A DNA stretch of 64,000 nucleotides from Bacteroidota bacterium. GTDB lineage: Bacteria > Bacteroidota > Bacteroidia > AKYH767-A > JAHEYN01. The stretch is from positions 1-64,000 of the forward strand of contig JAHEYN010000004.1 of assembly GCA_023251555.1 (NCBI GenBank), written 5' to 3'. The notes beneath the pieces were generated by a model that worked only from the letters and a program-made list of their open reading frames with translations, was not told the DNA's origin and searched no databases. The first letter of the stretch is position 1. Each line of letters opens with the position of its first letter. Shown piece by piece: positions 1 to 64,000 of this stretch. The position numbers were made by a program, and so were the translations under genes.

Positions 1-1
1 G

Positions 2-1477
2 ATAACACAGGAGGGGAAAACCTCTGCAAGCATCCCGGGTGATATCGCTTTCGAGTTATATGACACTTACGGCTTTCCCGTTGACCTTACCGGGTTGATC
101 GCAAGGGAGCATTCTAAAACCCTTGATGTTAAAGGATTTGATGAGGCCATGGAAAAGCAAAAAGCGCGCTCCAGGAAGGCTTCTGCGGTTGACACGGCAG
201 ACTGGGTTCCGGTTCACGGGGATGGAGAAACCATTTTTACGGGCTATGATGTGCTCGAAAACGAGGTGAGGATTATGAAATACCGCAAGGTAGCCGCGAA
301 AAATAAAGAGCAGTATCAGCTTGTGTTTGACAAGACTCCTTTCTATGCCGAAAGCGGCGGACAGGTGGGAGATACAGGGGTGATTGTTTCCGGTAGGGAG
401 CAGGTGCATATTACGGATACTAAAAAAGAGAACAACCTTATAATTCACTATGCCGACCGCCTTCCGTCTGATCCCCGTGCCGTTTTCCGGGCAACTGTAA
501 CGCGTGAGCGGAGAGAAATGATTTCTGCCAACCATTCGGCCACCCATCTCCTGCATGCGGCGCTCAGGCAGGTGCTGGGGAAGCACGTTGCACAGAAGGG
601 CTCTCTTGTAAATGAAGATCATACCCGCTTTGATTTTTCTCATTTCGCCAAAATCGGGGGAGAGGAAATAAACAGGATTGAAGAAATCGTCAATAGCAGG
701 GTACGGCAGGATATTCTGCTTGCGGAGCAGCGTGATGTACCTCTGAAAAAAGCCATGGAAACGGGAGCCATGGCCCTGTTTGGCGAGAAATACGGGGAGC
801 TTGTACGAATTGTAACTTTTGACAGGAATTTTTCCGTGGAACTTTGCGGGGGCACTCACGTGCCTTCTACCGGCCGTATCGGTATGTTTAAGATTACTTC
901 CGAGAGTGCGGTATCGGCAGGCGTCAGGAGGATAGAAGCTGTTACCGCCGGTAAAGCCGAAGCCTATATAACCCGGGAGTTGGCGATCCTGGACCGCATC
1001 AGGGGATTGCTGAAAAATCCGAGAGATATTGAAAAAGGAGTAGAGGAGATTATCAGGCAGAATGTTCTGTTCAGCGGGCATGTGGATGCGCTTGTAAAAG
1101 AGAAAGTGTATGCATTGAAAGCAGAGCTTCTCCGTAAAATTAAAAAGACAGATGGCATTAACCTGATTGCAGAAATGGTTTACCTGCCTTCGGCAGCGGC
1201 AGTGAAAGATCTTTCCTTTTCAATCAGGAATGAAGTGAGTGATTTGTTTCTGATTCTTGGTGCGGAAATTGAAGGGAAGGCACACCTCTCCCTGATGATC
1301 TCGGAGAATCTTATAAAAGAAAGGAACCTGGAGGCAACCAGGATTATCAGGGAATTGTCAGCGGAGATAGAAGGCGGCGGGGGCGGGCAGCCTTTTTATG
1401 CCACTGCCGGCGGTAAAAAATCTTCCGGGCTGGCAATTGCGCTGAGCAAGGCAATAACTTTCATAAAAAAGAGTTAA
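2..1477 (+). CDS. alaS: Alanine--tRNA ligase, C-terminal part (5' end outside window)
   Basis: Frame is open from base 2 (ITQEGKTSASIPGDIAFELYDTYGFPVDLTGLIARE...). Editing-domain motif HSATHLLHAALR and CGGTHV are present. Confidence 0.96.
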   Translation: MTQEGKTSASIPGDIAFELYDTYGFPVDLTGLIAREHSKTLDVKGFDEAMEKQKARSRKASAVDTADWVPVHGDGETIFTGYDVLENEVRIMKYRKVAAKNKEQYQLVFDKTPFYAESGGQVGDTGVIVSGREQVHITDTKKENNLIIHYADRLPSDPRAVFRATVTRERREMISANHSATHLLHAALRQVLGKHVAQKGSLVNEDHTRFDFSHFAKIGGEEINRIEEIVNSRVRQDILLAEQRDVPLKKAMETGAMALFGEKYGELVRIVTFDRNFSVELCGGTHVPSTGRIGMFKITSESAVSAGVRRIEAVTAGKAEAYITRELAILDRIRGLLKNPRDIEKGVEEIIRQNVLFSGHVDALVKEKVYALKAELLRKIKKTDGINLIAEMVYLPSAAAVKDLSFSIRNEVSDLFLILGAEIEGKAHLSLMISENLIKERNLEATRIIRELSAEIEGGGGGQPFYATAGGKKSSGLAIALSKAITFIKKS

Positions 1478-1545
1478 AAAATGTCTTATAAATTATCTTA
1501 TTTCAAAAATATTATTACATTTAAAGTCAGAAAAGCAGGCTGCAG

Positions 1546-2049
1546 TTGAGAAAGACATTAAAATACGGAATTATCGTAGGCCTTACCAATACGCTGGTAA
1601 TGCTTTTCGAATACCTCATGGAATGGGATGTTTCCCCTTTGATGAGGAATGTGGGTTACGTGAGCCTTATTGTTCTTGCACTGGGGATATATTACGGTAT
1701 TAAGTCGAAGAGGGATAATGAGATGGAGGGATGTATCAGTTATACGCAGGCTTTACTCTCCGGTGTCCTGATAGCTTTGTTTGTTGGTATTATCACGGGA
1801 GCGTTTTCATACCTGTACTTCAGAAGCATCAATCCCGACCTTGCAGATATTCTTATCGGTGAAAAGGAAGAAATGATGAACAAGCTTCACCTCACGGATG
1901 AGAAAAAACTCAGGCAGCTCCAGTGGCTTCATACAGAATACTCCCCCAGGGGGCAGATGATATTCAGTTTTGCCAACTCCCTTTTACTGGGTGTTATATT
2001 TTCTTCAATCTCGTCCTTTTTTCTTCATATCAGGAGAAGCGAGAGGTAG
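1546..2049 (+). CDS. DUF4199-like membrane protein
   Basis: 167 aa ORF with four hydrophobic segments and DUF4199-like pattern (KYGIIVGL..., GCISYTQALLSGVLIALFVGIITGAFSYLY); TTG start. Confidence 0.65.
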   Translation: MRKTLKYGIIVGLTNTLVMLFEYLMEWDVSPLMRNVGYVSLIVLALGIYYGIKSKRDNEMEGCISYTQALLSGVLIALFVGIITGAFSYLYFRSINPDLADILIGEKEEMMNKLHLTDEKKLRQLQWLHTEYSPRGQMIFSFANSLLLGVIFSSISSFFLHIRRSER

Positions 2050-2055
2050 CCAGTC

Positions 2056-3090
2056 CTATCCCTTATTCAGCCTGTGATTCATAAAAACCAGGGCCGTAAG
2101 AAGCACAAACGCTCCTGCCTGGTGAAGCACTCCCATTACTACGGGAACGGCGTAAAGCAGGGTAATGACTCCCAGGGTGTATTGTACAATTAAGGTTATT
2201 ACTGAAATGTTAACTGAAATTTTTTCTCTGCCCGAAAGATTGTATTTGCGTGTAAGCCACCAGAAGGCGATGAGCAGGCAGGACAGTCCCCCTGCAAGTA
2301 TGCGGTGAACAAACTGCACTCCTGCAAGATTTTCGGTGATGTTGCTGCCGAATGAGCTCATTGCTGTGACAGCAGAAGGAATCCAATCTTCTCCCATTTT
2401 CGGAAAGGTATTGTATATTTTCCCGGCATGCAGCCCGGCAACAAAAGCTCCATACACAATCTGCAGCAGGGCAAGCGGGAGCAATGTTGCTGCAAAAACC
2501 CTCATGCCTGCCGGGAGTTTGGGTTTTCCGGTTCCCGTGCGGGGATAGATTTCATCCAGGGCGAACCACAGGATAAAAGAATAGGTTAAAAAGGCTGTGA
2601 AAAGGTGCAGCGCAAGCCTGTAATGGCTTACACGGGGATTGTCAACCAGTCCGCTTTTTACCATATACCATCCTATAAAGCCCTGGAGCCCGCCCAGCAA
2701 AAAAACAAAAACAGATTTACGGATAAGGGCTTTGTCCAGCCTTTTCCTGAGGAGAAAGTAGAAAAAAGGAACAATGAATACAATCCCCGTAAGCCTTCCC
2801 GTGAGCCGGTGAAGATATTCCCACCAGAAGATAGACTTGAATGCTCCCATGTCCATGTCATAATTCACCTTCTGAAACTGGGGAGACTGCCTGTACTTTT
2901 CGTATAGCTCCTGCCAGTTTTCCTGCGTTACAGGCGGAAGCGCACCCATCAGCACATTCCATTCAGTAATAGAGAGCCCGGAGCCGGTAAGGCGTGTGAT
3001 GCCCCCGATAATCACCATTGAAAAAATAAGCAGGCATCCTGCCAATAGCCAGGTTACTATTCCTTTATCGTAGGGGCGGATGTTTGTCAT
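2056..3090 (-). CDS. ctaA: Heme A synthase (COX15/CtaA family)
   Basis: GGITRLTGSGLSITEWNVLMGALPP and WEYLHRLTGRLTG motifs, multi-TM. Start at the internal Met (MTNIRPYDKG) is preferred. Confidence 0.93.
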   Translation of the reverse strand: MTNIRPYDKGIVTWLLAGCLLIFSMVIIGGITRLTGSGLSITEWNVLMGALPPVTQENWQELYEKYRQSPQFQKVNYDMDMGAFKSIFWWEYLHRLTGRLTGIVFIVPFFYFLLRKRLDKALIRKSVFVFLLGGLQGFIGWYMVKSGLVDNPRVSHYRLALHLFTAFLTYSFILWFALDEIYPRTGTGKPKLPAGMRVFAATLLPLALLQIVYGAFVAGLHAGKIYNTFPKMGEDWIPSAVTAMSSFGSNITENLAGVQFVHRILAGGLSCLLIAFWWLTRKYNLSGREKISVNISVITLIVQYTLGVITLLYAVPVVMGVLHQAGAFVLLTALVFMNHRLNKG

Positions 3091-3343
3091 AGGTTTCGGG
3101 GAACCAGGGAAGTCCCCACCCATAAAAAATTACTTTGACAGGCAATACAGGCTGCCTAGTATATAGATATAGATGTAGGAATTCCTATGCAAAAGAGAAA
3201 ATTAATATTCAATAAAACAACAATATTTTGGCAATAAAGGATATTATTAATTCAGCAACTAATTCAAACTGAGCCACCACCAAAAAAGCAGCATTTTTTT
3301 GAGGGAGTTAAGTTTTTTATAATTTCGCTTCACTTTAATCTAA

Positions 3344-4729
<1,386 letters not shown>

Positions 4730-4749
4730 GCACTCTCATTACAGACAGG

Positions 4750-4800
4750 AAAAGAACCAAAGGGCAGATGAAAGCATGATTCTCTCTTTGGTTCTTTTTT
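4750..4800. terminator. Rho-independent terminator downstream of gdhA
   Basis: Perfect 13-bp inverted repeat AAAAGAACCAAAG (4750-4762) / CTTTGGTTCTTTT (4786-4798) running into T's. Confidence 0.8.
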
Positions 4801-4877
4801 ATACAGAGCGACATAATACGTACACGCCTTCGTTATTCTGTCATTCATTATCTTACACCCGCTGAACAAATACCCTC

Positions 4878-5543
4878 ATGTACACTATTCATAAAGAAGG
4901 TTATTCCACATTAATTATTGGCTTTATCGTACTGGCGGGAATCAATACGCTTACTGCCTACTTCCATATTTTTCCTTCATGGCTGACGATTGTTCTAAGG
5001 CTCTTGTCTGTTGGAGTTTTCCTGCTGCTGCTGAATTTTTTCAGGAATCCCCCGAGGCATACTCCCGTGAGTGAGAATTCCATTATTGCCCCCGCCGACG
5101 GGAAAGTTGTTGTCATAGAAGAAGTGTACGAGCCTGAATATTTCAAGGAAAAAAGATTACAGGTTTCTGTTTTCATGTCACCGCTTAATGTTCACGTAAA
5201 CCGCTACCCGGTGAGCGGCAGGATTAAGTATTACAGGTATCACCCGGGGAAATACCTTGTGGCATGGCATCCCAAGTCATCTGTCCTGAATGAACGTACC
5301 AGCGTGGTTGTTGAAAAGCAGAATGGGTTTTCTGTCCTGGTAAGGCAGATTGCCGGTGTGCTTGCAAGGCGGATTGTATGTTATGCAAAAGAGCAGGCTG
5401 ATGCCAGGCAGGGGGAAGAACTGGGCTTTATAAAGTTTGGTTCGAGGGTAGATCTTTTTCTTCCCCTGGGAACTAAGATAAAAGTCCGTGTGAATGATCA
5501 GGTTACCGGTGGGGAAACGGTATTAGCCGAAATTGCAGACTAA
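4878..5543 (+). CDS. psd: Phosphatidylserine decarboxylase proenzyme
   Basis: 221 aa; APADGKVV, FMSPLNVHVNRYPVSG, and the pyruvoyl-forming GS in FIKFGSRVDLFLP. Confidence 0.93.
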   Translation: MYTIHKEGYSTLIIGFIVLAGINTLTAYFHIFPSWLTIVLRLLSVGVFLLLLNFFRNPPRHTPVSENSIIAPADGKVVVIEEVYEPEYFKEKRLQVSVFMSPLNVHVNRYPVSGRIKYYRYHPGKYLVAWHPKSSVLNERTSVVVEKQNGFSVLVRQIAGVLARRIVCYAKEQADARQGEELGFIKFGSRVDLFLPLGTKIKVRVNDQVTGGETVLAEIAD

Positions 5544-5594
5544 ATACTTTTCTTTCAGATCATACGTTTTAATTGTGAAATAAATTGGTATTAA

Positions 5595-5650
5595 CCCCGG
5601 GGCAAGCCCCGGACCTTCTTGTCCGCCGTAGCGGAACGCGAAGGCGGATT
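5595..5650. repeat. Compound palindromic intergenic element
   Basis: CCGGGGC-AA-GCCCCGG (5597-5612), then TCCGCC...GGCGGA (5622-5627 / 5643-5648). GC-rich block in an otherwise AT-rich spacer. Confidence 0.6.
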
Positions 5651-5665
5651 AAAAAATACAGAGAC

Positions 5666-5920
5666 ATGAAAAAGTTAGTTTTATGTGCAGCCGCAGTTGG
5701 TTTCTTTATGACGGCCCTGGCGGGTGGAACTCAGTCAGGTAACACAGCTACTCCGGCGAAAAGTGCGTGCTGTAAAAAATCCTGCCACTCTGCCCGTGCA
5801 AAGAAAGATGGCGCTTCGGGTTGCAGGAGCGACAGCACATCCTGCTTGTCGAAACCGGCGGAAAAGGTAAAGGAAGAAAAAAAGGAGAATGTTTCTCCGG
5901 CCGGGAATCCTGCGAAGTAA
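5666..5920 (+). CDS. Small secreted Cys/Lys-rich protein of unknown function
   Basis: 84 aa from ATG at 5666; signal-peptide-like MKKLVLCAAAVGFFMTALAG, then ACCKKSCHSARAKK...GCRSDSTSCLSK. Confidence 0.6.
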   Translation: MKKLVLCAAAVGFFMTALAGGTQSGNTATPAKSACCKKSCHSARAKKDGASGCRSDSTSCLSKPAEKVKEEKKENVSPAGNPAK

Positions 5921-5925
5921 CGGGC

Positions 5926-6621
5926 TCAGAGAATATTCTTCAGATCACCGAGGCAGTTGATTTCGTATGTCGGGGCTGCATTATGAGGTTTTTTACCGGG
6001 GTTAAAGAAAACCTGGTCCAGTCCTGCATTTTTTGCGCCGTGTATATCAGCCGAAAGGCTGTCGCCTATCATCAGGCTTTCATTTCTTTTGGCGCGTGCC
6101 AGCGAAAGGGAATGAATAAAAATTTTGCGGTCCGGCTTTTTGCACCCTGCCATTTCTGAAGTTATGATCCGGGTGAAAAATTTTTTAAGCCCTGAAGTTC
6201 TAATTTTCGTGAACTGCACTTCTTCAAACCCGTTGGTAATCACATGCAGGGAATATTTTTCTTTCAGGTAAGAGAGTACCGGGAATGCATGGGGGATAAG
6301 GGTAGTCTTACGGGATGCAAGTGAAATATATTCATCTGAAATCTGGCGGGAAAGTTCTTTTTGTTCAATCCCCAGATCCCGGAAAGTATTATCAAAGCGA
6401 AGATTCCTCAGTGTTTCCCTGTCAATTTTTTCGTACCGGTATTGTTCCCATAAAAGCTCATTGTGGTGCTTATAGGTCTTGATAAAGTTTTCTGGTTTTT
6501 CCACCCCGTGGTGCTGCAGGGAATGCTTGTGATAAAGTTCGGTGAGGGCTTCGGCGGAGTTGCTCTCGAAGTCCCATATAGTCTGGTCGAGGTCAAAAAA
6601 AATGTGCCGGTATGTTTTCAT
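5926..6621 (-). CDS. HAD-superfamily hydrolase (YjjG-type, noncanonical nucleotidase-like)
   Basis: FFDLDQTIWDF..., ITNGFEE, MIGDSLSADIHGAKNAGLDQVFFNP. Start placed at MKTYRHIFF rather than the longer ORF start. Confidence 0.88.
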   Translation of the reverse strand: MKTYRHIFFDLDQTIWDFESNSAEALTELYHKHSLQHHGVEKPENFIKTYKHHNELLWEQYRYEKIDRETLRNLRFDNTFRDLGIEQKELSRQISDEYISLASRKTTLIPHAFPVLSYLKEKYSLHVITNGFEEVQFTKIRTSGLKKFFTRIITSEMAGCKKPDRKIFIHSLSLARAKRNESLMIGDSLSADIHGAKNAGLDQVFFNPGKKPHNAAPTYEINCLGDLKNIL

Positions 6622-7190
6622 TTGATTATCTCCGTTTGAAGGTCGGAGATGCTCACGATGTGGTAAATCTGTACCAGGGTGGTAATCACCAGCGACCAAA
6701 GTAAAACGGAGCAGAACATGTAAAGCAGCACCTTCTTTCGGTTGGAAACGAGCCTGGTGGCGAGGAAGGTTCCGACCGGTATTGAAATCAGCACGGGCGA
6801 CAGCAAAGCAATGCCGAAGAGTCCGTACTTTCTCCAGATACGCACGATTCTTCTGTTTCTCGGGGTAAAGATCCTGTGCCTGGTTCCGGGGGGAGGCCAT
6901 GAGAGCGTACCAATTTCATGAGAGTATTGCCTCAGGTTTTTTTTCCTCGGGACGAAGAATTTTCTGTAGAAAAATTTCAGCCTGAACCAGCGTTTCGCAA
7001 TCCATTTCCAGCAGGAGATAAAGAATTCATTATAGTAGGAAACCAGCCACACTCCTGCCATTCCTCCTGCGGTTGTCAGGAGGATGGTTTCGGCAAATCC
7101 AAAATCATACAGGTAAGCAAGCGGAGGTCCTGCGACAAATTTCACTGCGCTGCATACAAGGACGCTGAATATTTTTACTGCTGTATCCAC
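6618..7190 (-). CDS. Conserved membrane protein of unknown function
   Basis: 190 aa, at least three hydrophobic segments and a basic cytoplasmic loop. Overlaps the HAD gene by 4 nt. Confidence 0.65.
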   Translation of the reverse strand: MDTAVKIFSVLVCSAVKFVAGPPLAYLYDFGFAETILLTTAGGMAGVWLVSYYNEFFISCWKWIAKRWFRLKFFYRKFFVPRKKNLRQYSHEIGTLSWPPPGTRHRIFTPRNRRIVRIWRKYGLFGIALLSPVLISIPVGTFLATRLVSNRKKVLLYMFCSVLLWSLVITTLVQIYHIVSISDLQTEIIK

Positions 7191-7297
7191 CTCCGTGTGA
7201 GATGTATTCCGAAGTTACATTAACTTTTGGAAAAGGACCAATAAATATCGGGGGATTTTTTTCACTATGCAGTCAATAAGACTGGTTTTATGCAGCA

Positions 7298-8041
7298 TTA
7301 AGAATACAATCCTCCGTTCAGGTGCAGGGTTTGTCCTGTCATGTACGAAGCCTGTTCGCTGCAGAGGTAAATGATGCATCGGGCGGCTTCTGATGGGTTT
7401 CCGAATTCATCTTTTGGGATGGAGTGTTGTATTTTTTCCCTGAGATCCGCCGGGATACGGTGCAGCATACCCGTCGTTCCGGTGTTAAAGTATCCGAGGC
7501 ACAACGTATTTACAGTGATATTGTTTTTAGCTGCTTCCTTAGCTGTTGCCTTTGTGAATCCTTCGAGCCCTGCTTTGGATGCGGCATAGGCAGCAGTTCC
7601 GGGTACACCTGTTTTTGCCACCACCGATGAGATATTGATGATCCGCCCGAAGTTGTTTTTTTTCATCAGGGGCAGCACTTCCCTTGCCAGCAGGAAGGGA
7701 GCGGTAAGGTTTACTGCTAGGGTGTCATTCCATTGTTTCAGGGTAAGGTTGCGGACAGTGCCGTCAATGGAAATACCTGCGTTGTTAATGAGAATATCTA
7801 TGCTGCCGAAGTCTTTAAGCGCATCTGCCACCAGCGAACACGCCTGTTGCTCTGAGGTGATATCCGCCCGGTAAGCTTTAACCCTGACTTTAAAAGATTC
7901 CAGGGATTTGAGAAGTTCGCCGATCTTTTCTTTTCCTGTATTGTATTGCAGTGCTAAGCTATATCCTTCCTTTGCGAGTGCTTCTGCGTAATATTTTCCC
8001 AGCCCGCCGGACGCCCCTGTAAGCAGCACTGTTCTATTCAT
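7298..8041 (-). CDS. SDR-family 3-oxoacyl-ACP reductase (FabG-like)
   Basis: TGASGGLG, NNAGIS, YAASKAGLEGFTKATAKE, C-terminal YMTGQTLHLNGG. Confidence 0.9.
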   Translation of the reverse strand: MNRTVLLTGASGGLGKYYAEALAKEGYSLALQYNTGKEKIGELLKSLESFKVRVKAYRADITSEQQACSLVADALKDFGSIDILINNAGISIDGTVRNLTLKQWNDTLAVNLTAPFLLAREVLPLMKKNNFGRIINISSVVAKTGVPGTAAYAASKAGLEGFTKATAKEAAKNNITVNTLCLGYFNTGTTGMLHRIPADLREKIQHSIPKDEFGNPSEAARCIIYLCSEQASYMTGQTLHLNGGLYS

Positions 8042-8050
8042 AAAAAGAAT

Positions 8051-8959
8051 TTATTTCAACCACCGTATGATATGCGGAAGGTTATTTTTTGAGAGATGTA
8101 AATATACATAATCTTTGGCTCCGAATCCTTTATTAAAGCGGGCTACGGATTCGGCCATGGATCCTCCGAAGTCAAAATTTTTTCCTGTTCCCGCGTGAAG
8201 GCTTATGTAATGGTCCATGAGCATGGACATGGCACCGGACTCCCTGCCTTTTTCGGAGGCAGCCCCTTTAAGGTAGATAATCCGGTCATGGCTCTGCATG
8301 AAGTGTGCTGCGGCATGAAGTGCTCCGCCGGGATCATATACGCCGAGGCTTTCGCCTTTGCTGTGCGAGGAGAGAGTATTGATAAGATTAAACAGATTTT
8401 TGTAGTCATCGTTATGAAATACGCCCGGGCGGTTGCCGCGTGAAGAGCGGAATATCCGGATCACCTCACTGGCTTCTACAGGTTTAACAGAGAGTCTGAA
8501 TGCCATTGCTTTTTTAAGATTTCTTTTCAGGTTATCGGAGTAAGCAAGGCGGATGGCATCTATACCGGGCTGCAGGGAAACAAACTGGCTTTTTCTTTCT
8601 TCAATCCTAAAGGCTGCATTTGATGTGCCAGGGGCCTGCCGGAGCCCGAGTTCTGTGTATAGAAACTCTCCCGGGATATGGCGCAGGAACTCATCCGTCT
8701 TTGCGTTTGCGGGAGAGTGTACCGAGAAGAGCCCGAGTTGGTTCATGAAAAAAGGCTGGAATACATAGCGGATACCCCATTTCTTTTTCCATGGCAAAGG
8801 GAATACGTATTCGTAATCCCCTTCTACCAGAGCATCCCACTGATCACATACTGAGTCGAGATACCAGGAATAGGCGAAGATAATCCCGTTGGAAGCGCCG
8901 TCAATGCAGGCGTCCCATTTCTTTGTGTCAATGTCTTTGTATCTGATGTGGCGGATCAA
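8051..8959 (-). CDS. FemAB/GNAT-fold-like conserved protein
   Basis: 302 aa; layout of Bacteroidota GNAT/FemAB-like proteins (IIYLKGAASEKGRESGAMSMLMDHYI, FDFGGSMAESVARFNKGFGAK). Confidence 0.6.
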   Translation of the reverse strand: MIRHIRYKDIDTKKWDACIDGASNGIIFAYSWYLDSVCDQWDALVEGDYEYVFPLPWKKKWGIRYVFQPFFMNQLGLFSVHSPANAKTDEFLRHIPGEFLYTELGLRQAPGTSNAAFRIEERKSQFVSLQPGIDAIRLAYSDNLKRNLKKAMAFRLSVKPVEASEVIRIFRSSRGNRPGVFHNDDYKNLFNLINTLSSHSKGESLGVYDPGGALHAAAHFMQSHDRIIYLKGAASEKGRESGAMSMLMDHYISLHAGTGKNFDFGGSMAESVARFNKGFGAKDYVYLHLSKNNLPHIIRWLK

Positions 8960-9013
8960 AGCGGCCAGGTCTGTATGTTTCTCTTTTCCTGCAGCGGAAC
9001 CCAGGATAATCCT

Positions 9014-10252
9014 TTACCCCAGTTTTTCTTTCAGGTTGCTATCAATTGCAGCAAGAAAGTCTTCCGAGTTAAGGTATTGCTCCTTGCTGGTTTTATTCCC
9101 GTGAATACACACAGCGAGGTCTTTGGTCATTTTCCCGGACTCGACTGTTTGGATACAGACTTTTTCAAGGGTATTGCAGAAGGTTGCCAGGGCATCATTT
9201 TTATCAAGCATAGCCCTGAAAGCAAGGCCTCTTGTCCAGGCGAAGATAGATGCAATGGGATTGGTGGAGGTAGGCTTACCCTGCTGGTAGTCGCGGTAGT
9301 GGCGGGTTACGGTGCCGTGTGCAGCTTCGGCTTCCATGGTGGACCCGTCCGGGGTTACGAGGGTTGAAGTCATGAGCCCGAGGGAGCCGAAGCCCTGTGC
9401 TACCGTATCACTCTGCACATCTCCGTCGTAATTTTTACATGCCCAGACAAAGTTTCCGTTCCATTTCAGGGCTGACGCCACCATGTCATCAATGAGGCGG
9501 TGTTCGTAGGTAATGCCTGCTGACTGGAACTTCGCTTTAAATTCTTTCTCATAAATTTCCTGGAAGATGTCTTTAAAGCGCCCGTCGTATTTTTTCAGGA
9601 TGGTATTTTTCGTGGAGAGGTAGAGCGGCCATTTTTTCAGGAGCGCCTGGTTGAAGCAGGCGTATGCAAATCCGCGGATAGATTCATCTGTATTGTACAT
9701 AGCCATTGCCACGCCATCACTTTTAAAATTGAACACTTCGAAAGACTGTGCAGGGCTGCCGTCGTCAGGAGTGAAAGAGATAGTCAGCTTGCCTTTGCCT
9801 TTTGTCACAAAGTCGGTTGCACGGTACTGGTCGCCGAAGGCATGGCGGCCGATACAGATGGGTGCGGTCCAGTTGGGAACAAGGCGGGGCACATTGTTCA
9901 TCACAATGGGTTCGCGGAAAACAGTGCCGTCAAGGATATTACGGATTGTGCCGTTGGGAGACTTCCACATTTGTTTCAGGCCGAACTCTTTCACGCGTGC
10001 CTCATCGGGGGTGATAGTTGCGCATTTAATGCCGACATTAAATTTTTTTATAGCTTCTGCAGCTTCCACGGTAACCCGGTCGGCTGTGGCGTCTCGGTTT
10101 TCCATGCCGAGGTCATAATATTTAATATCGAGGTCGAGATAAGGCAGGATGAGTTTTTCCTTTATCCATTTCCAGATGATGCGTGTCATCTCATCTCCGT
10201 CGAGTTCAACGATGGGATTGGTAACTTTTATTTTTCTGCTGTTCATATTCAT
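9014..10252 (-). CDS. icd: NADP-dependent isocitrate dehydrogenase (eukaryote-like dimeric class)
   Basis: 412 aa; [73 protein letters not shown]. Confidence 0.96.
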
Positions 10253-10271
10253 ACATAAACGGTTTAGCGTC

Positions 10272-13199
10272 TCAGTAGCCGAAAATATCTTCCATGGTAA
10301 GGAACTTCACTTTTCCGTATTTGCCAAGGGTTGCCAGGTCGAGCTTGTTTTTATCCCCGAGTACGATGACGGTATAGCTTTTTCCTTTCACATACCTGCC
10401 CTGGAAAGCCTGGAGGTCGGTCATAGTGAAATCAGGAACGCGGGTAAACACATCACGGCGGATATCATAGTTCAGCCCGAGTTTTTTAGCCTGTTCATAG
10501 TTAAAGAGAATGTCAGACTTTGTGATCCTTTCAGTACGTATTTTCTGCATCAGGGAGTTTTTTGCAGAAGAGAACAGCAGGGATGATTCGGGCATGCTGT
10601 TAAGAAGGGACATCATTCCCGACATTGCTTCAGGCAGTTTATCGGCCTGAGTGCCGATATAAGCCATCACATAATGGGGTTTCTCCTTTCTTTTCGGGGT
10701 GGTGTAAGAAGAGAAAACGGAATAGGCAAGTGCTTTTGATTCCCGCATTTCCTGGAACACTATGGAAGACATTCCGCCGCCGAAGTATTCATTATAAAAC
10801 TGAATGAGGGGAACATCATCTTTGTGATAGTTGTCGCCTTTGGAAAGCATGATAATTTCTGCCTGCTTCATGTCATAATTAACAACGAACACCATGGAGT
10901 CGGCCGTAGATCGTTCACCAAACTTAGTTCCGGCCGGCAGGGGAAGCAGGGAGGCGGGGACATTGTGATGCTTTACAATCATGGCGGTGAGCTGTTCGGG
11001 TGAAGAAGGCCCGTAATAAAGAACACGATGTTGGTATGTAAGCAAACTTTTTATAATCCCGGTAAGTTCTTCGGGCTTAAGTGCTTTGAGTTCTGCCTCG
11101 CTGAGGATATTGGTAAAGGGAGATTTCGGGCCGAACTTGGCATAGTTATACATGGCATTCCAGAGTATGGCCTGTTTGCTGAGTTTGGCATCTGCTCTTT
11201 TTTTCAGTTCATCCTGCACCAGGTTGTCGAGTGCTGCTTTGTCGGGCTGAGGGTCTGAAAGCAGGTTTTCAAACAGGGCAAGGGCGGCTTCGAAATTATC
11301 GTTCAGCCCCGTAAGGGTAACATAGGTCTGGTCTTCAGAACTGGAAACATCAAAATTGCAACCCAGCTTGTAAAACTCCTGCTTGAGGGCAACAGGATTA
11401 TACTTTGAAGTACCGAGATATGGAAGATAAGCTAAAGCCACAGACATCTTCTTGTCATGTACTGTTCCCATGTCAAGTACAAAGAAGAGATTAAAGAGAT
11501 TGTTCTCTTTGTTAAGTGTATATTCTGCTTCAAGATTATTTTTAACAGGAAAGAATTTTATGTTTTCCTTATAATCCAGGAACTCCGGTTTTATCTCGGG
11601 AGATTTCGCGTTAATGATATTCTGAACAAAAGGAGAGATATCATTCCTGTTAACAGCTACCGGTGTGATGGCAGGTTTTTCGACTTTCTTCACATTTTTA
11701 TCTTCTCCCGTGTGTTTGTAAATGATGACATAATTATTTTCGTAATTCTTCTTCACGAAATCAATCACTTCTTGTTTTGTGACAGCGGACAGCCGGTTGA
11801 TTTTCGCGGTATAATCTTTCCAGTCTATTCCTTCCGTAAAGGCTGACACAAAAGCCCCAACGCGGTTCCCGTTGTCTTCATAGCCTCTTGTTTGCTGCAG
11901 TTTAAGGTCATTGACTGCGGCTTTCAGCATCCAGTCGGGGAACTCACCCTTCTTTATAAGTTCAAGCTGGGAAAGGAGAAGTTCTTTAACCTGGTCCAGT
12001 GTTTGTCCTTCACGCGGATCACCGCTGATGAGATGCAGGGAATAATCCTTAAGTATCATCGGGAAACTGTTGGCCCCCAGTACTTTCTGTTGCTGGTTAA
12101 GGTTAAGGTCTATAAGTCCGGCGGTGCCGTTGTATAGCAGCTTATCCACGAGGGTAAGCATATCAGCATCTTTCGAAGAAGCGCCTCCGAAGCGGAAAGC
12201 GAGTGCCATGGTTTCTGCATCAGGGCCGTAGACATCTTTCACCACGGGCTTAAGGATAGGATCTTCCACAGGTGAAGTAAAGGCGGGAACAGGCATTGCC
12301 TTAAAAGCCCCGAATTTCTGTTTGATCATGGCAAGTGTGGAATCCGGGTCAAAATCACCGGAGAGGCAGATCGCCATGTTGTTGGGAACGTAATAAGCGT
12401 GGTAATAATCCATTATCTTTTTGATGGATGGATTTTTAAGGTGTTCAATAGTTCCTATTGTTGTTTGGGTACCGTAGGTGTGTTTTTGGAAAAGACCGGC
12501 GAAGAGGGCTTCCCAGAGCTTGTCTCCGTCATTATCAAGATGCCTGTTTTTTTCTTCATAAACTGCCTCAAGCTCAGTATGAAAGAGCCGCATCTCCGGG
12601 TTACGGAAGCGTTCGGCTTCGAGGGTGAGCCACTTATCAATCTGGTTGGAAGGAATGTCATTCACATAAACTGTTTGCTCAAAGGAGGTATAGGCATTTG
12701 TCCCTTCTGCGCCTATAACGGAAACCATTTTATCATATTCATTGGCGATGGCATAGGTTGCTGCCACTCCCGAGATGCTGTCGATCTGGTGATAAATCAT
12801 TTTCCGTTTCAGGGAATCCGTTGTGGAGCGGTAAACCTCATAGAGTTCTGTGATTTTGTCAAGCTCGGGTTTTTCCTTTGAGTAGTCCTTGCTGCCGTAT
12901 TTGTCAGTGCCTTTGAACAGCATGTGTTCAAGATAGTGTGCGAGTCCCGTGGCATCCGCAGGATCATTTTTACTTCCTGCCTTCACTGCAATGCGCGTTT
13001 CAATGCGCGGTGCATCTTTATATACGGTGAAATATACCATCAGCCCGTTATCGAGCTTGTATATTTTTGCCTTGAGGGGATCATTGTTTACAGCAGGGAG
13101 CTGTACCTGGGCGGAAAGAGATAAGGCTGTAAATGCCAGTCCGAGGGATAAAATCACTTTGTTTTTCATGGTAATGGTTTTAAATATTGAGGGGGTCAA
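10272..13199 (-). CDS. M16-family zinc metallopeptidase (insulinase/pitrilysin-like)
   Basis: 975 aa, signal peptide, HxxEH zinc motif ([14 protein letters not shown]), two M16 halves. Confidence 0.92.
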
Positions 13200-13250
13200 A
13201 GATACATTTCGTTTTCATAACTGAAACATAAGAAGGGTGCAGTCCTGGCC

Positions 13251-14927
13251 TCAGAAATCTATCTCAAGCCCAAGCTGGTTGCGAAGGTCATTAATATTTG
13301 GATTTTTTTCAGCCATCTTTTTAAAAATTTCAGATGTGGTGTAGGGGGGCGGTTCGGATTGTGTGGAGGGGGGAGTAATAATTTCAAGCTGGATAACCTT
13401 GTTTGAAAGCCGTTTCCTGAGAAAGTCAAGAAGACTGGCTTTTTCACCCTGAAGCAATGATTTGCTTTCTGCAGTGAAATGTATCAGGAAATTTTCTTTC
13501 AGTTCAGGTATATTGCTTTCCATTATGCTGTGCAGGACAGTTTTGTTCTCTCCGAGAAGGATTTGCGCATACGCTTTCCATGCGGTGTGCAGTTCTTCGG
13601 CAGAGAATTTTTTATCCGGAATATTTTCCGCAGGTTTTGCTGCTTCGGGATTATTTTTCTCGGCTTCCGGGCGGGAGAGCGATATAGAGACGGTTTTGGG
13701 AGCAGCGGCCTTTACAGGAGAAGGAGAAGGCGGGGGAGAGGGAGAGGAAGAGGAAGAGGAAGAGGAATGGACAACAGCAGCGGCAGGAGCGGCTTTTTGC
13801 ACGGATCCTGCAGTAGTGTTTTGTTTCAGGCCGGGGGCATTGATGGTACAGAGCATGAGCAGGGCAAGCTCCACATGCAGCCGCTGGTTCTTTGCTGATT
13901 TATATTGTACATCACATTTGTTAAGGATATCAAGTGCGGCCAGGAGAAAAGGACCGGGGCAGGCTGCTGCCTGTTGTTTGTATTTTTCCCTGACAGAGGG
14001 GCTTGTTTCGATAAGCTTCAGGGTAACGGCATCCTGGCATACAAGCAGGTCGCGCAAGTGAGATGCCAGCCCGTTGATAAAGTTATGCCCGTCGAAGCCG
14101 TTGTTCAGGATCTCGTCGAAGGTGAGCAGCACCGATGACACATTGCTGTTAAACACATCTTCGGTAACCTTGAAATAGTAATCATAATCAAGAATGTTCA
14201 GGTTCTCAAGCACTGCTTTATAAGTCAGCCTGTTGCCGCCAAAGCTCACAATCTGGTCGAAGATGGAGAGGGCATCCCTCAGGGCGCCGTCGGCTTTCTG
14301 CGCAATGATGTGAAGTGCGTCGGGTTCCGCCTCTATATTTTCTTTTGAAGCGACAAATGCAAGGTGCCCGGCGATATCTTCCACTCCTATGCGGTTAAAA
14401 TCAAAGATCTGGCAGCGGGAGAGAATGGTGGGAATAATCTTATGTTTCTCGGTAGTGGCGAGGATAAAGATGGCGTAGGAGGGGGGTTCTTCCAGCGTTT
14501 TCAGGAAGGCATTGAAAGCACTGGCGGAGAGCATATGGACCTCGTCAATGATGTATATTTTGTATTTCCCCTGGTGGGGAGCAAACCTGACCTGTTCCAC
14601 AAGGCTCCGGATGTCATCTACCGAATTATGTGAAGCGGCATCCAGTTCGTAGATGTTGAGAGAATGCGATGCATTAAAGGACTGGCATGATTCACACTTA
14701 TTGCAGGCTTCGGTATTCCCGGAGAGGTTTTCGCAGTTGATGGTCTTGGCAAGTATCCTGGCGCAGGTGGTTTTGCCTACACCCCTTGGCCCGCAGAAAA
14801 GAAAAGCCTGTGCGAGGTGTTTGTTTTTAATGGCGTTTTTAAGGGTGGTGGTAATGGACGTTTGTCCCACTACCGTATCGAAGGTAGCAGGCCTGTATTT
14901 CCTGGCTGAAACAATGAAATTGTCCAT
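13251..14927 (-). CDS. dnaX: DNA polymerase III subunit gamma/tau
   Basis: RPATFDTVVGQ, GPRGVGKTTCARILAK, Cys4 zinc site (CENLSGNTEACNKCESC), IIDEVHMLS, LEEPPSYAIFILATTE. Confidence 0.96.
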   Translation of the reverse strand: MDNFIVSARKYRPATFDTVVGQTSITTTLKNAIKNKHLAQAFLFCGPRGVGKTTCARILAKTINCENLSGNTEACNKCESCQSFNASHSLNIYELDAASHNSVDDIRSLVEQVRFAPHQGKYKIYIIDEVHMLSASAFNAFLKTLEEPPSYAIFILATTEKHKIIPTILSRCQIFDFNRIGVEDIAGHLAFVASKENIEAEPDALHIIAQKADGALRDALSIFDQIVSFGGNRLTYKAVLENLNILDYDYYFKVTEDVFNSNVSSVLLTFDEILNNGFDGHNFINGLASHLRDLLVCQDAVTLKLIETSPSVREKYKQQAAACPGPFLLAALDILNKCDVQYKSAKNQRLHVELALLMLCTINAPGLKQNTTAGSVQKAAPAAAVVHSSSSSSSSPSPPPSPSPVKAAAPKTVSISLSRPEAEKNNPEAAKPAENIPDKKFSAEELHTAWKAYAQILLGENKTVLHSIMESNIPELKENFLIHFTAESKSLLQGEKASLLDFLRKRLSNKVIQLEIITPPSTQSEPPPYTTSEIFKKMAEKNPNINDLRNQLGLEIDF

Positions 14928-14946
14928 GCGGGTTAAAACGGGGATT

Positions 14947-14954
14947 CAAAGGTA
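14947..14954 (-). promoter_or_regulatory. Bacteroidota -7 element of dnaX (TACCTTTG on minus strand)
   Basis: CAAAGGTA on plus strand, 20 nt upstream of the dnaX start. Confidence 0.5.
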
Positions 14955-15005
14955 ATATTTTATTTTCCCCGAAAATGGGGTCTGATATATAGTCCGGTCA
15001 AACAA

Positions 15006-17105
15006 TCACTCCGTCTTTCCTTGCTGCCTCATGAAATCAAGATTGATTTTTATGGCCTGGTTGCCGGGGTCAATTTCAAGGCCTTTCATCCATGCCTGTC
15101 GCGCCTCGTGGTATTTTTTGAGTTGAAAATAACAGGAGCCTATGCGGTTGTATATTTCCGCACCGGGTTCAAATCCCTGTGGATATTCGGTACACAGGAG
15201 ATATTCCTCCAGGGCTTTGTCCCACTGGTGCAATACATCCATGTATAATTTACCGAGACTTCCTGCGATGGTGGGATGGGGAGAAGGGCAGTGGTCATTA
15301 TATGATCTTAGTACAATTACTGCAGAGTCTATGAGGTTGCGCCCGAGGTAGCAGTCGGCGAGGTTAAGGTAAGTCTCCGGGAAGCAGGGAGCGATGCGTA
15401 TGCCTTTCCGGAGGAAATAGATCGCTTCAGGGAACCGCTTCGCCATCTTATACTCAAAACCAAGGCTGTTCAGCACCTGGTAGTTGGAAGAGTCGGCTTC
15501 GAAGGCTTTCCTGAAGTACTGTTCAACCTTTATGGAATCATGTCCAGTGCGGTAGTAATGGCCCAGCTGGAAGTACAGTTCAGCGGCTCCGTCCCCGGAG
15601 GGAAATACAGCTATTCCTTTTTCGAGCATTTTTTTTGCTTCTGCGGGGTGACCGTTATTGAGCAGGGTATTGCCGAACAATGCGTACGTATGGCCGGGGG
15701 TAACGGTGTACGGATAAGTACCTTCAAAATATTTTACGCCTGTGAGAAAGGAGAGGAAGAGGGCAAATCCACCGTACACAGCCAGCCGGACATATTTTTT
15801 TTCGGCATAGAAGTCATAGAGGGATGAAATGGCGTATGAAGCGAAGATAATCATGAAAGGCAGCACCGGCAGGCGGTAGCGTGCGGAGATGAGCACGAGA
15901 ATGATAGAGAAAGCATAAACAAAAAGCAGAACCATAAGCAGCAGGATTCCTGATTTTTCATTCATCCTCCTGAAGTGCGCTAAGAACAATGCCATGCCTG
16001 CGAGGGCAAGAGGCAAGATAAACCCAAGCCGGATAAAAGGCATACGGGTAACAAAAGAGAACGAGGCAAAGAGCCCTACGTCAAAGTTTCGCGGGAACTC
16101 ATAGCTGTTGAAGAACAGCACTGTTTTCATCCAGGTATTCCTGACAAACTCTCCCGGGTGCAGGCGGATGAACTCAAAGGCTTTCCCGTAGAAAAATTTA
16201 TCCTGCTGCGCGAAGTCTTTCACTTTTTCCGATTCGTAAGGATACATCAGCAGCTTTTCCCATTGTATGCCGGGAGCGTACCCTATTCTTTCTGTCATCT
16301 TCTCATTGTTGCCTATATAAAAACTGATTCCTCCGTTGCGGGAGATGAGAAGGGTTTCGCCGGCCACGATACGGTTTCTAAGCGCGGTGCATGCAACAAG
16401 CGAAAGGGCGAGGCAGGAGAAGATGGCGGCATGCGGGATTTTCTTCCGGAAGTGCGGTTTCCTGTCCGTCAGCATCCAGAGCCCGTATACAGGCACTGTG
16501 AGTAAAAAATTCGGAAGCGTGACTATCAGCATGGAGAGGGAGAGCCCGGAAACAGAGAGCATAAGATAGTTTGCTTTTCCCTGTTTACGGGAGGAGATAA
16601 AATAAAGGAAAGAAAGAGTGGCTGAGAGGAAAAGAAAGATCAGCAGGACGGGAGGAAGAATTTCCACTGTGTATTGTATGATGCGTATGTACATTGCATA
16701 GATGAGAAGCGCCGCCATTGCTATGCGCCTGTTAAACAAATGCTTTGCAAGCAGGTAAAGGAGCCCGGCATTCACCACGTCGAGAAGCACCTGGATAAGC
16801 TTAACGATGGAAGGGTGTTCTCCGAAAACAAAAAAAACCGCCCCCACGAAATAGGAGTAAAAGGGAGGGTGGAAATAAGATCCGCCCTTATCGCCCAGCC
16901 AGCTCACATTGTTATAGTAGTGTGCATCATCCACGTATTCCTTGGAATCCACGATGGGAAAGTCGAAGATGGGGTTGTTGAATTTCATCTGCTGGAAATG
17001 GAGAAGCCTCATAAGCAGTGCCAGCACGAGCACGGTTTTTACCCAGCCGGAGTGGTAGTGAAAAAACGACAGCCTGTTATTTTCTTTTTTTTGCTGCGGT
17101 GTCAT
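15006..17105 (-). CDS. GT-C (GT39/ArnT-like) membrane glycosyltransferase with C-terminal TPR domain
   Basis: N-terminal polytopic region with YFHPPFYSYFVGAVF; C-terminal TPR-like repeats (NSLGFEYKMAKRFPEAIYFLRKGIRIAPCFPETYLNLADCYLG). Confidence 0.82.
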   Translation of the reverse strand: MTPQQKKENNRLSFFHYHSGWVKTVLVLALLMRLLHFQQMKFNNPIFDFPIVDSKEYVDDAHYYNNVSWLGDKGGSYFHPPFYSYFVGAVFFVFGEHPSIVKLIQVLLDVVNAGLLYLLAKHLFNRRIAMAALLIYAMYIRIIQYTVEILPPVLLIFLFLSATLSFLYFISSRKQGKANYLMLSVSGLSLSMLIVTLPNFLLTVPVYGLWMLTDRKPHFRKKIPHAAIFSCLALSLVACTALRNRIVAGETLLISRNGGISFYIGNNEKMTERIGYAPGIQWEKLLMYPYESEKVKDFAQQDKFFYGKAFEFIRLHPGEFVRNTWMKTVLFFNSYEFPRNFDVGLFASFSFVTRMPFIRLGFILPLALAGMALFLAHFRRMNEKSGILLLMVLLFVYAFSIILVLISARYRLPVLPFMIIFASYAISSLYDFYAEKKYVRLAVYGGFALFLSFLTGVKYFEGTYPYTVTPGHTYALFGNTLLNNGHPAEAKKMLEKGIAVFPSGDGAAELYFQLGHYYRTGHDSIKVEQYFRKAFEADSSNYQVLNSLGFEYKMAKRFPEAIYFLRKGIRIAPCFPETYLNLADCYLGRNLIDSAVIVLRSYNDHCPSPHPTIAGSLGKLYMDVLHQWDKALEEYLLCTEYPQGFEPGAEIYNRIGSCYFQLKKYHEARQAWMKGLEIDPGNQAIKINLDFMRQQGKTE

Positions 17106-17111
17106 CCAGGG

Positions 17112-17858
17112 TTATTGTTTTGCTTTGTCTTTCCTGTAATCTCCCCTCGAGAAATACTTTTCAATGAGGCAGTAAAGAAAAATAAAAAAGTAACGGCTTC
17201 CCATTTCTCTTATCCTGAACTTGGAAATTCCGTGTTTCCGGTTGGTCCATGAGTTGGGAATCACGGTGAAGGAAAAACCGCGTACGATAGCCTTGAGCGG
17301 CAGTTCGAGGGTGAGATTATAATGAGGGGAGAGGAAAGGTTTGGTACCTTCTATGGCTTCCCTGCTGTACAGTTTGAATGCATTGGTGAGGTCGTTATAA
17401 CGGATGCCGTAGGCTATGCGCACGATGGTGTTTGCAATTCGGTTCAGCAGCAGCTTGTGAAAAGGGTATCCTGTCACATTTCCTCCTTTGATAAAGCGGC
17501 TGCCGAAGACGCAGTCATATTTGCCCCCGGCCATCTTGCGGTAATATTTAACAAGATCGGAGGGGTCGTCGGATAAATCGGCCATCATGATGGCAACACA
17601 GTCCCCCGAAAAATTTTCCAGCCCAAAGGCCACGGCATTCCCGAATCCCGGAGCTCCCGTGTTGTCAACTGTCCTGAGTGCAGAGAATTGTTTCCCCAGG
17701 TTTTCCAGCACTGAGGGGGTGTTATCGGAGGAATGGTCATTGACGACGAGAATTTCATAAATAATACTTTCTTTCTCCAGGGTAGAACAGATTGACCGGA
17801 TAGTTTCCGGCAGGGATTCAGCTTCGTTGAGGGCGGGGATAACTACACTCAGTTTCAT
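17112..17858 (-). CDS. Family 2 glycosyltransferase (DPM1/polyprenyl-phosphate sugar synthase-like)
   Basis: MKLSVVIPALNEAESLPETI, VVNDHSSDNT, MMADLSDDPSDL. Start shifted to the internal Met. Confidence 0.88.
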   Translation of the reverse strand: MKLSVVIPALNEAESLPETIRSICSTLEKESIIYEILVVNDHSSDNTPSVLENLGKQFSALRTVDNTGAPGFGNAVAFGLENFSGDCVAIMMADLSDDPSDLVKYYRKMAGGKYDCVFGSRFIKGGNVTGYPFHKLLLNRIANTIVRIAYGIRYNDLTNAFKLYSREAIEGTKPFLSPHYNLTLELPLKAIVRGFSFTVIPNSWTNRKHGISKFRIREMGSRYFFIFLYCLIEKYFSRGDYRKDKAKQ

Positions 17859-18499
17859 TTCTTTGCTATAACGAGGAACTGCTGCCCTGCAATTTTCCAC
17901 AGGAGAGGAAGCTGCAGGTATGCTTTTACTAGAATACTGTAGGCAGGGGGCCCTGAGCGGAATGAGAGCGGAAGAAAGCGCGGATGAATATTTGTAATTT
18001 CAAATCCTGCGCCAAAAAGATGTTCTGCAGCGGAAACATCAGTGAGGATGGTGCGGTGGTCAGCAAAATCAAAATAGCCCCGGTAAGCGTACCTGAAGTT
18101 GGGGCCCATCACTGCTATTGTGCCGCCGGGCTTTGTGCAGCGGTACATTTTTTCAAGAACGGCGGCCACTTCATCCTGGGAGGAAAGATGTTCGAGGAAA
18201 TTTGAGATGAAGATTCCATCGAAAAATTTTTCGGGCAGTTCCGCCTGCATGATATCCGCGCGGATAAACCTGATTCCTTCTGCAAGTCCGCCACCCCCGG
18301 GTGTTTCTTTGTCCACCGCCCATTTTTCGGCAGCAGGTGCAAGGTTTATGAACTCCCCTTCCCCCGCGGCAGGGTCCAGCATGACGGCCGGCCGGCCCAT
18401 GCGGTTCCAGATAAAGCTGCTGATTTCTTTCCATGCGGCAACTTTAGATACCTTGCTCACTCCCCTGAAACGGTATTGGTAGATTCTTTCGTGGTTCAT
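17855..18499 (-). CDS. Class I SAM-dependent methyltransferase
   Basis: MLDPAAGEGEFINL, DGIFISNFLEHLSSQDEVAAVLEKMYRCTKPGGTIAVMGPN. Confidence 0.83.
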   Translation of the reverse strand: MNHERIYQYRFRGVSKVSKVAAWKEISSFIWNRMGRPAVMLDPAAGEGEFINLAPAAEKWAVDKETPGGGGLAEGIRFIRADIMQAELPEKFFDGIFISNFLEHLSSQDEVAAVLEKMYRCTKPGGTIAVMGPNFRYAYRGYFDFADHRTILTDVSAAEHLFGAGFEITNIHPRFLPLSFRSGPPAYSILVKAYLQLPLLWKIAGQQFLVIAKK

Positions 18500-18500
18500 A

Positions 18501-19571
18501 TCAGAAGATTATTCCTTCGAGTTCTTTTTCATGGCCGGTGAGCCACTTGTATACGTCCTCAACTGTTTTCCGGACAGGGATGGATGGCTTCCATCCCGTG
18601 AGTTTTGTAACCTTGCTGTTGTCGGAGATATAAAGCTTTATATCTCCGGGGCGTTCTTCCGCGGATTCTTCAACAGGAACTGTATTCCCGGTCAGTTCCC
18701 TGCACAGTGCAGACAACTCCTGCAGGGAAATGCTGTTGGACAACCCGCCCCCTGCATTCATTATTTCCCCGCTGAGCATGGGCAGGTGATGAATCTGGCA
18801 GTCAAGCAGATTTACAAGGTCATTCACATGAAGGACATCTCTTACCTGTTTTCCTTTCCCCCCGAAGCTGAGGTATTTCAGGGGCTTTTTTCGCAGGTGC
18901 ATGGCCATCCAGTAAACGATAAATCCGTAACCTGACCCACCCATTTGCCAGGGCCCGCTTACCACTCCAAAGCGGTTGATGATGTTCTTTATCCCGTAAA
19001 ATACACTATATTCTCCGAGGAAGAGTTCCGCTGCCAGCTTGGAGCTTCCGTAAAAAGTACGGGCTCCGCCGGTCGGGAAGTTTTCACTAATCCCGGATTC
19101 TGAAACCCCCGCTGTTGCTTTTGCAGACAGCAGCCCGAAGCGGGTTTCTTTTTCTTCCATGGGGAGGCTGTTCAGCCTGTTCACAGGATATATCCTGCTG
19201 CTGGAGAGAGAAATGACGCCGGCCCCGCACTGTCTTGCATACTCAAAGCACTGAAGGGAGCCTGTAAGGTTGTTATCCACCACTTCGGCCGCATCTCCTG
19301 CAAGTCCGGAAAGTACTGAAGGGTCCGCGGCTGCGTGGATGATAACTGAAGGGACTATGTGAACTTTTTCATAATCTTTTTTTGTGCGGCAGTCGCCTTC
19401 GACAAAACGGATACCGTGTGCCGAAAGACGTTCCCTGTTGAGAACAGATCCCCTTTTGCTGAGATTGTCAAAGGCAGTGATATCCCACCTGGGATACCGT
19501 TGTTTAAGGCCTATAGCCGTGTGCGAACCTATAAAGCCTGCTCCGCCTGTGATTAATAATGTGTGGCTCAT
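18501..19571 (-). CDS. NAD-dependent epimerase/dehydratase
   Basis: LLITGGAGFIGSHTA; FYGSSKLAAE (YxxxK-type). Start at MSHTLLITGG. Confidence 0.88.
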   Translation of the reverse strand: MSHTLLITGGAGFIGSHTAIGLKQRYPRWDITAFDNLSKRGSVLNRERLSAHGIRFVEGDCRTKKDYEKVHIVPSVIIHAAADPSVLSGLAGDAAEVVDNNLTGSLQCFEYARQCGAGVISLSSSRIYPVNRLNSLPMEEKETRFGLLSAKATAGVSESGISENFPTGGARTFYGSSKLAAELFLGEYSVFYGIKNIINRFGVVSGPWQMGGSGYGFIVYWMAMHLRKKPLKYLSFGGKGKQVRDVLHVNDLVNLLDCQIHHLPMLSGEIMNAGGGLSNSISLQELSALCRELTGNTVPVEESAEERPGDIKLYISDNSKVTKLTGWKPSIPVRKTVEDVYKWLTGHEKELEGIIF

Positions 19572-19757
19572 GCTTGATTTGGAAAGCATAAAAGTAGTGC
19601 TTTTCAGGAAAAACGGGGAACAAGCAGGGCGAGGGAGAGATCGGAAGTGGGAAGAAAGTGAAATAGTCTGTATCTGCATGCCATCCCCGGACGATCTTCG
19701 CTGTCAGGAAGCGTTTTTTTGCAAAGGCGGGAAAGCTTTACCCCATGAAATTCTTCT

Positions 19758-19789
19758 TTGAAAAAACTTCTATATATTTATTATATTTG
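19758..19789 (+). promoter_or_regulatory. Bacteroidota-type promoter: TTG-N21-TATATTTG
   Basis: TTG at 19758-19760, TATATTTG at 19782-19789, immediately upstream of the 19798 start. Confidence 0.6.
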
Positions 19790-19797
19790 ACAAAAAT

Positions 19798-20394
19798 ATG
19801 TTCCCCTTGAAAAGGTTATTCCTATATCCATTGCTGCCTGCGTTTTTTTTACTTTCGTTTACCGGTGCTAAAGGCCAGGCATTTTATCTCGGTACGCATG
19901 TGGCTTCTTTAGGTGCGGGTTTTATGGGAAGCTGGCCGTTCGCTACTACCAGCAACTCTCCTGCAGTAGGTCTGCATTACGAGCATGGTATTTATGAAAT
20001 GAGTTCAGGGTCGGCTATGGGTGTGGGTTTCTATGTGGGGGAGAAGAGCCTCGTATGGCATAAGGAACTGGGTGATGCACTCTGGGAAGAAAGCAAATGG
20101 AAATATACGTTTGCAGGTATTACCGGCAGCTACCACTACAATGCACAATCCCGTCTCGATCCTTATCTTAATGTAATGCTCGGGATGAAGATGCTGAAGT
20201 ACACTTTCATTTACTCCGATCCTAACCATGCCCCACCCGGAGGCCCTCCTTCGGCTGACTATCCCAAAACAAGCTTTGCTTACCAGTTGTCGGTTGGAGC
20301 GAGGTATTTCTTTTCCAACAACATTGCAGCTTTTCTTGATGCGGGATATGGGTTTTCCTATATAACCGGCGGCGTTACGGTGAAAGTTTTTTAA
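19798..20394 (+). CDS. Secreted / outer-membrane beta-barrel-like protein
   Basis: Signal peptide MFPLKRLFLYPLLPAFFLLSFTGAKGQA; alternating beta pattern, GARYFFSNNIAAFLDAGYGFSYITGGVTVKVF C-terminus. Confidence 0.65.
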   Translation: MFPLKRLFLYPLLPAFFLLSFTGAKGQAFYLGTHVASLGAGFMGSWPFATTSNSPAVGLHYEHGIYEMSSGSAMGVGFYVGEKSLVWHKELGDALWEESKWKYTFAGITGSYHYNAQSRLDPYLNVMLGMKMLKYTFIYSDPNHAPPGGPPSADYPKTSFAYQLSVGARYFFSNNIAAFLDAGYGFSYITGGVTVKVF

Positions 20395-20872
20395 GACAAG
20401 ACTCCCGGAGAATATCCAGGCATAGTCCTGTTTCAAACCCTTTCGAAAACAGGTAATGTAATGTCTTTATTTTTTTCTCTTCTGCGCCGCATTTTCGCAG
20501 TGTCTCCAGTTTTTTCGATGCCAGTGATTTAATTTTTTCCGCATAATCCCCCGGACTGATCTCATCCAGCGCCCTGCTGATAATAGCTTCGGGAACATTT
20601 CTTTTTCTCAGCTCCGCTGTGATTTTTATGCGGCCCCAGCTGTGATTCCTGAATTTGCTCCCTGCATAGAGTGCAGAAAATCTTTCATCGTCAACAAAAC
20701 CTTCTTTTGCAAGAACAGCTATAATTTTTTCTGCCGCTTTGCCTGTTAAGGAAAGGCTGTGCAGCTTTTCTTTCACTTCATGCGAGCAGCGCTCCCTGTA
20801 AACACAAAAACTGCGCAGCCTGTCTAAAGCCTGTTTGTCCTTTCCTTCCGTTCTTCCCCGAATTTTCATCAT
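20375..20872 (-). CDS. recX: Regulatory protein RecX
   Basis: RLRSFCVYRERCSHEVKEKL, FVDDERFSALYAGSKFRNHSWGRIKITAELRKRNV. Confidence 0.88.
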   Translation of the reverse strand: MMKIRGRTEGKDKQALDRLRSFCVYRERCSHEVKEKLHSLSLTGKAAEKIIAVLAKEGFVDDERFSALYAGSKFRNHSWGRIKITAELRKRNVPEAIISRALDEISPGDYAEKIKSLASKKLETLRKCGAEEKKIKTLHYLFSKGFETGLCLDILRESCLKKLSP

Positions 20873-20920
20873 GATTTACCCGGCTTGAAAAAAGAATATA
20901 TTTTTGCCCGCTGCAAAGGT

Positions 20921-22189
20921 ATGAAAAACAGTAAGGCGCTTTCCCTTTTACTTACCGCTAATATCATTTCGGGTTTCGCACAGGGCATCAGCATGCTGGC
21001 GATACCCTGGTATTTTGCGGCTGTGCTTCATAAGCCTTCCTGGTTCGGATACCTGTATGCCTGTACCACCTTCATCAGCCTTTTCTGGAGCCTGTATGCA
21101 GGGACGCTTATTGACCGCTATTCCAGGAAGAAAATATTTATCCTCATTTCTCTTGGCGGGGGAGTGGTGCTGCTGTCGGCGGCACTGACTGGTTACCTCA
21201 TGGGATCGGTACCCCTGTTCATGGTGATGCTTGTTTTCCTTGCGACTGTTTGCAGCTTTAACATTCACTATCCTGCCCTCTATGCTTTCGGGCAGGAGGT
21301 CAGCAGGGCGGAGCATTACGGGAAAGTGAACGCATACCTCGAGATTCAGGGCCAGGCCACCAGTATCCTTTCCGGGGCGCTCGGAGCTCTACTGCTGCAG
21401 GGAGTGCATGCAGGGGCAGGTATCAATATGCTTGGCATTGAGATAAAGATGCCGTTGGAGTTAAGAGGCTGGAAACTTCATGAAATTTTCCTCATGGATG
21501 CGATCACTTATTTTATTGCCATGGTATTTATAAGCGGGATAAGCTATGTTCCGCAGACACATAAAATCATTGAAGAAGGATCAGTGTGGAAAAGAATCAT
21601 GAGCGGTGTTTCTTTCCTGAAAAAGAATACCTCCGTATTTATTTTTGGCAATGCTTCGTATTCCATTTTCGTTGTGCTGATGGTGGAAGTGTATCTCCTG
21701 CTTCCGATGTACGTTTCCGGCCATCTTGCTGCGGGGGCTGATGTGTATGCGTCAGCCGAAATTTATTATGCCATAGGAGCCCTTCTCTCGGGGATGTTCA
21801 TACGGAAAATATTCGGCGGCACGAATGCAGTACACTCCATCCTTCTGATGATGGGAGCCACAACAGTTATATTTTTTGTAGTAAGCTTCACGAAGATGAA
21901 TGCTTTATTTTTTGCCTTCTCGTTTTTAATCGGCATTACCAATGCAGGCACCCGCATTCTCAGGGTTACCTGGCTTTTTCACCGCATCCCGAACGGAATG
22001 ATAGGGAGAACAGGCAGCGTATTTTCCATGCTCAATATTTTTATGAGATTTCTGTTCATCACTTTGTTTTCCATGCCGTTTTTTTCGGCGGGGAGCCATG
22101 TTACGTGGGCGTACTTCATCTGCGGGAATTTTGTATTGCTTTCGGCCTTGCTGCTCCTGAAGAACTACCGGGAGATGGTCAGTACCTGA
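20921..22189 (+). CDS. MFS transporter
   Basis: About 12 TM segments; YAGTLIDRYSRKKIFI motif. Start at ATG 20921. Confidence 0.82.
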   Translation: MKNSKALSLLLTANIISGFAQGISMLAIPWYFAAVLHKPSWFGYLYACTTFISLFWSLYAGTLIDRYSRKKIFILISLGGGVVLLSAALTGYLMGSVPLFMVMLVFLATVCSFNIHYPALYAFGQEVSRAEHYGKVNAYLEIQGQATSILSGALGALLLQGVHAGAGINMLGIEIKMPLELRGWKLHEIFLMDAITYFIAMVFISGISYVPQTHKIIEEGSVWKRIMSGVSFLKKNTSVFIFGNASYSIFVVLMVEVYLLLPMYVSGHLAAGADVYASAEIYYAIGALLSGMFIRKIFGGTNAVHSILLMMGATTVIFFVVSFTKMNALFFAFSFLIGITNAGTRILRVTWLFHRIPNGMIGRTGSVFSMLNIFMRFLFITLFSMPFFSAGSHVTWAYFICGNFVLLSALLLLKNYREMVST

Positions 22190-22202
22190 GGAACATCCCG
22201 TG

Positions 22203-22232
22203 TTGCACATCTCCTCTTTTTTTTTACATTTG
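22203..22232 (+). promoter_or_regulatory. Bacteroidota-type promoter: TTG-N19-TACATTTG
   Basis: TTG 22203-22205; TACATTTG 22225-22232; gene starts at 22253. Confidence 0.7.
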
Positions 22233-22252
22233 AAGAATAATCTATTTAGTCC

Positions 22253-23725
22253 ATGAAAATATATTTACAACATCTGAGTTTGCTGGCAGCCTGTTCAGCT
22301 ATTCTTACTTTTTCCGTTGCACAAACCAAATTTGAAAAACATTACGGCACATTTTTCCCTGACGACGGGAGGTATGTGATACCCACCTCTGACGGGGGAT
22401 ATCTTGTTGCCGGGTCCATGCTGAGCACTACCACTTACCAGAGTTCAGCATGTCTCCTTAAAACCAATGCAGGCGGAGACAGTGTATGGTCAAAAATTTT
22501 TACTCCTTCCGGTTCGTCTGGACTGATGTGCGTGCAAAGTACTTCCGACGGAGGCTATGTTGCATGCGGATCTCACGGTGACCTTGTCAATTCCGACGTT
22601 TATATTGTTAAAACTGATGCGGGGGGAAACACGCAGTGGGAGAAAAGCTATGGCGGTTCCTATCTCGACAATGCATACTGGATCGAGCAGACTACTGACG
22701 GAGGATATATTGTAAGCGGAAGTTATATTACCGTCCTGCTGGGCTACCGCCAGGCATACGTACTCCGCCTGGATGCTTTGGGAGACACCCTGTGGACCCG
22801 CGTATTCAACGGCCTTGCAGGGGGAGATTACAGCGAGGCTTTTGCCATACAGCAGTCGGACAACGGTAATTTCGTAATGTGCGGAAATTACGTCCTGTCC
22901 AGTCTTTCCGGGCACAGCGTATTTATGCAGGAGCTGGATGCAGCCGGGAATCCTGTATGGATCAAAAACTGGGTGCATGATACCTATGGGCAGAACGGCT
23001 ACTCTCTTTGCAAAACTCCCGACGGCGGTTTTGCTTTCTGTGCCGATAAGCCAAATACAACCGGCTCTTTCGACTATTGGCTTATAAAGACGGACAGCAG
23101 CGGAACGGAACAATGGCAGAAACAGTACAGGCCTTATGGAATAGGCGGCACTGCCCATACTCTTGCCGTTACTCCCGATGGAGGCTTCCTTCTCGGCGGA
23201 GTAGTTTCTTTTCCCACCACATGGAATCCATCGGGATGGCCTATTCTTTATATCCTGAGAACTAACAGCAATGGGGACAGTCTCTGGTCAAAAGCTATTT
23301 CAGATACTGCTGCTTTGGGTAATGCATACTGTGTAAAATCCACACCGGACGGGGGATATATTATATGCGGGACTGCTACAAAGACTACTTATGAACCTGC
23401 AGGGTACGGGGGAACGGATATTTATCTTGTAAAGACCGACAGCTCCGGGAGTTTCACCGTTGGCATCCGGCGGACTGGCGGAGAAGAGGATATAACCAAT
23501 ATTTTCCCCAACCCCGTTTCTTCATATATCACTGTCCGTGCAGGGAGTGACTGCGCCGGTGCCGGGCTGGAAATTTTTGATTTGCCCGGAAAACTTGTAA
23601 TGCAAAGGTTCCTCTCAAACGCTCCTGCCGAAAACATACCGCTTACGGTTCCGCCCGGAATTTATTTTTACAGGCTTGTGCGCGGAAAGGAGATTCTCCG
23701 TACGGGAAAGATCATAATTGAATAA
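22253..23725 (+). CDS. T9SS type A sorting-domain secreted repeat protein
   Basis: Signal peptide; repeated (T)SDGGY(I/V)xxG...(V/L)KTDxxGxxxW units; C-terminal NIFPNPVSSYITV...GIYFYRLVRGKEILRTGKIIIE. Confidence 0.88.
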   Translation: MKIYLQHLSLLAACSAILTFSVAQTKFEKHYGTFFPDDGRYVIPTSDGGYLVAGSMLSTTTYQSSACLLKTNAGGDSVWSKIFTPSGSSGLMCVQSTSDGGYVACGSHGDLVNSDVYIVKTDAGGNTQWEKSYGGSYLDNAYWIEQTTDGGYIVSGSYITVLLGYRQAYVLRLDALGDTLWTRVFNGLAGGDYSEAFAIQQSDNGNFVMCGNYVLSSLSGHSVFMQELDAAGNPVWIKNWVHDTYGQNGYSLCKTPDGGFAFCADKPNTTGSFDYWLIKTDSSGTEQWQKQYRPYGIGGTAHTLAVTPDGGFLLGGVVSFPTTWNPSGWPILYILRTNSNGDSLWSKAISDTAALGNAYCVKSTPDGGYIICGTATKTTYEPAGYGGTDIYLVKTDSSGSFTVGIRRTGGEEDITNIFPNPVSSYITVRAGSDCAGAGLEIFDLPGKLVMQRFLSNAPAENIPLTVPPGIYFYRLVRGKEILRTGKIIIE

Positions 23726-23742
23726 TACAATCCTCACCTGTT

Positions 23743-25395
23743 ATGAACCATAAAAAAACAACACCTATGAAAAGTCAAAACCGATTTACCTTCATCTTGG
23801 GGAGCCTGGCTCTCACGCTATCCTCCGCTCTCTCTTTAACTTCCCTGCATGCCCAGACTTTCCAGAAAACATACGGTACGAGTGGTTTTAGTGGTACTTC
23901 CGGTATCGGGCGTGCCGTGGCCGAAACCTCTGGCGGCGGGTATATTATAGCAGCAGACAACGGGGATAATCTGTTTCTCAAAACGGATCAGAATGGAAAT
24001 ATACAATGGTCATCCGCTTTTTCCTACGGGCAGTATGGAGGTGATAACGCCCTTGCAGTTGCAGAGGCTCCGGGCAGCGGCTATCTCATGCTGGGCTACT
24101 CCATGACTCCTTCTTATAATTATGCCATGACCCTTCTCAAAACGGATAATGCCGGCACCCTGCAGTGGGCCAAAGCCATTGACAGCCTGGCAACGATGCC
24201 CACAGGGCTTTTCACCAAAGGTGCTATGGCCGTGAATTCTGACGGCACCATCATTATAGGGTACTATCGTTCCGCGGGAGGGCAAACCACTGCAGTTGTA
24301 AAGTTTGATGCCTCGGGCACAGTGCAGTGGGCAAATGAATACAACACAGGCTGGTCACATATCGTAGGAATTACTCCCGATAACGGAGGCTTTCTCCTGT
24401 ATGGAGAAACCTATGGCAGCGCTATGAGCTGGGACGGGCTGCTGTTTAAGATAGACGGGTCAGGAAACATCCTCTGGAGCTACTCCTGTCCTATGGACGG
24501 AACAGGAAAACTTGAGACTATTTACAGCGTGAAACCTACTTCAGACGGCGGGTATATAGGCTCAGCCGTGGCTTATATTTCCGGCATGGCCGGCGGACTC
24601 TTTCCTGCTGCCATCAAACTGGACCAGTCCATGAATACCCAGTGGTGCCGGATTTTCAAACCTGACGTTTCAGAATTTCCTGCAGGAGGAGGATGGGGGT
24701 ATGATGTGGAAGCACTCAGCAGCGGCTACATGCTCCTCGCCTGGTTTGACAATGCCGGCAGCGGCAAAGGATGCTTTATCAGTCTTGATGACAACGGAAA
24801 CTTCCAGTGGAGCAAAGAGTATGGAACACTCTGGGCAGGCAACGGGGTCACTCAGTTCCTTACGCTGAATGATGTTATGGTTACCAGCGACAATCATTTC
24901 CTTGCCGTGGGCGGATATGATGAAACCTCTTATTCTTATAAGGTGCATATGGTTAAAGCGGACATGAACGGGAACAGCGGTCTGAGCTGCGCCGAGAAAA
25001 ACCCTGTGCTTGACTCCCTAAGCCATCCCTTTGTGCTGCAGAGCCTGGGCCTTAACCCATCGGCTCTTTCAGGCGTGACGGTTAAAAGCAGTGTGTTTAG
25101 TTCTGTTTCCGTCAGTATTATAAGCGGCAATGTATGCCCTGCGGGTATTGAGGTGGATAACAGGGAGGATGCGGGAATATGTATATATCCCAATCCTGCT
25201 TCCGCTTCCGATCCCCTTTCCGTGAAAGGGCTTTCTCCGGCAGCACAGCTGCTCTTGTATAACCCCATGGGCCAGCTTGTTTACAGCATATCATATGGCG
25301 CACCTCAACAGCTTCACCTGCCTGCAGGTCTTTATGTATTCCGTGTAAAAGAGAATGACATGATTTCAGTACCTCAGAAACTTATTATACAATAA
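23743..25395 (+). CDS. T9SS type A sorting-domain secreted repeat protein (paralogue of the upstream gene)
   Basis: Repeated GGGYIIA...KTDQNGNIQWS units; C-terminal ICIYPNPASASDPLSV...GLYVFRVKENDMISVPQKLIIQ. Confidence 0.87.
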   Translation: MNHKKTTPMKSQNRFTFILGSLALTLSSALSLTSLHAQTFQKTYGTSGFSGTSGIGRAVAETSGGGYIIAADNGDNLFLKTDQNGNIQWSSAFSYGQYGGDNALAVAEAPGSGYLMLGYSMTPSYNYAMTLLKTDNAGTLQWAKAIDSLATMPTGLFTKGAMAVNSDGTIIIGYYRSAGGQTTAVVKFDASGTVQWANEYNTGWSHIVGITPDNGGFLLYGETYGSAMSWDGLLFKIDGSGNILWSYSCPMDGTGKLETIYSVKPTSDGGYIGSAVAYISGMAGGLFPAAIKLDQSMNTQWCRIFKPDVSEFPAGGGWGYDVEALSSGYMLLAWFDNAGSGKGCFISLDDNGNFQWSKEYGTLWAGNGVTQFLTLNDVMVTSDNHFLAVGGYDETSYSYKVHMVKADMNGNSGLSCAEKNPVLDSLSHPFVLQSLGLNPSALSGVTVKSSVFSSVSVSIISGNVCPAGIEVDNREDAGICIYPNPASASDPLSVKGLSPAAQLLLYNPMGQLVYSISYGAPQQLHLPAGLYVFRVKENDMISVPQKLIIQ

Positions 25396-25518
25396 AATCA
25401 CTACACGCCGTGAAAACAAAAAACATGGTTTAGTTTTGCTGCTTTTCATGACACCTCCTTTTGCATTATCCCGATAATTATTTAATTTTACTTTTCACAC
25501 ATTGCAGCCCCATCCCAT

Positions 25519-26460
25519 ATGAAAAATACCGATACTGCCGGGCTTGAGAAGGAATTCCAGGATCGCATTGACCGTGGCGAAATCATTGAGCCCAAGGACT
25601 GGATGCCCGAACGCTACCGGAAACAGCTCATCCGCATGATGTCACAGCATGCCCATTCCGAAGTTGTGGGAATGCTCCCCGAAGGAAACTGGATTACCAG
25701 GGCTCCCAGCCTGAGAAGAAAGGCCGTACTCCTGGCAAAGGTACAGGATGAGGCGGGGCACGGTTTGTACATCTATAGTGCTGCCGAGACACTTGGCGCT
25801 GACCGCAAAGACCTTCTTGCGGAGTTCCTTTCCGGGCGGGCAAAGTACTCCAGTATTTTTAACTATCCCACCCTCACATGGGCTGATATGGGTGCTATCG
25901 GATGGCTCGTGGACGGGGCCGCAATCATCAACCAGACTGCTCTCGCGAAGTGTTCTTATGGTCCTTACGCAAGAGCCATGATCCGTATCTGCAAAGAAGA
26001 AAATTTTCATCATAAACAGGGCTATGAAATTCTTTCCACGCTCATGAAAGGTTCACTCCCGCAGCGTGCCATGGCCCAGGATGCCGTTAACCGCTGGTGG
26101 TGGCCATCCCTCATGATGTTTGGTCCCCAGGATGCCAATTCGCCTAACAGCGAAGAATTGCTCCGCTGGAAAGTGAAAAAATATTCCAATGATGAACTCC
26201 GCCAGCGCTTCATTGACCGAACAGTCCCGCAGGCAGAACATATAGGGCTCTCTTTTCCAGATCCCCTCCTGAAATGGAATGAAAAAAGAAGGCATTATGA
26301 TTTCGGAAAAATTAACTGGGAGGAGTTTTTTAATGTGATAAACGGCCGCGGCCCCTGTAACAGGGAACGCATGAAGGCGAGAAAAAAAGCAGATGAAGAC
26401 GGTTTGTGGGTGCGCCTTGCGGCAGAAGCATACGCCGCAAAACACCCGAACCTTAACTGA
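25519..26460 (+). CDS. paaA: Phenylacetyl-CoA 1,2-epoxidase subunit PaaA
   Basis: 313 aa; [47 protein letters not shown]. Confidence 0.96.
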
Positions 26461-26479
26461 ATGATAACAACAAGCGGTT

Positions 26480-26773
26480 ATGTCAACAACAGAAAATACC
26501 CAGTGGAAACTGTGGGAAGTATTTACGCAGCCAAAGCAGGGCGAACCTTATGAACATGCCGGCAGCCTCCGTGCCCCGGATAAGGAAATAGCGTTGCAGA
26601 ACGCAAGAGATGTATATGCAAGGAGGAATGAGGCTGTGTCCATCTGGGTGGTTCCTTCTGAATGTATTGCCGCTACTTCCCCCGCCGATTCCGGATCCTT
26701 CTTTGATCCTGCAAACGATAAGGTTTACAGGCACCCTACCTTTTATAAAACGCCCGAGGGCGTGAAGTTTTAG
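26480..26773 (+). CDS. paaB: Phenylacetyl-CoA epoxidase subunit PaaB
   Basis: 97 aa; WEVFTQPKQGEPYEHAGSLRAPDKEIALQNARDVYARR. Confidence 0.95.
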   Translation: MSTTENTQWKLWEVFTQPKQGEPYEHAGSLRAPDKEIALQNARDVYARRNEAVSIWVVPSECIAATSPADSGSFFDPANDKVYRHPTFYKTPEGVKF

Positions 26774-26783
26774 AACCCCCGCG

Positions 26784-27557
26784 ATGTCCTCAAAAAATAA
26801 ACCCGGGAACGATCTCTTCCTCTACCTGCTCCGCCTCGGCGATACCAGCTTGGTGCTCAGTCACCGCCTTGCCGAATGGTGCGGACACGGACCGATACTT
26901 GAAGAAGACATTGCCATGACCAATATTTCCCTTGATCTCATAGGGCAGGCCAGGATATTGCTGGGCTATGCATCCCGCGTGGAAGGAAAAGGAAGATCGG
27001 AAGATGATCTGGCTTACCTGAGAGAAGAAAGGGCGTTTTACAATGTGCTCCTTGCCGAACAGCCTAACGGTGATTTTGCATGTACCATGGTGCGGCAACT
27101 CTTTATCTCTTCATACCAGTTTTTTCTTTTTGAAGCATTGCAGAAAAGTGCTGACGAAACAATTGCCGCCTTCGCTGCAAAATCGCTGAAAGAAGTTACT
27201 TACCACCTCCGTCACAGCTCCGAATGGGTGCTCAGGCTGGGAGACGGAACCGCCGAAAGCCGTGAAAAGACAGTGCAGGCTGTGAACGAACTGTGGATGT
27301 ACACCCGCGATCTCTTTGATATGGATTCCGTGGACCGGAACCTGCTCACTGCCGGTATTGCTCCTGATATGAACCTTGTAAAAGAAAAATGGGAACAGAA
27401 AATTACCGGGGTACTTAAGGAATCCACCATCCCTGTTCCTCCTTCGGATGCATGGATGGCCTCGGGAAGCAGGGAAGGAAAGCATACTGAACATCTTGGC
27501 TACCTCCTCGCTGAAATGCAGATTCTTCCAAGGACATATCCCGGCGCTTCATGGTAG
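26784..27557 (+). CDS. paaC: Phenylacetyl-CoA epoxidase subunit PaaC
   Basis: LGDTSLVLSHRLAEWCGHGPILEEDIAMTNISLDLIGQAR. Confidence 0.95.
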   Translation: MSSKNKPGNDLFLYLLRLGDTSLVLSHRLAEWCGHGPILEEDIAMTNISLDLIGQARILLGYASRVEGKGRSEDDLAYLREERAFYNVLLAEQPNGDFACTMVRQLFISSYQFFLFEALQKSADETIAAFAAKSLKEVTYHLRHSSEWVLRLGDGTAESREKTVQAVNELWMYTRDLFDMDSVDRNLLTAGIAPDMNLVKEKWEQKITGVLKESTIPVPPSDAWMASGSREGKHTEHLGYLLAEMQILPRTYPGASW

Positions 27558-27585
27558 GAGGCTTCTCCTTCACCATATTAAGAAA

Positions 27586-28083
27586 ATGAAAGGAAACACC
27601 CCGACTCCTGAGAAAATAATGCAGGCTCTCGCTTCCGTCTGTGACCCGGAGATTCCTGTGCTTTCTATCATTGACCTGGGTATTGTCAGGGACGTGAAAA
27701 TTAAAAATAATATCCCCGAAATATCCATTACCCCTACTTATACCGGCTGCCCTGCAATGAAAGTTATTGAAGATGAAATTCGTGAGGCTATAAGGAAAGA
27801 AGGCCTGGAGGATGTGATTGTAAAGACAGTGCTTGCGCCCCCCTGGACTACGGACTGGATTGGCACGGAGGCTAAGGAAAAGCTGAAAGCCTATGGCATT
27901 GCACCCCCGGAAAAATCCTCGCCTGATAAAAGTACTCTCTTTGGAAGCCCCAAGGCTGTTGCCTGCCCAAGGTGCGCTTCTTCTGATACCGAGATGATTT
28001 CACAGTTCGGCTCTACTGCCTGCAAAGCCCTTTACAGGTGCAGGACCTGCAGGGAGCCGTTCGATTATTTTAAATGCCTCTGA
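27586..28083 (+). CDS. paaD: Phenylacetate degradation protein PaaD (MIP18/DUF59 domain plus zinc ribbon)
   Basis: ASVCDPEIPVLSIIDLGIVRDV, PTYTGCPAMKVIEDEI, C-terminal CPRCASSDTEM...YRCRTCREPFDYFKCL. Confidence 0.93.
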   Translation: MKGNTPTPEKIMQALASVCDPEIPVLSIIDLGIVRDVKIKNNIPEISITPTYTGCPAMKVIEDEIREAIRKEGLEDVIVKTVLAPPWTTDWIGTEAKEKLKAYGIAPPEKSSPDKSTLFGSPKAVACPRCASSDTEMISQFGSTACKALYRCRTCREPFDYFKCL

Positions 28084-28107
28084 ACAGAAAAATAAATCCT
28101 GCGCGCC

Positions 28108-28887
28108 ATGAACTTTATTAAATATGTCGTTGAAAAGTCGCTTGCCAAGATTACACTCTCAAGGCCGGATAAATTTAACAGCTTTAACAGGGAAATGGCG
28201 CTGGAATTGCAGAGTACCCTTGATGATGCAGCCGCCGCCGACAGGCATGTAAGAGCCATCCTGCTCACTGCCGAAGGAAAAGCTTTCTGTGCCGGGCAGG
28301 ATCTTCCCGAGGCGCTGGACCCGAATGGTCCCGGGATAAAAAAAATAATTGATGAACATTATAACCCCATTATCAGGAGGATAAGGAATATTGAAATACC
28401 CGTATTGTGTGCAGTGAACGGCGTTGCGGCAGGAGCAGGGGCCAACATTGCGCTCGCCTGTGATGTGGTGGTAGCCTCCGCTTCCGCCTCCTTCCTGCAG
28501 GCTTTCTCTAAAATAGGACTTATACCCGACAGCGGCGGAACTTTTTTCCTCCCGCGCCTCGTCGGCCTTCAGAGGGCATCTTCACTGATCATGCTCGGCG
28601 ACAGAATCTCCGCTGATGAGGCTCTCCGGATGGGGATGATTTATAAGGTGTTCGATGACCAGCATCTCATGCAGGAAGCTTCTGCCCTGGCAAGTACGCT
28701 TGCATCTCTCCCGACCAAAGCCCTGGGCCTCAGCAAAAGACTGCTGAATGAATCTCTTGCAAATTCCCTTGAGCAGCAGCTTGAGCGGGAATGCCGTATC
28801 CAGGTGGAGGCCTCCGCGACATACGACTATAACGAAGGCGTAAGAGCTTTTCTTGAAAAAAGAAAGCCACAGTTTAAAGGCGAATAG
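28108..28887 (+). CDS. paaG: Enoyl-CoA hydratase/isomerase (PaaG-like, epoxyphenylacetyl-CoA isomerase)
   Basis: Crotonase-fold motifs GKAFCAGQDL, VNGVAAGAGANIALACDVVVAS. Position in the paa cluster. Confidence 0.85.
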   Translation: MNFIKYVVEKSLAKITLSRPDKFNSFNREMALELQSTLDDAAAADRHVRAILLTAEGKAFCAGQDLPEALDPNGPGIKKIIDEHYNPIIRRIRNIEIPVLCAVNGVAAGAGANIALACDVVVASASASFLQAFSKIGLIPDSGGTFFLPRLVGLQRASSLIMLGDRISADEALRMGMIYKVFDDQHLMQEASALASTLASLPTKALGLSKRLLNESLANSLEQQLERECRIQVEASATYDYNEGVRAFLEKRKPQFKGE

Positions 28888-28902
28888 GATAATCTCTGTT
28901 TT

Positions 28903-30072
28903 ATGGAAAAAGAAAATGTGACAGGCATCATCGGCTCAGGTACCATGGGCAGCGGTATTGCCCAGGCCATTGCCATGGCGCAAAGACAGGTGATACTCTA
29001 TGATACAAACAGGGATGCCCTCGCCCGGGCAAAAAATGAAATTAGTGCCGGCCTGGAAAACCTCCTGCAGAAAGGAAAAATTAATGCCGTGCAAAAGGAA
29101 GATGCTCTCGGGCGCATCCGCTTTGTCTCAGAAACAGCTTCTTTTAAGACCTGCAGCCTGGTAATAGAAGCTATCGTGGAGAATCTCGCGGCCAAGCAGT
29201 CTGTCTTCCGCACGCTGGAAAAGGTTATTTCACCCGGCTGCGTGCTTGCCACTAACACATCTTCGCTTTCGGTTACGGCCATCGCTTCAGTGTGTGAAAT
29301 CCCAGGGAGGGTTATTGGCATGCATTTTTTTAACCCGGCTCATCTTATGCCGCTGGTTGAGATTGTTCCGGGCCTGAATACCGATTCCGGACTTTCACTC
29401 AGAATAAAACAGATGGTCCATGAACTTGGAAAGGTCCCCGTGATCGCCAAAGATACTCCCGGATTTATTGTGAACCGTCTGGCACGTCCTTTTTACGGCG
29501 AAGCTATCCGCATCCTCGAAGAGCAGATAGCTGACATTGCTACTATTGACTGGGCAATGAAAGATGCCGGCGGGTTCCGGATGGGTCCTTTTGAGCTTAT
29601 GGACCTTATCGGCAATGACATTAATTATACCGTAACCGAAACCGTGTGGAGAGAATTATTCTGCGATCCGCGTTATACACCTTCACTCACCCAGAAAAGG
29701 CTCGTGGAAGCGAAACGTTTTGGAAGAAAGTCAGGACAGGGTTATTATGATTATAGTCCCGGCGCAGAGATGCCCATGCCTTTGAAAGACAAACAAACAG
29801 GAGAAAAAATATTTATGAGGATACTCTCCATGTTGGTCAATGAAGCAGCAGATGCGCTGTATCTTGGTATTGCTTCGAAAGAGGACATTGACCTTGCTAT
29901 GACAAGAGGCGTTAATTACCCCAAAGGGTTGCTCAGGTGGGCCGATGAGATCGGTGCTGAAAAGATTCTTGATGTGCTTTCCTCTCTGCGGGAGGAGTAT
30001 GCTGAAAGCCGGTACCGGCCGTCTGTATTGCTTAAAAAGATGGTAAGCGCAGGAGCGAAGTTTTACCTCTGA
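28903..30072 (+). CDS. paaH: 3-hydroxyacyl-CoA dehydrogenase (PaaH-like)
   Basis: GIIGSGTMGSGIAQAIAMA, IGMHFFNPAHLMPLVEIV, DTPGFIVNRLARPFYGEA. Confidence 0.9.
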   Translation: MEKENVTGIIGSGTMGSGIAQAIAMAQRQVILYDTNRDALARAKNEISAGLENLLQKGKINAVQKEDALGRIRFVSETASFKTCSLVIEAIVENLAAKQSVFRTLEKVISPGCVLATNTSSLSVTAIASVCEIPGRVIGMHFFNPAHLMPLVEIVPGLNTDSGLSLRIKQMVHELGKVPVIAKDTPGFIVNRLARPFYGEAIRILEEQIADIATIDWAMKDAGGFRMGPFELMDLIGNDINYTVTETVWRELFCDPRYTPSLTQKRLVEAKRFGRKSGQGYYDYSPGAEMPMPLKDKQTGEKIFMRILSMLVNEAADALYLGIASKEDIDLAMTRGVNYPKGLLRWADEIGAEKILDVLSSLREEYAESRYRPSVLLKKMVSAGAKFYL

Positions 30073-30102
30073 TGGGGTGCTGAATACAGCCTTCCGCTGT
30101 CT

Positions 30103-30132
30103 TTGCAGTTAGCTTCTTTATTTCTAATTTTG
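30103..30132 (+). promoter_or_regulatory. Bacteroidota-type promoter: TTG-N19-TAATTTTG
   Basis: TTG 30103-30105; TAATTTTG 30125-30132; MerR gene starts at 30152. Confidence 0.65.
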
Positions 30133-30151
30133 AATATCCGGAAATACCCGC

Positions 30152-30487
30152 ATGCCATACAAGGAAAGAGAACCGCACAAGATCTTCTACACCATAGGCG
30201 AGGTGGCGGAAATGTTCGGGGTTAACACATCCCTGATCCGTTTCTGGGAGAAAGAGTTTGACATGCTTGCCCCGAGAAAAAACAACAAAGGCAACCGCCT
30301 CTTCATCCCTGAAGATATTGAGACATTGCGGCTTATTCACCACCTTGTCAGGGAAAGGGGATTTACCCTGAAGGGTGCGAAAGATCAGTTAAAAAAGAAC
30401 AAGGCAGAAACATTGAATACTTTTGAAATTGCAAAATCGCTCGGGAAACTGAAGGATTTTCTGACAGAGATAAAGAAGGAACTATGA
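30152..30487 (+). CDS. MerR-family transcriptional regulator
   Basis: YTIGEVAEMFGVNTSLIRFWEKEFDMLAPRKNNKGNRLF. Confidence 0.9.
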   Translation: MPYKEREPHKIFYTIGEVAEMFGVNTSLIRFWEKEFDMLAPRKNNKGNRLFIPEDIETLRLIHHLVRERGFTLKGAKDQLKKNKAETLNTFEIAKSLGKLKDFLTEIKKEL

Positions 30488-31365
30488 TTGCACCCGGAGA
30501 AACAATTCTTAAGCCGCTTGTAAGCATAGCGGATAACTCGTTCCGCCCCGAGGATGCGGGTAATTATATGCTCTCTCTCAGGATTTCCGGCGACAATTTC
30601 TCTTTTGCGGTTCTTGATGGAGCCAGGAATAAATACATCATGCTTTTTTCGTATCCTTTCAGGGCCGGTGAAAATCCTGATGAGATTTGCCGGAGATTCA
30701 GGGAAATATGTCTTTCGGAAGATAGACTGCAGCTTAAATATAAATCAGTAAATATTGCATTCGCCGGACGTATTGCCACGCTTGTTCCTTCCGCAGTTTT
30801 TGAAAATGGCAGGGAGGCGTCTTACCTTGCGCTTGTTCATCCTGAACAGGATAAAGAGATTGTTTTGTCCGGGCCTGTGAGAATGGCCGATGCCTGCTGT
30901 GTTTACGGGGCCGAACCCGGCCTTGTCTCGGCCGTGAAGGAATTGTTTCCCGGCGTATCCGTACAGCATCATTGCATGTCCCTGCTCGAAGCGGTGCTGC
31001 AGAAAATGAAAAACGATCCGCATAAGAAAGCAGTGCTGCACATCCAGCCATCTTCTTTTGATATGATCGTTACGGAAAACGGGAAGTTGCTGTTTTATAA
31101 TTCCTTCCCTTACCGTGCCCCCGAAGATTTTATTTATTATGTGCTGTTTGTATTTGAACAGCTCCGCCTGAATCCGGAAGCCTGTGATACAATGCTGCTC
31201 GGGGAGATTGTTAGCAGTTCTTCATTGTACACGATTCTGTATAAGTATGTGAGAAGGGTTTCTTTCGGCATGAGAAACGACAGTTATTCCTACAGCTACG
31301 GTTTTGAAAACCTTCCGCCTCATTTTTACTATAATCTTTTAAATCAGAACCTGTGCGTATCATAA
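30484..31365 (+). CDS. DUF3822-like protein
   Basis: 293 aa; Bacteroidota-type gene located directly upstream of rsmD/coaD; 4-nt overlap with the merR gene. Confidence 0.65.
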   Translation: MIAPGETILKPLVSIADNSFRPEDAGNYMLSLRISGDNFSFAVLDGARNKYIMLFSYPFRAGENPDEICRRFREICLSEDRLQLKYKSVNIAFAGRIATLVPSAVFENGREASYLALVHPEQDKEIVLSGPVRMADACCVYGAEPGLVSAVKELFPGVSVQHHCMSLLEAVLQKMKNDPHKKAVLHIQPSSFDMIVTENGKLLFYNSFPYRAPEDFIYYVLFVFEQLRLNPEACDTMLLGEIVSSSSLYTILYKYVRRVSFGMRNDSYSYSYGFENLPPHFYYNLLNQNLCVS

Positions 31366-31898
31366 GCGGGAATCTCAAGGGGAGGAGGCTGCAGGTCCCG
31401 TCAAACCTTCCGGTAAGGCCTACCACCGATTTTGCAAGGACAGGCATTTTTAATGTAATGGCGAATCATTTTGATTTCGGAGAGGTACGGGTGCTGGATC
31501 TTTTTTCCGGGACCGGGGGCATGACATTTGAATTTATCTCCCGCGGATGCGGCAGCATTGAAGCCGTGGATAACAACTACCACTGTGTGAAATTTATCCG
31601 TGACACGGCTGTAAAGTTCGGCGTTGAGAATGTCAAAGTGCATAAGGCTGCAGCTTCGGCTTTTATGAGGAATACCGAACAGCAGTACGACATAATTTTT
31701 GCCGATCCTCCCTATAACAGGCTTGAAATTCTTCACCTGCCCATGCTGGCATTTGAAAGAAACCTGGTGGCTCCGGGAGGGTGGTTTATCCTTGAGCACC
31801 AGTCTGTTCATGACCTGAAAGGCATGCCGCATTATAAAGACAAGCGTGTATACGGCAACGTGGGGTTTAGTATCTTTGCCAATGAAGAAAATGCATAA
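31353..31898 (+). CDS. rsmD: 16S rRNA (guanine(966)-N(2))-methyltransferase RsmD
   Basis: MRIISGNLKGRRLQVP (GTG start), VLDLFSGTGGMTFEFISRG, FADPPYN. Confidence 0.93.
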   Translation: MRIISGNLKGRRLQVPSNLPVRPTTDFARTGIFNVMANHFDFGEVRVLDLFSGTGGMTFEFISRGCGSIEAVDNNYHCVKFIRDTAVKFGVENVKVHKAAASAFMRNTEQQYDIIFADPPYNRLEILHLPMLAFERNLVAPGGWFILEHQSVHDLKGMPHYKDKRVYGNVGFSIFANEENA

Positions 31899-31910
31899 GC
31901 ATATTCCCGC

Positions 31911-32378
31911 ATGAAAAGAATCGCTGTCTTTCCCGGATCCTTTGATCCAATCACCACAGGTCACATGAATATTATCGGGCGGGCGCTCCCGTTGTTTGAT
32001 GAGCTTATCATTGCCATAGGGAATAATTCGGAAAAGAAATACTTTTTCCCCATGGAGAAGCGCAAGGCCTGGCTGGAAAGTCTTTTCACGAAAGAAAAGA
32101 AAATAAAGGTGGCCGGTTACAGCGGACTTACGGTCAAATTCTGCGGGAGCATAAAGGCTGCTTATATTGTCCGCGGGATTAGAACAGCAGCCGATTTTGA
32201 GTTTGAGAGGAGTATAGCCCAGATGAACAAAGCAATGGCTCCCGATATAGAAACGGTTTTTATTCTTGCTGAACCCGCCTATTCAGCCGTGGCTTCTACC
32301 ATTGTAAGGGATATTATCCGTAACGGGGGAGATGCCTCGGCTTTTGTTCCCCCGGGGATAAATCTTCAGAAAGCGTAG
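31911..32378 (+). CDS. coaD: Phosphopantetheine adenylyltransferase
   Basis: AVFPGSFDPITTGHMNIIGRAL, IVRGIRTAADFEFERSIAQMN. Confidence 0.96.
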   Translation: MKRIAVFPGSFDPITTGHMNIIGRALPLFDELIIAIGNNSEKKYFFPMEKRKAWLESLFTKEKKIKVAGYSGLTVKFCGSIKAAYIVRGIRTAADFEFERSIAQMNKAMAPDIETVFILAEPAYSAVASTIVRDIIRNGGDASAFVPPGINLQKA

Positions 32379-34024
32379 GAGAGTCCTCCCATTACCTGGA
32401 AGCGCTGAACGGGATAGTTTTCCCATGTGTAATACTTCAGCCCTGCAATATTATTAAAGTTCAGGAAGAAGGACATGATACGGGTATAATTGTATTCCAG
32501 CCCGGCGTTTACATCAACAAATCCGTTTATCTTTTTTGCTTCTGCTGCAGGGGTCATTATCCTTGTGTATCTGCTGCTTACGCCGTAGATATCGGCACGG
32601 GCCACCAGCTTGTCGGCTATGCTGTAATTGCCGCTCAGTGTAATCTGTAGCGCGGGTTTGTGCCAGGCCTTCAGTTCATGTGAGAGCGTATAGTGATGGT
32701 AATCGCCCCTGGCGGAAATCCTGATCTTTTCCGTTTGCTGGTGCGACAATTCGGCATGTATACCCCAGATGACAGCATCATCGTAAATCACCAGGTATTT
32801 GTTCTGCAGACTGCTGGAAACATCCGGGACAAAGAGAGGAAGAAGGCTTACTTCATTGTATTTCCCGGAAACATCAAAAGAAGTATTGTTGCTGAGGGTG
32901 CCTTTGAGTCCTCCTCCTCCTTCGAACCGGTTGTTGGTGTTCTGGATGGTTACAAGGGATTGCGTTCCGAGAAAAGGATTTTCACCGAGCAGACTGCGAA
33001 GGGTATTCTTCCGTATGTTGCCGTCAAGGTACAGGTACCCGATCAGGAATTCTTCTGCGATGTTGTATGAGAAAGTTGCTTTCGGGAAGAAGTGATAAAG
33101 GCTTGCTTCCTTATCCGACTGTACAGAAAAATTAATGCCTGTGAGTACTTTCCATTTATCGCCTGAAGCACTGACATGCGGAACAAGGCTCAGGAGGTTC
33201 TTATTATTCTGTATGAGGAGCTGGTCGTAGGCATAATCCCAACTCACATCTGCCCCGAAAAATTCTGTATTGATAAACTTCCCTGTGACGAGGTTCATTG
33301 AGAGGCCGTCTTCCTGCTTCCCGTAAAAATCACTGAGGTTATAATAATTTACCCGGAAGTCATATCTCAGCCTTGCACTGTCAAGGATATTGCTTTGATG
33401 ACGGAGGAATATTTCGGGAACCTGTATGTTCTGTCTCGTGTCAATCTCATCTGCAGTGGATTTCAGGTCATCAAAGCCGTAATAGTGAAGCACATTCCGG
33501 GTATAGTTGATTCCGCCGGAAAGCGTGGATTTATTATCGAAGAATCTTTTCCCGTATAAGTTTATTTCATTGTCGCTGTATGAACTGTTTCCCGCACCCC
33601 TGATTCCTCCTGAGGAAGAGAGGTGCCTGTAGTGTGTACCCCAGGAATACTCCCTGGAACGGAGGCTGTTCACGAACACTTCGCCGTAAGGAGCATCATT
33701 ATTCCCGAACCCGGCTTTTACCAGGGTCCTGTATAATTTGGAGATGGTTTCATCTTTTATTTTGACAGGCTTAAGCGGTGTTGTCTCGACAGTGGTGCTG
33801 ACCTTCGTTGACGAGATTGGGTATTCAAAGTGCGGAGGCGCTGCTGTGGCCGTATCTTTTTCAGGAAGGCTGCTTATTTTATACGAATCCGAAAGTGTCG
33901 GCTGATAAGGCTTTATCACGTCAATCTGCTCGTTCCCAAGGTCTTTTGTCTGTGCACCTGCATGGGAACAGCAAAGAATAATGGCGGGGGAAAGCAGTAT
34001 ATATAGATATTTATTCACGTTCAA
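32366..34024 (-). CDS. Outer-membrane beta-barrel (TonB-receptor-like) protein
   Basis: Signal peptide, DVIKPYQPTLSDSYKI segment, long amphipathic beta pattern ending in YPVQRFQVMGGLSYAF. Confidence 0.7.
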   Translation of the reverse strand: MNVNKYLYILLSPAIILCCSHAGAQTKDLGNEQIDVIKPYQPTLSDSYKISSLPEKDTATAAPPHFEYPISSTKVSTTVETTPLKPVKIKDETISKLYRTLVKAGFGNNDAPYGEVFVNSLRSREYSWGTHYRHLSSSGGIRGAGNSSYSDNEINLYGKRFFDNKSTLSGGINYTRNVLHYYGFDDLKSTADEIDTRQNIQVPEIFLRHQSNILDSARLRYDFRVNYYNLSDFYGKQEDGLSMNLVTGKFINTEFFGADVSWDYAYDQLLIQNNKNLLSLVPHVSASGDKWKVLTGINFSVQSDKEASLYHFFPKATFSYNIAEEFLIGYLYLDGNIRKNTLRSLLGENPFLGTQSLVTIQNTNNRFEGGGGLKGTLSNNTSFDVSGKYNEVSLLPLFVPDVSSSLQNKYLVIYDDAVIWGIHAELSHQQTEKIRISARGDYHHYTLSHELKAWHKPALQITLSGNYSIADKLVARADIYGVSSRYTRIMTPAAEAKKINGFVDVNAGLEYNYTRIMSFFLNFNNIAGLKYYTWENYPVQRFQVMGGLSYAF

Positions 34025-37000
34025 TTCCTCCGTTGGTTGTGTCAGGCGGGCTTACCAGTTTTTCCTGCAGTTCGTTCTGCTGCTGCTGTTTCTCTTTTTC
34101 AATGATCAGGTTCAGTTTGTCGCGGGAGATATTTTTTACCGTGCTGTCGGCACCTTCATAATTATCAAGCAGGCTTTGCAGTGTGGCTTTTGCCTGGAAG
34201 GCATCGCTCTGTGCCATGTAGTTGTCGGACAGCAGCAGGAAACCTTTGGCAATCCACTCATCATAAGAAGGCACCTGGTTCACAAGATCAAAAACGGCTT
34301 TTTCACAATCTTTAAAATGACCTTGCTTATAATAAATGAGGGCGATATTGTATTTTGCTTCCGCCCCCAGTTCGCTGGCAGACTTAGCTGTAGCGGCAAA
34401 TTCGGGAAGAGCTAATTGTACGCTGTCCATGGCAAGTTCTGATTTGCCTGATATCAGGTGTGCCTCTCCTGCAAGCTCCCCGGGTATTTTTTCAAAGGTG
34501 AGAAGTTTGGCAGCAGATTCCACGGCAGACTGATACTTCCCGAGCAGGAAGTTACATTTCATTTTCCCGGCAACGGCTTCCTGGATATTGTTTTTATACT
34601 CGGCAACTTCTTCGAGCGTACTGTAATTTTTAAGGGAATTTTCATATTGCTTCTGCATAAAGTAAATGCCTGCCGTCCTCAGAAGAGCTGTTTCGGTAAA
34701 AGTGTTTTTGGAAGCATTTATAACAAAAGTGTAGGAAGGAAGCGCTTTGTCGTACTCTCTATTCCTGAAATCACATTCGGCCTTGTAAAAATTTGCATTC
34801 AGCACAAAGGCTCCGTCCGGGAATTTAGAAAGATAGGTTTCCATATCCCCCGAAGCATTTTTGCAGTCGTTTTTCATGTAGCGCACCTCGGCCGCTTCGT
34901 ATGTGATGGAATCCTGGGAAGCTTTATCCACATTGGCAAAGGGGACTGTTGCGGCATAAGCGAGATAAGCTTCCGAGTTACCCTGTCCCACATATACATT
35001 TTTAATTCCGACAAGCGCAGATTTTGCTTCAGGCGTAGCCGGGTAGTCGCTGATGACAGTTTTGTATGCTCCCAGGGCCATGGAATCTTCCTTATGGTTA
35101 AAGTATATGAGTGCGATACCCAGCAATGCTTTCTTTACATAGCTGCATTTTGGGAACTGGTCTATAAGTTTTTTATAGTGTGAGAAGGCGCTATCCTCGC
35201 GCCCGGTGAGAAACTCGGCATTGCCCCGTTCGTAAAGCGCATCATCGGAGTAGTTGGATTTGGGAAAAAGAGCGGCAAGGGTATCCAGGGTGCTTATTTT
35301 ATCCTTCAGGCGGTTCTGGAGACCGTAAATTACAGCTCTCTGGAAAAGAGCATAGTCGGCTGAGGCCGCTTTATTCCTGATGGCATCATCATAATATTCG
35401 GCCGCATTGGCAAATTCCCGCTGCATGAGGAAGCCGTCGGCCGTCCTGAGAAGGGCGTCATTATACCTTGCCTTATCCGTTTCTTCTTTGTTTTTCAGGT
35501 ATTTCCTGAACCAGGTTACCGCATTTGCATAATCTTCCATCTTGAAATAACAGTACCCTGTATTGTAATTGGCAGGATTATACAGCGGGAGTTTCAGTGC
35601 GGAAGGTGTGTATAGGAAATCATTGTATGCTTTTATTGCGTCCTCATATTTTTTCAGCCTGTACAGGGCTTCGCCTTTCCAGTATGTGGCGAGAGCAGTA
35701 AGTTTTTCATCAGAATTAAATTCTAAAGATTTGCCGAGCAGGGAAAGGGATTCGTCATTTTTACCGTCATTGAGAAATTCCAGCGCATAGTAGTAGTATG
35801 CTTTCTGTCCGGCGAGTTTTATTTTTTGGGATTTGTTATTTATGTTGTCAATAAACGGGATGGCATCTTTGTAATTTCTGGTGGCCATGAAGATGTCGGC
35901 GAGATACTCGTTTGCCTGGTCGGACCGGGGCGAAGAGGGATAAGCCGCAAGGTATTGTCTGAAAGCATTTACGGCGTCTGCCTGAAGAGAAATTTCATAA
36001 CAGAGTTTTGCATAGCTGAAAAGGGCATCCTCCCGGATATCCTTGTCGAACGTCATCCTGGATGCAAGCCTGAACGCACTTCTTGCATTCTGTTTTTTAT
36101 TAATACTGATGAAACATGAAGCAAGGTGGTAGAAGGTGTTCTGCGATAAAATATCGTTGAGGGGATCTACGTTGGAAAAAGACTCGACTGCTTTTTCATA
36201 ATCTGCAGCCCTGTAGCGGCAATACCCGAGTTCGTAGTAGTCTTCCCTCGTTATTTTCCCGGAAAACTTCTGGTATTCTTCGAGGAACGGGATTGCCTCC
36301 CTGAACTGTCCCATCCGGTAATAGGATTCACCTGCCAGGTGAGTAATTTCCGTGGAGTTCTGCGGGTTGCCCTGTGCAAGCAGGGGTACTGCGTATTCCA
36401 CGAGCTGGCTGTATTTTCCCTGCAGGTAATAAATCTGGGTGATATAGGAAGGAACGAGTACGGAGAATCCTTCGCTGTCTTTTAGTTTCAGGAAGCTTTG
36501 AAGTGCCGTTTCATAGTTTTTGTTTGTGTATGCGATATGCGCATAATAGTAATTTGCAGGAGGAGTGTATTTTGTATCAATGTCTTTTATTTCATAGAAG
36601 GCTTTGCCGGCTTTCTCGTAGTTACCGGTATTAAAGAAGCTGTATCCTGTCTTGAAATAATATTCATGTGATTCTTCTTTTGTGAGAAAGAACAGATCTG
36701 TTTTCTCAAACCATTCTGCAGCAAGTTTGAAACGTTTCTGCCTGTAGTAAAACCTGCCGATCATGAATTTCATTTTTTCGGCTTTGGGACTTTCCGGATA
36801 TTCGGTCACAAAGTTGCTGAGCAGGTATTCGGCATCTTTGTGGAAAAGTTCCATGGCACAAACCGCATAGTAATAAGTGGCATCGGATCTCATTATGGAG
36901 GCGGTGGTGTTTCCTGTTTCGCTTCCTGTCAGTTTGGTGTTATCAAGGATTTTTCCGAAACAGGCCTGTGCCGCTCCGTATTTTTCTTTTGCAAACAGGC

Positions 37001-37121
37001 TGATGCCGTCCCGGAATGCCTGTGCAGGGTCAGTCTTCTCCATGCTTTTCTGCGCTGTGCACGGATGATGCAGGGCTGCCAGAAGCAAAAAGATTAGTAA
37101 GAAGTATCGCCCGGTATGCAT
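34011..37121 (-). CDS. Large secreted tetratricopeptide-repeat protein (1036 aa)
   Basis: Signal peptide and many TPR units throughout (e.g. FKLAAEWFEKTDLFFLTKEESHEYYFKTGYSFFNTGNYEKAGKAF). Confidence 0.85.
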   Translation of the reverse strand: MHTGRYFLLIFLLLAALHHPCTAQKSMEKTDPAQAFRDGISLFAKEKYGAAQACFGKILDNTKLTGSETGNTTASIMRSDATYYYAVCAMELFHKDAEYLLSNFVTEYPESPKAEKMKFMIGRFYYRQKRFKLAAEWFEKTDLFFLTKEESHEYYFKTGYSFFNTGNYEKAGKAFYEIKDIDTKYTPPANYYYAHIAYTNKNYETALQSFLKLKDSEGFSVLVPSYITQIYYLQGKYSQLVEYAVPLLAQGNPQNSTEITHLAGESYYRMGQFREAIPFLEEYQKFSGKITREDYYELGYCRYRAADYEKAVESFSNVDPLNDILSQNTFYHLASCFISINKKQNARSAFRLASRMTFDKDIREDALFSYAKLCYEISLQADAVNAFRQYLAAYPSSPRSDQANEYLADIFMATRNYKDAIPFIDNINNKSQKIKLAGQKAYYYYALEFLNDGKNDESLSLLGKSLEFNSDEKLTALATYWKGEALYRLKKYEDAIKAYNDFLYTPSALKLPLYNPANYNTGYCYFKMEDYANAVTWFRKYLKNKEETDKARYNDALLRTADGFLMQREFANAAEYYDDAIRNKAASADYALFQRAVIYGLQNRLKDKISTLDTLAALFPKSNYSDDALYERGNAEFLTGREDSAFSHYKKLIDQFPKCSYVKKALLGIALIYFNHKEDSMALGAYKTVISDYPATPEAKSALVGIKNVYVGQGNSEAYLAYAATVPFANVDKASQDSITYEAAEVRYMKNDCKNASGDMETYLSKFPDGAFVLNANFYKAECDFRNREYDKALPSYTFVINASKNTFTETALLRTAGIYFMQKQYENSLKNYSTLEEVAEYKNNIQEAVAGKMKCNFLLGKYQSAVESAAKLLTFEKIPGELAGEAHLISGKSELAMDSVQLALPEFAATAKSASELGAEAKYNIALIYYKQGHFKDCEKAVFDLVNQVPSYDEWIAKGFLLLSDNYMAQSDAFQAKATLQSLLDNYEGADSTVKNISRDKLNLIIEKEKQQQQNELQEKLVSPPDTTNGGIERE

Positions 37122-37283
37122 AACTGATTACCCGTATAATGAGGGAATTACGAACAGGCGGTAAATATAATTATATAATACCTCTGCAATTGGAGCAGGA
37201 TTTTGTAGTTTTTAACTTTAGGATGTTAATAGCCTGGCGTATCGGGCAGCCATAAAAATTAATTATACCTTTGGAGGGCATTT

Positions 37284-37994
37284 TTGATCAAGAAGATGAA
37301 AGTAAACATGCCGCTTGATAATATTATCAGCCTTGAACATGTATCTGTGTTCCAGCAGTTAAACCTGGTTTTATCGGATGTTTCTTTTTCTGTAAACAAG
37401 GGTGAGTTTGTGTATCTCATTGGCCGTACGGGGAGCGGCAAAAGCTCATTGCTGAAGACACTTTACGCTGAGCTGCCGGTGGCAGAAGGCGAAGCCTCCA
37501 TTGCAGGTTTCAGCCTGAACCGGCTGAAGAGGAGAGAAATCCCTTACCTGAGGAGAAAGCTGGGTATTATCTTCCAGGATTTCCAGCTGCTCACCGACAG
37601 GACACTGAACGAAAATCTTTTGTTTGTGCTTCGTGCTACCGGGTGGAAAGACAGGAAGCTGATGCAGAAGAGGATACATGATGTTCTCGAAAAAGTACAC
37701 CTTGAAACCAAGGGCTTTAAAATGCCCCATGAGCTTTCCGGGGGTGAACAGCAGCGTGTGGGAATTGCAAGGGCTCTGCTCAATGATCCTGAAGTGATTC
37801 TTGCCGATGAACCTACAGGTAACCTTGACCCTGAAACATCAGACGGGATTATGGCATTGTTGTTCGAGATCAGCCATTCGGGGCGGGCGGTAGTTATGGC
37901 AACCCATAATTATTCTCTCCTGGGGAAATACCCCGCCCGTATTCTCAAGTGTGAAAACGGGAAACTGCTGGACCAGGTTCAGGGGAGTTTCTGA
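37284..37994 (+). CDS. ftsE: ABC transporter ATP-binding protein, FtsE-like
   Basis: IGRTGSGKSSLLKTLY (Walker A), LSGGEQQRVGIARALLNDPEVILADEPTGNLDPETSDGI. TTG start at 37284 or ATG at 37296. Confidence 0.85.
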   Translation: MIKKMKVNMPLDNIISLEHVSVFQQLNLVLSDVSFSVNKGEFVYLIGRTGSGKSSLLKTLYAELPVAEGEASIAGFSLNRLKRREIPYLRRKLGIIFQDFQLLTDRTLNENLLFVLRATGWKDRKLMQKRIHDVLEKVHLETKGFKMPHELSGGEQQRVGIARALLNDPEVILADEPTGNLDPETSDGIMALLFEISHSGRAVVMATHNYSLLGKYPARILKCENGKLLDQVQGSF

Positions 37995-39109
37995 AATATC
38001 AGCTCTGAAAGTTTCCCGGCATTTCTCCTGTTCGAAAAATTTTCCTGCAGAACAGATTCTCTTTTTCTTATTTCTTCTCCGTCAAAATCTTTATTAAAAA
38101 GCTGGCTGATTTTTTCTTTCATCTGTCTGGGAGAATCGGCAATTGCACACAGTGTTTCGAGCCCCGTTCCCTTTACCATCGGCGTATTTACGATACAGTG
38201 CCTTCCCGTGAACAATGCTGCAAGCAGCTTCAGTTTAATTCCGGTGTTCTGGAAGGTGGGAAGAATATTTACCTGGGCATCTCTTACAAGTTCATAAATT
38301 TCAGAGGTGCTGATGTCGGCTTTCAGCGTGATGTTCGGGTAACGGCCTGCAGCTTCAATAAGAAGCTTAGAGGGTTTTGATCCTGCAATTACCAGCGGCA
38401 CTTTCAGGCTGTTAAAAATCTTCTCTGCCAGGTAAATTGCCGCCTGGTTGTTTTCTCCCACCGCGAGATTGCCGTGGTAAAAAGCAAACGCCCCCCGTCC
38501 TTTTTTTGCAGTCGGGTTTTCGTGCGGGTGAAATGCCGGTATGTAATAAACGTTGCGGAACCTTGCGCCAAGGTCTCCGGTGTCATGCTGGGAGATGGCA
38601 GCAACGGCGGAAGCCTGCCTGAGCACATCTTCATACTTCCTGAGTTTAGCCGCCTCGTTGTGAAAATAATAGCGCTTGAAGATATTGCTCTCCACCAGGG
38701 CAAGGTTGTCGTAATACTCATGCTCTATATTGTGCATACGTACAATGGTCTTTCTTTTCTCCATATCCCCGCTGTGCAAATGATATGTGGAGTGCAGACC
38801 TTCCATCAGTACCGGGAAACTGTTCTTTGAAAGATTCTTTTTCAGTTGTTCAGAAGAACGGGAAAGAACGATATAGGGAATGCCGTTGAACAATAACGAC
38901 TTTGCCGTTTTTCTCGGATAGTAATGCACGCTTGCACAGAATTTTTCCAGCTCCCTGCGCCTTTGTCTTCCATACTCGAAGCAGTGCAGATGTATTTTGA
39001 CCCCCGCTTCAGAGAGGGCTTTGATTTTGAAAAACACTTCTATAACGCCTCCGTAATCAGGCGGGTAGGGGATGTCAAAAGAAATAATATTGAGGTTTTT
39101 TCCGCTCAT
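37979..39109 (-). CDS. Glycosyltransferase family 4-like
   Basis: FDIPYPPDYGGVIEVFFKIKALSEAGVKIHLHCFEYG; C-terminal GT-B pattern. Confidence 0.82.
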   Translation of the reverse strand: MSGKNLNIISFDIPYPPDYGGVIEVFFKIKALSEAGVKIHLHCFEYGRQRRRELEKFCASVHYYPRKTAKSLLFNGIPYIVLSRSSEQLKKNLSKNSFPVLMEGLHSTYHLHSGDMEKRKTIVRMHNIEHEYYDNLALVESNIFKRYYFHNEAAKLRKYEDVLRQASAVAAISQHDTGDLGARFRNVYYIPAFHPHENPTAKKGRGAFAFYHGNLAVGENNQAAIYLAEKIFNSLKVPLVIAGSKPSKLLIEAAGRYPNITLKADISTSEIYELVRDAQVNILPTFQNTGIKLKLLAALFTGRHCIVNTPMVKGTGLETLCAIADSPRQMKEKISQLFNKDFDGEEIRKRESVLQENFSNRRNAGKLSELIFQKLP

Positions 39110-40236
39110 GCCGTTGTTGCCCGTAGGATAAGCTCAGACAGTTTTTTTTCTTCTTCCTGCCAGCACAGCCCGGCAGCAGATTTCTTTGCATTTTCCTTCC
39201 ACGATGCGAGTTGGGCAGGATTGCCCAGCATCTCCCTTATTTTTTCTGCAATATGCCGCGGATCGTGATTCTCAATGAAAGCACCAACCCTGTGAGCGGT
39301 TATAATTTTTTTTACTTCTGCAAGCGGGTATGCGAGCACTGCAATACCGGCATGAATATAATCGAACAGCTTATTCGGAAGGCTGTACCTGTAATTGATG
39401 TTTGTGTCTTTGTCCAATGTAAGTCCTATATCCGCCGACATGGTGTATTTCCTGAGTTCTTCAAACGGGAGAAGCCCGGTAAATATTATACGGTCCTCCA
39501 GTTTTAATTCGCCTGTAAGCTTTTTAAGCGCCCCCATCACATCTCCTTTTCCGGCAATAACCAGCACAGCATTATCCAGGTACTGCATTGCTTTTACCGC
39601 CTCTTCCGCGCCCCTGTTTATGTTAATGCCGGCACCCTGGAGGATGAGTATGTTTTTGTTCTCCGGGAGGCCCAGCGATTTTCTTGTTTCCACCGCGCTT
39701 TTTATTGCTGTCTCCTGCAGCAATGGAACATTGCGGATGGCTTTCACCTCTGTATGATATTCTTTTTTGTAGATGGCTGCTATTGATTCATTGACAGTGC
39801 AAACATATTTCAGTCGCGGGAAGATGAACTTTTCAATCAGTTTCCATACTGTCCGTATAGCCTTGCGGTCAGAAAGTTCGGGCACCCCCGTGAAATATTC
39901 ATGGCTGTCGTATACCAGGGGCACAGATTTTATTTTTGAAGCAAGAAAATTGGGCAGGAGGGTATCAAGGTCATTGGCAATGAGCAGGGTAGCCGGGTGG
40001 AAGAGCAGGTAAAAGAACAGGCGCAGGTTATATTCTGCGTAAAAGAAAGCTCCTTTGCTGAACAGAAGGCGCATTCTGTGTGTGTGGTAGCTGCGGTCAT
40101 ACAGGGGAGGAGAGCAGGAAAGCCTTCTCCCTACGACCACTACTTTGTATCCCATCCCGGATAGGGTGAGAGCCGTTCTGTGAACCCGCTGGTCGGCGCT
40201 GAGGTCATTGGTTACTGATACAAGGGCTTTCTTCAT
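39106..40236 (-). CDS. Glycosyltransferase (GT-B, group 1)
   Basis: SADQRVHRTALTLSGMGYKVVVVGR, LPNKLFDYIHAGIAVLAYPLAEVKKII. 4-nt overlaps with both neighbours. Confidence 0.85.
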   Translation of the reverse strand: MKKALVSVTNDLSADQRVHRTALTLSGMGYKVVVVGRRLSCSPPLYDRSYHTHRMRLLFSKGAFFYAEYNLRLFFYLLFHPATLLIANDLDTLLPNFLASKIKSVPLVYDSHEYFTGVPELSDRKAIRTVWKLIEKFIFPRLKYVCTVNESIAAIYKKEYHTEVKAIRNVPLLQETAIKSAVETRKSLGLPENKNILILQGAGININRGAEEAVKAMQYLDNAVLVIAGKGDVMGALKKLTGELKLEDRIIFTGLLPFEELRKYTMSADIGLTLDKDTNINYRYSLPNKLFDYIHAGIAVLAYPLAEVKKIITAHRVGAFIENHDPRHIAEKIREMLGNPAQLASWKENAKKSAAGLCWQEEEKKLSELILRATTA

Positions 40237-41168
40237 GAAGATGTTTGCCGGCCGTCACGCTTCGCATTGTCTATGCTTGCGTTCAGTTCAAACCCGACCA
40301 GAAGGATGACAGAGTTAAAATAGATCCAGAGCAGTATAACCATCAGCGTTCCGATGGACCCGTAGACCTTGTTATACTTCCCGAAGTTGTTGACAAAGTA
40401 TGCAAATCCAAGCGATGTTGCCAGGGACAGGAAGGTCGCCAGCGTTGATCCTGCGGAAATAAAACGGAATCTTTTCTTCCTTGCAGGAGCAAAATAATAA
40501 AGGAAAGAAAAGTTGAGAAAAAGAAGGGAGATGATAATTACCCATTTCCCCCCCGAGAGCATATAGTAGGTAACCTGGTTCCTGAGCAGCCCTATTTTTA
40601 CAACGTAAATAAGTGCAGACTCGCTGAAGATAATAAGCGTGATTGCCAGAAGGAGCAGCAGGGAGAGGATGACAGTCACCATGATTGAAACAAGACGCTG
40701 TTTAAAAGGAGATCGGGTTTCCACATAATGGTATGTTTTGTTAAAACTGTCCATCATGGCATTTACCCCGTTTGTTGAAAAATACAATGCAAGGAGGAAT
40801 CCGAAAGAGAGCAGACCTCCCCGCTGGTGCTTTACTATGTCTTCTATCGTGGTTTTGGTCGCGATGTATGCGTTTTTGGGAAGAAAATCCCTGATAAGCC
40901 CCAGTAGTGTGCCCTGGAATCCTGCAATGGGGACATAAGGAATCAGCGTGAACAGGAAAATGATGGAAGGAAAAAGGGCAATGAAAAAGTTGAAGGAAAG
41001 AGAGGATGCCCGTGTGGTTAGAGATCCTTTCTGAATCCCCCTGATGAAAAAACTTCCTACATCATATAGTGGCAGCCCGTCGAATCCCGGGATCACGATC
41101 CGTTTGGTGTAATTAAGCAGGATCTTCAGTGGCGGAAATCCCAGGAGGTATTTTGAAAGTTTAAACAA
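40233..41168 (-). CDS. YihY/BrkB family membrane protein
   Basis: SLTTRASSLSFNFFIALFPSIIFLFTLIPYVP, YGSIGTLMVILLWIYFNSVILLVGFELNA. Confidence 0.9.
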   Translation of the reverse strand: MFKLSKYLLGFPPLKILLNYTKRIVIPGFDGLPLYDVGSFFIRGIQKGSLTTRASSLSFNFFIALFPSIIFLFTLIPYVPIAGFQGTLLGLIRDFLPKNAYIATKTTIEDIVKHQRGGLLSFGFLLALYFSTNGVNAMMDSFNKTYHYVETRSPFKQRLVSIMVTVILSLLLLLAITLIIFSESALIYVVKIGLLRNQVTYYMLSGGKWVIIISLLFLNFSFLYYFAPARKKRFRFISAGSTLATFLSLATSLGFAYFVNNFGKYNKVYGSIGTLMVILLWIYFNSVILLVGFELNASIDNAKRDGRQTSS

Positions 41169-41177
41169 AGCGGGCAG

Positions 41178-42065
41178 TTATTGAATTACCTTGAAGCTCA
41201 GGTCAAGGCTCCGGAAAGAATGAGTAAGCTCACCGGATGAGATATAATCCACCCCCGTCTCCGCATAACTCCTGATGTTTTCTCTTGTGATATTTCCTGA
41301 GGCTTCGGTAATGTATTGTCCCTTGATTAGTTCAATCGCTTCCCTGATATCCTCAGGTGAGAAGTTGTCGAGCATAATCCTGTCAACATCCCCGTTTGCC
41401 ATAATTTCCTTCACATCTTCAATGCTCCGTGCTTCGACTTCAACTTTCATACTCCTGTTATTTTTTGAAAGATATTCCCTGCAGGCAAAGATAGCCTGTT
41501 TTATCCCTCCGGCAGAGTCAATATGATTATCCTTAATGAGTATCATGTCATAGAGGCCCATTCTGTGGTTTTCTCCCCCGCCTGTTTTTACGGCCCACTT
41601 TTCCGGTACCCTGAAACCTGGAGTTGTTTTCCTGGTATCAAGCAGTTTTGTTTTAAGACCGTGTAGCTGCTTTACCATTTCATTTGTTTTGGTTGCAATG
41701 CCGCTCATTCGCTGCATGCAGTTAAGCAGCACCCTTTCGGCCCCGAGGAGTTTGCGTGTATTTCCTTCGGCAATAAACACCGTGTCCCCCGGTCTGACAG
41801 GACTTCCGTCTTTGAGAGTTAAAGAAATCCTGACGTCAGGATCGGAAAACTTCAGTATGCAGAGACCAAGTTCCACTCCTGCTATAATGCCATGGCTTTT
41901 TGCCATGAGCCGGAACTTCCCCTTTTGCCTTTCCGGGATACAGGCAAGAGAGGTATGATCTCCGTCGCCATTGTCCTCTCCGAGCGCCCGGGTGATAAAT
42001 GCAGCCAGGTCAAATCCCGGGTAATTGATAACAGTCGGGTGGTTCACCGGATCAGTCTTTTTCAA
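41178..42065 (-). CDS. nadC: Nicotinate-nucleotide pyrophosphorylase (carboxylating)
   Basis: ALGEDNGDGDHTS, LLNCMQRMSGIATKT, LLDTRKTTPGFRVPEKWAVKTGGGENHRMGLYD. TTG start overlaps the upstream gene by 14 nt. Confidence 0.95.
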   Translation of the reverse strand: MKKTDPVNHPTVINYPGFDLAAFITRALGEDNGDGDHTSLACIPERQKGKFRLMAKSHGIIAGVELGLCILKFSDPDVRISLTLKDGSPVRPGDTVFIAEGNTRKLLGAERVLLNCMQRMSGIATKTNEMVKQLHGLKTKLLDTRKTTPGFRVPEKWAVKTGGGENHRMGLYDMILIKDNHIDSAGGIKQAIFACREYLSKNNRSMKVEVEARSIEDVKEIMANGDVDRIMLDNFSPEDIREAIELIKGQYITEASGNITRENIRSYAETGVDYISSGELTHSFRSLDLSFKVIQ

Positions 42066-42438
42066 ATCTCAGCTCCCTGATAACTGATCGCCCGCCGGCC
42101 TGTTTGATAAAAATAGTTGTGCGGTAGATACCTCCGGTAGTAGCCAGGTTCCCGATGGCATACATGGGGCCGTCTTTCACGGGACTCTTGTGAAGTATGG
42201 TGAACGATTTGGGGGTGTTCTTCTGGAAGAAATCCTTTAAAACCAACTCGGCCTGGGTTTTGCTGTACACTTCTTCCTGGCTTAGGATAGTCAGGTCTAC
42301 GCTGGCCTCAAAATATTTTGCCAGCTCTTTGGAGTTTCCCGAACGCATGCCTGCCGCTATCTCCTCGTATATGTCGGGGGCGGCAGCCAGCGTACCGGCA
42401 AGCATGAACAGAAACCCATATAATATCTTTTTGCTCAT
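42052..42438 (-). CDS. DUF4783-like secreted protein
   Basis: Signal peptide MSKKILYGFLFMLAGTLAAA; small NTF2-like layout; upstream of nadC. Confidence 0.65.
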   Translation of the reverse strand: MSKKILYGFLFMLAGTLAAAPDIYEEIAAGMRSGNSKELAKYFEASVDLTILSQEEVYSKTQAELVLKDFFQKNTPKSFTILHKSPVKDGPMYAIGNLATTGGIYRTTIFIKQAGGRSVIRELRFEKD

Positions 42439-42471
42439 TTTATTGATATTTTTGTGTTTCATTAACAGCGG

Positions 42472-42501
42472 CAAAAATAACGCCAAAATTTATAAACCCA
42501 A
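42472..42501 (-). promoter_or_regulatory. Bacteroidota-type promoter: TTG-N19-TATTTTTG (minus strand)
   Basis: CAAAAATA 42472-42479 and CAA 42499-42501 on the plus strand, read on the minus strand. Confidence 0.6.
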
Positions 42502-42533
42502 AGTGTTTTGCAGTATAAAGGAGATGCCCGGGT

Positions 42534-42998
42534 ATGAAGTTTAAACTTCTGCTTGCCGGAAAAACTGACGAACGCTACCTGCGTGAGGGCTCTGAAATGT
42601 ACGCGGGACGGCTGGCTCATTATATTAAACTCGATATTTTTTCGCTTCCTTCCGTAAAAGAAACCAATCCTGTACGTCAACGGGAAATGGAGGCCGTCCG
42701 GTTTATGAAGAATATTGATCCCTCCGATTTTGTAGTGCTTCTTGATGAGCACGGTTCCCGGATGAGTTCTGTGGAATTTGCCGGGTTTATCAGGAAAAAA
42801 AGCATGGGAGGAACACGCTGTATCGTATTCGTCACAGGAGGGCCTTTTGGCCATGGAGAGGCCGTCAGGCAGAGGGCGGATTTTGAATTGTCACTGTCGC
42901 CAATGACCTTTTCCCACCAGATGGTGCGCTTGTTTTTTCTTGAGCAGCTTTACAGGGCAATGACTATTATAAAAGGTGAGAAGTATCACCATGGCTGA
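42534..42998 (+). CDS. rlmH: 23S rRNA (pseudouridine(1915)-N(3))-methyltransferase RlmH
   Basis: MKFKLLLAGKT, VVLLDEHG, FVTGGPFGHGEAVRQRADFELSLSPMTFSHQMVRLFFLEQLYRAMTIIKGEKYHHG. Confidence 0.96.
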   Translation: MKFKLLLAGKTDERYLREGSEMYAGRLAHYIKLDIFSLPSVKETNPVRQREMEAVRFMKNIDPSDFVVLLDEHGSRMSSVEFAGFIRKKSMGGTRCIVFVTGGPFGHGEAVRQRADFELSLSPMTFSHQMVRLFFLEQLYRAMTIIKGEKYHHG

Positions 42999-43070
42999 GC
43001 CCGGCAAAAGAAATCATTTGTATATTTGCTTATCAGGCAAGCCCGGTACACAGGTTTAAAAATTCTTTTT

Positions 43071-44066
43071 ATGATTTGTTCTCTTGTCACAGGCGGTGCG
43101 GGATTTATTGGAGCTCATGTTACAAATGAACTTCTTAAGCTCGGCCATAAGGTTGTGGTTCTTGATGACCTCAGCGGGGGGTTCAGGGAAAATGTGAATC
43201 CTTTGGCCGTATTTATTGAAGGTTCGGTTACCGACCATGTACTCCTTGAAAAACTTTTTAAGGAGTACCGTTTCAATTATGTATATCATCTTGCCGCTTA
43301 TGCTGCAGAAGGGCTGAGCCATTTTATAAGGCGTTTTAATTATACCAATAACCTTATCGGCAGCGTAAATCTTATCAACGAGTCGGTAAAAAACAAAGTA
43401 CAGTGTTTTGTTTTTACTTCTTCCATTGCGGTGTACGGAGCAGCGGAGCCTCCTATGCGGGAAGACATGACTCCTATGCCGGAAGATCCTTACGGAGTTG
43501 CGAAATATGCAGTGGAGCTTGACCTCAAAGCAGCTCATGAAATGTTCGGTCTTGATTATATTGTTTTCCGCCCGCATAATGTATACGGCGAGTACCAGAA
43601 CCTGGGTGACAGGTACCGGAATGTGGTTGGGATATTCATGAACCAGCTTATGCAGGGTAAGTCCCTCACTGTTTTTGGAGACGGCACCCAGACACGGGCA
43701 TTCAGTTACATAGGCGACGTGGCCCCGCATATCGCCAATTCTGTGAATGTCAGGGAGGCGTACAATGAAATTTTTAATATAGGGGCGGACAAGGATTACT
43801 CGGTTAACGAACTTGCTCAGACAACCATGGATGCCATGGGAATAACGGAAGAGATCAGGCACCTCCCGGCCCGGAATGAAGTGGTGCATGCGCATTCCGA
43901 CCATGAGAAGGCCCGCAGGGTGTTTGGAATTAAAAGCTCCTTTTCCCTTCATGAGGGGTTAAAACAGATGACTTCCTGGGCCAAAAAGGCGGGAGCAAAA
44001 AAAAGTAAAAAATTCGGAGAGATTGAAGTTATGGAAAAGCTCCCTCCCGTCTGGATGGAAGAGTGA
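43071..44066 (+). CDS. NAD-dependent epimerase/dehydratase (UDP-sugar epimerase-like)
   Basis: SLVTGGAGFIGAHVTNELLKLGHKVVVLDDLSGG; YGVAKYAVE. Start at ATG 43071. Confidence 0.88.
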   Translation: MICSLVTGGAGFIGAHVTNELLKLGHKVVVLDDLSGGFRENVNPLAVFIEGSVTDHVLLEKLFKEYRFNYVYHLAAYAAEGLSHFIRRFNYTNNLIGSVNLINESVKNKVQCFVFTSSIAVYGAAEPPMREDMTPMPEDPYGVAKYAVELDLKAAHEMFGLDYIVFRPHNVYGEYQNLGDRYRNVVGIFMNQLMQGKSLTVFGDGTQTRAFSYIGDVAPHIANSVNVREAYNEIFNIGADKDYSVNELAQTTMDAMGITEEIRHLPARNEVVHAHSDHEKARRVFGIKSSFSLHEGLKQMTSWAKKAGAKKSKKFGEIEVMEKLPPVWMEE

Positions 44067-44067
44067 C

Positions 44068-44970
44068 ATGGTCGCTTATACCCAACCCTCCCGGGGTGTG
44101 ATAAAAACTTCTTCCGGGGAAATACAGAGTTTTATTTCTACTGCCGATTTTGAAAACGACAGGGGTACCATCAGTTCGTTCGGGGAGGAGTGGAAGAAAT
44201 TTTCTTCTTTTACTGAAGAAGAGATTAGTACTGCCGGCGGGGAATATTTTGATGTCATTACGGAAGAGATGCTGAATAAATCTTCCGTGGTGCTTGACGT
44301 TGGATGCGGAAGCGGGAGATGGTCCCGGTATATCGCTCCCCGCGTAAAGTGGATTGAAGCAGTGGACCCGAGCGATGCTGTCCATGCCGCCCTGGAAAAC
44401 CTGAAAGGATTCAGCAATGTGCGCGTAACACAGGCAGGAGCGGATACACTTCCCTTTCCTGATGAATCATTTGATTTTATTATGGCTATAGGTGTCCTGC
44501 ATCATGTACCGGATACATTTTCGGCCATGCGGAAAATTCTTGCGAAGCTAAAGCCCGGCGGGAGTTTTTTTGTTTACCTTTATTATAGCCTTGACAACAG
44601 GGGAGTCATGTATAAGTTGCTTTTCTATTGTTCGAATATAATGCGGATGCTGATATCCGCCCTCCCTGGTATCCTTAAGCGGGTGGTTTGTGATATGATT
44701 GCCGTTGTGGTATATTTTCCTCTGGCATCAGCGGGAAAACTCATGCAGAAGTTCTTTCCCGGAAGCAGCTGGCTGCAGTCTGTGCCACTTTCTTATTATT
44801 CCGGTAAAAGTTTTTTTATCATGAGGAATGACGCTTTGGATCGTTTTGGAACCCCGCTCGAGAAGAGGTTCAGTAAAAAAGAAATTGAAGAAATGCTCTC
44901 TGCTGCCGGCCTCCGTGAGATTCGCTTCTCCTCCCGGGCTCCTTTCTGGCACGCAGTGGGGAAAAAGTAA
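44068..44970 (+). CDS. Class I SAM-dependent methyltransferase
   Basis: VVLDVGCGSGRWSRYIAPRV, FDFIMAIGVLHHVPDTFSAMRKILAKLKPGGSFFVYLY. Confidence 0.87.
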   Translation: MVAYTQPSRGVIKTSSGEIQSFISTADFENDRGTISSFGEEWKKFSSFTEEEISTAGGEYFDVITEEMLNKSSVVLDVGCGSGRWSRYIAPRVKWIEAVDPSDAVHAALENLKGFSNVRVTQAGADTLPFPDESFDFIMAIGVLHHVPDTFSAMRKILAKLKPGGSFFVYLYYSLDNRGVMYKLLFYCSNIMRMLISALPGILKRVVCDMIAVVVYFPLASAGKLMQKFFPGSSWLQSVPLSYYSGKSFFIMRNDALDRFGTPLEKRFSKKEIEEMLSAAGLREIRFSSRAPFWHAVGKK

Positions 44971-44971
44971 G

Positions 44972-46060
44972 ATGAAAAAAATTCTTTTCATAGCGGCACA
45001 CAGGAAAGACCGCGCTCCCGGGCAGCGTTTCAGGTTTGAACAGTATTTTTCGTTCCTCGAAGAAAACGGTTATCAATGCCACCTTTCTTTTATCGTTACT
45101 GAAAAAGACGACCAGGTATTATACAAAGAAGGACATTACCTTCAGAAATTTTTCATTGCCCTGAAAGGCGCCCTGAAAAGGCTTCAGGAAGTTATTAATG
45201 CCCGGGAATATGATATAATATTCATCTTCAGGGAAGCGTTCTTTACGGGTTCATATTTTTTCGAAAGATGGTTCAGGAAATCGGGAGCTAAAATTGTGTT
45301 TGATTTTGATGATGCCATATGGGTTGATAATATTTCGGAGGGGAATAAGAAATTCCGCTGGATGAAAGATTCTGCCAAAACGCCTTCTATCATTGCACTG
45401 TCGGACATGGTATTTGCAGGAAACAGGTATCTTGCGGATTACGCTTCGAAGTATAACGGCAATGTGAAGATTATTCCAACGACCATTGATACCGATAAGT
45501 ACCGGCATTCGGGGAGAACCCCGGAGGCCGGAGAGCCTGTAACTATAGGGTGGAGCGGCAGCATTACCACCATCCGGCATTTTGAATATGCAGTGCCCTT
45601 TCTCAGGATTATTAAGCAGACATATGGCGACAGGGTGAAAATAAAGGTGGTTGGTGACCGGTCATACCGGAACGATGAACTTGGTGTTTGCGGCCTGGCG
45701 TGGATTGCTGAGGATGAAATAAAGGAACTTTCAGAGTTTGATATCGGCATCATGCCCCTCCCGGATGACGAATGGGCAAAAGGGAAATGCGGGCTGAAGG
45801 GGCTGCAATACATGGCTCTCGGCATCCCGACTGTCATGTCGCCTGTGGGTGTGAATGCAGAAATCATACAGGATGGGGTCAATGGATTTCTTGCTTCCTC
45901 TGTTCAGGAATGGGTAAATAAACTGTCTGTCCTGATAGAGTCTCCGGAACTAAGAAAAAAAACAGGAGATGCCGGTCTTGCAACGGTTGTGGAGAAATAT
46001 TCGGTTCATGCCCAGAAGCATAACTATCTCCGTTATTTCAATGAACTGATTAATTCATGA
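44972..46060 (+). CDS. Glycosyltransferase family 4-like
   Basis: KKILFIAAHRKDRAPGQRFRFEQYFSFL, VFDFDDAIWVDN, GWSGSITTIRHFEYAVPFLR. Start at ATG 44972. Confidence 0.85.
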   Translation: MKKILFIAAHRKDRAPGQRFRFEQYFSFLEENGYQCHLSFIVTEKDDQVLYKEGHYLQKFFIALKGALKRLQEVINAREYDIIFIFREAFFTGSYFFERWFRKSGAKIVFDFDDAIWVDNISEGNKKFRWMKDSAKTPSIIALSDMVFAGNRYLADYASKYNGNVKIIPTTIDTDKYRHSGRTPEAGEPVTIGWSGSITTIRHFEYAVPFLRIIKQTYGDRVKIKVVGDRSYRNDELGVCGLAWIAEDEIKELSEFDIGIMPLPDDEWAKGKCGLKGLQYMALGIPTVMSPVGVNAEIIQDGVNGFLASSVQEWVNKLSVLIESPELRKKTGDAGLATVVEKYSVHAQKHNYLRYFNELINS

Positions 46061-46066
46061 TTAAAG

Positions 46067-47443
46067 ATGGGATCTCCTCCTGAAATACCTACGGGTTATA
46101 CGGTTTTTGATATCATTTTGTCAGTGTTTTATTCCCTTGTGCTCATCATAGTTGCGACTTCAATCAGGAACGCGAATGTTGATAAACACCCGCATTTCAG
46201 GTATATTGTTGGCGGGCTCGTCGTGAAAATAATCGGCGCTGCCTCCCTTTGCAGTGTTTATCTTTTTTACTATGGGGGAGGGGACACGCTTGGTTATTTT
46301 TACAATGGAAATGTTCTTGCCCGTCTTTTTTTTAAGGAACCCCTGATTTTTTTTCGTATTGTCTTTCTCAGGGATTGCACCAGGGAGACATTTTCCTATT
46401 TCACACATGAAACCGGGGAGCCTTACCACTGGTTCTTCAGTGACCCTCTTACATATTTCATCCCCCGGTTTATATCCGTGTTTGAAATAATCTCGTTTGA
46501 AAATTACCTGGCCACTTCTATCCTGATAACTGCCATTTCATATACCGGACTCTGGAAATTATATACTGTTTTTGTGGAGGAATTTCCTGAGCTGAAAAAA
46601 GAAATGGCTATTGCAGTATTATTTGTTCCATCTGTTTTTTTCTGGGGCTCCGGTATTTTAAAAGACCCTATTACAATATCTGCTGTGGGGTGGTATACTT
46701 ATGCATTTTATCATTTTTTTGTTAAAAAAAGATTTCGTCTTTCATTTATCATATACCTGGTGGTTAGCTCATACATTATGCTTGCTATCAAACCGTATAT
46801 TTTCTACGCGCTTATTCCCGGGTCGCTGGTTTGGTCATTGTTTGATTTTCTTAAAAGAGTAAAAGGCGGATTTATGAAAGTGGCTGTTTTTCCGATGTTC
46901 CTTGCCGTTTTCTTTGTGATAGGATATTTTGTTTTAACAAAGCTTGGGAGTGATAAAGGCAATTATTCCCTGTCATATCTCATGGAGTACTCTACGCTCG
47001 TTAATATAGATCTGAAAAAAGTAAATTTCGGAGCGAGTAGTTTTGACCTGGGAGATTATGACCCGACTATTTCAGGAATGCTCTCCAAAGCGCCCCAGGC
47101 AATTAATGCGGCCTTGTTCCGGCCCTACCTTTGGGAGGTGAAAAATGTCATTATGCTTATATCTGCGCTGGAAAATACTGTGATACTGTTTCTTGTTATA
47201 CAGCTCATCATTAAAATGAAATTCCTCAAAACGATGGTATTTATTGCAGAGAACCCTCTTCAGTTATTCTGTGTGTTTTTTGTTCTTCTTTTCTCTTTCT
47301 CTGTGGGAGTTACCACTTCCAACTTTGGCAGCCTGGTTCGGTACAAAATTCCTGCCATGCCATTTTTTATTGCTTCTATTTTTATTATGAGGTATTACAA
47401 TCAGAAGGAACGGGAAGCTGCCATGATGGGAACAAAAAAGTGA
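46067..47443 (+). CDS. Polytopic membrane protein (candidate Wzy/EpsG-like polymerase or GT-C)
   Basis: 458 aa, about 10 TM segments, GGGDTLGYFYNG and FWGSGILKDPITI; located in a glycan operon. Confidence 0.55.
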   Translation: MGSPPEIPTGYTVFDIILSVFYSLVLIIVATSIRNANVDKHPHFRYIVGGLVVKIIGAASLCSVYLFYYGGGDTLGYFYNGNVLARLFFKEPLIFFRIVFLRDCTRETFSYFTHETGEPYHWFFSDPLTYFIPRFISVFEIISFENYLATSILITAISYTGLWKLYTVFVEEFPELKKEMAIAVLFVPSVFFWGSGILKDPITISAVGWYTYAFYHFFVKKRFRLSFIIYLVVSSYIMLAIKPYIFYALIPGSLVWSLFDFLKRVKGGFMKVAVFPMFLAVFFVIGYFVLTKLGSDKGNYSLSYLMEYSTLVNIDLKKVNFGASSFDLGDYDPTISGMLSKAPQAINAALFRPYLWEVKNVIMLISALENTVILFLVIQLIIKMKFLKTMVFIAENPLQLFCVFFVLLFSFSVGVTTSNFGSLVRYKIPAMPFFIASIFIMRYYNQKEREAAMMGTKK

Positions 47444-47444
47444 T

Positions 47445-48587
47445 TTATAGTTCCTGCTCCTTTTTTACAATATAACTGAACTTTTCTTTCAGGCGCAGGA
47501 AGTAGCTTTCGAAATAATGATAGGATAGCCACCCTATCACCATGGAAAGTATAAAAGCAAGAATGGGGAGCCATAGAAAAATTTCAAGGAGCGTTTCTTT
47601 TACTCCTGCATATTTTAGGATGTAGACTGCCGTCAGGATACCTATAAAATGAAGGCAATACAGGCTGTATGTGTATGTACCCAGTTTTGTGATTATTCTC
47701 CACCTTCCCACCTTGAAAAAGGAATTATCAGAATAGGTCTGTTCAAGAATGATGAACGCAAAAAATACAGACAGTACAATCCTCTCAAAAACAAATGATG
47801 TCATATTTTCCCGGAAAATCAGGTACCGGAAATAAAGCAGGACCGCTCCTGCCAGGTATAAACAGACGATGGTTTTCCGTTTCATGTTTTTAAAATAGCT
47901 TCTGAATGAATCCTTTCCTATGGAAAGATAAGCGCACATTCCGCCAATACCCATATCCGATATGACACTCATGGTGTGAAAGTCCAGTATCCTGTATGCA
48001 TAGGTATGACAGGCCCTGAAGATAACCGACGAAAGAATCAGCCCCGCAAAAAATTTCATATAGTGGCGGGAAGGCAGGTATGCAAGTATAAAGGGCCAGA
48101 CAAAATAAAACTGCTCTTCGATTCCCACTGACCATAAGGCGCCCAGAATTGAAGAATCAGGAAAGTCATTTGCAATATTGTTGAAGTTGGGAAGAAAAAA
48201 AAGAAAATAGGAAAGCTGTGCGGTTTCAGAAGGCACTCCTCCCATGAGCAGTTTTATCCTTGGAAAAATATAGAAGCCAAAGATTACACAGAAAAAATAA
48301 AGCGGCCAAATCCGCAATGCCCGTCTTATATAAAATTTCACAAAGTCAATTTTCCCGTTCATCATTTTTTCAGATAAGAGGAGGTAAGTGATGAGGAACC
48401 CCGACAGCACAAAGAAACAGTTTACTCCAAGATCCCCGTTGAGGGCTATTTTGTAAAAGAATTTATAAACAGGATTCTGCTCCATCCCGGGATCTGAAGT
48501 GTAGAAAACATGATAAAAAAAGATTGCTAAAAATGAAAAGAACCTCAGCCCGTCAAGGTTTTCAAAATATAAGTTTCTTTTTATCAT
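47445..48587 (-). CDS. Acyltransferase family 3 (OafA/YrhL-like)
   Basis: NLDGLRFFSFLAIFFYHVF, GDLGVNCFFVLSGFLITYLLL, RRALRIWPLYF, SVGIEEQFYFVWPF. Confidence 0.92.
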   Translation of the reverse strand: MIKRNLYFENLDGLRFFSFLAIFFYHVFYTSDPGMEQNPVYKFFYKIALNGDLGVNCFFVLSGFLITYLLLSEKMMNGKIDFVKFYIRRALRIWPLYFFCVIFGFYIFPRIKLLMGGVPSETAQLSYFLFFLPNFNNIANDFPDSSILGALWSVGIEEQFYFVWPFILAYLPSRHYMKFFAGLILSSVIFRACHTYAYRILDFHTMSVISDMGIGGMCAYLSIGKDSFRSYFKNMKRKTIVCLYLAGAVLLYFRYLIFRENMTSFVFERIVLSVFFAFIILEQTYSDNSFFKVGRWRIITKLGTYTYSLYCLHFIGILTAVYILKYAGVKETLLEIFLWLPILAFILSMVIGWLSYHYFESYFLRLKEKFSYIVKKEQEL

Positions 48588-49801
48588 AGTACATCTTTGT
48601 AGAGGTCATAATAGGCTGCGACACCTTTCCTGATATCGTAGTAATCTTCTGCATAAGCCCTCAGTCTTTGTTTATCTGCAGGGTTGTTTTTAAACTCCTT
48701 AAGAACATTCGTGTATTGCTCCCCGCTCAGGGATTCCAGCAGGTAGCCCCCCCGGGGGTATTTTTCTGCCAGGTAGTCGAGATCTCCTATGCCTTTTCCA
48801 GAAATAAAGGGCAGTCCGCATGCCCAGTATTCCCCGAGTTTTGTGGGGCTGCGCCCTATTGATGAAAAGCGGTGGTCATAAAAAATAAGGCCAAGGTCTC
48901 CTGCCATAAGATAACTGGAAACCCCGGTGAAAGGAACCCCGGCAATCCTGATCTTTTCGGGAGGGAGGTTATAAGGCGCAATAAGTTTCATCACTGTTTC
49001 CTGCTCAGCCTGGGTTAAAAACAGCAGCACGGAATTTTCATTAATTTTTTCAAGTTGTGTTCTGAAGACTTCGCAAACTACGTCTGTCCTGTAATTGCCT
49101 CCCACGGAACCGCTGTATACAAGCACAACAGCCGATTCGGGGATGTTAAGCTTCGATCTTACCCGGTTTCTCTCTCCCCTGTCAAACGGCCTGAAAATAT
49201 CAAAATCCACGCAGGTAGGGATCACGGCGATTTTGTCTTCCTCTTTCAGCTTTTTGCTTACGATAAATTCTTTGCCCGCATGTGTGAGAGACACTGCCCT
49301 GTCGGATTCACGGAAAAATGCCCGCTCGAGGTGTTTGAAATATCTGTAGACCGGAATATACAGAGGATTGTTCCACAGACCGCTCTCTCTCTTTTCGTCG
49401 GCCCACCAGCCTCTCATGTCAAAAATGAATTTCGACCCGAATCGCTGTTTACATTTTCTGCCGAGTAAAGCAGGTATATATCCCCTGCAGTGAACAATGT
49501 CAAAATGTTTTTTCCTGTAGAGATCTTTGATGAGACTCCATCCTCTCCGAAGGTCGTTAAGTGTGGATAATACCGGCGGCTTTTTTGTATATGGCAGCGG
49601 ATGCCAGCGGATGTCATACCCGGAAATAAATGATTCAACTATCCCCTGGCTGCTTTTGTAAGTACCGGGTTTCTCATAGCTAACAATGTCAAAGCCGGTA
49701 TTTTCCCGGCTGAGCAGCCTGAGGTAGGCAAGTACCTGCGACTGGCCTAGGGGATCGGTCATCCCGTCGTATGAAATATATAATATTTTTTTTGAAGACA
49801 T
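48584..49801 (-). CDS. Glycosyltransferase (GT-B, family 4-like)
   Basis: KKILYISYDGMTDPLGQSQVLAYLRLLS, FIFDMRGWWADE, SPTKLGEYWACGLPFISG. Start at MSSKKILYIS. Confidence 0.87.
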   Translation of the reverse strand: MSSKKILYISYDGMTDPLGQSQVLAYLRLLSRENTGFDIVSYEKPGTYKSSQGIVESFISGYDIRWHPLPYTKKPPVLSTLNDLRRGWSLIKDLYRKKHFDIVHCRGYIPALLGRKCKQRFGSKFIFDMRGWWADEKRESGLWNNPLYIPVYRYFKHLERAFFRESDRAVSLTHAGKEFIVSKKLKEEDKIAVIPTCVDFDIFRPFDRGERNRVRSKLNIPESAVVLVYSGSVGGNYRTDVVCEVFRTQLEKINENSVLLFLTQAEQETVMKLIAPYNLPPEKIRIAGVPFTGVSSYLMAGDLGLIFYDHRFSSIGRSPTKLGEYWACGLPFISGKGIGDLDYLAEKYPRGGYLLESLSGEQYTNVLKEFKNNPADKQRLRAYAEDYYDIRKGVAAYYDLYKDVL

Positions 49802-49829
49802 GGAGGGCTGGCTGTGTTGTCCGTCAGGA

Positions 49830-50819
49830 TTAAAAAGAAGAAATCCGGTATTCATCCCTCATCCAGCTGATGAATTCTTCCAGTCCTTCCCGCAAGGGTT
49901 TCAGGGGCTGGTAGTTAAGAAGCCTTGAAGCTTTCGATATATCCGCATAAGTCAGTTCCACATCCCCGGCCTGCTCCGGCAGGCAGGTGATATTTTTTTG
50001 TTTCCCGGTGAGTTCGTAGAGCATTTCTACCAGGTCTTTCAGTTTTACCGGTTTATTGTTGCCGATATTGATGATTTCATAAGCATTGTTGTTTTTCATC
50101 AGAAAATCAACAGCCCCAAGGATACCGTTTACAATATCTCCCACAAAAGTATAATCCCTTGCAGTTTCCCCTTTACCGTATAGCGTGATGGGTTTGTTTT
50201 CGGACATCAGTCTCACGAATTTATGTATAGCGAGATCCGGCCGCTGGCGCGGACCGTAAACAGTAAAAAAGCGAAGGTTCAGTACATCAATCCTATAAAG
50301 GTGATGATAAGTGTGTGTGAGCAGTTCGCAGGATTTCTTTGTGAACGCATAGGGGGAGATGGGGTGATCTACATTGTCATCTTCGCCGAAAGGAGTTTTT
50401 TTGTTGTTCCCGTAAATAGAGGAAGAAGATCCGAAAACAAGTTTTCGGATTCCCCTGTCTTTCATCAGTTCGAGGATATTTAATGTCCCCGTGATATTGG
50501 AACGGAGATAGGCTTCCGGGTTCTTAATGGACGGAAGAACCCCCGCCTTTGCTGCGAGGTGAATAACTACGTTATAATTATCCCGCAGATTTTCCGTCCC
50601 GTTTTCTTCCGACAGATCTGTTTCAACAAATCGGAACATGCTGTTTTGCATACTTGCAGAGAGGTTCCGGAGTTTTATTTTTTTATCGTAAAAAGGGTCG
50701 AAATTGTCAACCCCCGTCACCCTGTGCCCTTCTGCAAGCAGTTTTTCGCAGAGGTGAGACCCTATAAACCCTGCACATCCTGTGAGCAATACGTGCAGCT
50801 TATTATTTGATACATTCAT
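49830..50819 (-). CDS. NAD-dependent epimerase (UDP-glucuronate 4-epimerase-like)
   Basis: LLTGCAGFIGSHLCEKLLAEGHRVTGVDNFDPFYD, SPYAFTKKSCE, LRFFTVYGPRQRPDLAIHKF. Confidence 0.9.
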   Translation of the reverse strand: MNVSNNKLHVLLTGCAGFIGSHLCEKLLAEGHRVTGVDNFDPFYDKKIKLRNLSASMQNSMFRFVETDLSEENGTENLRDNYNVVIHLAAKAGVLPSIKNPEAYLRSNITGTLNILELMKDRGIRKLVFGSSSSIYGNNKKTPFGEDDNVDHPISPYAFTKKSCELLTHTYHHLYRIDVLNLRFFTVYGPRQRPDLAIHKFVRLMSENKPITLYGKGETARDYTFVGDIVNGILGAVDFLMKNNNAYEIINIGNNKPVKLKDLVEMLYELTGKQKNITCLPEQAGDVELTYADISKASRLLNYQPLKPLREGLEEFISWMRDEYRISSF

Positions 50820-51579
50820 AGTAAAGCCAGTTGTCCTTTGATCGGATCATCTCTTCTTCTGAGGTGATTGTCTTTCCTGTAAGCATGGAATATACGTTAA
50901 TTTTTCCGAACCCCGCCTCCCTGAGCTGCCGGCATTGAACCTCCGGCCGGATGAAATAATGCAGGGCATTGTTTCCGGCATCTCCGTCATAAAAGGTGCA
51001 GTAGCCAGCGCTTTCTGCTTCTTTCCGGCTTTGCTTATTGATGCTGTATATCTTTACAAGACGTTTTATTTCGCGCAATAATCCTATTGGGCTGAGGGAA
51101 AGGCGGAAGCGGAAATACTGCCCTATGATGTTCAGGTTATGCGAAGAAAACAGTATGATGCCTCCCGGCCTTGCAACTCTTTTCATTTCCGAAAGTGCCA
51201 GGAGGCGGTCTTCATGGCTCAGGGTGTCGAGGCCGTTAAAGCTAAACAGCACAATATCAAAAGAATCGCCCGGGAACTCTTTCATATTCCGTGCGTCTCC
51301 TTGCTGCAGAATGATACCGGGGATATCTGCAAATCTTTTTTTACAGGCATCAATCATGGATTTCGAAAAATCAATTCCCGTGTATGAAGCTGTAAGGGGT
51401 GCAAAATAGCGGGTGGTGCGCCCTGCGCCAATCCCTATATCAAGCATAACAGGTTGTTTCATAGCTGTTATCTTTTTCAGGAACATGTTTTCCGGTGCTT
51501 CCAGATAGTTGAGGGAGGCATAGTACCTTACCGCTTCCGGCGATTCATAAAATTCCCTGTGGCTCATGTTCTTTTCCAC
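50803..51579 (-). CDS. Class I SAM-dependent methyltransferase
   Basis: VMLDIGIGAGRTTRYFAPLTASYTGIDFSKSMI, FDIVLFSFNGLDTLSHEDRLLALSEMKRVARPGGIILFSSHN. Confidence 0.87.
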   Translation of the reverse strand: MEKNMSHREFYESPEAVRYYASLNYLEAPENMFLKKITAMKQPVMLDIGIGAGRTTRYFAPLTASYTGIDFSKSMIDACKKRFADIPGIILQQGDARNMKEFPGDSFDIVLFSFNGLDTLSHEDRLLALSEMKRVARPGGIILFSSHNLNIIGQYFRFRLSLSPIGLLREIKRLVKIYSINKQSRKEAESAGYCTFYDGDAGNNALHYFIRPEVQCRQLREAGFGKINVYSMLTGKTITSEEEMIRSKDNWLYYECIK

Positions 51580-52310
51580 CCGCTAAGTATATTCTTTGAT
51601 TTATAGATTAACCCCAGGATGAGCGGAATGTAATCACTTTCTTCCACCATCACTCCTCCCAACTCGTCTTTGAAGTTATTGATCTGCCGGAGTTCCCTGT
51701 TGGTTGTTTCTTTCGCATACCCCCCCACATCGTATAATCTTACTCCTGATTTTTTTAAGATCACCATGTCATGGTAATGCAGCAGGCGGTTAGCTCTTCC
51801 CGTAAGGCTCCGCCTCCCGGGATCCTGCTCTTTCCTGAAGAGGGATGCCGATTGCAGGAGCCGGGCTCTTTTCCCCTGAGGGTCCAGTATATAGGAATGC
51901 ATGACGAGGTCTTCCTTTCCTGCCGATGCCTTTGTAATGAGAAAACACGATTTGTCTCTGAAGTATATTTTTTTTCTGATGGGGTACAGTTTTTTTGTTT
52001 CAGCAAAACGGTTGAAGAACGAGATAAATCTGTCGGGGTCATTTTCTGAGCTGCATACAACGCCATCTCTCTCCGCCCTGCGGATTTCATAACGGGTTTC
52101 CTCCGGGAAGTTATTAAGGAGTGTTTGTTCATCGGCTTTATCAAGCGCAATGATTTTTGTGTGGAATGGCTGTCGGTGGAATCCCGGCAAATCTTTATTC
52201 AGGGAACACTGCCTGTATATGTTCAGGCCGAACATGTCTCCCGGACGGGGTTTGTCATAAAACCATTTCTCTTTCCTGAACCATCCGATGGAGATATCCA
52301 GCATAGACAA
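51564..52310 (-). CDS. FemAB/GNAT-like protein in glycan operon
   Basis: NFPEETRYEIRRAERDGVVCSSENDPDRFISFFNRFAETKKL is a typical FemAB/GNAT-like segment. Confidence 0.55.
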   Translation of the reverse strand: MSMLDISIGWFRKEKWFYDKPRPGDMFGLNIYRQCSLNKDLPGFHRQPFHTKIIALDKADEQTLLNNFPEETRYEIRRAERDGVVCSSENDPDRFISFFNRFAETKKLYPIRKKIYFRDKSCFLITKASAGKEDLVMHSYILDPQGKRARLLQSASLFRKEQDPGRRSLTGRANRLLHYHDMVILKKSGVRLYDVGGYAKETTNRELRQINNFKDELGGVMVEESDYIPLILGLIYKSKNILSGWKRT

Positions 52311-52314
52311 AGCC

Positions 52315-54045
52315 TTATGCAGGTATGGGTGATTTGAGTTTCTGCATGCTTGAGTGCCTGTGTTTAATTCCCACCCGGACGATGTTCAGAAAAAAGAAGA
52401 TCCACGCAAAGTTTGAAAGAAAACGGGTAAATATATGTATGCTATGGAGGCTGCGGCCGGGATAAATGTTAATCGCGCTGTAGTCCAGTTTCGTTTTGTC
52501 GAAGTAATAACTCCATGTGTTTTCATCAATCCATGCTGTGCCTTCATAAGCTTTAATAATGAGGGCAGGATTGTTTATCAGTTCAGCTGTGCTTGGGCGG
52601 GTGCTTACAAGCTCCATCAGGTTGGGTTCTTTGTTGGTGTCGAAAAAATGCCAGGTATTGTTGTAGTTCACTTCTGATGCAATGTGATTCTGGAGGAATA
52701 CTGTTCTCGTGATATATCCCTTTCGTTGCAGGGCTTCCTGAAGCACAATGGATTGCTGTGCGGGAGTCCCCTTGTGTTTTCTCATGATCTGGTCAGGATT
52801 GGTAATGTCGGCGAAACCGTCAATAATTAATTTATCAATCATGTATGCGATATAGTCGTTGGACATATTCCATTCGGCGGGCGCGGCATAGAAGCAATCT
52901 TTTATCACTTCGTGAAGCAGGTTGGCATACTGCTCGCTGATGCTGTCAGTATTAATCTCCCTGGTTGCAGCCATGCTGTCGGTGTACAGTATCAGATGGT
53001 GTATGGATTTAAGCCTGTTAAGCGCCGGGTTATACCGTTCGTGGAAATGTGTATCCCGGGGCTCATCCTTGGTTTTGATTATCCATTGTATGGAGGAAAG
53101 GGATAATAATACTAGAAATAAAAACAATGTTATACCCTGATTCCTCCTGAACAACTTGAATTTTTTGATGTTAAGCACCTTCGTTGTGTCAAGCTGGTTA
53201 AAATAAATAGCTCTGCTGCCCCAGCTGATATTGGCAAACGAAAGGAGGAAAGCTGCCTGTTGTCCGATATAACAGAAAAATCTATTTACAGAGGTTATAT
53301 TTGCAGAAGGATATACAGGTTCGTAAATTTTATAACTGAAGGGATAAATCCCAATGTTCTTGAGAAAGTTAAACTGGTTGACAAAATTGGCGCGAAAAAA
53401 AGCTGCATAGCCTTGAGGCGCCGGCTGCTTTGTGAAGCCTGTGAATATTCTGCATACATACCTGAAAAATTTTGCAACGGAAAAATTTTGCTCCAGTTTA
53501 ATGTCAAGAATAAGAATGCCGTTTTTTGTCAGCAGTCTTTTAATCGTATTGAAAAATATCGCAGGTTCATTCGCAGAGGTCAGTACATCTCCTATATAAA
53601 TGATATTGAAAGATTGTTCCGGTGATTTTTTCAGAATTTCTCCTAAGGAGAGAAAAGAAATATTTTCATTCCTGCTTCCGGGTGCCGGAGGATCCTGTCC
53701 CGGAAACAAAACTCCTGTGTATTGATATCCACTTTCAATGGCAATACTGATAAGGCGGTTATCAAGGCAGCCGAAGTCAAGAAATGCCCCTGATTGTTTG
53801 GGCTTGGGAAGAAAGCGGGAAATAGCCTCGAAATCAGGATGAGTTTCCGTTGTTGTTTTATCACTGGGAGGAAAAGCCTCGGGAGGAGAAGGAAATAAAT
53901 AAATGAGGCCGCAGTTGGTGCATGCAACGTAGTGAAATTTTTCTTCGTCCCTTTTTTCGGGGTTTGTCTTAACGGGGTTGTACTGGAGACATCCGCAGAA
54001 AAGACACTGGGCGGAATGAGTTTGATTCCTGTCAGTTTCTTCCAT
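52315..54045 (-). CDS. Fusion: zinc-ribbon + methyltransferase-like (degenerate) + TM + transglutaminase-like domain + TM
   Basis: CLFCG...CTNCGLIYLFPSPPE; GAFLDFGCLDNRLISIAIESGYQYTGV; TM FLFLVLLSLSSIQWII; transglutaminase-like VLQEALQRKGYITRTVFLQNHIASEVNYNNTWHFFDTNKE; C-terminal TM. Confidence 0.6.
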   Translation of the reverse strand: MEETDRNQTHSAQCLFCGCLQYNPVKTNPEKRDEEKFHYVACTNCGLIYLFPSPPEAFPPSDKTTTETHPDFEAISRFLPKPKQSGAFLDFGCLDNRLISIAIESGYQYTGVLFPGQDPPAPGSRNENISFLSLGEILKKSPEQSFNIIYIGDVLTSANEPAIFFNTIKRLLTKNGILILDIKLEQNFSVAKFFRYVCRIFTGFTKQPAPQGYAAFFRANFVNQFNFLKNIGIYPFSYKIYEPVYPSANITSVNRFFCYIGQQAAFLLSFANISWGSRAIYFNQLDTTKVLNIKKFKLFRRNQGITLFLFLVLLSLSSIQWIIKTKDEPRDTHFHERYNPALNRLKSIHHLILYTDSMAATREINTDSISEQYANLLHEVIKDCFYAAPAEWNMSNDYIAYMIDKLIIDGFADITNPDQIMRKHKGTPAQQSIVLQEALQRKGYITRTVFLQNHIASEVNYNNTWHFFDTNKEPNLMELVSTRPSTAELINNPALIIKAYEGTAWIDENTWSYYFDKTKLDYSAINIYPGRSLHSIHIFTRFLSNFAWIFFFLNIVRVGIKHRHSSMQKLKSPIPA

Positions 54046-55105
54046 CGTAAATCCTGTAGAGTTTATCGAGGTAATTTATGCTGGTATATTCTTTTACGAT
54101 GCTTTCTGACCGCCTGATTAGCATGGAGTTCAGTTCTTTGTCAGTATGCATTTGTGTAATCTTGTCCGCAAGCTCTTTATAATTATTTACATTGAAATAA
54201 GCCACCCCGGTTTTGCCGGTTTCCCTGAGTGATTCAATATCTGATACCAGGCATGGTATACCTGCGGCCATGGCTTCGATCAGGCTTATTGCCATTCCTT
54301 CAGAGGTAGAAGTCATCAGGAACAGATCCTTATCATTGAGAAATGACCATATGTTATTGACTACCCCATGAAGTGTTACTTTCGACTGCAGCCCGTTAAG
54401 CAGGATGATGGACTCCAGGTTGCCTCGTTCCTTCCCCTCCCCGGCAATGTGTAGGTGGTAATTATTATCTTCGAGCAGGGTCATAGCCATCAGCGCCAGT
54501 TTGTAATTTTTTTCTGCCTTAAGATTTCCCACGCAGGCTATATGGTACATACCACCTTCATGCAGTTCCTTTTTCTTAAAAAACTCGTCAGGTACGAAGT
54601 TAGGAATTATATAATAATTTTCAGAAATAGCGAGTTTCTGCCTGATATTTTTAGCTACTGTTTCAGAAACAAAAATGCTTATATGTTTTTTTTTATAAGT
54701 AATAAAGTCGAGGATGTGCTGCTTCCTGTTGTAATAGGGGTTGAGTTTGCTGTATTCCGGGCAATGGTAGGTGGAAACCAGTCGCGTATCTGAGAAAAGC
54801 ACTGCCAGCCTGCTTACAAGTGTGGAATATACAAGGTGCGAATGGATAAGTGAAGCATTGTGCTCTTTAACCAGGCGTCTGAGTTTCCATATTGCTTTTA
54901 TCCATGATAAGGGGTTCTTGTAATGAAAATTGAGACGGTACACCGGCGTATTTGCAATCTCTGTTGCCAGTGTATCCGGGCCATGAAGAATCACGACTAT
55001 GTTATTGTAACGCTCTTTGTCAATATAGTTAATGGTTTTAACCAGCAGTTTTTCTGCTCCCCCGAGGCACAGGGAATCTATTACATGGATGATTGTGGTT
55101 TTCAC
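54032..55105 (-). CDS. Glycosyltransferase family 4
   Basis: HVIDSLCLGGAEKLLVKTINYI, TSTSEGMAISLIEAMAAGIPCLVSDI. GTG start at 55105 preferred, because the longer ORF starts inside the -7 promoter element. Confidence 0.88.
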   Translation of the reverse strand: MKTTIIHVIDSLCLGGAEKLLVKTINYIDKERYNNIVVILHGPDTLATEIANTPVYRLNFHYKNPLSWIKAIWKLRRLVKEHNASLIHSHLVYSTLVSRLAVLFSDTRLVSTYHCPEYSKLNPYYNRKQHILDFITYKKKHISIFVSETVAKNIRQKLAISENYYIIPNFVPDEFFKKKELHEGGMYHIACVGNLKAEKNYKLALMAMTLLEDNNYHLHIAGEGKERGNLESIILLNGLQSKVTLHGVVNNIWSFLNDKDLFLMTSTSEGMAISLIEAMAAGIPCLVSDIESLRETGKTGVAYFNVNNYKELADKITQMHTDKELNSMLIRRSESIVKEYTSINYLDKLYRIYDGRN

Positions 55106-55126
55106 AAAATGCCGTAGATGGCGCTG

Positions 55127-55134
55127 CAAATGTA
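55127..55134 (-). promoter_or_regulatory. Bacteroidota -7 element TACATTTG for the minus-strand glycan operon
   Basis: CAAATGTA on plus strand, about 22 nt upstream of the proposed GTG start. No perfect -33 TTG at N19 (ATTAAG instead). Confidence 0.55.
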
Positions 55135-55170
55135 CGTCTTCTTAAAATATCTTAATCCCATGAATGTAAA

Positions 55171-55180
55171 GGGGGGGGGG
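55171..55180. repeat. Homopolymeric G10 tract
   Basis: tgaatgtaaaGGGGGGGGGGtgtgttc between two divergent genes. Confidence 0.95.
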
Positions 55181-55237
55181 TGTGTTCAGGATACCTCATA
55201 TTTACGATGAGATTTTAGCACTCAATTAAAAATCATT

Positions 55238-55245
55238 TAACTTTG
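55238..55245 (+). promoter_or_regulatory. Bacteroidota -7 element TAACTTTG
   Basis: Match to TAnnTTTG upstream of the 55306 start. Confidence 0.45.
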
Positions 55246-55305
55246 CAAATCGCGTTAAGCAAGAAGCTCTGCCCCTGCTGGCTGTATGTATGCCTGATTG
55301 AAACA

Positions 55306-56052
55306 ATGCCGAAGAAAATCTTTATAATACTGCTTCTGCTTCCCCTCGCGGCTGAAGCCCAGGTGAACGTGAGGGATTCTGCTGTTCGTGCCCCTCTTGT
55401 AATTGTACAGTATGCATACCAGGTGCCCGGGGCGGATATGGCAAAGCGTTTTCATAATAACTCTTCTGTCGGGATGAGTTTCCTTTATAAAACAAAGCGT
55501 AACCTCTTGTATGGTGCTTCCGGCAATTTTTTATTCGGGCCCGTTCCAAAAGAATCGGGGGTTCTTGACAGCATCTCTACTTCCGGGGGTTACATCATAG
55601 GCAGCGACGGGCGTTATGCAGAGGTTCTTCTTTATGAAAGAGGATGGAATGTTTCTGTGTACCTGGGAAAAATTATCAGGTTCCGGAATTCCAATCCCAA
55701 CTCTGGTTGGGTGATCATGGCCGGGCCGGGGTTCCTGCAGCATAAGATCAGGATTGAAAATACAGGAAATACCGCTCCGCAGGTCGGGGGAGATTACCGT
55801 TCAGGCTACGACAGGCTGACGAATGGCTTTGCCCTCTCCGGATTTGCCGGGTATATGCTCCTTGGAAGCCGGCGATTAATAAATTTTTACGCCGGGATTG
55901 AACTGATACAGGGATGGACAAAAGGCAAACGTTATGATTTTGACCTGATGAAATACGACAATGCATCCCGCCACGATCTTCTTTATGGGCTGAAGGCAGG
56001 GTGGATTATCCCTCTTTATAAAAAAGGACCAAAGGATTTTTATTTTAACTGA
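55306..56052 (+). CDS. Secreted outer-membrane-like conserved protein
   Basis: Signal peptide MPKKIFIILLLLPLAAEAQ; beta-rich; start at ATG 55306 downstream of a -7 motif. Confidence 0.65.
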   Translation: MPKKIFIILLLLPLAAEAQVNVRDSAVRAPLVIVQYAYQVPGADMAKRFHNNSSVGMSFLYKTKRNLLYGASGNFLFGPVPKESGVLDSISTSGGYIIGSDGRYAEVLLYERGWNVSVYLGKIIRFRNSNPNSGWVIMAGPGFLQHKIRIENTGNTAPQVGGDYRSGYDRLTNGFALSGFAGYMLLGSRRLINFYAGIELIQGWTKGKRYDFDLMKYDNASRHDLLYGLKAGWIIPLYKKGPKDFYFN

Positions 56053-56053
56053 A

Positions 56054-57301
56054 ATGCAGATATTCTATAATCTTTTTATTTTTTTTTACAGGCTTACTGT
56101 TTTGTTTGTAAGTCCCTTTAATAATAAAGCAGCCAAATGGGTTTCGGGACGGAGAAATATTTTTGACAGGATAGAAAAAAAGCTGGCAGAACCCCGGGGA
56201 AACAGAGAAAAAATTTTCTGGTTTCACTGTGCTTCGCTCGGTGAATTTGAGCAGGGCAGGCCCCTCATGGAAGAGATCAAGGCCCGTTCACCTCAAATAA
56301 AAATAGTGCTGACATTCTTTTCTCCGTCAGGATATGAGATAAGAAAAAACTATACGGGCGCCGACTATATCTTCTACCTTCCTCATGATAGTCCCGTTAA
56401 TGCAAGGAAACTTGTGAGCATGCTTAGCCCGGCAGCGGTCTTTTTTATCAAGTATGAGTTCTGGTTCAATTATTTACAGGCACTGAAAACAGCCGGCATA
56501 CCTGTATTTCTTGTCTCGGGTATATTCAGGGAGAAGCAGTATTTCTTTGCCTGGTACGGGATATGGTTCAGGAAAAAGCTGAAGTGCTTTTCTCATTTTT
56601 TTTTGCAGGATGATTCATCTGCCGCATTGCTCTCCCGCCATGGATTCAGCAATGTTACGGTATGCGGGGATACCCGTTTCGACAGGGTCTTGAAGATAAG
56701 CAGAAGCACTGCTTCCCTGCCTCTTGCGGAACATTTCTGCGGCGGGTTCAGTGTTCTGGTTGCCGGCAGTACATGGGAAGAAGATGAACAGTTGCTGGCG
56801 GGTTTTATTAATTCCGGCACGCATAATCTTAAGTATATTATTGCTCCCCATGAAATAAAAGAGGAAAATATCCGCATGCTGATGTCTTTATTGAAAGTCC
56901 CTGCTGTAAGATATTCCGAAGCAAAGCAGGAAACCGTTTCCGGGTATACTGTGCTCATAGTGGATAACATGGGCATGTTATCTTCCCTGTACAGGTACGG
57001 GAGAATGGCCTATATAGGCGGGGGGTTCGGAAAGGGCATTCACAATATACTGGAAGCTGCCGTATTCGGGCAGCCGGTTTTGTTCGGGCCCCGTTTTGAT
57101 AAATTCCGGGAGGCACGGGAACTGATAAAAGCAGGAGGAGCCTTTTCCGTACGTAATTCCGGAGAATTGTATCATGCAGTTAATCTGCTGTGCAGTTCAC
57201 CGGGGAAGCATTCTGCCGTATCAGGAATATCCCGGAAATATGTTGAAGAAAACGCAGGTGCCACCGCCCGGATTCTGAGTGCAGTCGGGATGCCTGCTTA
57301 G
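56054..57301 (+). CDS. waaA: 3-deoxy-D-manno-octulosonic acid transferase
   Basis: FWFHCASLGEFEQGRPLMEEIK, LTFFSPSGYEIRKNY, ADYIFYLPHDSPVNARKLV, YIGGGFGKGIHNILEAAVFGQPVLFGP. Confidence 0.95.
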   Translation: MQIFYNLFIFFYRLTVLFVSPFNNKAAKWVSGRRNIFDRIEKKLAEPRGNREKIFWFHCASLGEFEQGRPLMEEIKARSPQIKIVLTFFSPSGYEIRKNYTGADYIFYLPHDSPVNARKLVSMLSPAAVFFIKYEFWFNYLQALKTAGIPVFLVSGIFREKQYFFAWYGIWFRKKLKCFSHFFLQDDSSAALLSRHGFSNVTVCGDTRFDRVLKISRSTASLPLAEHFCGGFSVLVAGSTWEEDEQLLAGFINSGTHNLKYIIAPHEIKEENIRMLMSLLKVPAVRYSEAKQETVSGYTVLIVDNMGMLSSLYRYGRMAYIGGGFGKGIHNILEAAVFGQPVLFGPRFDKFREARELIKAGGAFSVRNSGELYHAVNLLCSSPGKHSAVSGISRKYVEENAGATARILSAVGMPA

Positions 57302-57308
57302 CGGATTT

Positions 57309-59096
57309 TCAGAAGCAATATTTTCCCGCCTCGGTGAGTTTTGCCGCTATTCTCCTGCGCGCTTCCTTGGTGTTGAATGGAGGAAGTTTTGTGAAACGCT
57401 TCAGCCCCATTGACAACAGCCGGTACTCATCTCCTTCGGTCATGGCGGCAATAGCCTGCCTGCCTGCCAGTGCGGCACGTTCAGCAGAGTCATTTATGAA
57501 AGTGCGCATGATGTCGGGGATTATTGTTCCCCCGGCTTCACCTTGCATTGACGATAGTTTTTCCGTGCGCAGAAGCGCCGATTCCGAAGCATAGGTTTCT
57601 ATGAGCATGTCAGCAATGTTCATGATAATCTCCTGTTCCTTGGCGAGCCCCATCATGTATTTCTGTGCTGCGAAGCCTGCAATCATCAGGGAAGCTTTTT
57701 TCATGCCTGCCACAATTTTCTTCTCTGCCGCAAAGGCTGCCGTGTCCTCACTCCCGAAATCCGGAATGGACATGAGCTCTGCCTGCACTGCCTGTGCGGG
57801 GCCCATGAGATCAATCTTTCCTTTCATGGCACGTTTAAGCAACATGTCAATGGTAAGCATGCGGTTGATTTCGTTGGTGCCCTCGAAGATCCGGTTGATG
57901 CGGGAATCCCTGTAAGGTCGCTCCACCGGTGCTTCTGACGAGTACCCCATGCCGCCGTATATCTGTACGCCCTCGTCCACAACATAGTCGAGTACTTCCG
58001 ACCCGAATACTTTCAGTATGGCACATTCCGCAGCATATTCTTCTGCAGCACCGAGGAGCGCCTGTGCAAAATCTTTTCCTTCGGCGAGAAGCTGTTTTTC
58101 TTTTTCATCAATAACCTGGCTGACACGGTAAATGGCTGATTCAAGGACAAATATCCTGATGGCCTGTTCTGCCAGCTTATGCCTTATAGCCCCGAATTTT
58201 GCAATGGGCATTTTAAACTGTTCTCTCTCACATGCATATTTGACGGAAAGCGTGCTTACTCTTTTGGAAGATCCGAGTGCGGCAGCTGCAAGTTTTGCAC
58301 GTCCTATGTTGAGGATATTGAAAGCAATGAGATGCCCTTTTCCGATTTCTCCCAGCACATTTTCTGCGGGCACCTTGCAGTCGGTGAAGAATACTTGTCT
58401 TGTAGAGGATCCTTTGATCCCCATCTTATGCTCCTCTTCCCCGAAGGTAAGCCCGGGATAATTCCTTTCAAGGATGAAACCGGTGAACTTATCCCCGTCA
58501 ACCTGGGCAAACACAACAAACAGGTCGGCAAAGCCGGCATTGGTGATCCACATTTTCTGCCCGTTGAGGATATAGTGTTTTTTATCTGCGGAGAGAATTG
58601 CTTTAGTTTTTGCTGCCAGCGCATCTGATCCAGACCCCGGCTCGGTGAGGCAATAGGATGCTTTCCATTCTCCCGTTGCAAGCTTCGGCAGGTATTTTGC
58701 CTTCTGTTCTTTGGAACCGAAGTAGAGGACAGGCAGTGTCCCGATTCCCGTATGTGCAGCTACCGAAACTGCGAAGGAAGCGCCTGCCCCGATATTTTCC
58801 GTTAGCAGCATGTTGGTGATGAAATCCTTGCCGAATCCCCCGTACTCTTCGGGTACCGATGTGCCGAGCAGCCCCAGCTCCCCGATTTTGTTGAGCAGAG
58901 ACACCGTAAGCCCCGCCTCCTGGGCATCAATACGGTCCATGACCGGAATCACTTCCGAAGCAATGAAATCCCTGGCGGTATCGCCGATCATTTTCTGCTC
59001 CTCATTAAAATCTTCCGGGATGAACACATCCTGTGCGGCTGTTTCCTTTACGAGGAATTCTCCGCCTTTCACTAAATTTTTTACTGTGGTTTCCAT
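57309..59096 (-). CDS. Acyl-CoA dehydrogenase
   Basis: CLTEPGSGSDALAAKT, KMWITNAGFADLFVVFAQ, IYGGMGYSSEAPVERPYRDSRINRIFEGTNEI. Start at METTVKNLV. Confidence 0.95.
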   Translation of the reverse strand: METTVKNLVKGGEFLVKETAAQDVFIPEDFNEEQKMIGDTARDFIASEVIPVMDRIDAQEAGLTVSLLNKIGELGLLGTSVPEEYGGFGKDFITNMLLTENIGAGASFAVSVAAHTGIGTLPVLYFGSKEQKAKYLPKLATGEWKASYCLTEPGSGSDALAAKTKAILSADKKHYILNGQKMWITNAGFADLFVVFAQVDGDKFTGFILERNYPGLTFGEEEHKMGIKGSSTRQVFFTDCKVPAENVLGEIGKGHLIAFNILNIGRAKLAAAALGSSKRVSTLSVKYACEREQFKMPIAKFGAIRHKLAEQAIRIFVLESAIYRVSQVIDEKEKQLLAEGKDFAQALLGAAEEYAAECAILKVFGSEVLDYVVDEGVQIYGGMGYSSEAPVERPYRDSRINRIFEGTNEINRMLTIDMLLKRAMKGKIDLMGPAQAVQAELMSIPDFGSEDTAAFAAEKKIVAGMKKASLMIAGFAAQKYMMGLAKEQEIIMNIADMLIETYASESALLRTEKLSSMQGEAGGTIIPDIMRTFINDSAERAALAGRQAIAAMTEGDEYRLLSMGLKRFTKLPPFNTKEARRRIAAKLTEAGKYCF

Positions 59097-59121
59097 GAAT
59101 GTAAAGTTATTATTAGGTGAA

Positions 59122-60300
59122 TTAGTTGAGCATTTCAAATATTCCTGCGGCGCCCTGCCCTGTGCCTATACACATAGTCACTATGCCGTATTTTTGTTTC
59201 CGGCGTTTCATCTCGTTGAGTATCTGCACCGTTAACTTTGCCCCGGTGCAGCCAAGGGGATGGCCAAGTGCAATGGCACCCCCGTTTACATTTACGATGG
59301 AAGGGTTGATGCCGAGTGTTTTGATGATGGCGAGCGACTGGGATGCAAATGCTTCATTCAGCTCAACCTGTTCAATGTCGCTAAGCTTCATCCCTGCTTT
59401 TTTGAGCGCAAGGGGGATGGCCTCAACCGGCCCGATACCCATCACGCGTGGCTCAACCCCTGCTACGGCATAAGAAACGAGGCGGGCAATGGGTTTCAGG
59501 TTTAAGCGCTTTATCATTTTTTCTGACATTACCATGACGAAGGCTGCTCCGTCCGATGTCTGTGAAGAATTTCCCGCCGTCACTGATCCTCCTGCGGCGA
59601 AAACGGGCTTAAGCTTTGCAAGCTTTGCTGTATCAGTATCAGGCCGCGGGCCTTCATCGGTGTCGGCTATAGTTTCTTTTGTTTGCTTTTTCTCTTTTTT
59701 ATCAAGATAAACCTCTTTTACTGTAACAGGAACAATGCCGTCTTTGAAATACCCGTTCTTAATGGCATTGATAGCCTTGCTGTGGGACTCCAGAGCAAAT
59801 GCATCCTGTTCTTCCCGGCTTACTTTATAATCTTTTGCCACGGCTTCGGCAGTGAGCCCCATGCCCCAGTAATAGTCAGCGTGGGTTTTGGCAATTTCAT
59901 AGTTGGGAACGATACGCCACCCTCCGAAAGGTATGGGCGACATGCTCTCGGCCCCTCCCGCTATGATACAGTCAGCCAGGCCGGAATGTATCTTTGCAGA
60001 AGCAATGGCGATAGTCTCAAGCCCGGATGAGCAGTAACGGTTCACTGTCATGCCCGGTACTTTCACTGTGTCAAGTCCCACAAGGGAAATCATTCTGCCC
60101 ATGTTTAACCCCTGCTCGGCTTCGGGAGTGGCATTGCCGACAATTACATCGTCAACCTCTTCCTTGTTGAGGCCGGGAACAGATGCTGCCAGGTGCCTGA
60201 TTACTGTTACCGCGAGGTCATCAGGTCTTACACTGCGGAACATGCCGCGGGGTGCTTTTCCAACCGGGGTGCGGAACCCGGCTACTATATATGCGTCCAT
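59122..60300 (-). CDS. Acetyl-CoA C-acyltransferase (thiolase)
   Basis: NRYCSSGLETIAIASAKI, GGAESMS, NVNGGAIALGHPLGCTGAKL, GTGQGAAGIFE. Confidence 0.95.
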   Translation of the reverse strand: MDAYIVAGFRTPVGKAPRGMFRSVRPDDLAVTVIRHLAASVPGLNKEEVDDVIVGNATPEAEQGLNMGRMISLVGLDTVKVPGMTVNRYCSSGLETIAIASAKIHSGLADCIIAGGAESMSPIPFGGWRIVPNYEIAKTHADYYWGMGLTAEAVAKDYKVSREEQDAFALESHSKAINAIKNGYFKDGIVPVTVKEVYLDKKEKKQTKETIADTDEGPRPDTDTAKLAKLKPVFAAGGSVTAGNSSQTSDGAAFVMVMSEKMIKRLNLKPIARLVSYAVAGVEPRVMGIGPVEAIPLALKKAGMKLSDIEQVELNEAFASQSLAIIKTLGINPSIVNVNGGAIALGHPLGCTGAKLTVQILNEMKRRKQKYGIVTMCIGTGQGAAGIFEMLN

Positions 60301-60318
60301 TTTTTTGAGTTATATTTA

Positions 60319-62739
60319 TCAGGTTTCAACCGTAGTTTTGTCTTTTCCGATAATTTCCAGCTTCCCGGGTTCAATATCTTCTTCTTCATCATATACCTGT
60401 ATCAGAGGCTCTTTCAGAAATGCCCGGGTGGTGAGCCTTTTTTCCATGGAGAGCAGAATCGTGGGCAGCAGTATTAAATTCGAACAGTAAGCCACCAGCA
60501 GGGTGAAAGAAACAAGTATGCCGAGCGCAACAGTCCCGCCGAACCCCGAAGCGGTGAAGATGGCAAACCCGCAAAACAGTATTACAGCCGTATAAACCAT
60601 GCTTACCCCCGTTTCTGCAATAGCCATGGAAACGGTCCTTGAGATGCTCCAGTGGTGGTTCTTAAGCTCCTGCCTGTACTTGGTGAGGAAGTAAATGGTG
60701 CCATCGGACGCGATGCCGAAAGCGATACTGAAAATGAGAATGGTGGAAGGCTTGAGTGCAATGTGAAAGTACCCCATTACCCCGGCGGTGATGAGCAGGG
60801 GAATAAGGCTTGGGAGCATAGATGCGAGGATCATGCGTGCCGACATAAAGAGCGTAAACATTACAATGGCGATGAGAATGATAGCTAAAATAATACTTTC
60901 TTTAAGATTGACAAGAAGATAATCATTTCCCTGTAAGAAGATACGGCTGTTGCCAGTGATGGTTACATTATAGGCTGATGGATCAAAGATCGAGTCAATA
61001 CGCAGCCTCAGCCCGTTGATGAGCTGTTTCATTTTAACTGATCCTATATCTGCCATCTGCGCACTTACGCGGGTGCGTTGTTTTGTGCTGTCAATGAATG
61101 AATGAAATGCTCCGGGCCTTTTTGCCTGTGTGCCGGAATTCTGGACATAGGGCCTGATCTTTTCCAGTTCGGTAGGTGGCGGGAGAATGAAGTATTTTCT
61201 GCTCCCGTCACGGTAGGCCTGGTAGGAGAAACGGATGGCATCTGCAACAGAAAGGGATTTGGAAAACTCGGGGTAAGAAGAAAGAATTTTCTGTAATGAT
61301 TTTATCTTGTAGAGTGTTGCCGCGTTGTCTGCGAAAACACCGCCTTCTTTTTTTGTGTCTATGAGTATCTCAAAAGGCATGACTCCCTGAAAAGATCTTT
61401 CGAAAAACTTCATGTCTGCATAGATAGGATCTTTTTCGGGAAGGTCGTCAACGATAAAGCCGACAGATCTGAGTTTCCTCACCCCCACCAGCGAGATGGC
61501 AATGAGCACGCCCACCGTGAGGTATATCGCCGGCCGGTGATGATGCACCCAGTAATCTACCTTCCTCAGAAAGAAACTGATGAACTTCCCTTTGAGATGT
61601 TTTGTGTGCCTTACGGACGGGTCGGGAAGATAACTGAAAACGATAGGGATAAGGACTAAGGAGATAAGGTAAGTGGCCATTACATTGGCGGCAGCCACCA
61701 GCCCGAACTCCATGAGTATCTGGCTGCGGGTGAAATAAAACACCCCGAAGCCTATGGCGGTGGTGAGGTTGGCGAGAAAAGTGGTGACACTGATTTTCTC
61801 TATCATTCTCGACAATGCCCTTATTTTGTTTCCGTGTTTTTTATACTCGCTGTGGTATTTGTTCAGCAGCAGGATGCTGTTGGGTACTCCTATTACAATA
61901 ATCAGCGGTGGAATCAGTCCCGTCAGTATGGTAATTTTATAGCCGAGCAGGACAATAAGCCCCACCGACCATATGACACCCACGGTTACTATCAGCAGGG
62001 AGAAAAATACAATCTTAAACGATCTGAAAAAAGAAAAGAGAATTACAGCTGTTACAGCAACGGCAAGCCCAAGAAATAGTATCATTTCGTCAGCTACCTT
62101 CCTTGAAATGGCAGTGCGGATATACGGCAGGCCTGAGTAATGAATATCAAGATGGTGGGTAACGCCGAAACGGTCGCAGCTGCTTTTGATGCTGTCAACA
62201 AGGGCAATCCGGTTCCTGGAATTCAGTTTTTGCTTGTCGAGGGTGATGGCCATAAGGGTAGCGCCGGTTTCTCTGTTGTAAAGCAATCCCTCGTAAAACG
62301 GGAGAGAGAGGATGGTTTCTTTCAGGCTGTCAGTCTCCGCCTGTGATGAAGGTTTTCGGGAAACAAGGGGTCTGAATTCGAATTTCTCAAGGGAGTCATT
62401 CTTTACTATGGTATAGATTCTTGCAACGGATACGACCTCCTCAATCCCGTCAATGTTTTTTATTTTATTTCCCAGTTCATACCATCCTGTGAATTTATTT
62501 ATTTCGAAAATGTCTGAATCCTGTATTCCCACCATAAGGACACTCCCGTCTTCGCCAAACAGCTTCTTGAAATTTTCATAGTCGAGGTAATCTTTGTTGT
62601 CGTAAGGAAGTACTCTCGCAAATTCGTACGACAACTCCACGTGGCCGGCTTTGTATGCCATGAAAGCAGTGATGCCCCCTAAGGAAAGCAGAAGAGTCAG
62701 GCGGTTTCTGAGTATGCGGCTTGATACGAATGCCCACAT
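60319..62739 (-). CDS. RND/MMPL-superfamily exporter
   Basis: 806 aa, two repeats of TM-loop-6TM; PLIIVIGVPNSILLLNKYHSEYKKHG and FSIAFGIASDGTIYFLTKYRQELK. Confidence 0.9.
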   Translation of the reverse strand: MWAFVSSRILRNRLTLLLSLGGITAFMAYKAGHVELSYEFARVLPYDNKDYLDYENFKKLFGEDGSVLMVGIQDSDIFEINKFTGWYELGNKIKNIDGIEEVVSVARIYTIVKNDSLEKFEFRPLVSRKPSSQAETDSLKETILSLPFYEGLLYNRETGATLMAITLDKQKLNSRNRIALVDSIKSSCDRFGVTHHLDIHYSGLPYIRTAISRKVADEMILFLGLAVAVTAVILFSFFRSFKIVFFSLLIVTVGVIWSVGLIVLLGYKITILTGLIPPLIIVIGVPNSILLLNKYHSEYKKHGNKIRALSRMIEKISVTTFLANLTTAIGFGVFYFTRSQILMEFGLVAAANVMATYLISLVLIPIVFSYLPDPSVRHTKHLKGKFISFFLRKVDYWVHHHRPAIYLTVGVLIAISLVGVRKLRSVGFIVDDLPEKDPIYADMKFFERSFQGVMPFEILIDTKKEGGVFADNAATLYKIKSLQKILSSYPEFSKSLSVADAIRFSYQAYRDGSRKYFILPPPTELEKIRPYVQNSGTQAKRPGAFHSFIDSTKQRTRVSAQMADIGSVKMKQLINGLRLRIDSIFDPSAYNVTITGNSRIFLQGNDYLLVNLKESIILAIILIAIVMFTLFMSARMILASMLPSLIPLLITAGVMGYFHIALKPSTILIFSIAFGIASDGTIYFLTKYRQELKNHHWSISRTVSMAIAETGVSMVYTAVILFCGFAIFTASGFGGTVALGILVSFTLLVAYCSNLILLPTILLSMEKRLTTRAFLKEPLIQVYDEEEDIEPGKLEIIGKDKTTVET

Positions 62740-62879
62740 AAAAATGATGATACTTGTGTCAAAAGTAAAAGTAGTAAAAAGGAAAGAGTATAACGTATCT
62801 CAGCGCCTCAGGCTAAAAATCAATCAGGGAATTCACCTCATCAGCAAACATCTTCCAAGCGCCGCTCAGCGGGTACGGT

Positions 62880-62897
62880 AAAAATGGCGTAGCGCCA
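62880..62897 (-). terminator. Possible intrinsic terminator downstream of the FG-GAP/T9SS gene
   Basis: Minus strand TGGCG-CTA-CGCCA followed by TTTTT. Confidence 0.45.
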
Positions 62898-62903
62898 ACC
62901 AGG

Positions 62904-64000
62904 TCATTGTTTCACAAACTTCGCTTGTGTATCGCCTGCCTGTAAGAAGTACATTCCGCGAGGCAGGTGAGCGATACTCAGCGTGTAGCAGTTTGCCTGT
63001 CTGTTTGCCTGCACTTCTCCTTTCATCACCACATTGCCAAACACATCGGTTATCATAATCGTTTCCGTCCCTGCCGTCAGCTTACAGAAAAGATTGTCAT
63101 TTGCAGGATTCGGAAAAACAGCAAGCATTTGTTTCGTTTCGTTTGCAATGGCGATGGTGTTGGAGTAAGTGAAACTGCCGTCAAAGTTCACTTGTTTGAG
63201 ACGGTAATAACATACTCCTTTATCCCCTCTCGAGAGGGGATATTTATCAATAAATTCATACTGCATTACCGTATTACTATTTACAGCACCCTTAACCGTT
63301 CCGATGGAGAGCCACTCCTCCTCCCCTTTGGGGTTGATAGAGGTAGGGCTTGTTCTTTCTATGTCAAAATAATTATTATTACTCTCACTTGCTGTTATCC
63401 ATTCTAATACATTTTTACCTCCTTCATTATATCCGGTAAAAGAAAGTAATTCTATAGGTAAAACACTACACTGATTTCTGAATGTTGAAACCGTGGTCGA
63501 AGAATAATTTGCTAACGCAAAATCAGGCATATTATCTCCATCCAAATCACCTATTGCAACGCCCCTGGGTTGAGTTCCGGTTATAAAATCGACTTTGGCA
63601 GCAAATGAAATGGTGCCACTTACACTGGTGTTGTTGAATGTTGAGACCGTTGCAGAACCATAATTCGTTACAACAAGATCGGGTTTTCCGTTTCCATCCA
63701 AGTCGCCTATTGCAACGGAATGAGGCTGAGTTCCTGTTGCAAAATCTACTTTGGCGGCAAAAGAAATAGTTCCACTGACGCTGGTGTTTCTGAATGTTGA
63801 AACAGTGTTGGATGTCCAATTCGTTACAGCGAGGTCGGGTTTCCCGTTTCCATCCAAATCGCCTACTGCAAGACCGGAAGGATTCATCCCTGTTGTAAGA
63901 TCCACTTTGGCAGCAAATGAAATGGTCCCGACAATACTGGTGTTTCTGAATATTGAAACGGTGTTAGAACCAAAATTCTCTGCCGCGATGTCCGGTTTTC
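62904..64000 (-). CDS. FG-GAP/VCBS-repeat secreted protein with T9SS type A sorting domain (5' part outside window)
   Basis: Frame open to window edge. Tandem 52-aa repeats GDLDGNGKPDLAVTNW.SNTVSTFRNTSVSGTISFAAKVDF.TGTQP; C-terminal AVFPNPANDNLFCKL...GMYFLQAGDTQAKFVKQ. Confidence 0.9.
   Translation of the reverse strand, partial: KPDIAAENFGSNTVSIFRNTSIVGTISFAAKVDLTTGMNPSGLAVGDLDGNGKPDLAVTNWTSNTVSTFRNTSVSGTISFAAKVDFATGTQPHSVAIGDLDGNGKPDLVVTNYGSATVSTFNNTSVSGTISFAAKVDFITGTQPRGVAIGDLDGDNMPDFALANYSSTTVSTFRNQCSVLPIELLSFTGYNEGGKNVLEWITASESNNNYFDIERTSPTSINPKGEEEWLSIGTVKGAVNSNTVMQYEFIDKYPLSRGDKGVCYYRLKQVNFDGSFTYSNTIAIANETKQMLAVFPNPANDNLFCKLTAGTETIMITDVFGNVVMKGEVQANRQANCYTLSIAHLPRGMYFLQAGDTQAKFVKQ

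Follow-up and report, generated by a model that had tools for sequence, protein, structure and literature searches.

RloB of Pseudomonas is a pseudo-transglutaminase of the inner membrane that is predicted to face the periplasm and whose mutations rescue biofilm and other defects (PMC12239564); mutants of this type of protein, an ‘inactive transglutaminase fused to seven TM helices’, are altered in biofilm- and envelope-related traits (PMC12239564, PMC12096838). A binding-only role was proposed for inactive transglutaminases, and those of Rad4/XPC and of the N-terminal region of polymorphic toxins have the fold without catalysis and serve for binding, or have been proposed to do so (PMC3482391). 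The gene analysed here lies in a 64,000-nt stretch of DNA (the window, i.e. positions 1 to 64,000 of contig JAHEYN010000004.1, assembly GCA_023251555.1, from a Bacteroidota bacterium) and codes for a fusion of a methyltransferase-like half and a transglutaminase-like half. In the RloB kind an inactive transglutaminase is exposed to the periplasm; for the fused protein such a placement is predicted from the positive-inside rule. The two differ in that the RloB kind has seven TM helices and belongs to an operon with ATP-grasp and retropepsin, whereas the fused protein has two TM helices, a methyltransferase-like part and an exopolysaccharide (EPS) cluster around its gene; no Pfam match links them. 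The Rad4/XPC and toxin domains resemble the C-half in keeping the fold without catalysis, but they have other partners and, unlike the fused protein, are not membrane-EPS proteins. Membrane pseudo-transglutaminases are thus already known (RloB); what is new is the fused double pseudoenzyme.

The features of the gene and of its surroundings are listed in Table 1. The ORF of 576 aa is single and uninterrupted. It is on the minus strand, which the first-pass annotation had left unstated, and runs from an ATG at 54045 to a stop at 52317-52315; the plus strand of the 52315..54045 interval is full of stops and therefore closed. The motifs reported in the first-pass annotation were all found: CLFC (aa 14-17) and CTNC (42-45) for the CxxC...CxxC pattern, LDFGCLDNRLI, the two TM helices, and GTPAQQ...NHIASEV...FFDTN. 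They exceed coincidence, as the family matches of both halves given below show. Alignments and fold searches also agree with its description of a methyltransferase-like / TM / transglutaminase-like / TM fusion in which both cores are degenerate. Two hydrophobic helices flank the transglutaminase-like domain. Because of the positive-inside rule (KKFKLFRR before the first helix, a basic tail after the second), the N-terminus and the methyltransferase-like part are predicted to be cytosolic and the transglutaminase-like part periplasmic.

Table 1. Coordinates of the fused gene, of its parts and of neighbouring genes in the window
Feature	Position	Strand	Basis
Fused gene, in-frame pseudo-methyltransferase / TM / pseudo-transglutaminase / TM, 576 aa	52315..54045	-	ORF reading
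Predicted zinc ribbon CxxC...CxxC, Cys 14, 17, 42 and 45, 4/4 kept	53911..54006	-	alignment with relatives
Rossmann core, aa 84-183; motif I GCLDNRL versus GCGxGxF, E113 to L, E156-H157 to T-S	53497..53796	-	
Part matching the C-terminus of the methyltransferase subfamily, aa 184-283; stand-alone relatives end here	53197..53496	-	
TM helix 1, about aa 305-323, KKFKLFRR just before	53077..53133	-	
Transglutaminase-like domain, aa 336-500, predicted periplasmic	52546..53040	-	
Pro428 (CCC) at the catalytic Cys site	52762..52764	-	
His454, catalytic-site residue, retained	52684..52686	-	
Asp469, catalytic-site residue, retained	52639..52641	-	
TM helix 2, about aa 542-560, hydrophobic; basic tail after	52366..52422	-	
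GT4 glycosyltransferase, upstream; 3' end overlaps the start of the fused gene	54035..55129	-	
FemAB-like gene, downstream; start ~10 nt from the stop of the fused gene; weak FemAB matches only	51567..52310	-	
Remaining genes of the run on this strand: methyltransferase (50806), NAD-dependent epimerase (49833), GT4 (48587)	48587..51579	-	
Acyltransferase-like membrane protein, named from sequence, no library match	47448-48587	-	after the run
Polytopic membrane protein, 458 aa, without Pfam or NCBIfam match	46067..47440	+	
Another GT4	44828	opposite to fused gene	

Against Pfam, the N-half reached Methyltransf_23 (PF13489) with an E-value of 7.3e-6, slightly short of the gathering score. Among 378 genomes of the class, a profile search gave full-length matches to a distinct stand-alone subfamily of ~300 aa (L050, L051, L053-L057; 298-311 aa), several members of which are in EPS clusters; the same profile found no relatives in a scan of viral contigs. 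These proteins have the zinc ribbon, the Rossmann core and the C-terminal part in common with the fused protein. In the alignment the four Cys of the ribbon are common to all, and the CxxC...CxxC of the fused protein is predicted to be a zinc ribbon. The difference is that the stand-alone proteins keep their SAM motifs. Motif I is GCGxGxF in the relatives (in L053 and L054 the second Gly is variable) and GCLDNRL in the fused protein; the acidic residue that follows, the Glu of VE[FY]N in all relatives, is Leu113; the EH pair, found in all of them except L057, is Thr156-Ser157. The His conserved around aa 215 has likewise been lost. Three separate methyltransferase motifs are therefore gone, in contrast to the zinc-ribbon Cys, of which all four remain, and the N-half retains 50% of the conserved family positions, the lowest value of the eight sequences. 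Its AlphaFold model (low depth) was confident in the Rossmann core only (pLDDT about 54-79) and matched SAM methyltransferases of the PDB in Foldseek (E 2e-7, with low confidence outside that core); as the model was built from methyltransferase alignment rows, this fold match is supportive and not independent. The N-half thus has the Rossmann fold of a class I SAM methyltransferase (Methyltransf_23-like), without the motif I and the acidic residue of that class. The proposal of a SAM-binding cytosolic part was rejected, since the residues that bind SAM are precisely the ones lost.

For the C-half, as for its intact paralogue (see below), searches of Pfam, NCBIfam and the PDB sequences gave nothing usable; homology was therefore drawn from a family profile and a fold search. 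Relatives were present in 14 of 388 class genomes (E <= 1e-3), in 31 of the 87 genomes of one order and at loci L015-L019. Phylum-wide sampling with the transglutaminase profile returned known members only, so that the family is sporadic. Its transglutaminase-like nature is deduced from several results. At modest E-values, Transglut_core was reached by 6 of 15 family members (best 1.9e-4) and DUF553 by 5; the family profile matched a clear Transglut_core protein at E 1.5e-10 with Cys, His and Asp in register; and the AlphaFold model of the C-half (pLDDT 74, pTM 0.68) matched transglutaminase-like folds, as had been supposed. The top Foldseek matches were PNGase, the BDI_1141 protease, Rad4/XPC, vasohibin and arylamine N-acetyltransferases, with menin also listed; the E-values were 0.005-0.1, none being below 0.001, with probabilities of up to 1.0. 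The set is coherent and, menin aside, of the transglutaminase-like/papain-like kind, as judged from the predicted model.

The 38 aligned relatives, among them the paralogue from the same genome, have Cys, His and Asp at the three triad columns without exception (38/38 for each). The fused protein retains the His and the Asp and is alone in having Pro, at position 428, in the Cys column; the absence of a Cys nucleophile, noticed from the start, is thus confirmed. The change probably does not stem from a single sequencing error, because two base changes are needed. We rejected the idea that the family is otherwise intact with its triad Cys located elsewhere: all relatives carry it in the column occupied by Pro, which demonstrates degeneracy. 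The RFYHG and Cys-Ser-Gln-Gln motifs are both degraded; within the former, a Cys unique to the fused protein (Cys384) stands where relatives mostly have Arg. The W-FFDT core is kept, and 53% of the family-conserved positions remain, the lowest value of 39. By fold, the C-half is a member of the transglutaminase-like superfamily (PF01841 and kin); without the Cys-His-Asp triad it is not an enzyme of it.

Among the relatives is a Bacteroidia family of stand-alone proteins in which two TM helices flank the transglutaminase-like domain; its loci (L009, L015-L019, L083-L111) often lie in EPS clusters. The members, typically ~270 aa long (range about 240-314 aa), are like the fused protein in their two TM helices, His and Asp, with about 23-35% identity over the C-half; they differ in that all have the catalytic Cys and none is fused. 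This TM-domain-TM family with an intact triad (L083-L111, L015, L044, L045, L047) has no Pfam or NCBIfam name and is apparently undescribed; most of these loci have an AsnB-type amidotransferase gene adjoining it. At one locus (L030/L038, G371:C130:6625-7373) the transglutaminase-like gene is split over two frames, by a frameshift or an assembly error.

Since the stand-alone methyltransferases end where the second half begins, the fusion is end to end. The closest relative of the C-half is the paralogue of the same genome (G000:C50; 272 aa, 35% identity, E 4e-39), whose triad is intact (‘AACSQQ...GHF...WHFFDTN’). The two are sisters in a maximum-likelihood tree (support 97/81), with branch lengths of 2.33 for the fused C-half and 1.29 for the paralogue: the fused copy is a fast-evolving sister. 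The paralogue, which stands alone, is surrounded by lipoprotein and outer-membrane genes (L039, G000:C50:45500-65000), ~6 kb from a flippase-AsnB-methyltransferase group; the region may be another EPS locus of this genome. A search for the same fusion elsewhere, suggested in the first-pass annotation, yielded no second case: the near-complete relatives of either half are all stand-alone. As far as could be searched, fusion and double loss are unique to this genome, a 55-contig draft, and the literature yielded nothing relevant on a methyltransferase-transglutaminase fusion. The architecture is therefore undescribed as a fusion; the same cannot be said of its parts, each half having stand-alone relatives in EPS clusters and membrane-anchored periplasmic pseudo-transglutaminases having been described (RloB, PMC12239564).

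In the window, the tight same-strand order is GT4, fused gene, FemAB-like gene, methyltransferase, epimerase and GT4, and AsnB is absent from the cluster. Stand-alone zinc-ribbon methyltransferases resemble the fused gene in their neighbours at several loci: they are found among GT4, epimerase and AsnB genes at L115, L118 and L119, and at L119 the methyltransferase is also preceded by a homologue of the upstream GT4. At L045/L119, one cluster holds the methyltransferase, the transglutaminase-like gene, AsnB, a membrane protein and GT4. The window cluster is syntenic with those that hold the stand-alone methyltransferase: it matches the pattern of L115, L118 and L045/L119, with two genes joined and AsnB missing. 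A homologue of the FemAB-like protein (29%) adjoins AsnB in L118. Of 29 loci from one family (L083-L111), 17 have an AsnB-type amidotransferase gene immediately next to the stand-alone transglutaminase-like gene, and homologues of the 458-aa membrane protein are within 1.5 kb in 7 of them. Homologues of the latter (29-43% identity) recur in related EPS clusters, often beside the transglutaminase-like gene. For the AsnB proteins the best-scoring model is TIGR03108, whose cut-off they do not reach; they do exceed that of asn_synth_AEB. The literature gave nothing relevant on a transglutaminase/asparagine-synthase link in EPS.

Both parentages, the loss of catalytic residues in each half, the intact frame, the retained zinc-ribbon Cys, the two TM helices and the placement in an EPS cluster are established by computation. 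Catalysis by known mechanisms in either half is very unlikely on the residues present. The reading that we prefer, to which we give about an even chance, is that the fused protein works in the inner membrane without catalysis, as a scaffold for EPS assembly or a partner in it. RloB, and the binding-only role proposed for inactive transglutaminases, are precedents. The main competitor of this reading is decay of the gene: once duplication and fusion had taken place, both halves would have become dispensable, the intact paralogue would suffice and the ORF would not yet have been hit by a stop. The long branch, the presence in the genome of a copy with an intact triad, and the lack of AsnB in the window cluster, when most transglutaminase-like genes elsewhere have one close by, all speak for decay, and the fact that each half keeps fewer of the conserved positions than any relative would also fit a decay begun late. 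The lost positions include the surroundings of both active sites; the zinc-ribbon Cys, the TM helices, the W-FFDT core and several fold residues are kept, and the gene overlaps tightly within a same-strand run, which is against decay. So is the frame of 576 codons. In a neutral-mutation simulation, replacement of 30% of the residues led to 7.5 stops on average and to no stop-free case in 500 trials; with 20% replaced there were about 5 stops and the chance of an open frame was about 0.01, rising to about 0.28 with 5%. Long-standing decay is therefore unlikely, whereas a recent loss of constraint is possible; decay as a whole we consider somewhat improbable.

The retained His and Asp, together with the new Cys384, could also mean that one or both halves catalyse through a shifted site, i.e. 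the relocated Cys or an atypical SAM pocket. This is quite doubtful: the neighbouring RFYHG and Cys-Ser-Gln-Gln motifs are degraded, three methyltransferase motifs, independent of one another, are gone and the relatives provide no intermediate. That the nearest relative is a same-genome copy with its Cys would suit a specific regulator of that paralogue, acting as a hetero-oligomer with the active copy or as a competitor for its substrate; with the two genes on different contigs and a methyltransferase part that would be superfluous, we hold this to be doubtful. An assembly or sequencing artefact joining two genes could be suspected in view of the single fused genome, but it is hardly credible: the fusion is in frame throughout and requires no frameshift, GC and GC3 equal those of the upstream GT gene, and degenerate residues occur in both halves, far from the junction.

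On the scaffold reading, two genes of an EPS cluster, one for a zinc-ribbon class I methyltransferase and the other a copy of a membrane-anchored transglutaminase-like gene, would have fused end to end, giving an inner-membrane protein with a cytosolic and a periplasmic part. The cytosolic pseudo-methyltransferase and zinc ribbon may dock to the sugar-modifying enzymes of the cluster. The periplasmic pseudo-transglutaminase may bind the same amide- or amine-bearing glycan or peptide that its active relatives bind, or else the intact paralogue. Binding without cutting or joining would couple or regulate polymer modification and export. Such a scaffold role, already put forward in the first-pass annotation, is plausible; nothing specific was found in favour of the sensor role proposed with it. 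A more far-reaching version, which we regard as rather improbable, is that of a stably kept double pseudoenzyme spanning the inner membrane, the dead halves of which would transmit or coordinate polymer information between compartments and so serve, without catalysis, as a coupling factor in the modification and export of EPS.

To conclude, the locus provides a natural case where two unrelated enzymes have fused and both have lost catalysis while the frame remained intact, with a live version of the C-half in the same genome as a control. The analysis also exposes a membrane-anchored transglutaminase-like family, often beside an AsnB-type amidotransferase, in EPS clusters of Bacteroidota; this pairing suggests that EPS maturation may involve an unrecognised combination of an amide-forming and an amide-using step.
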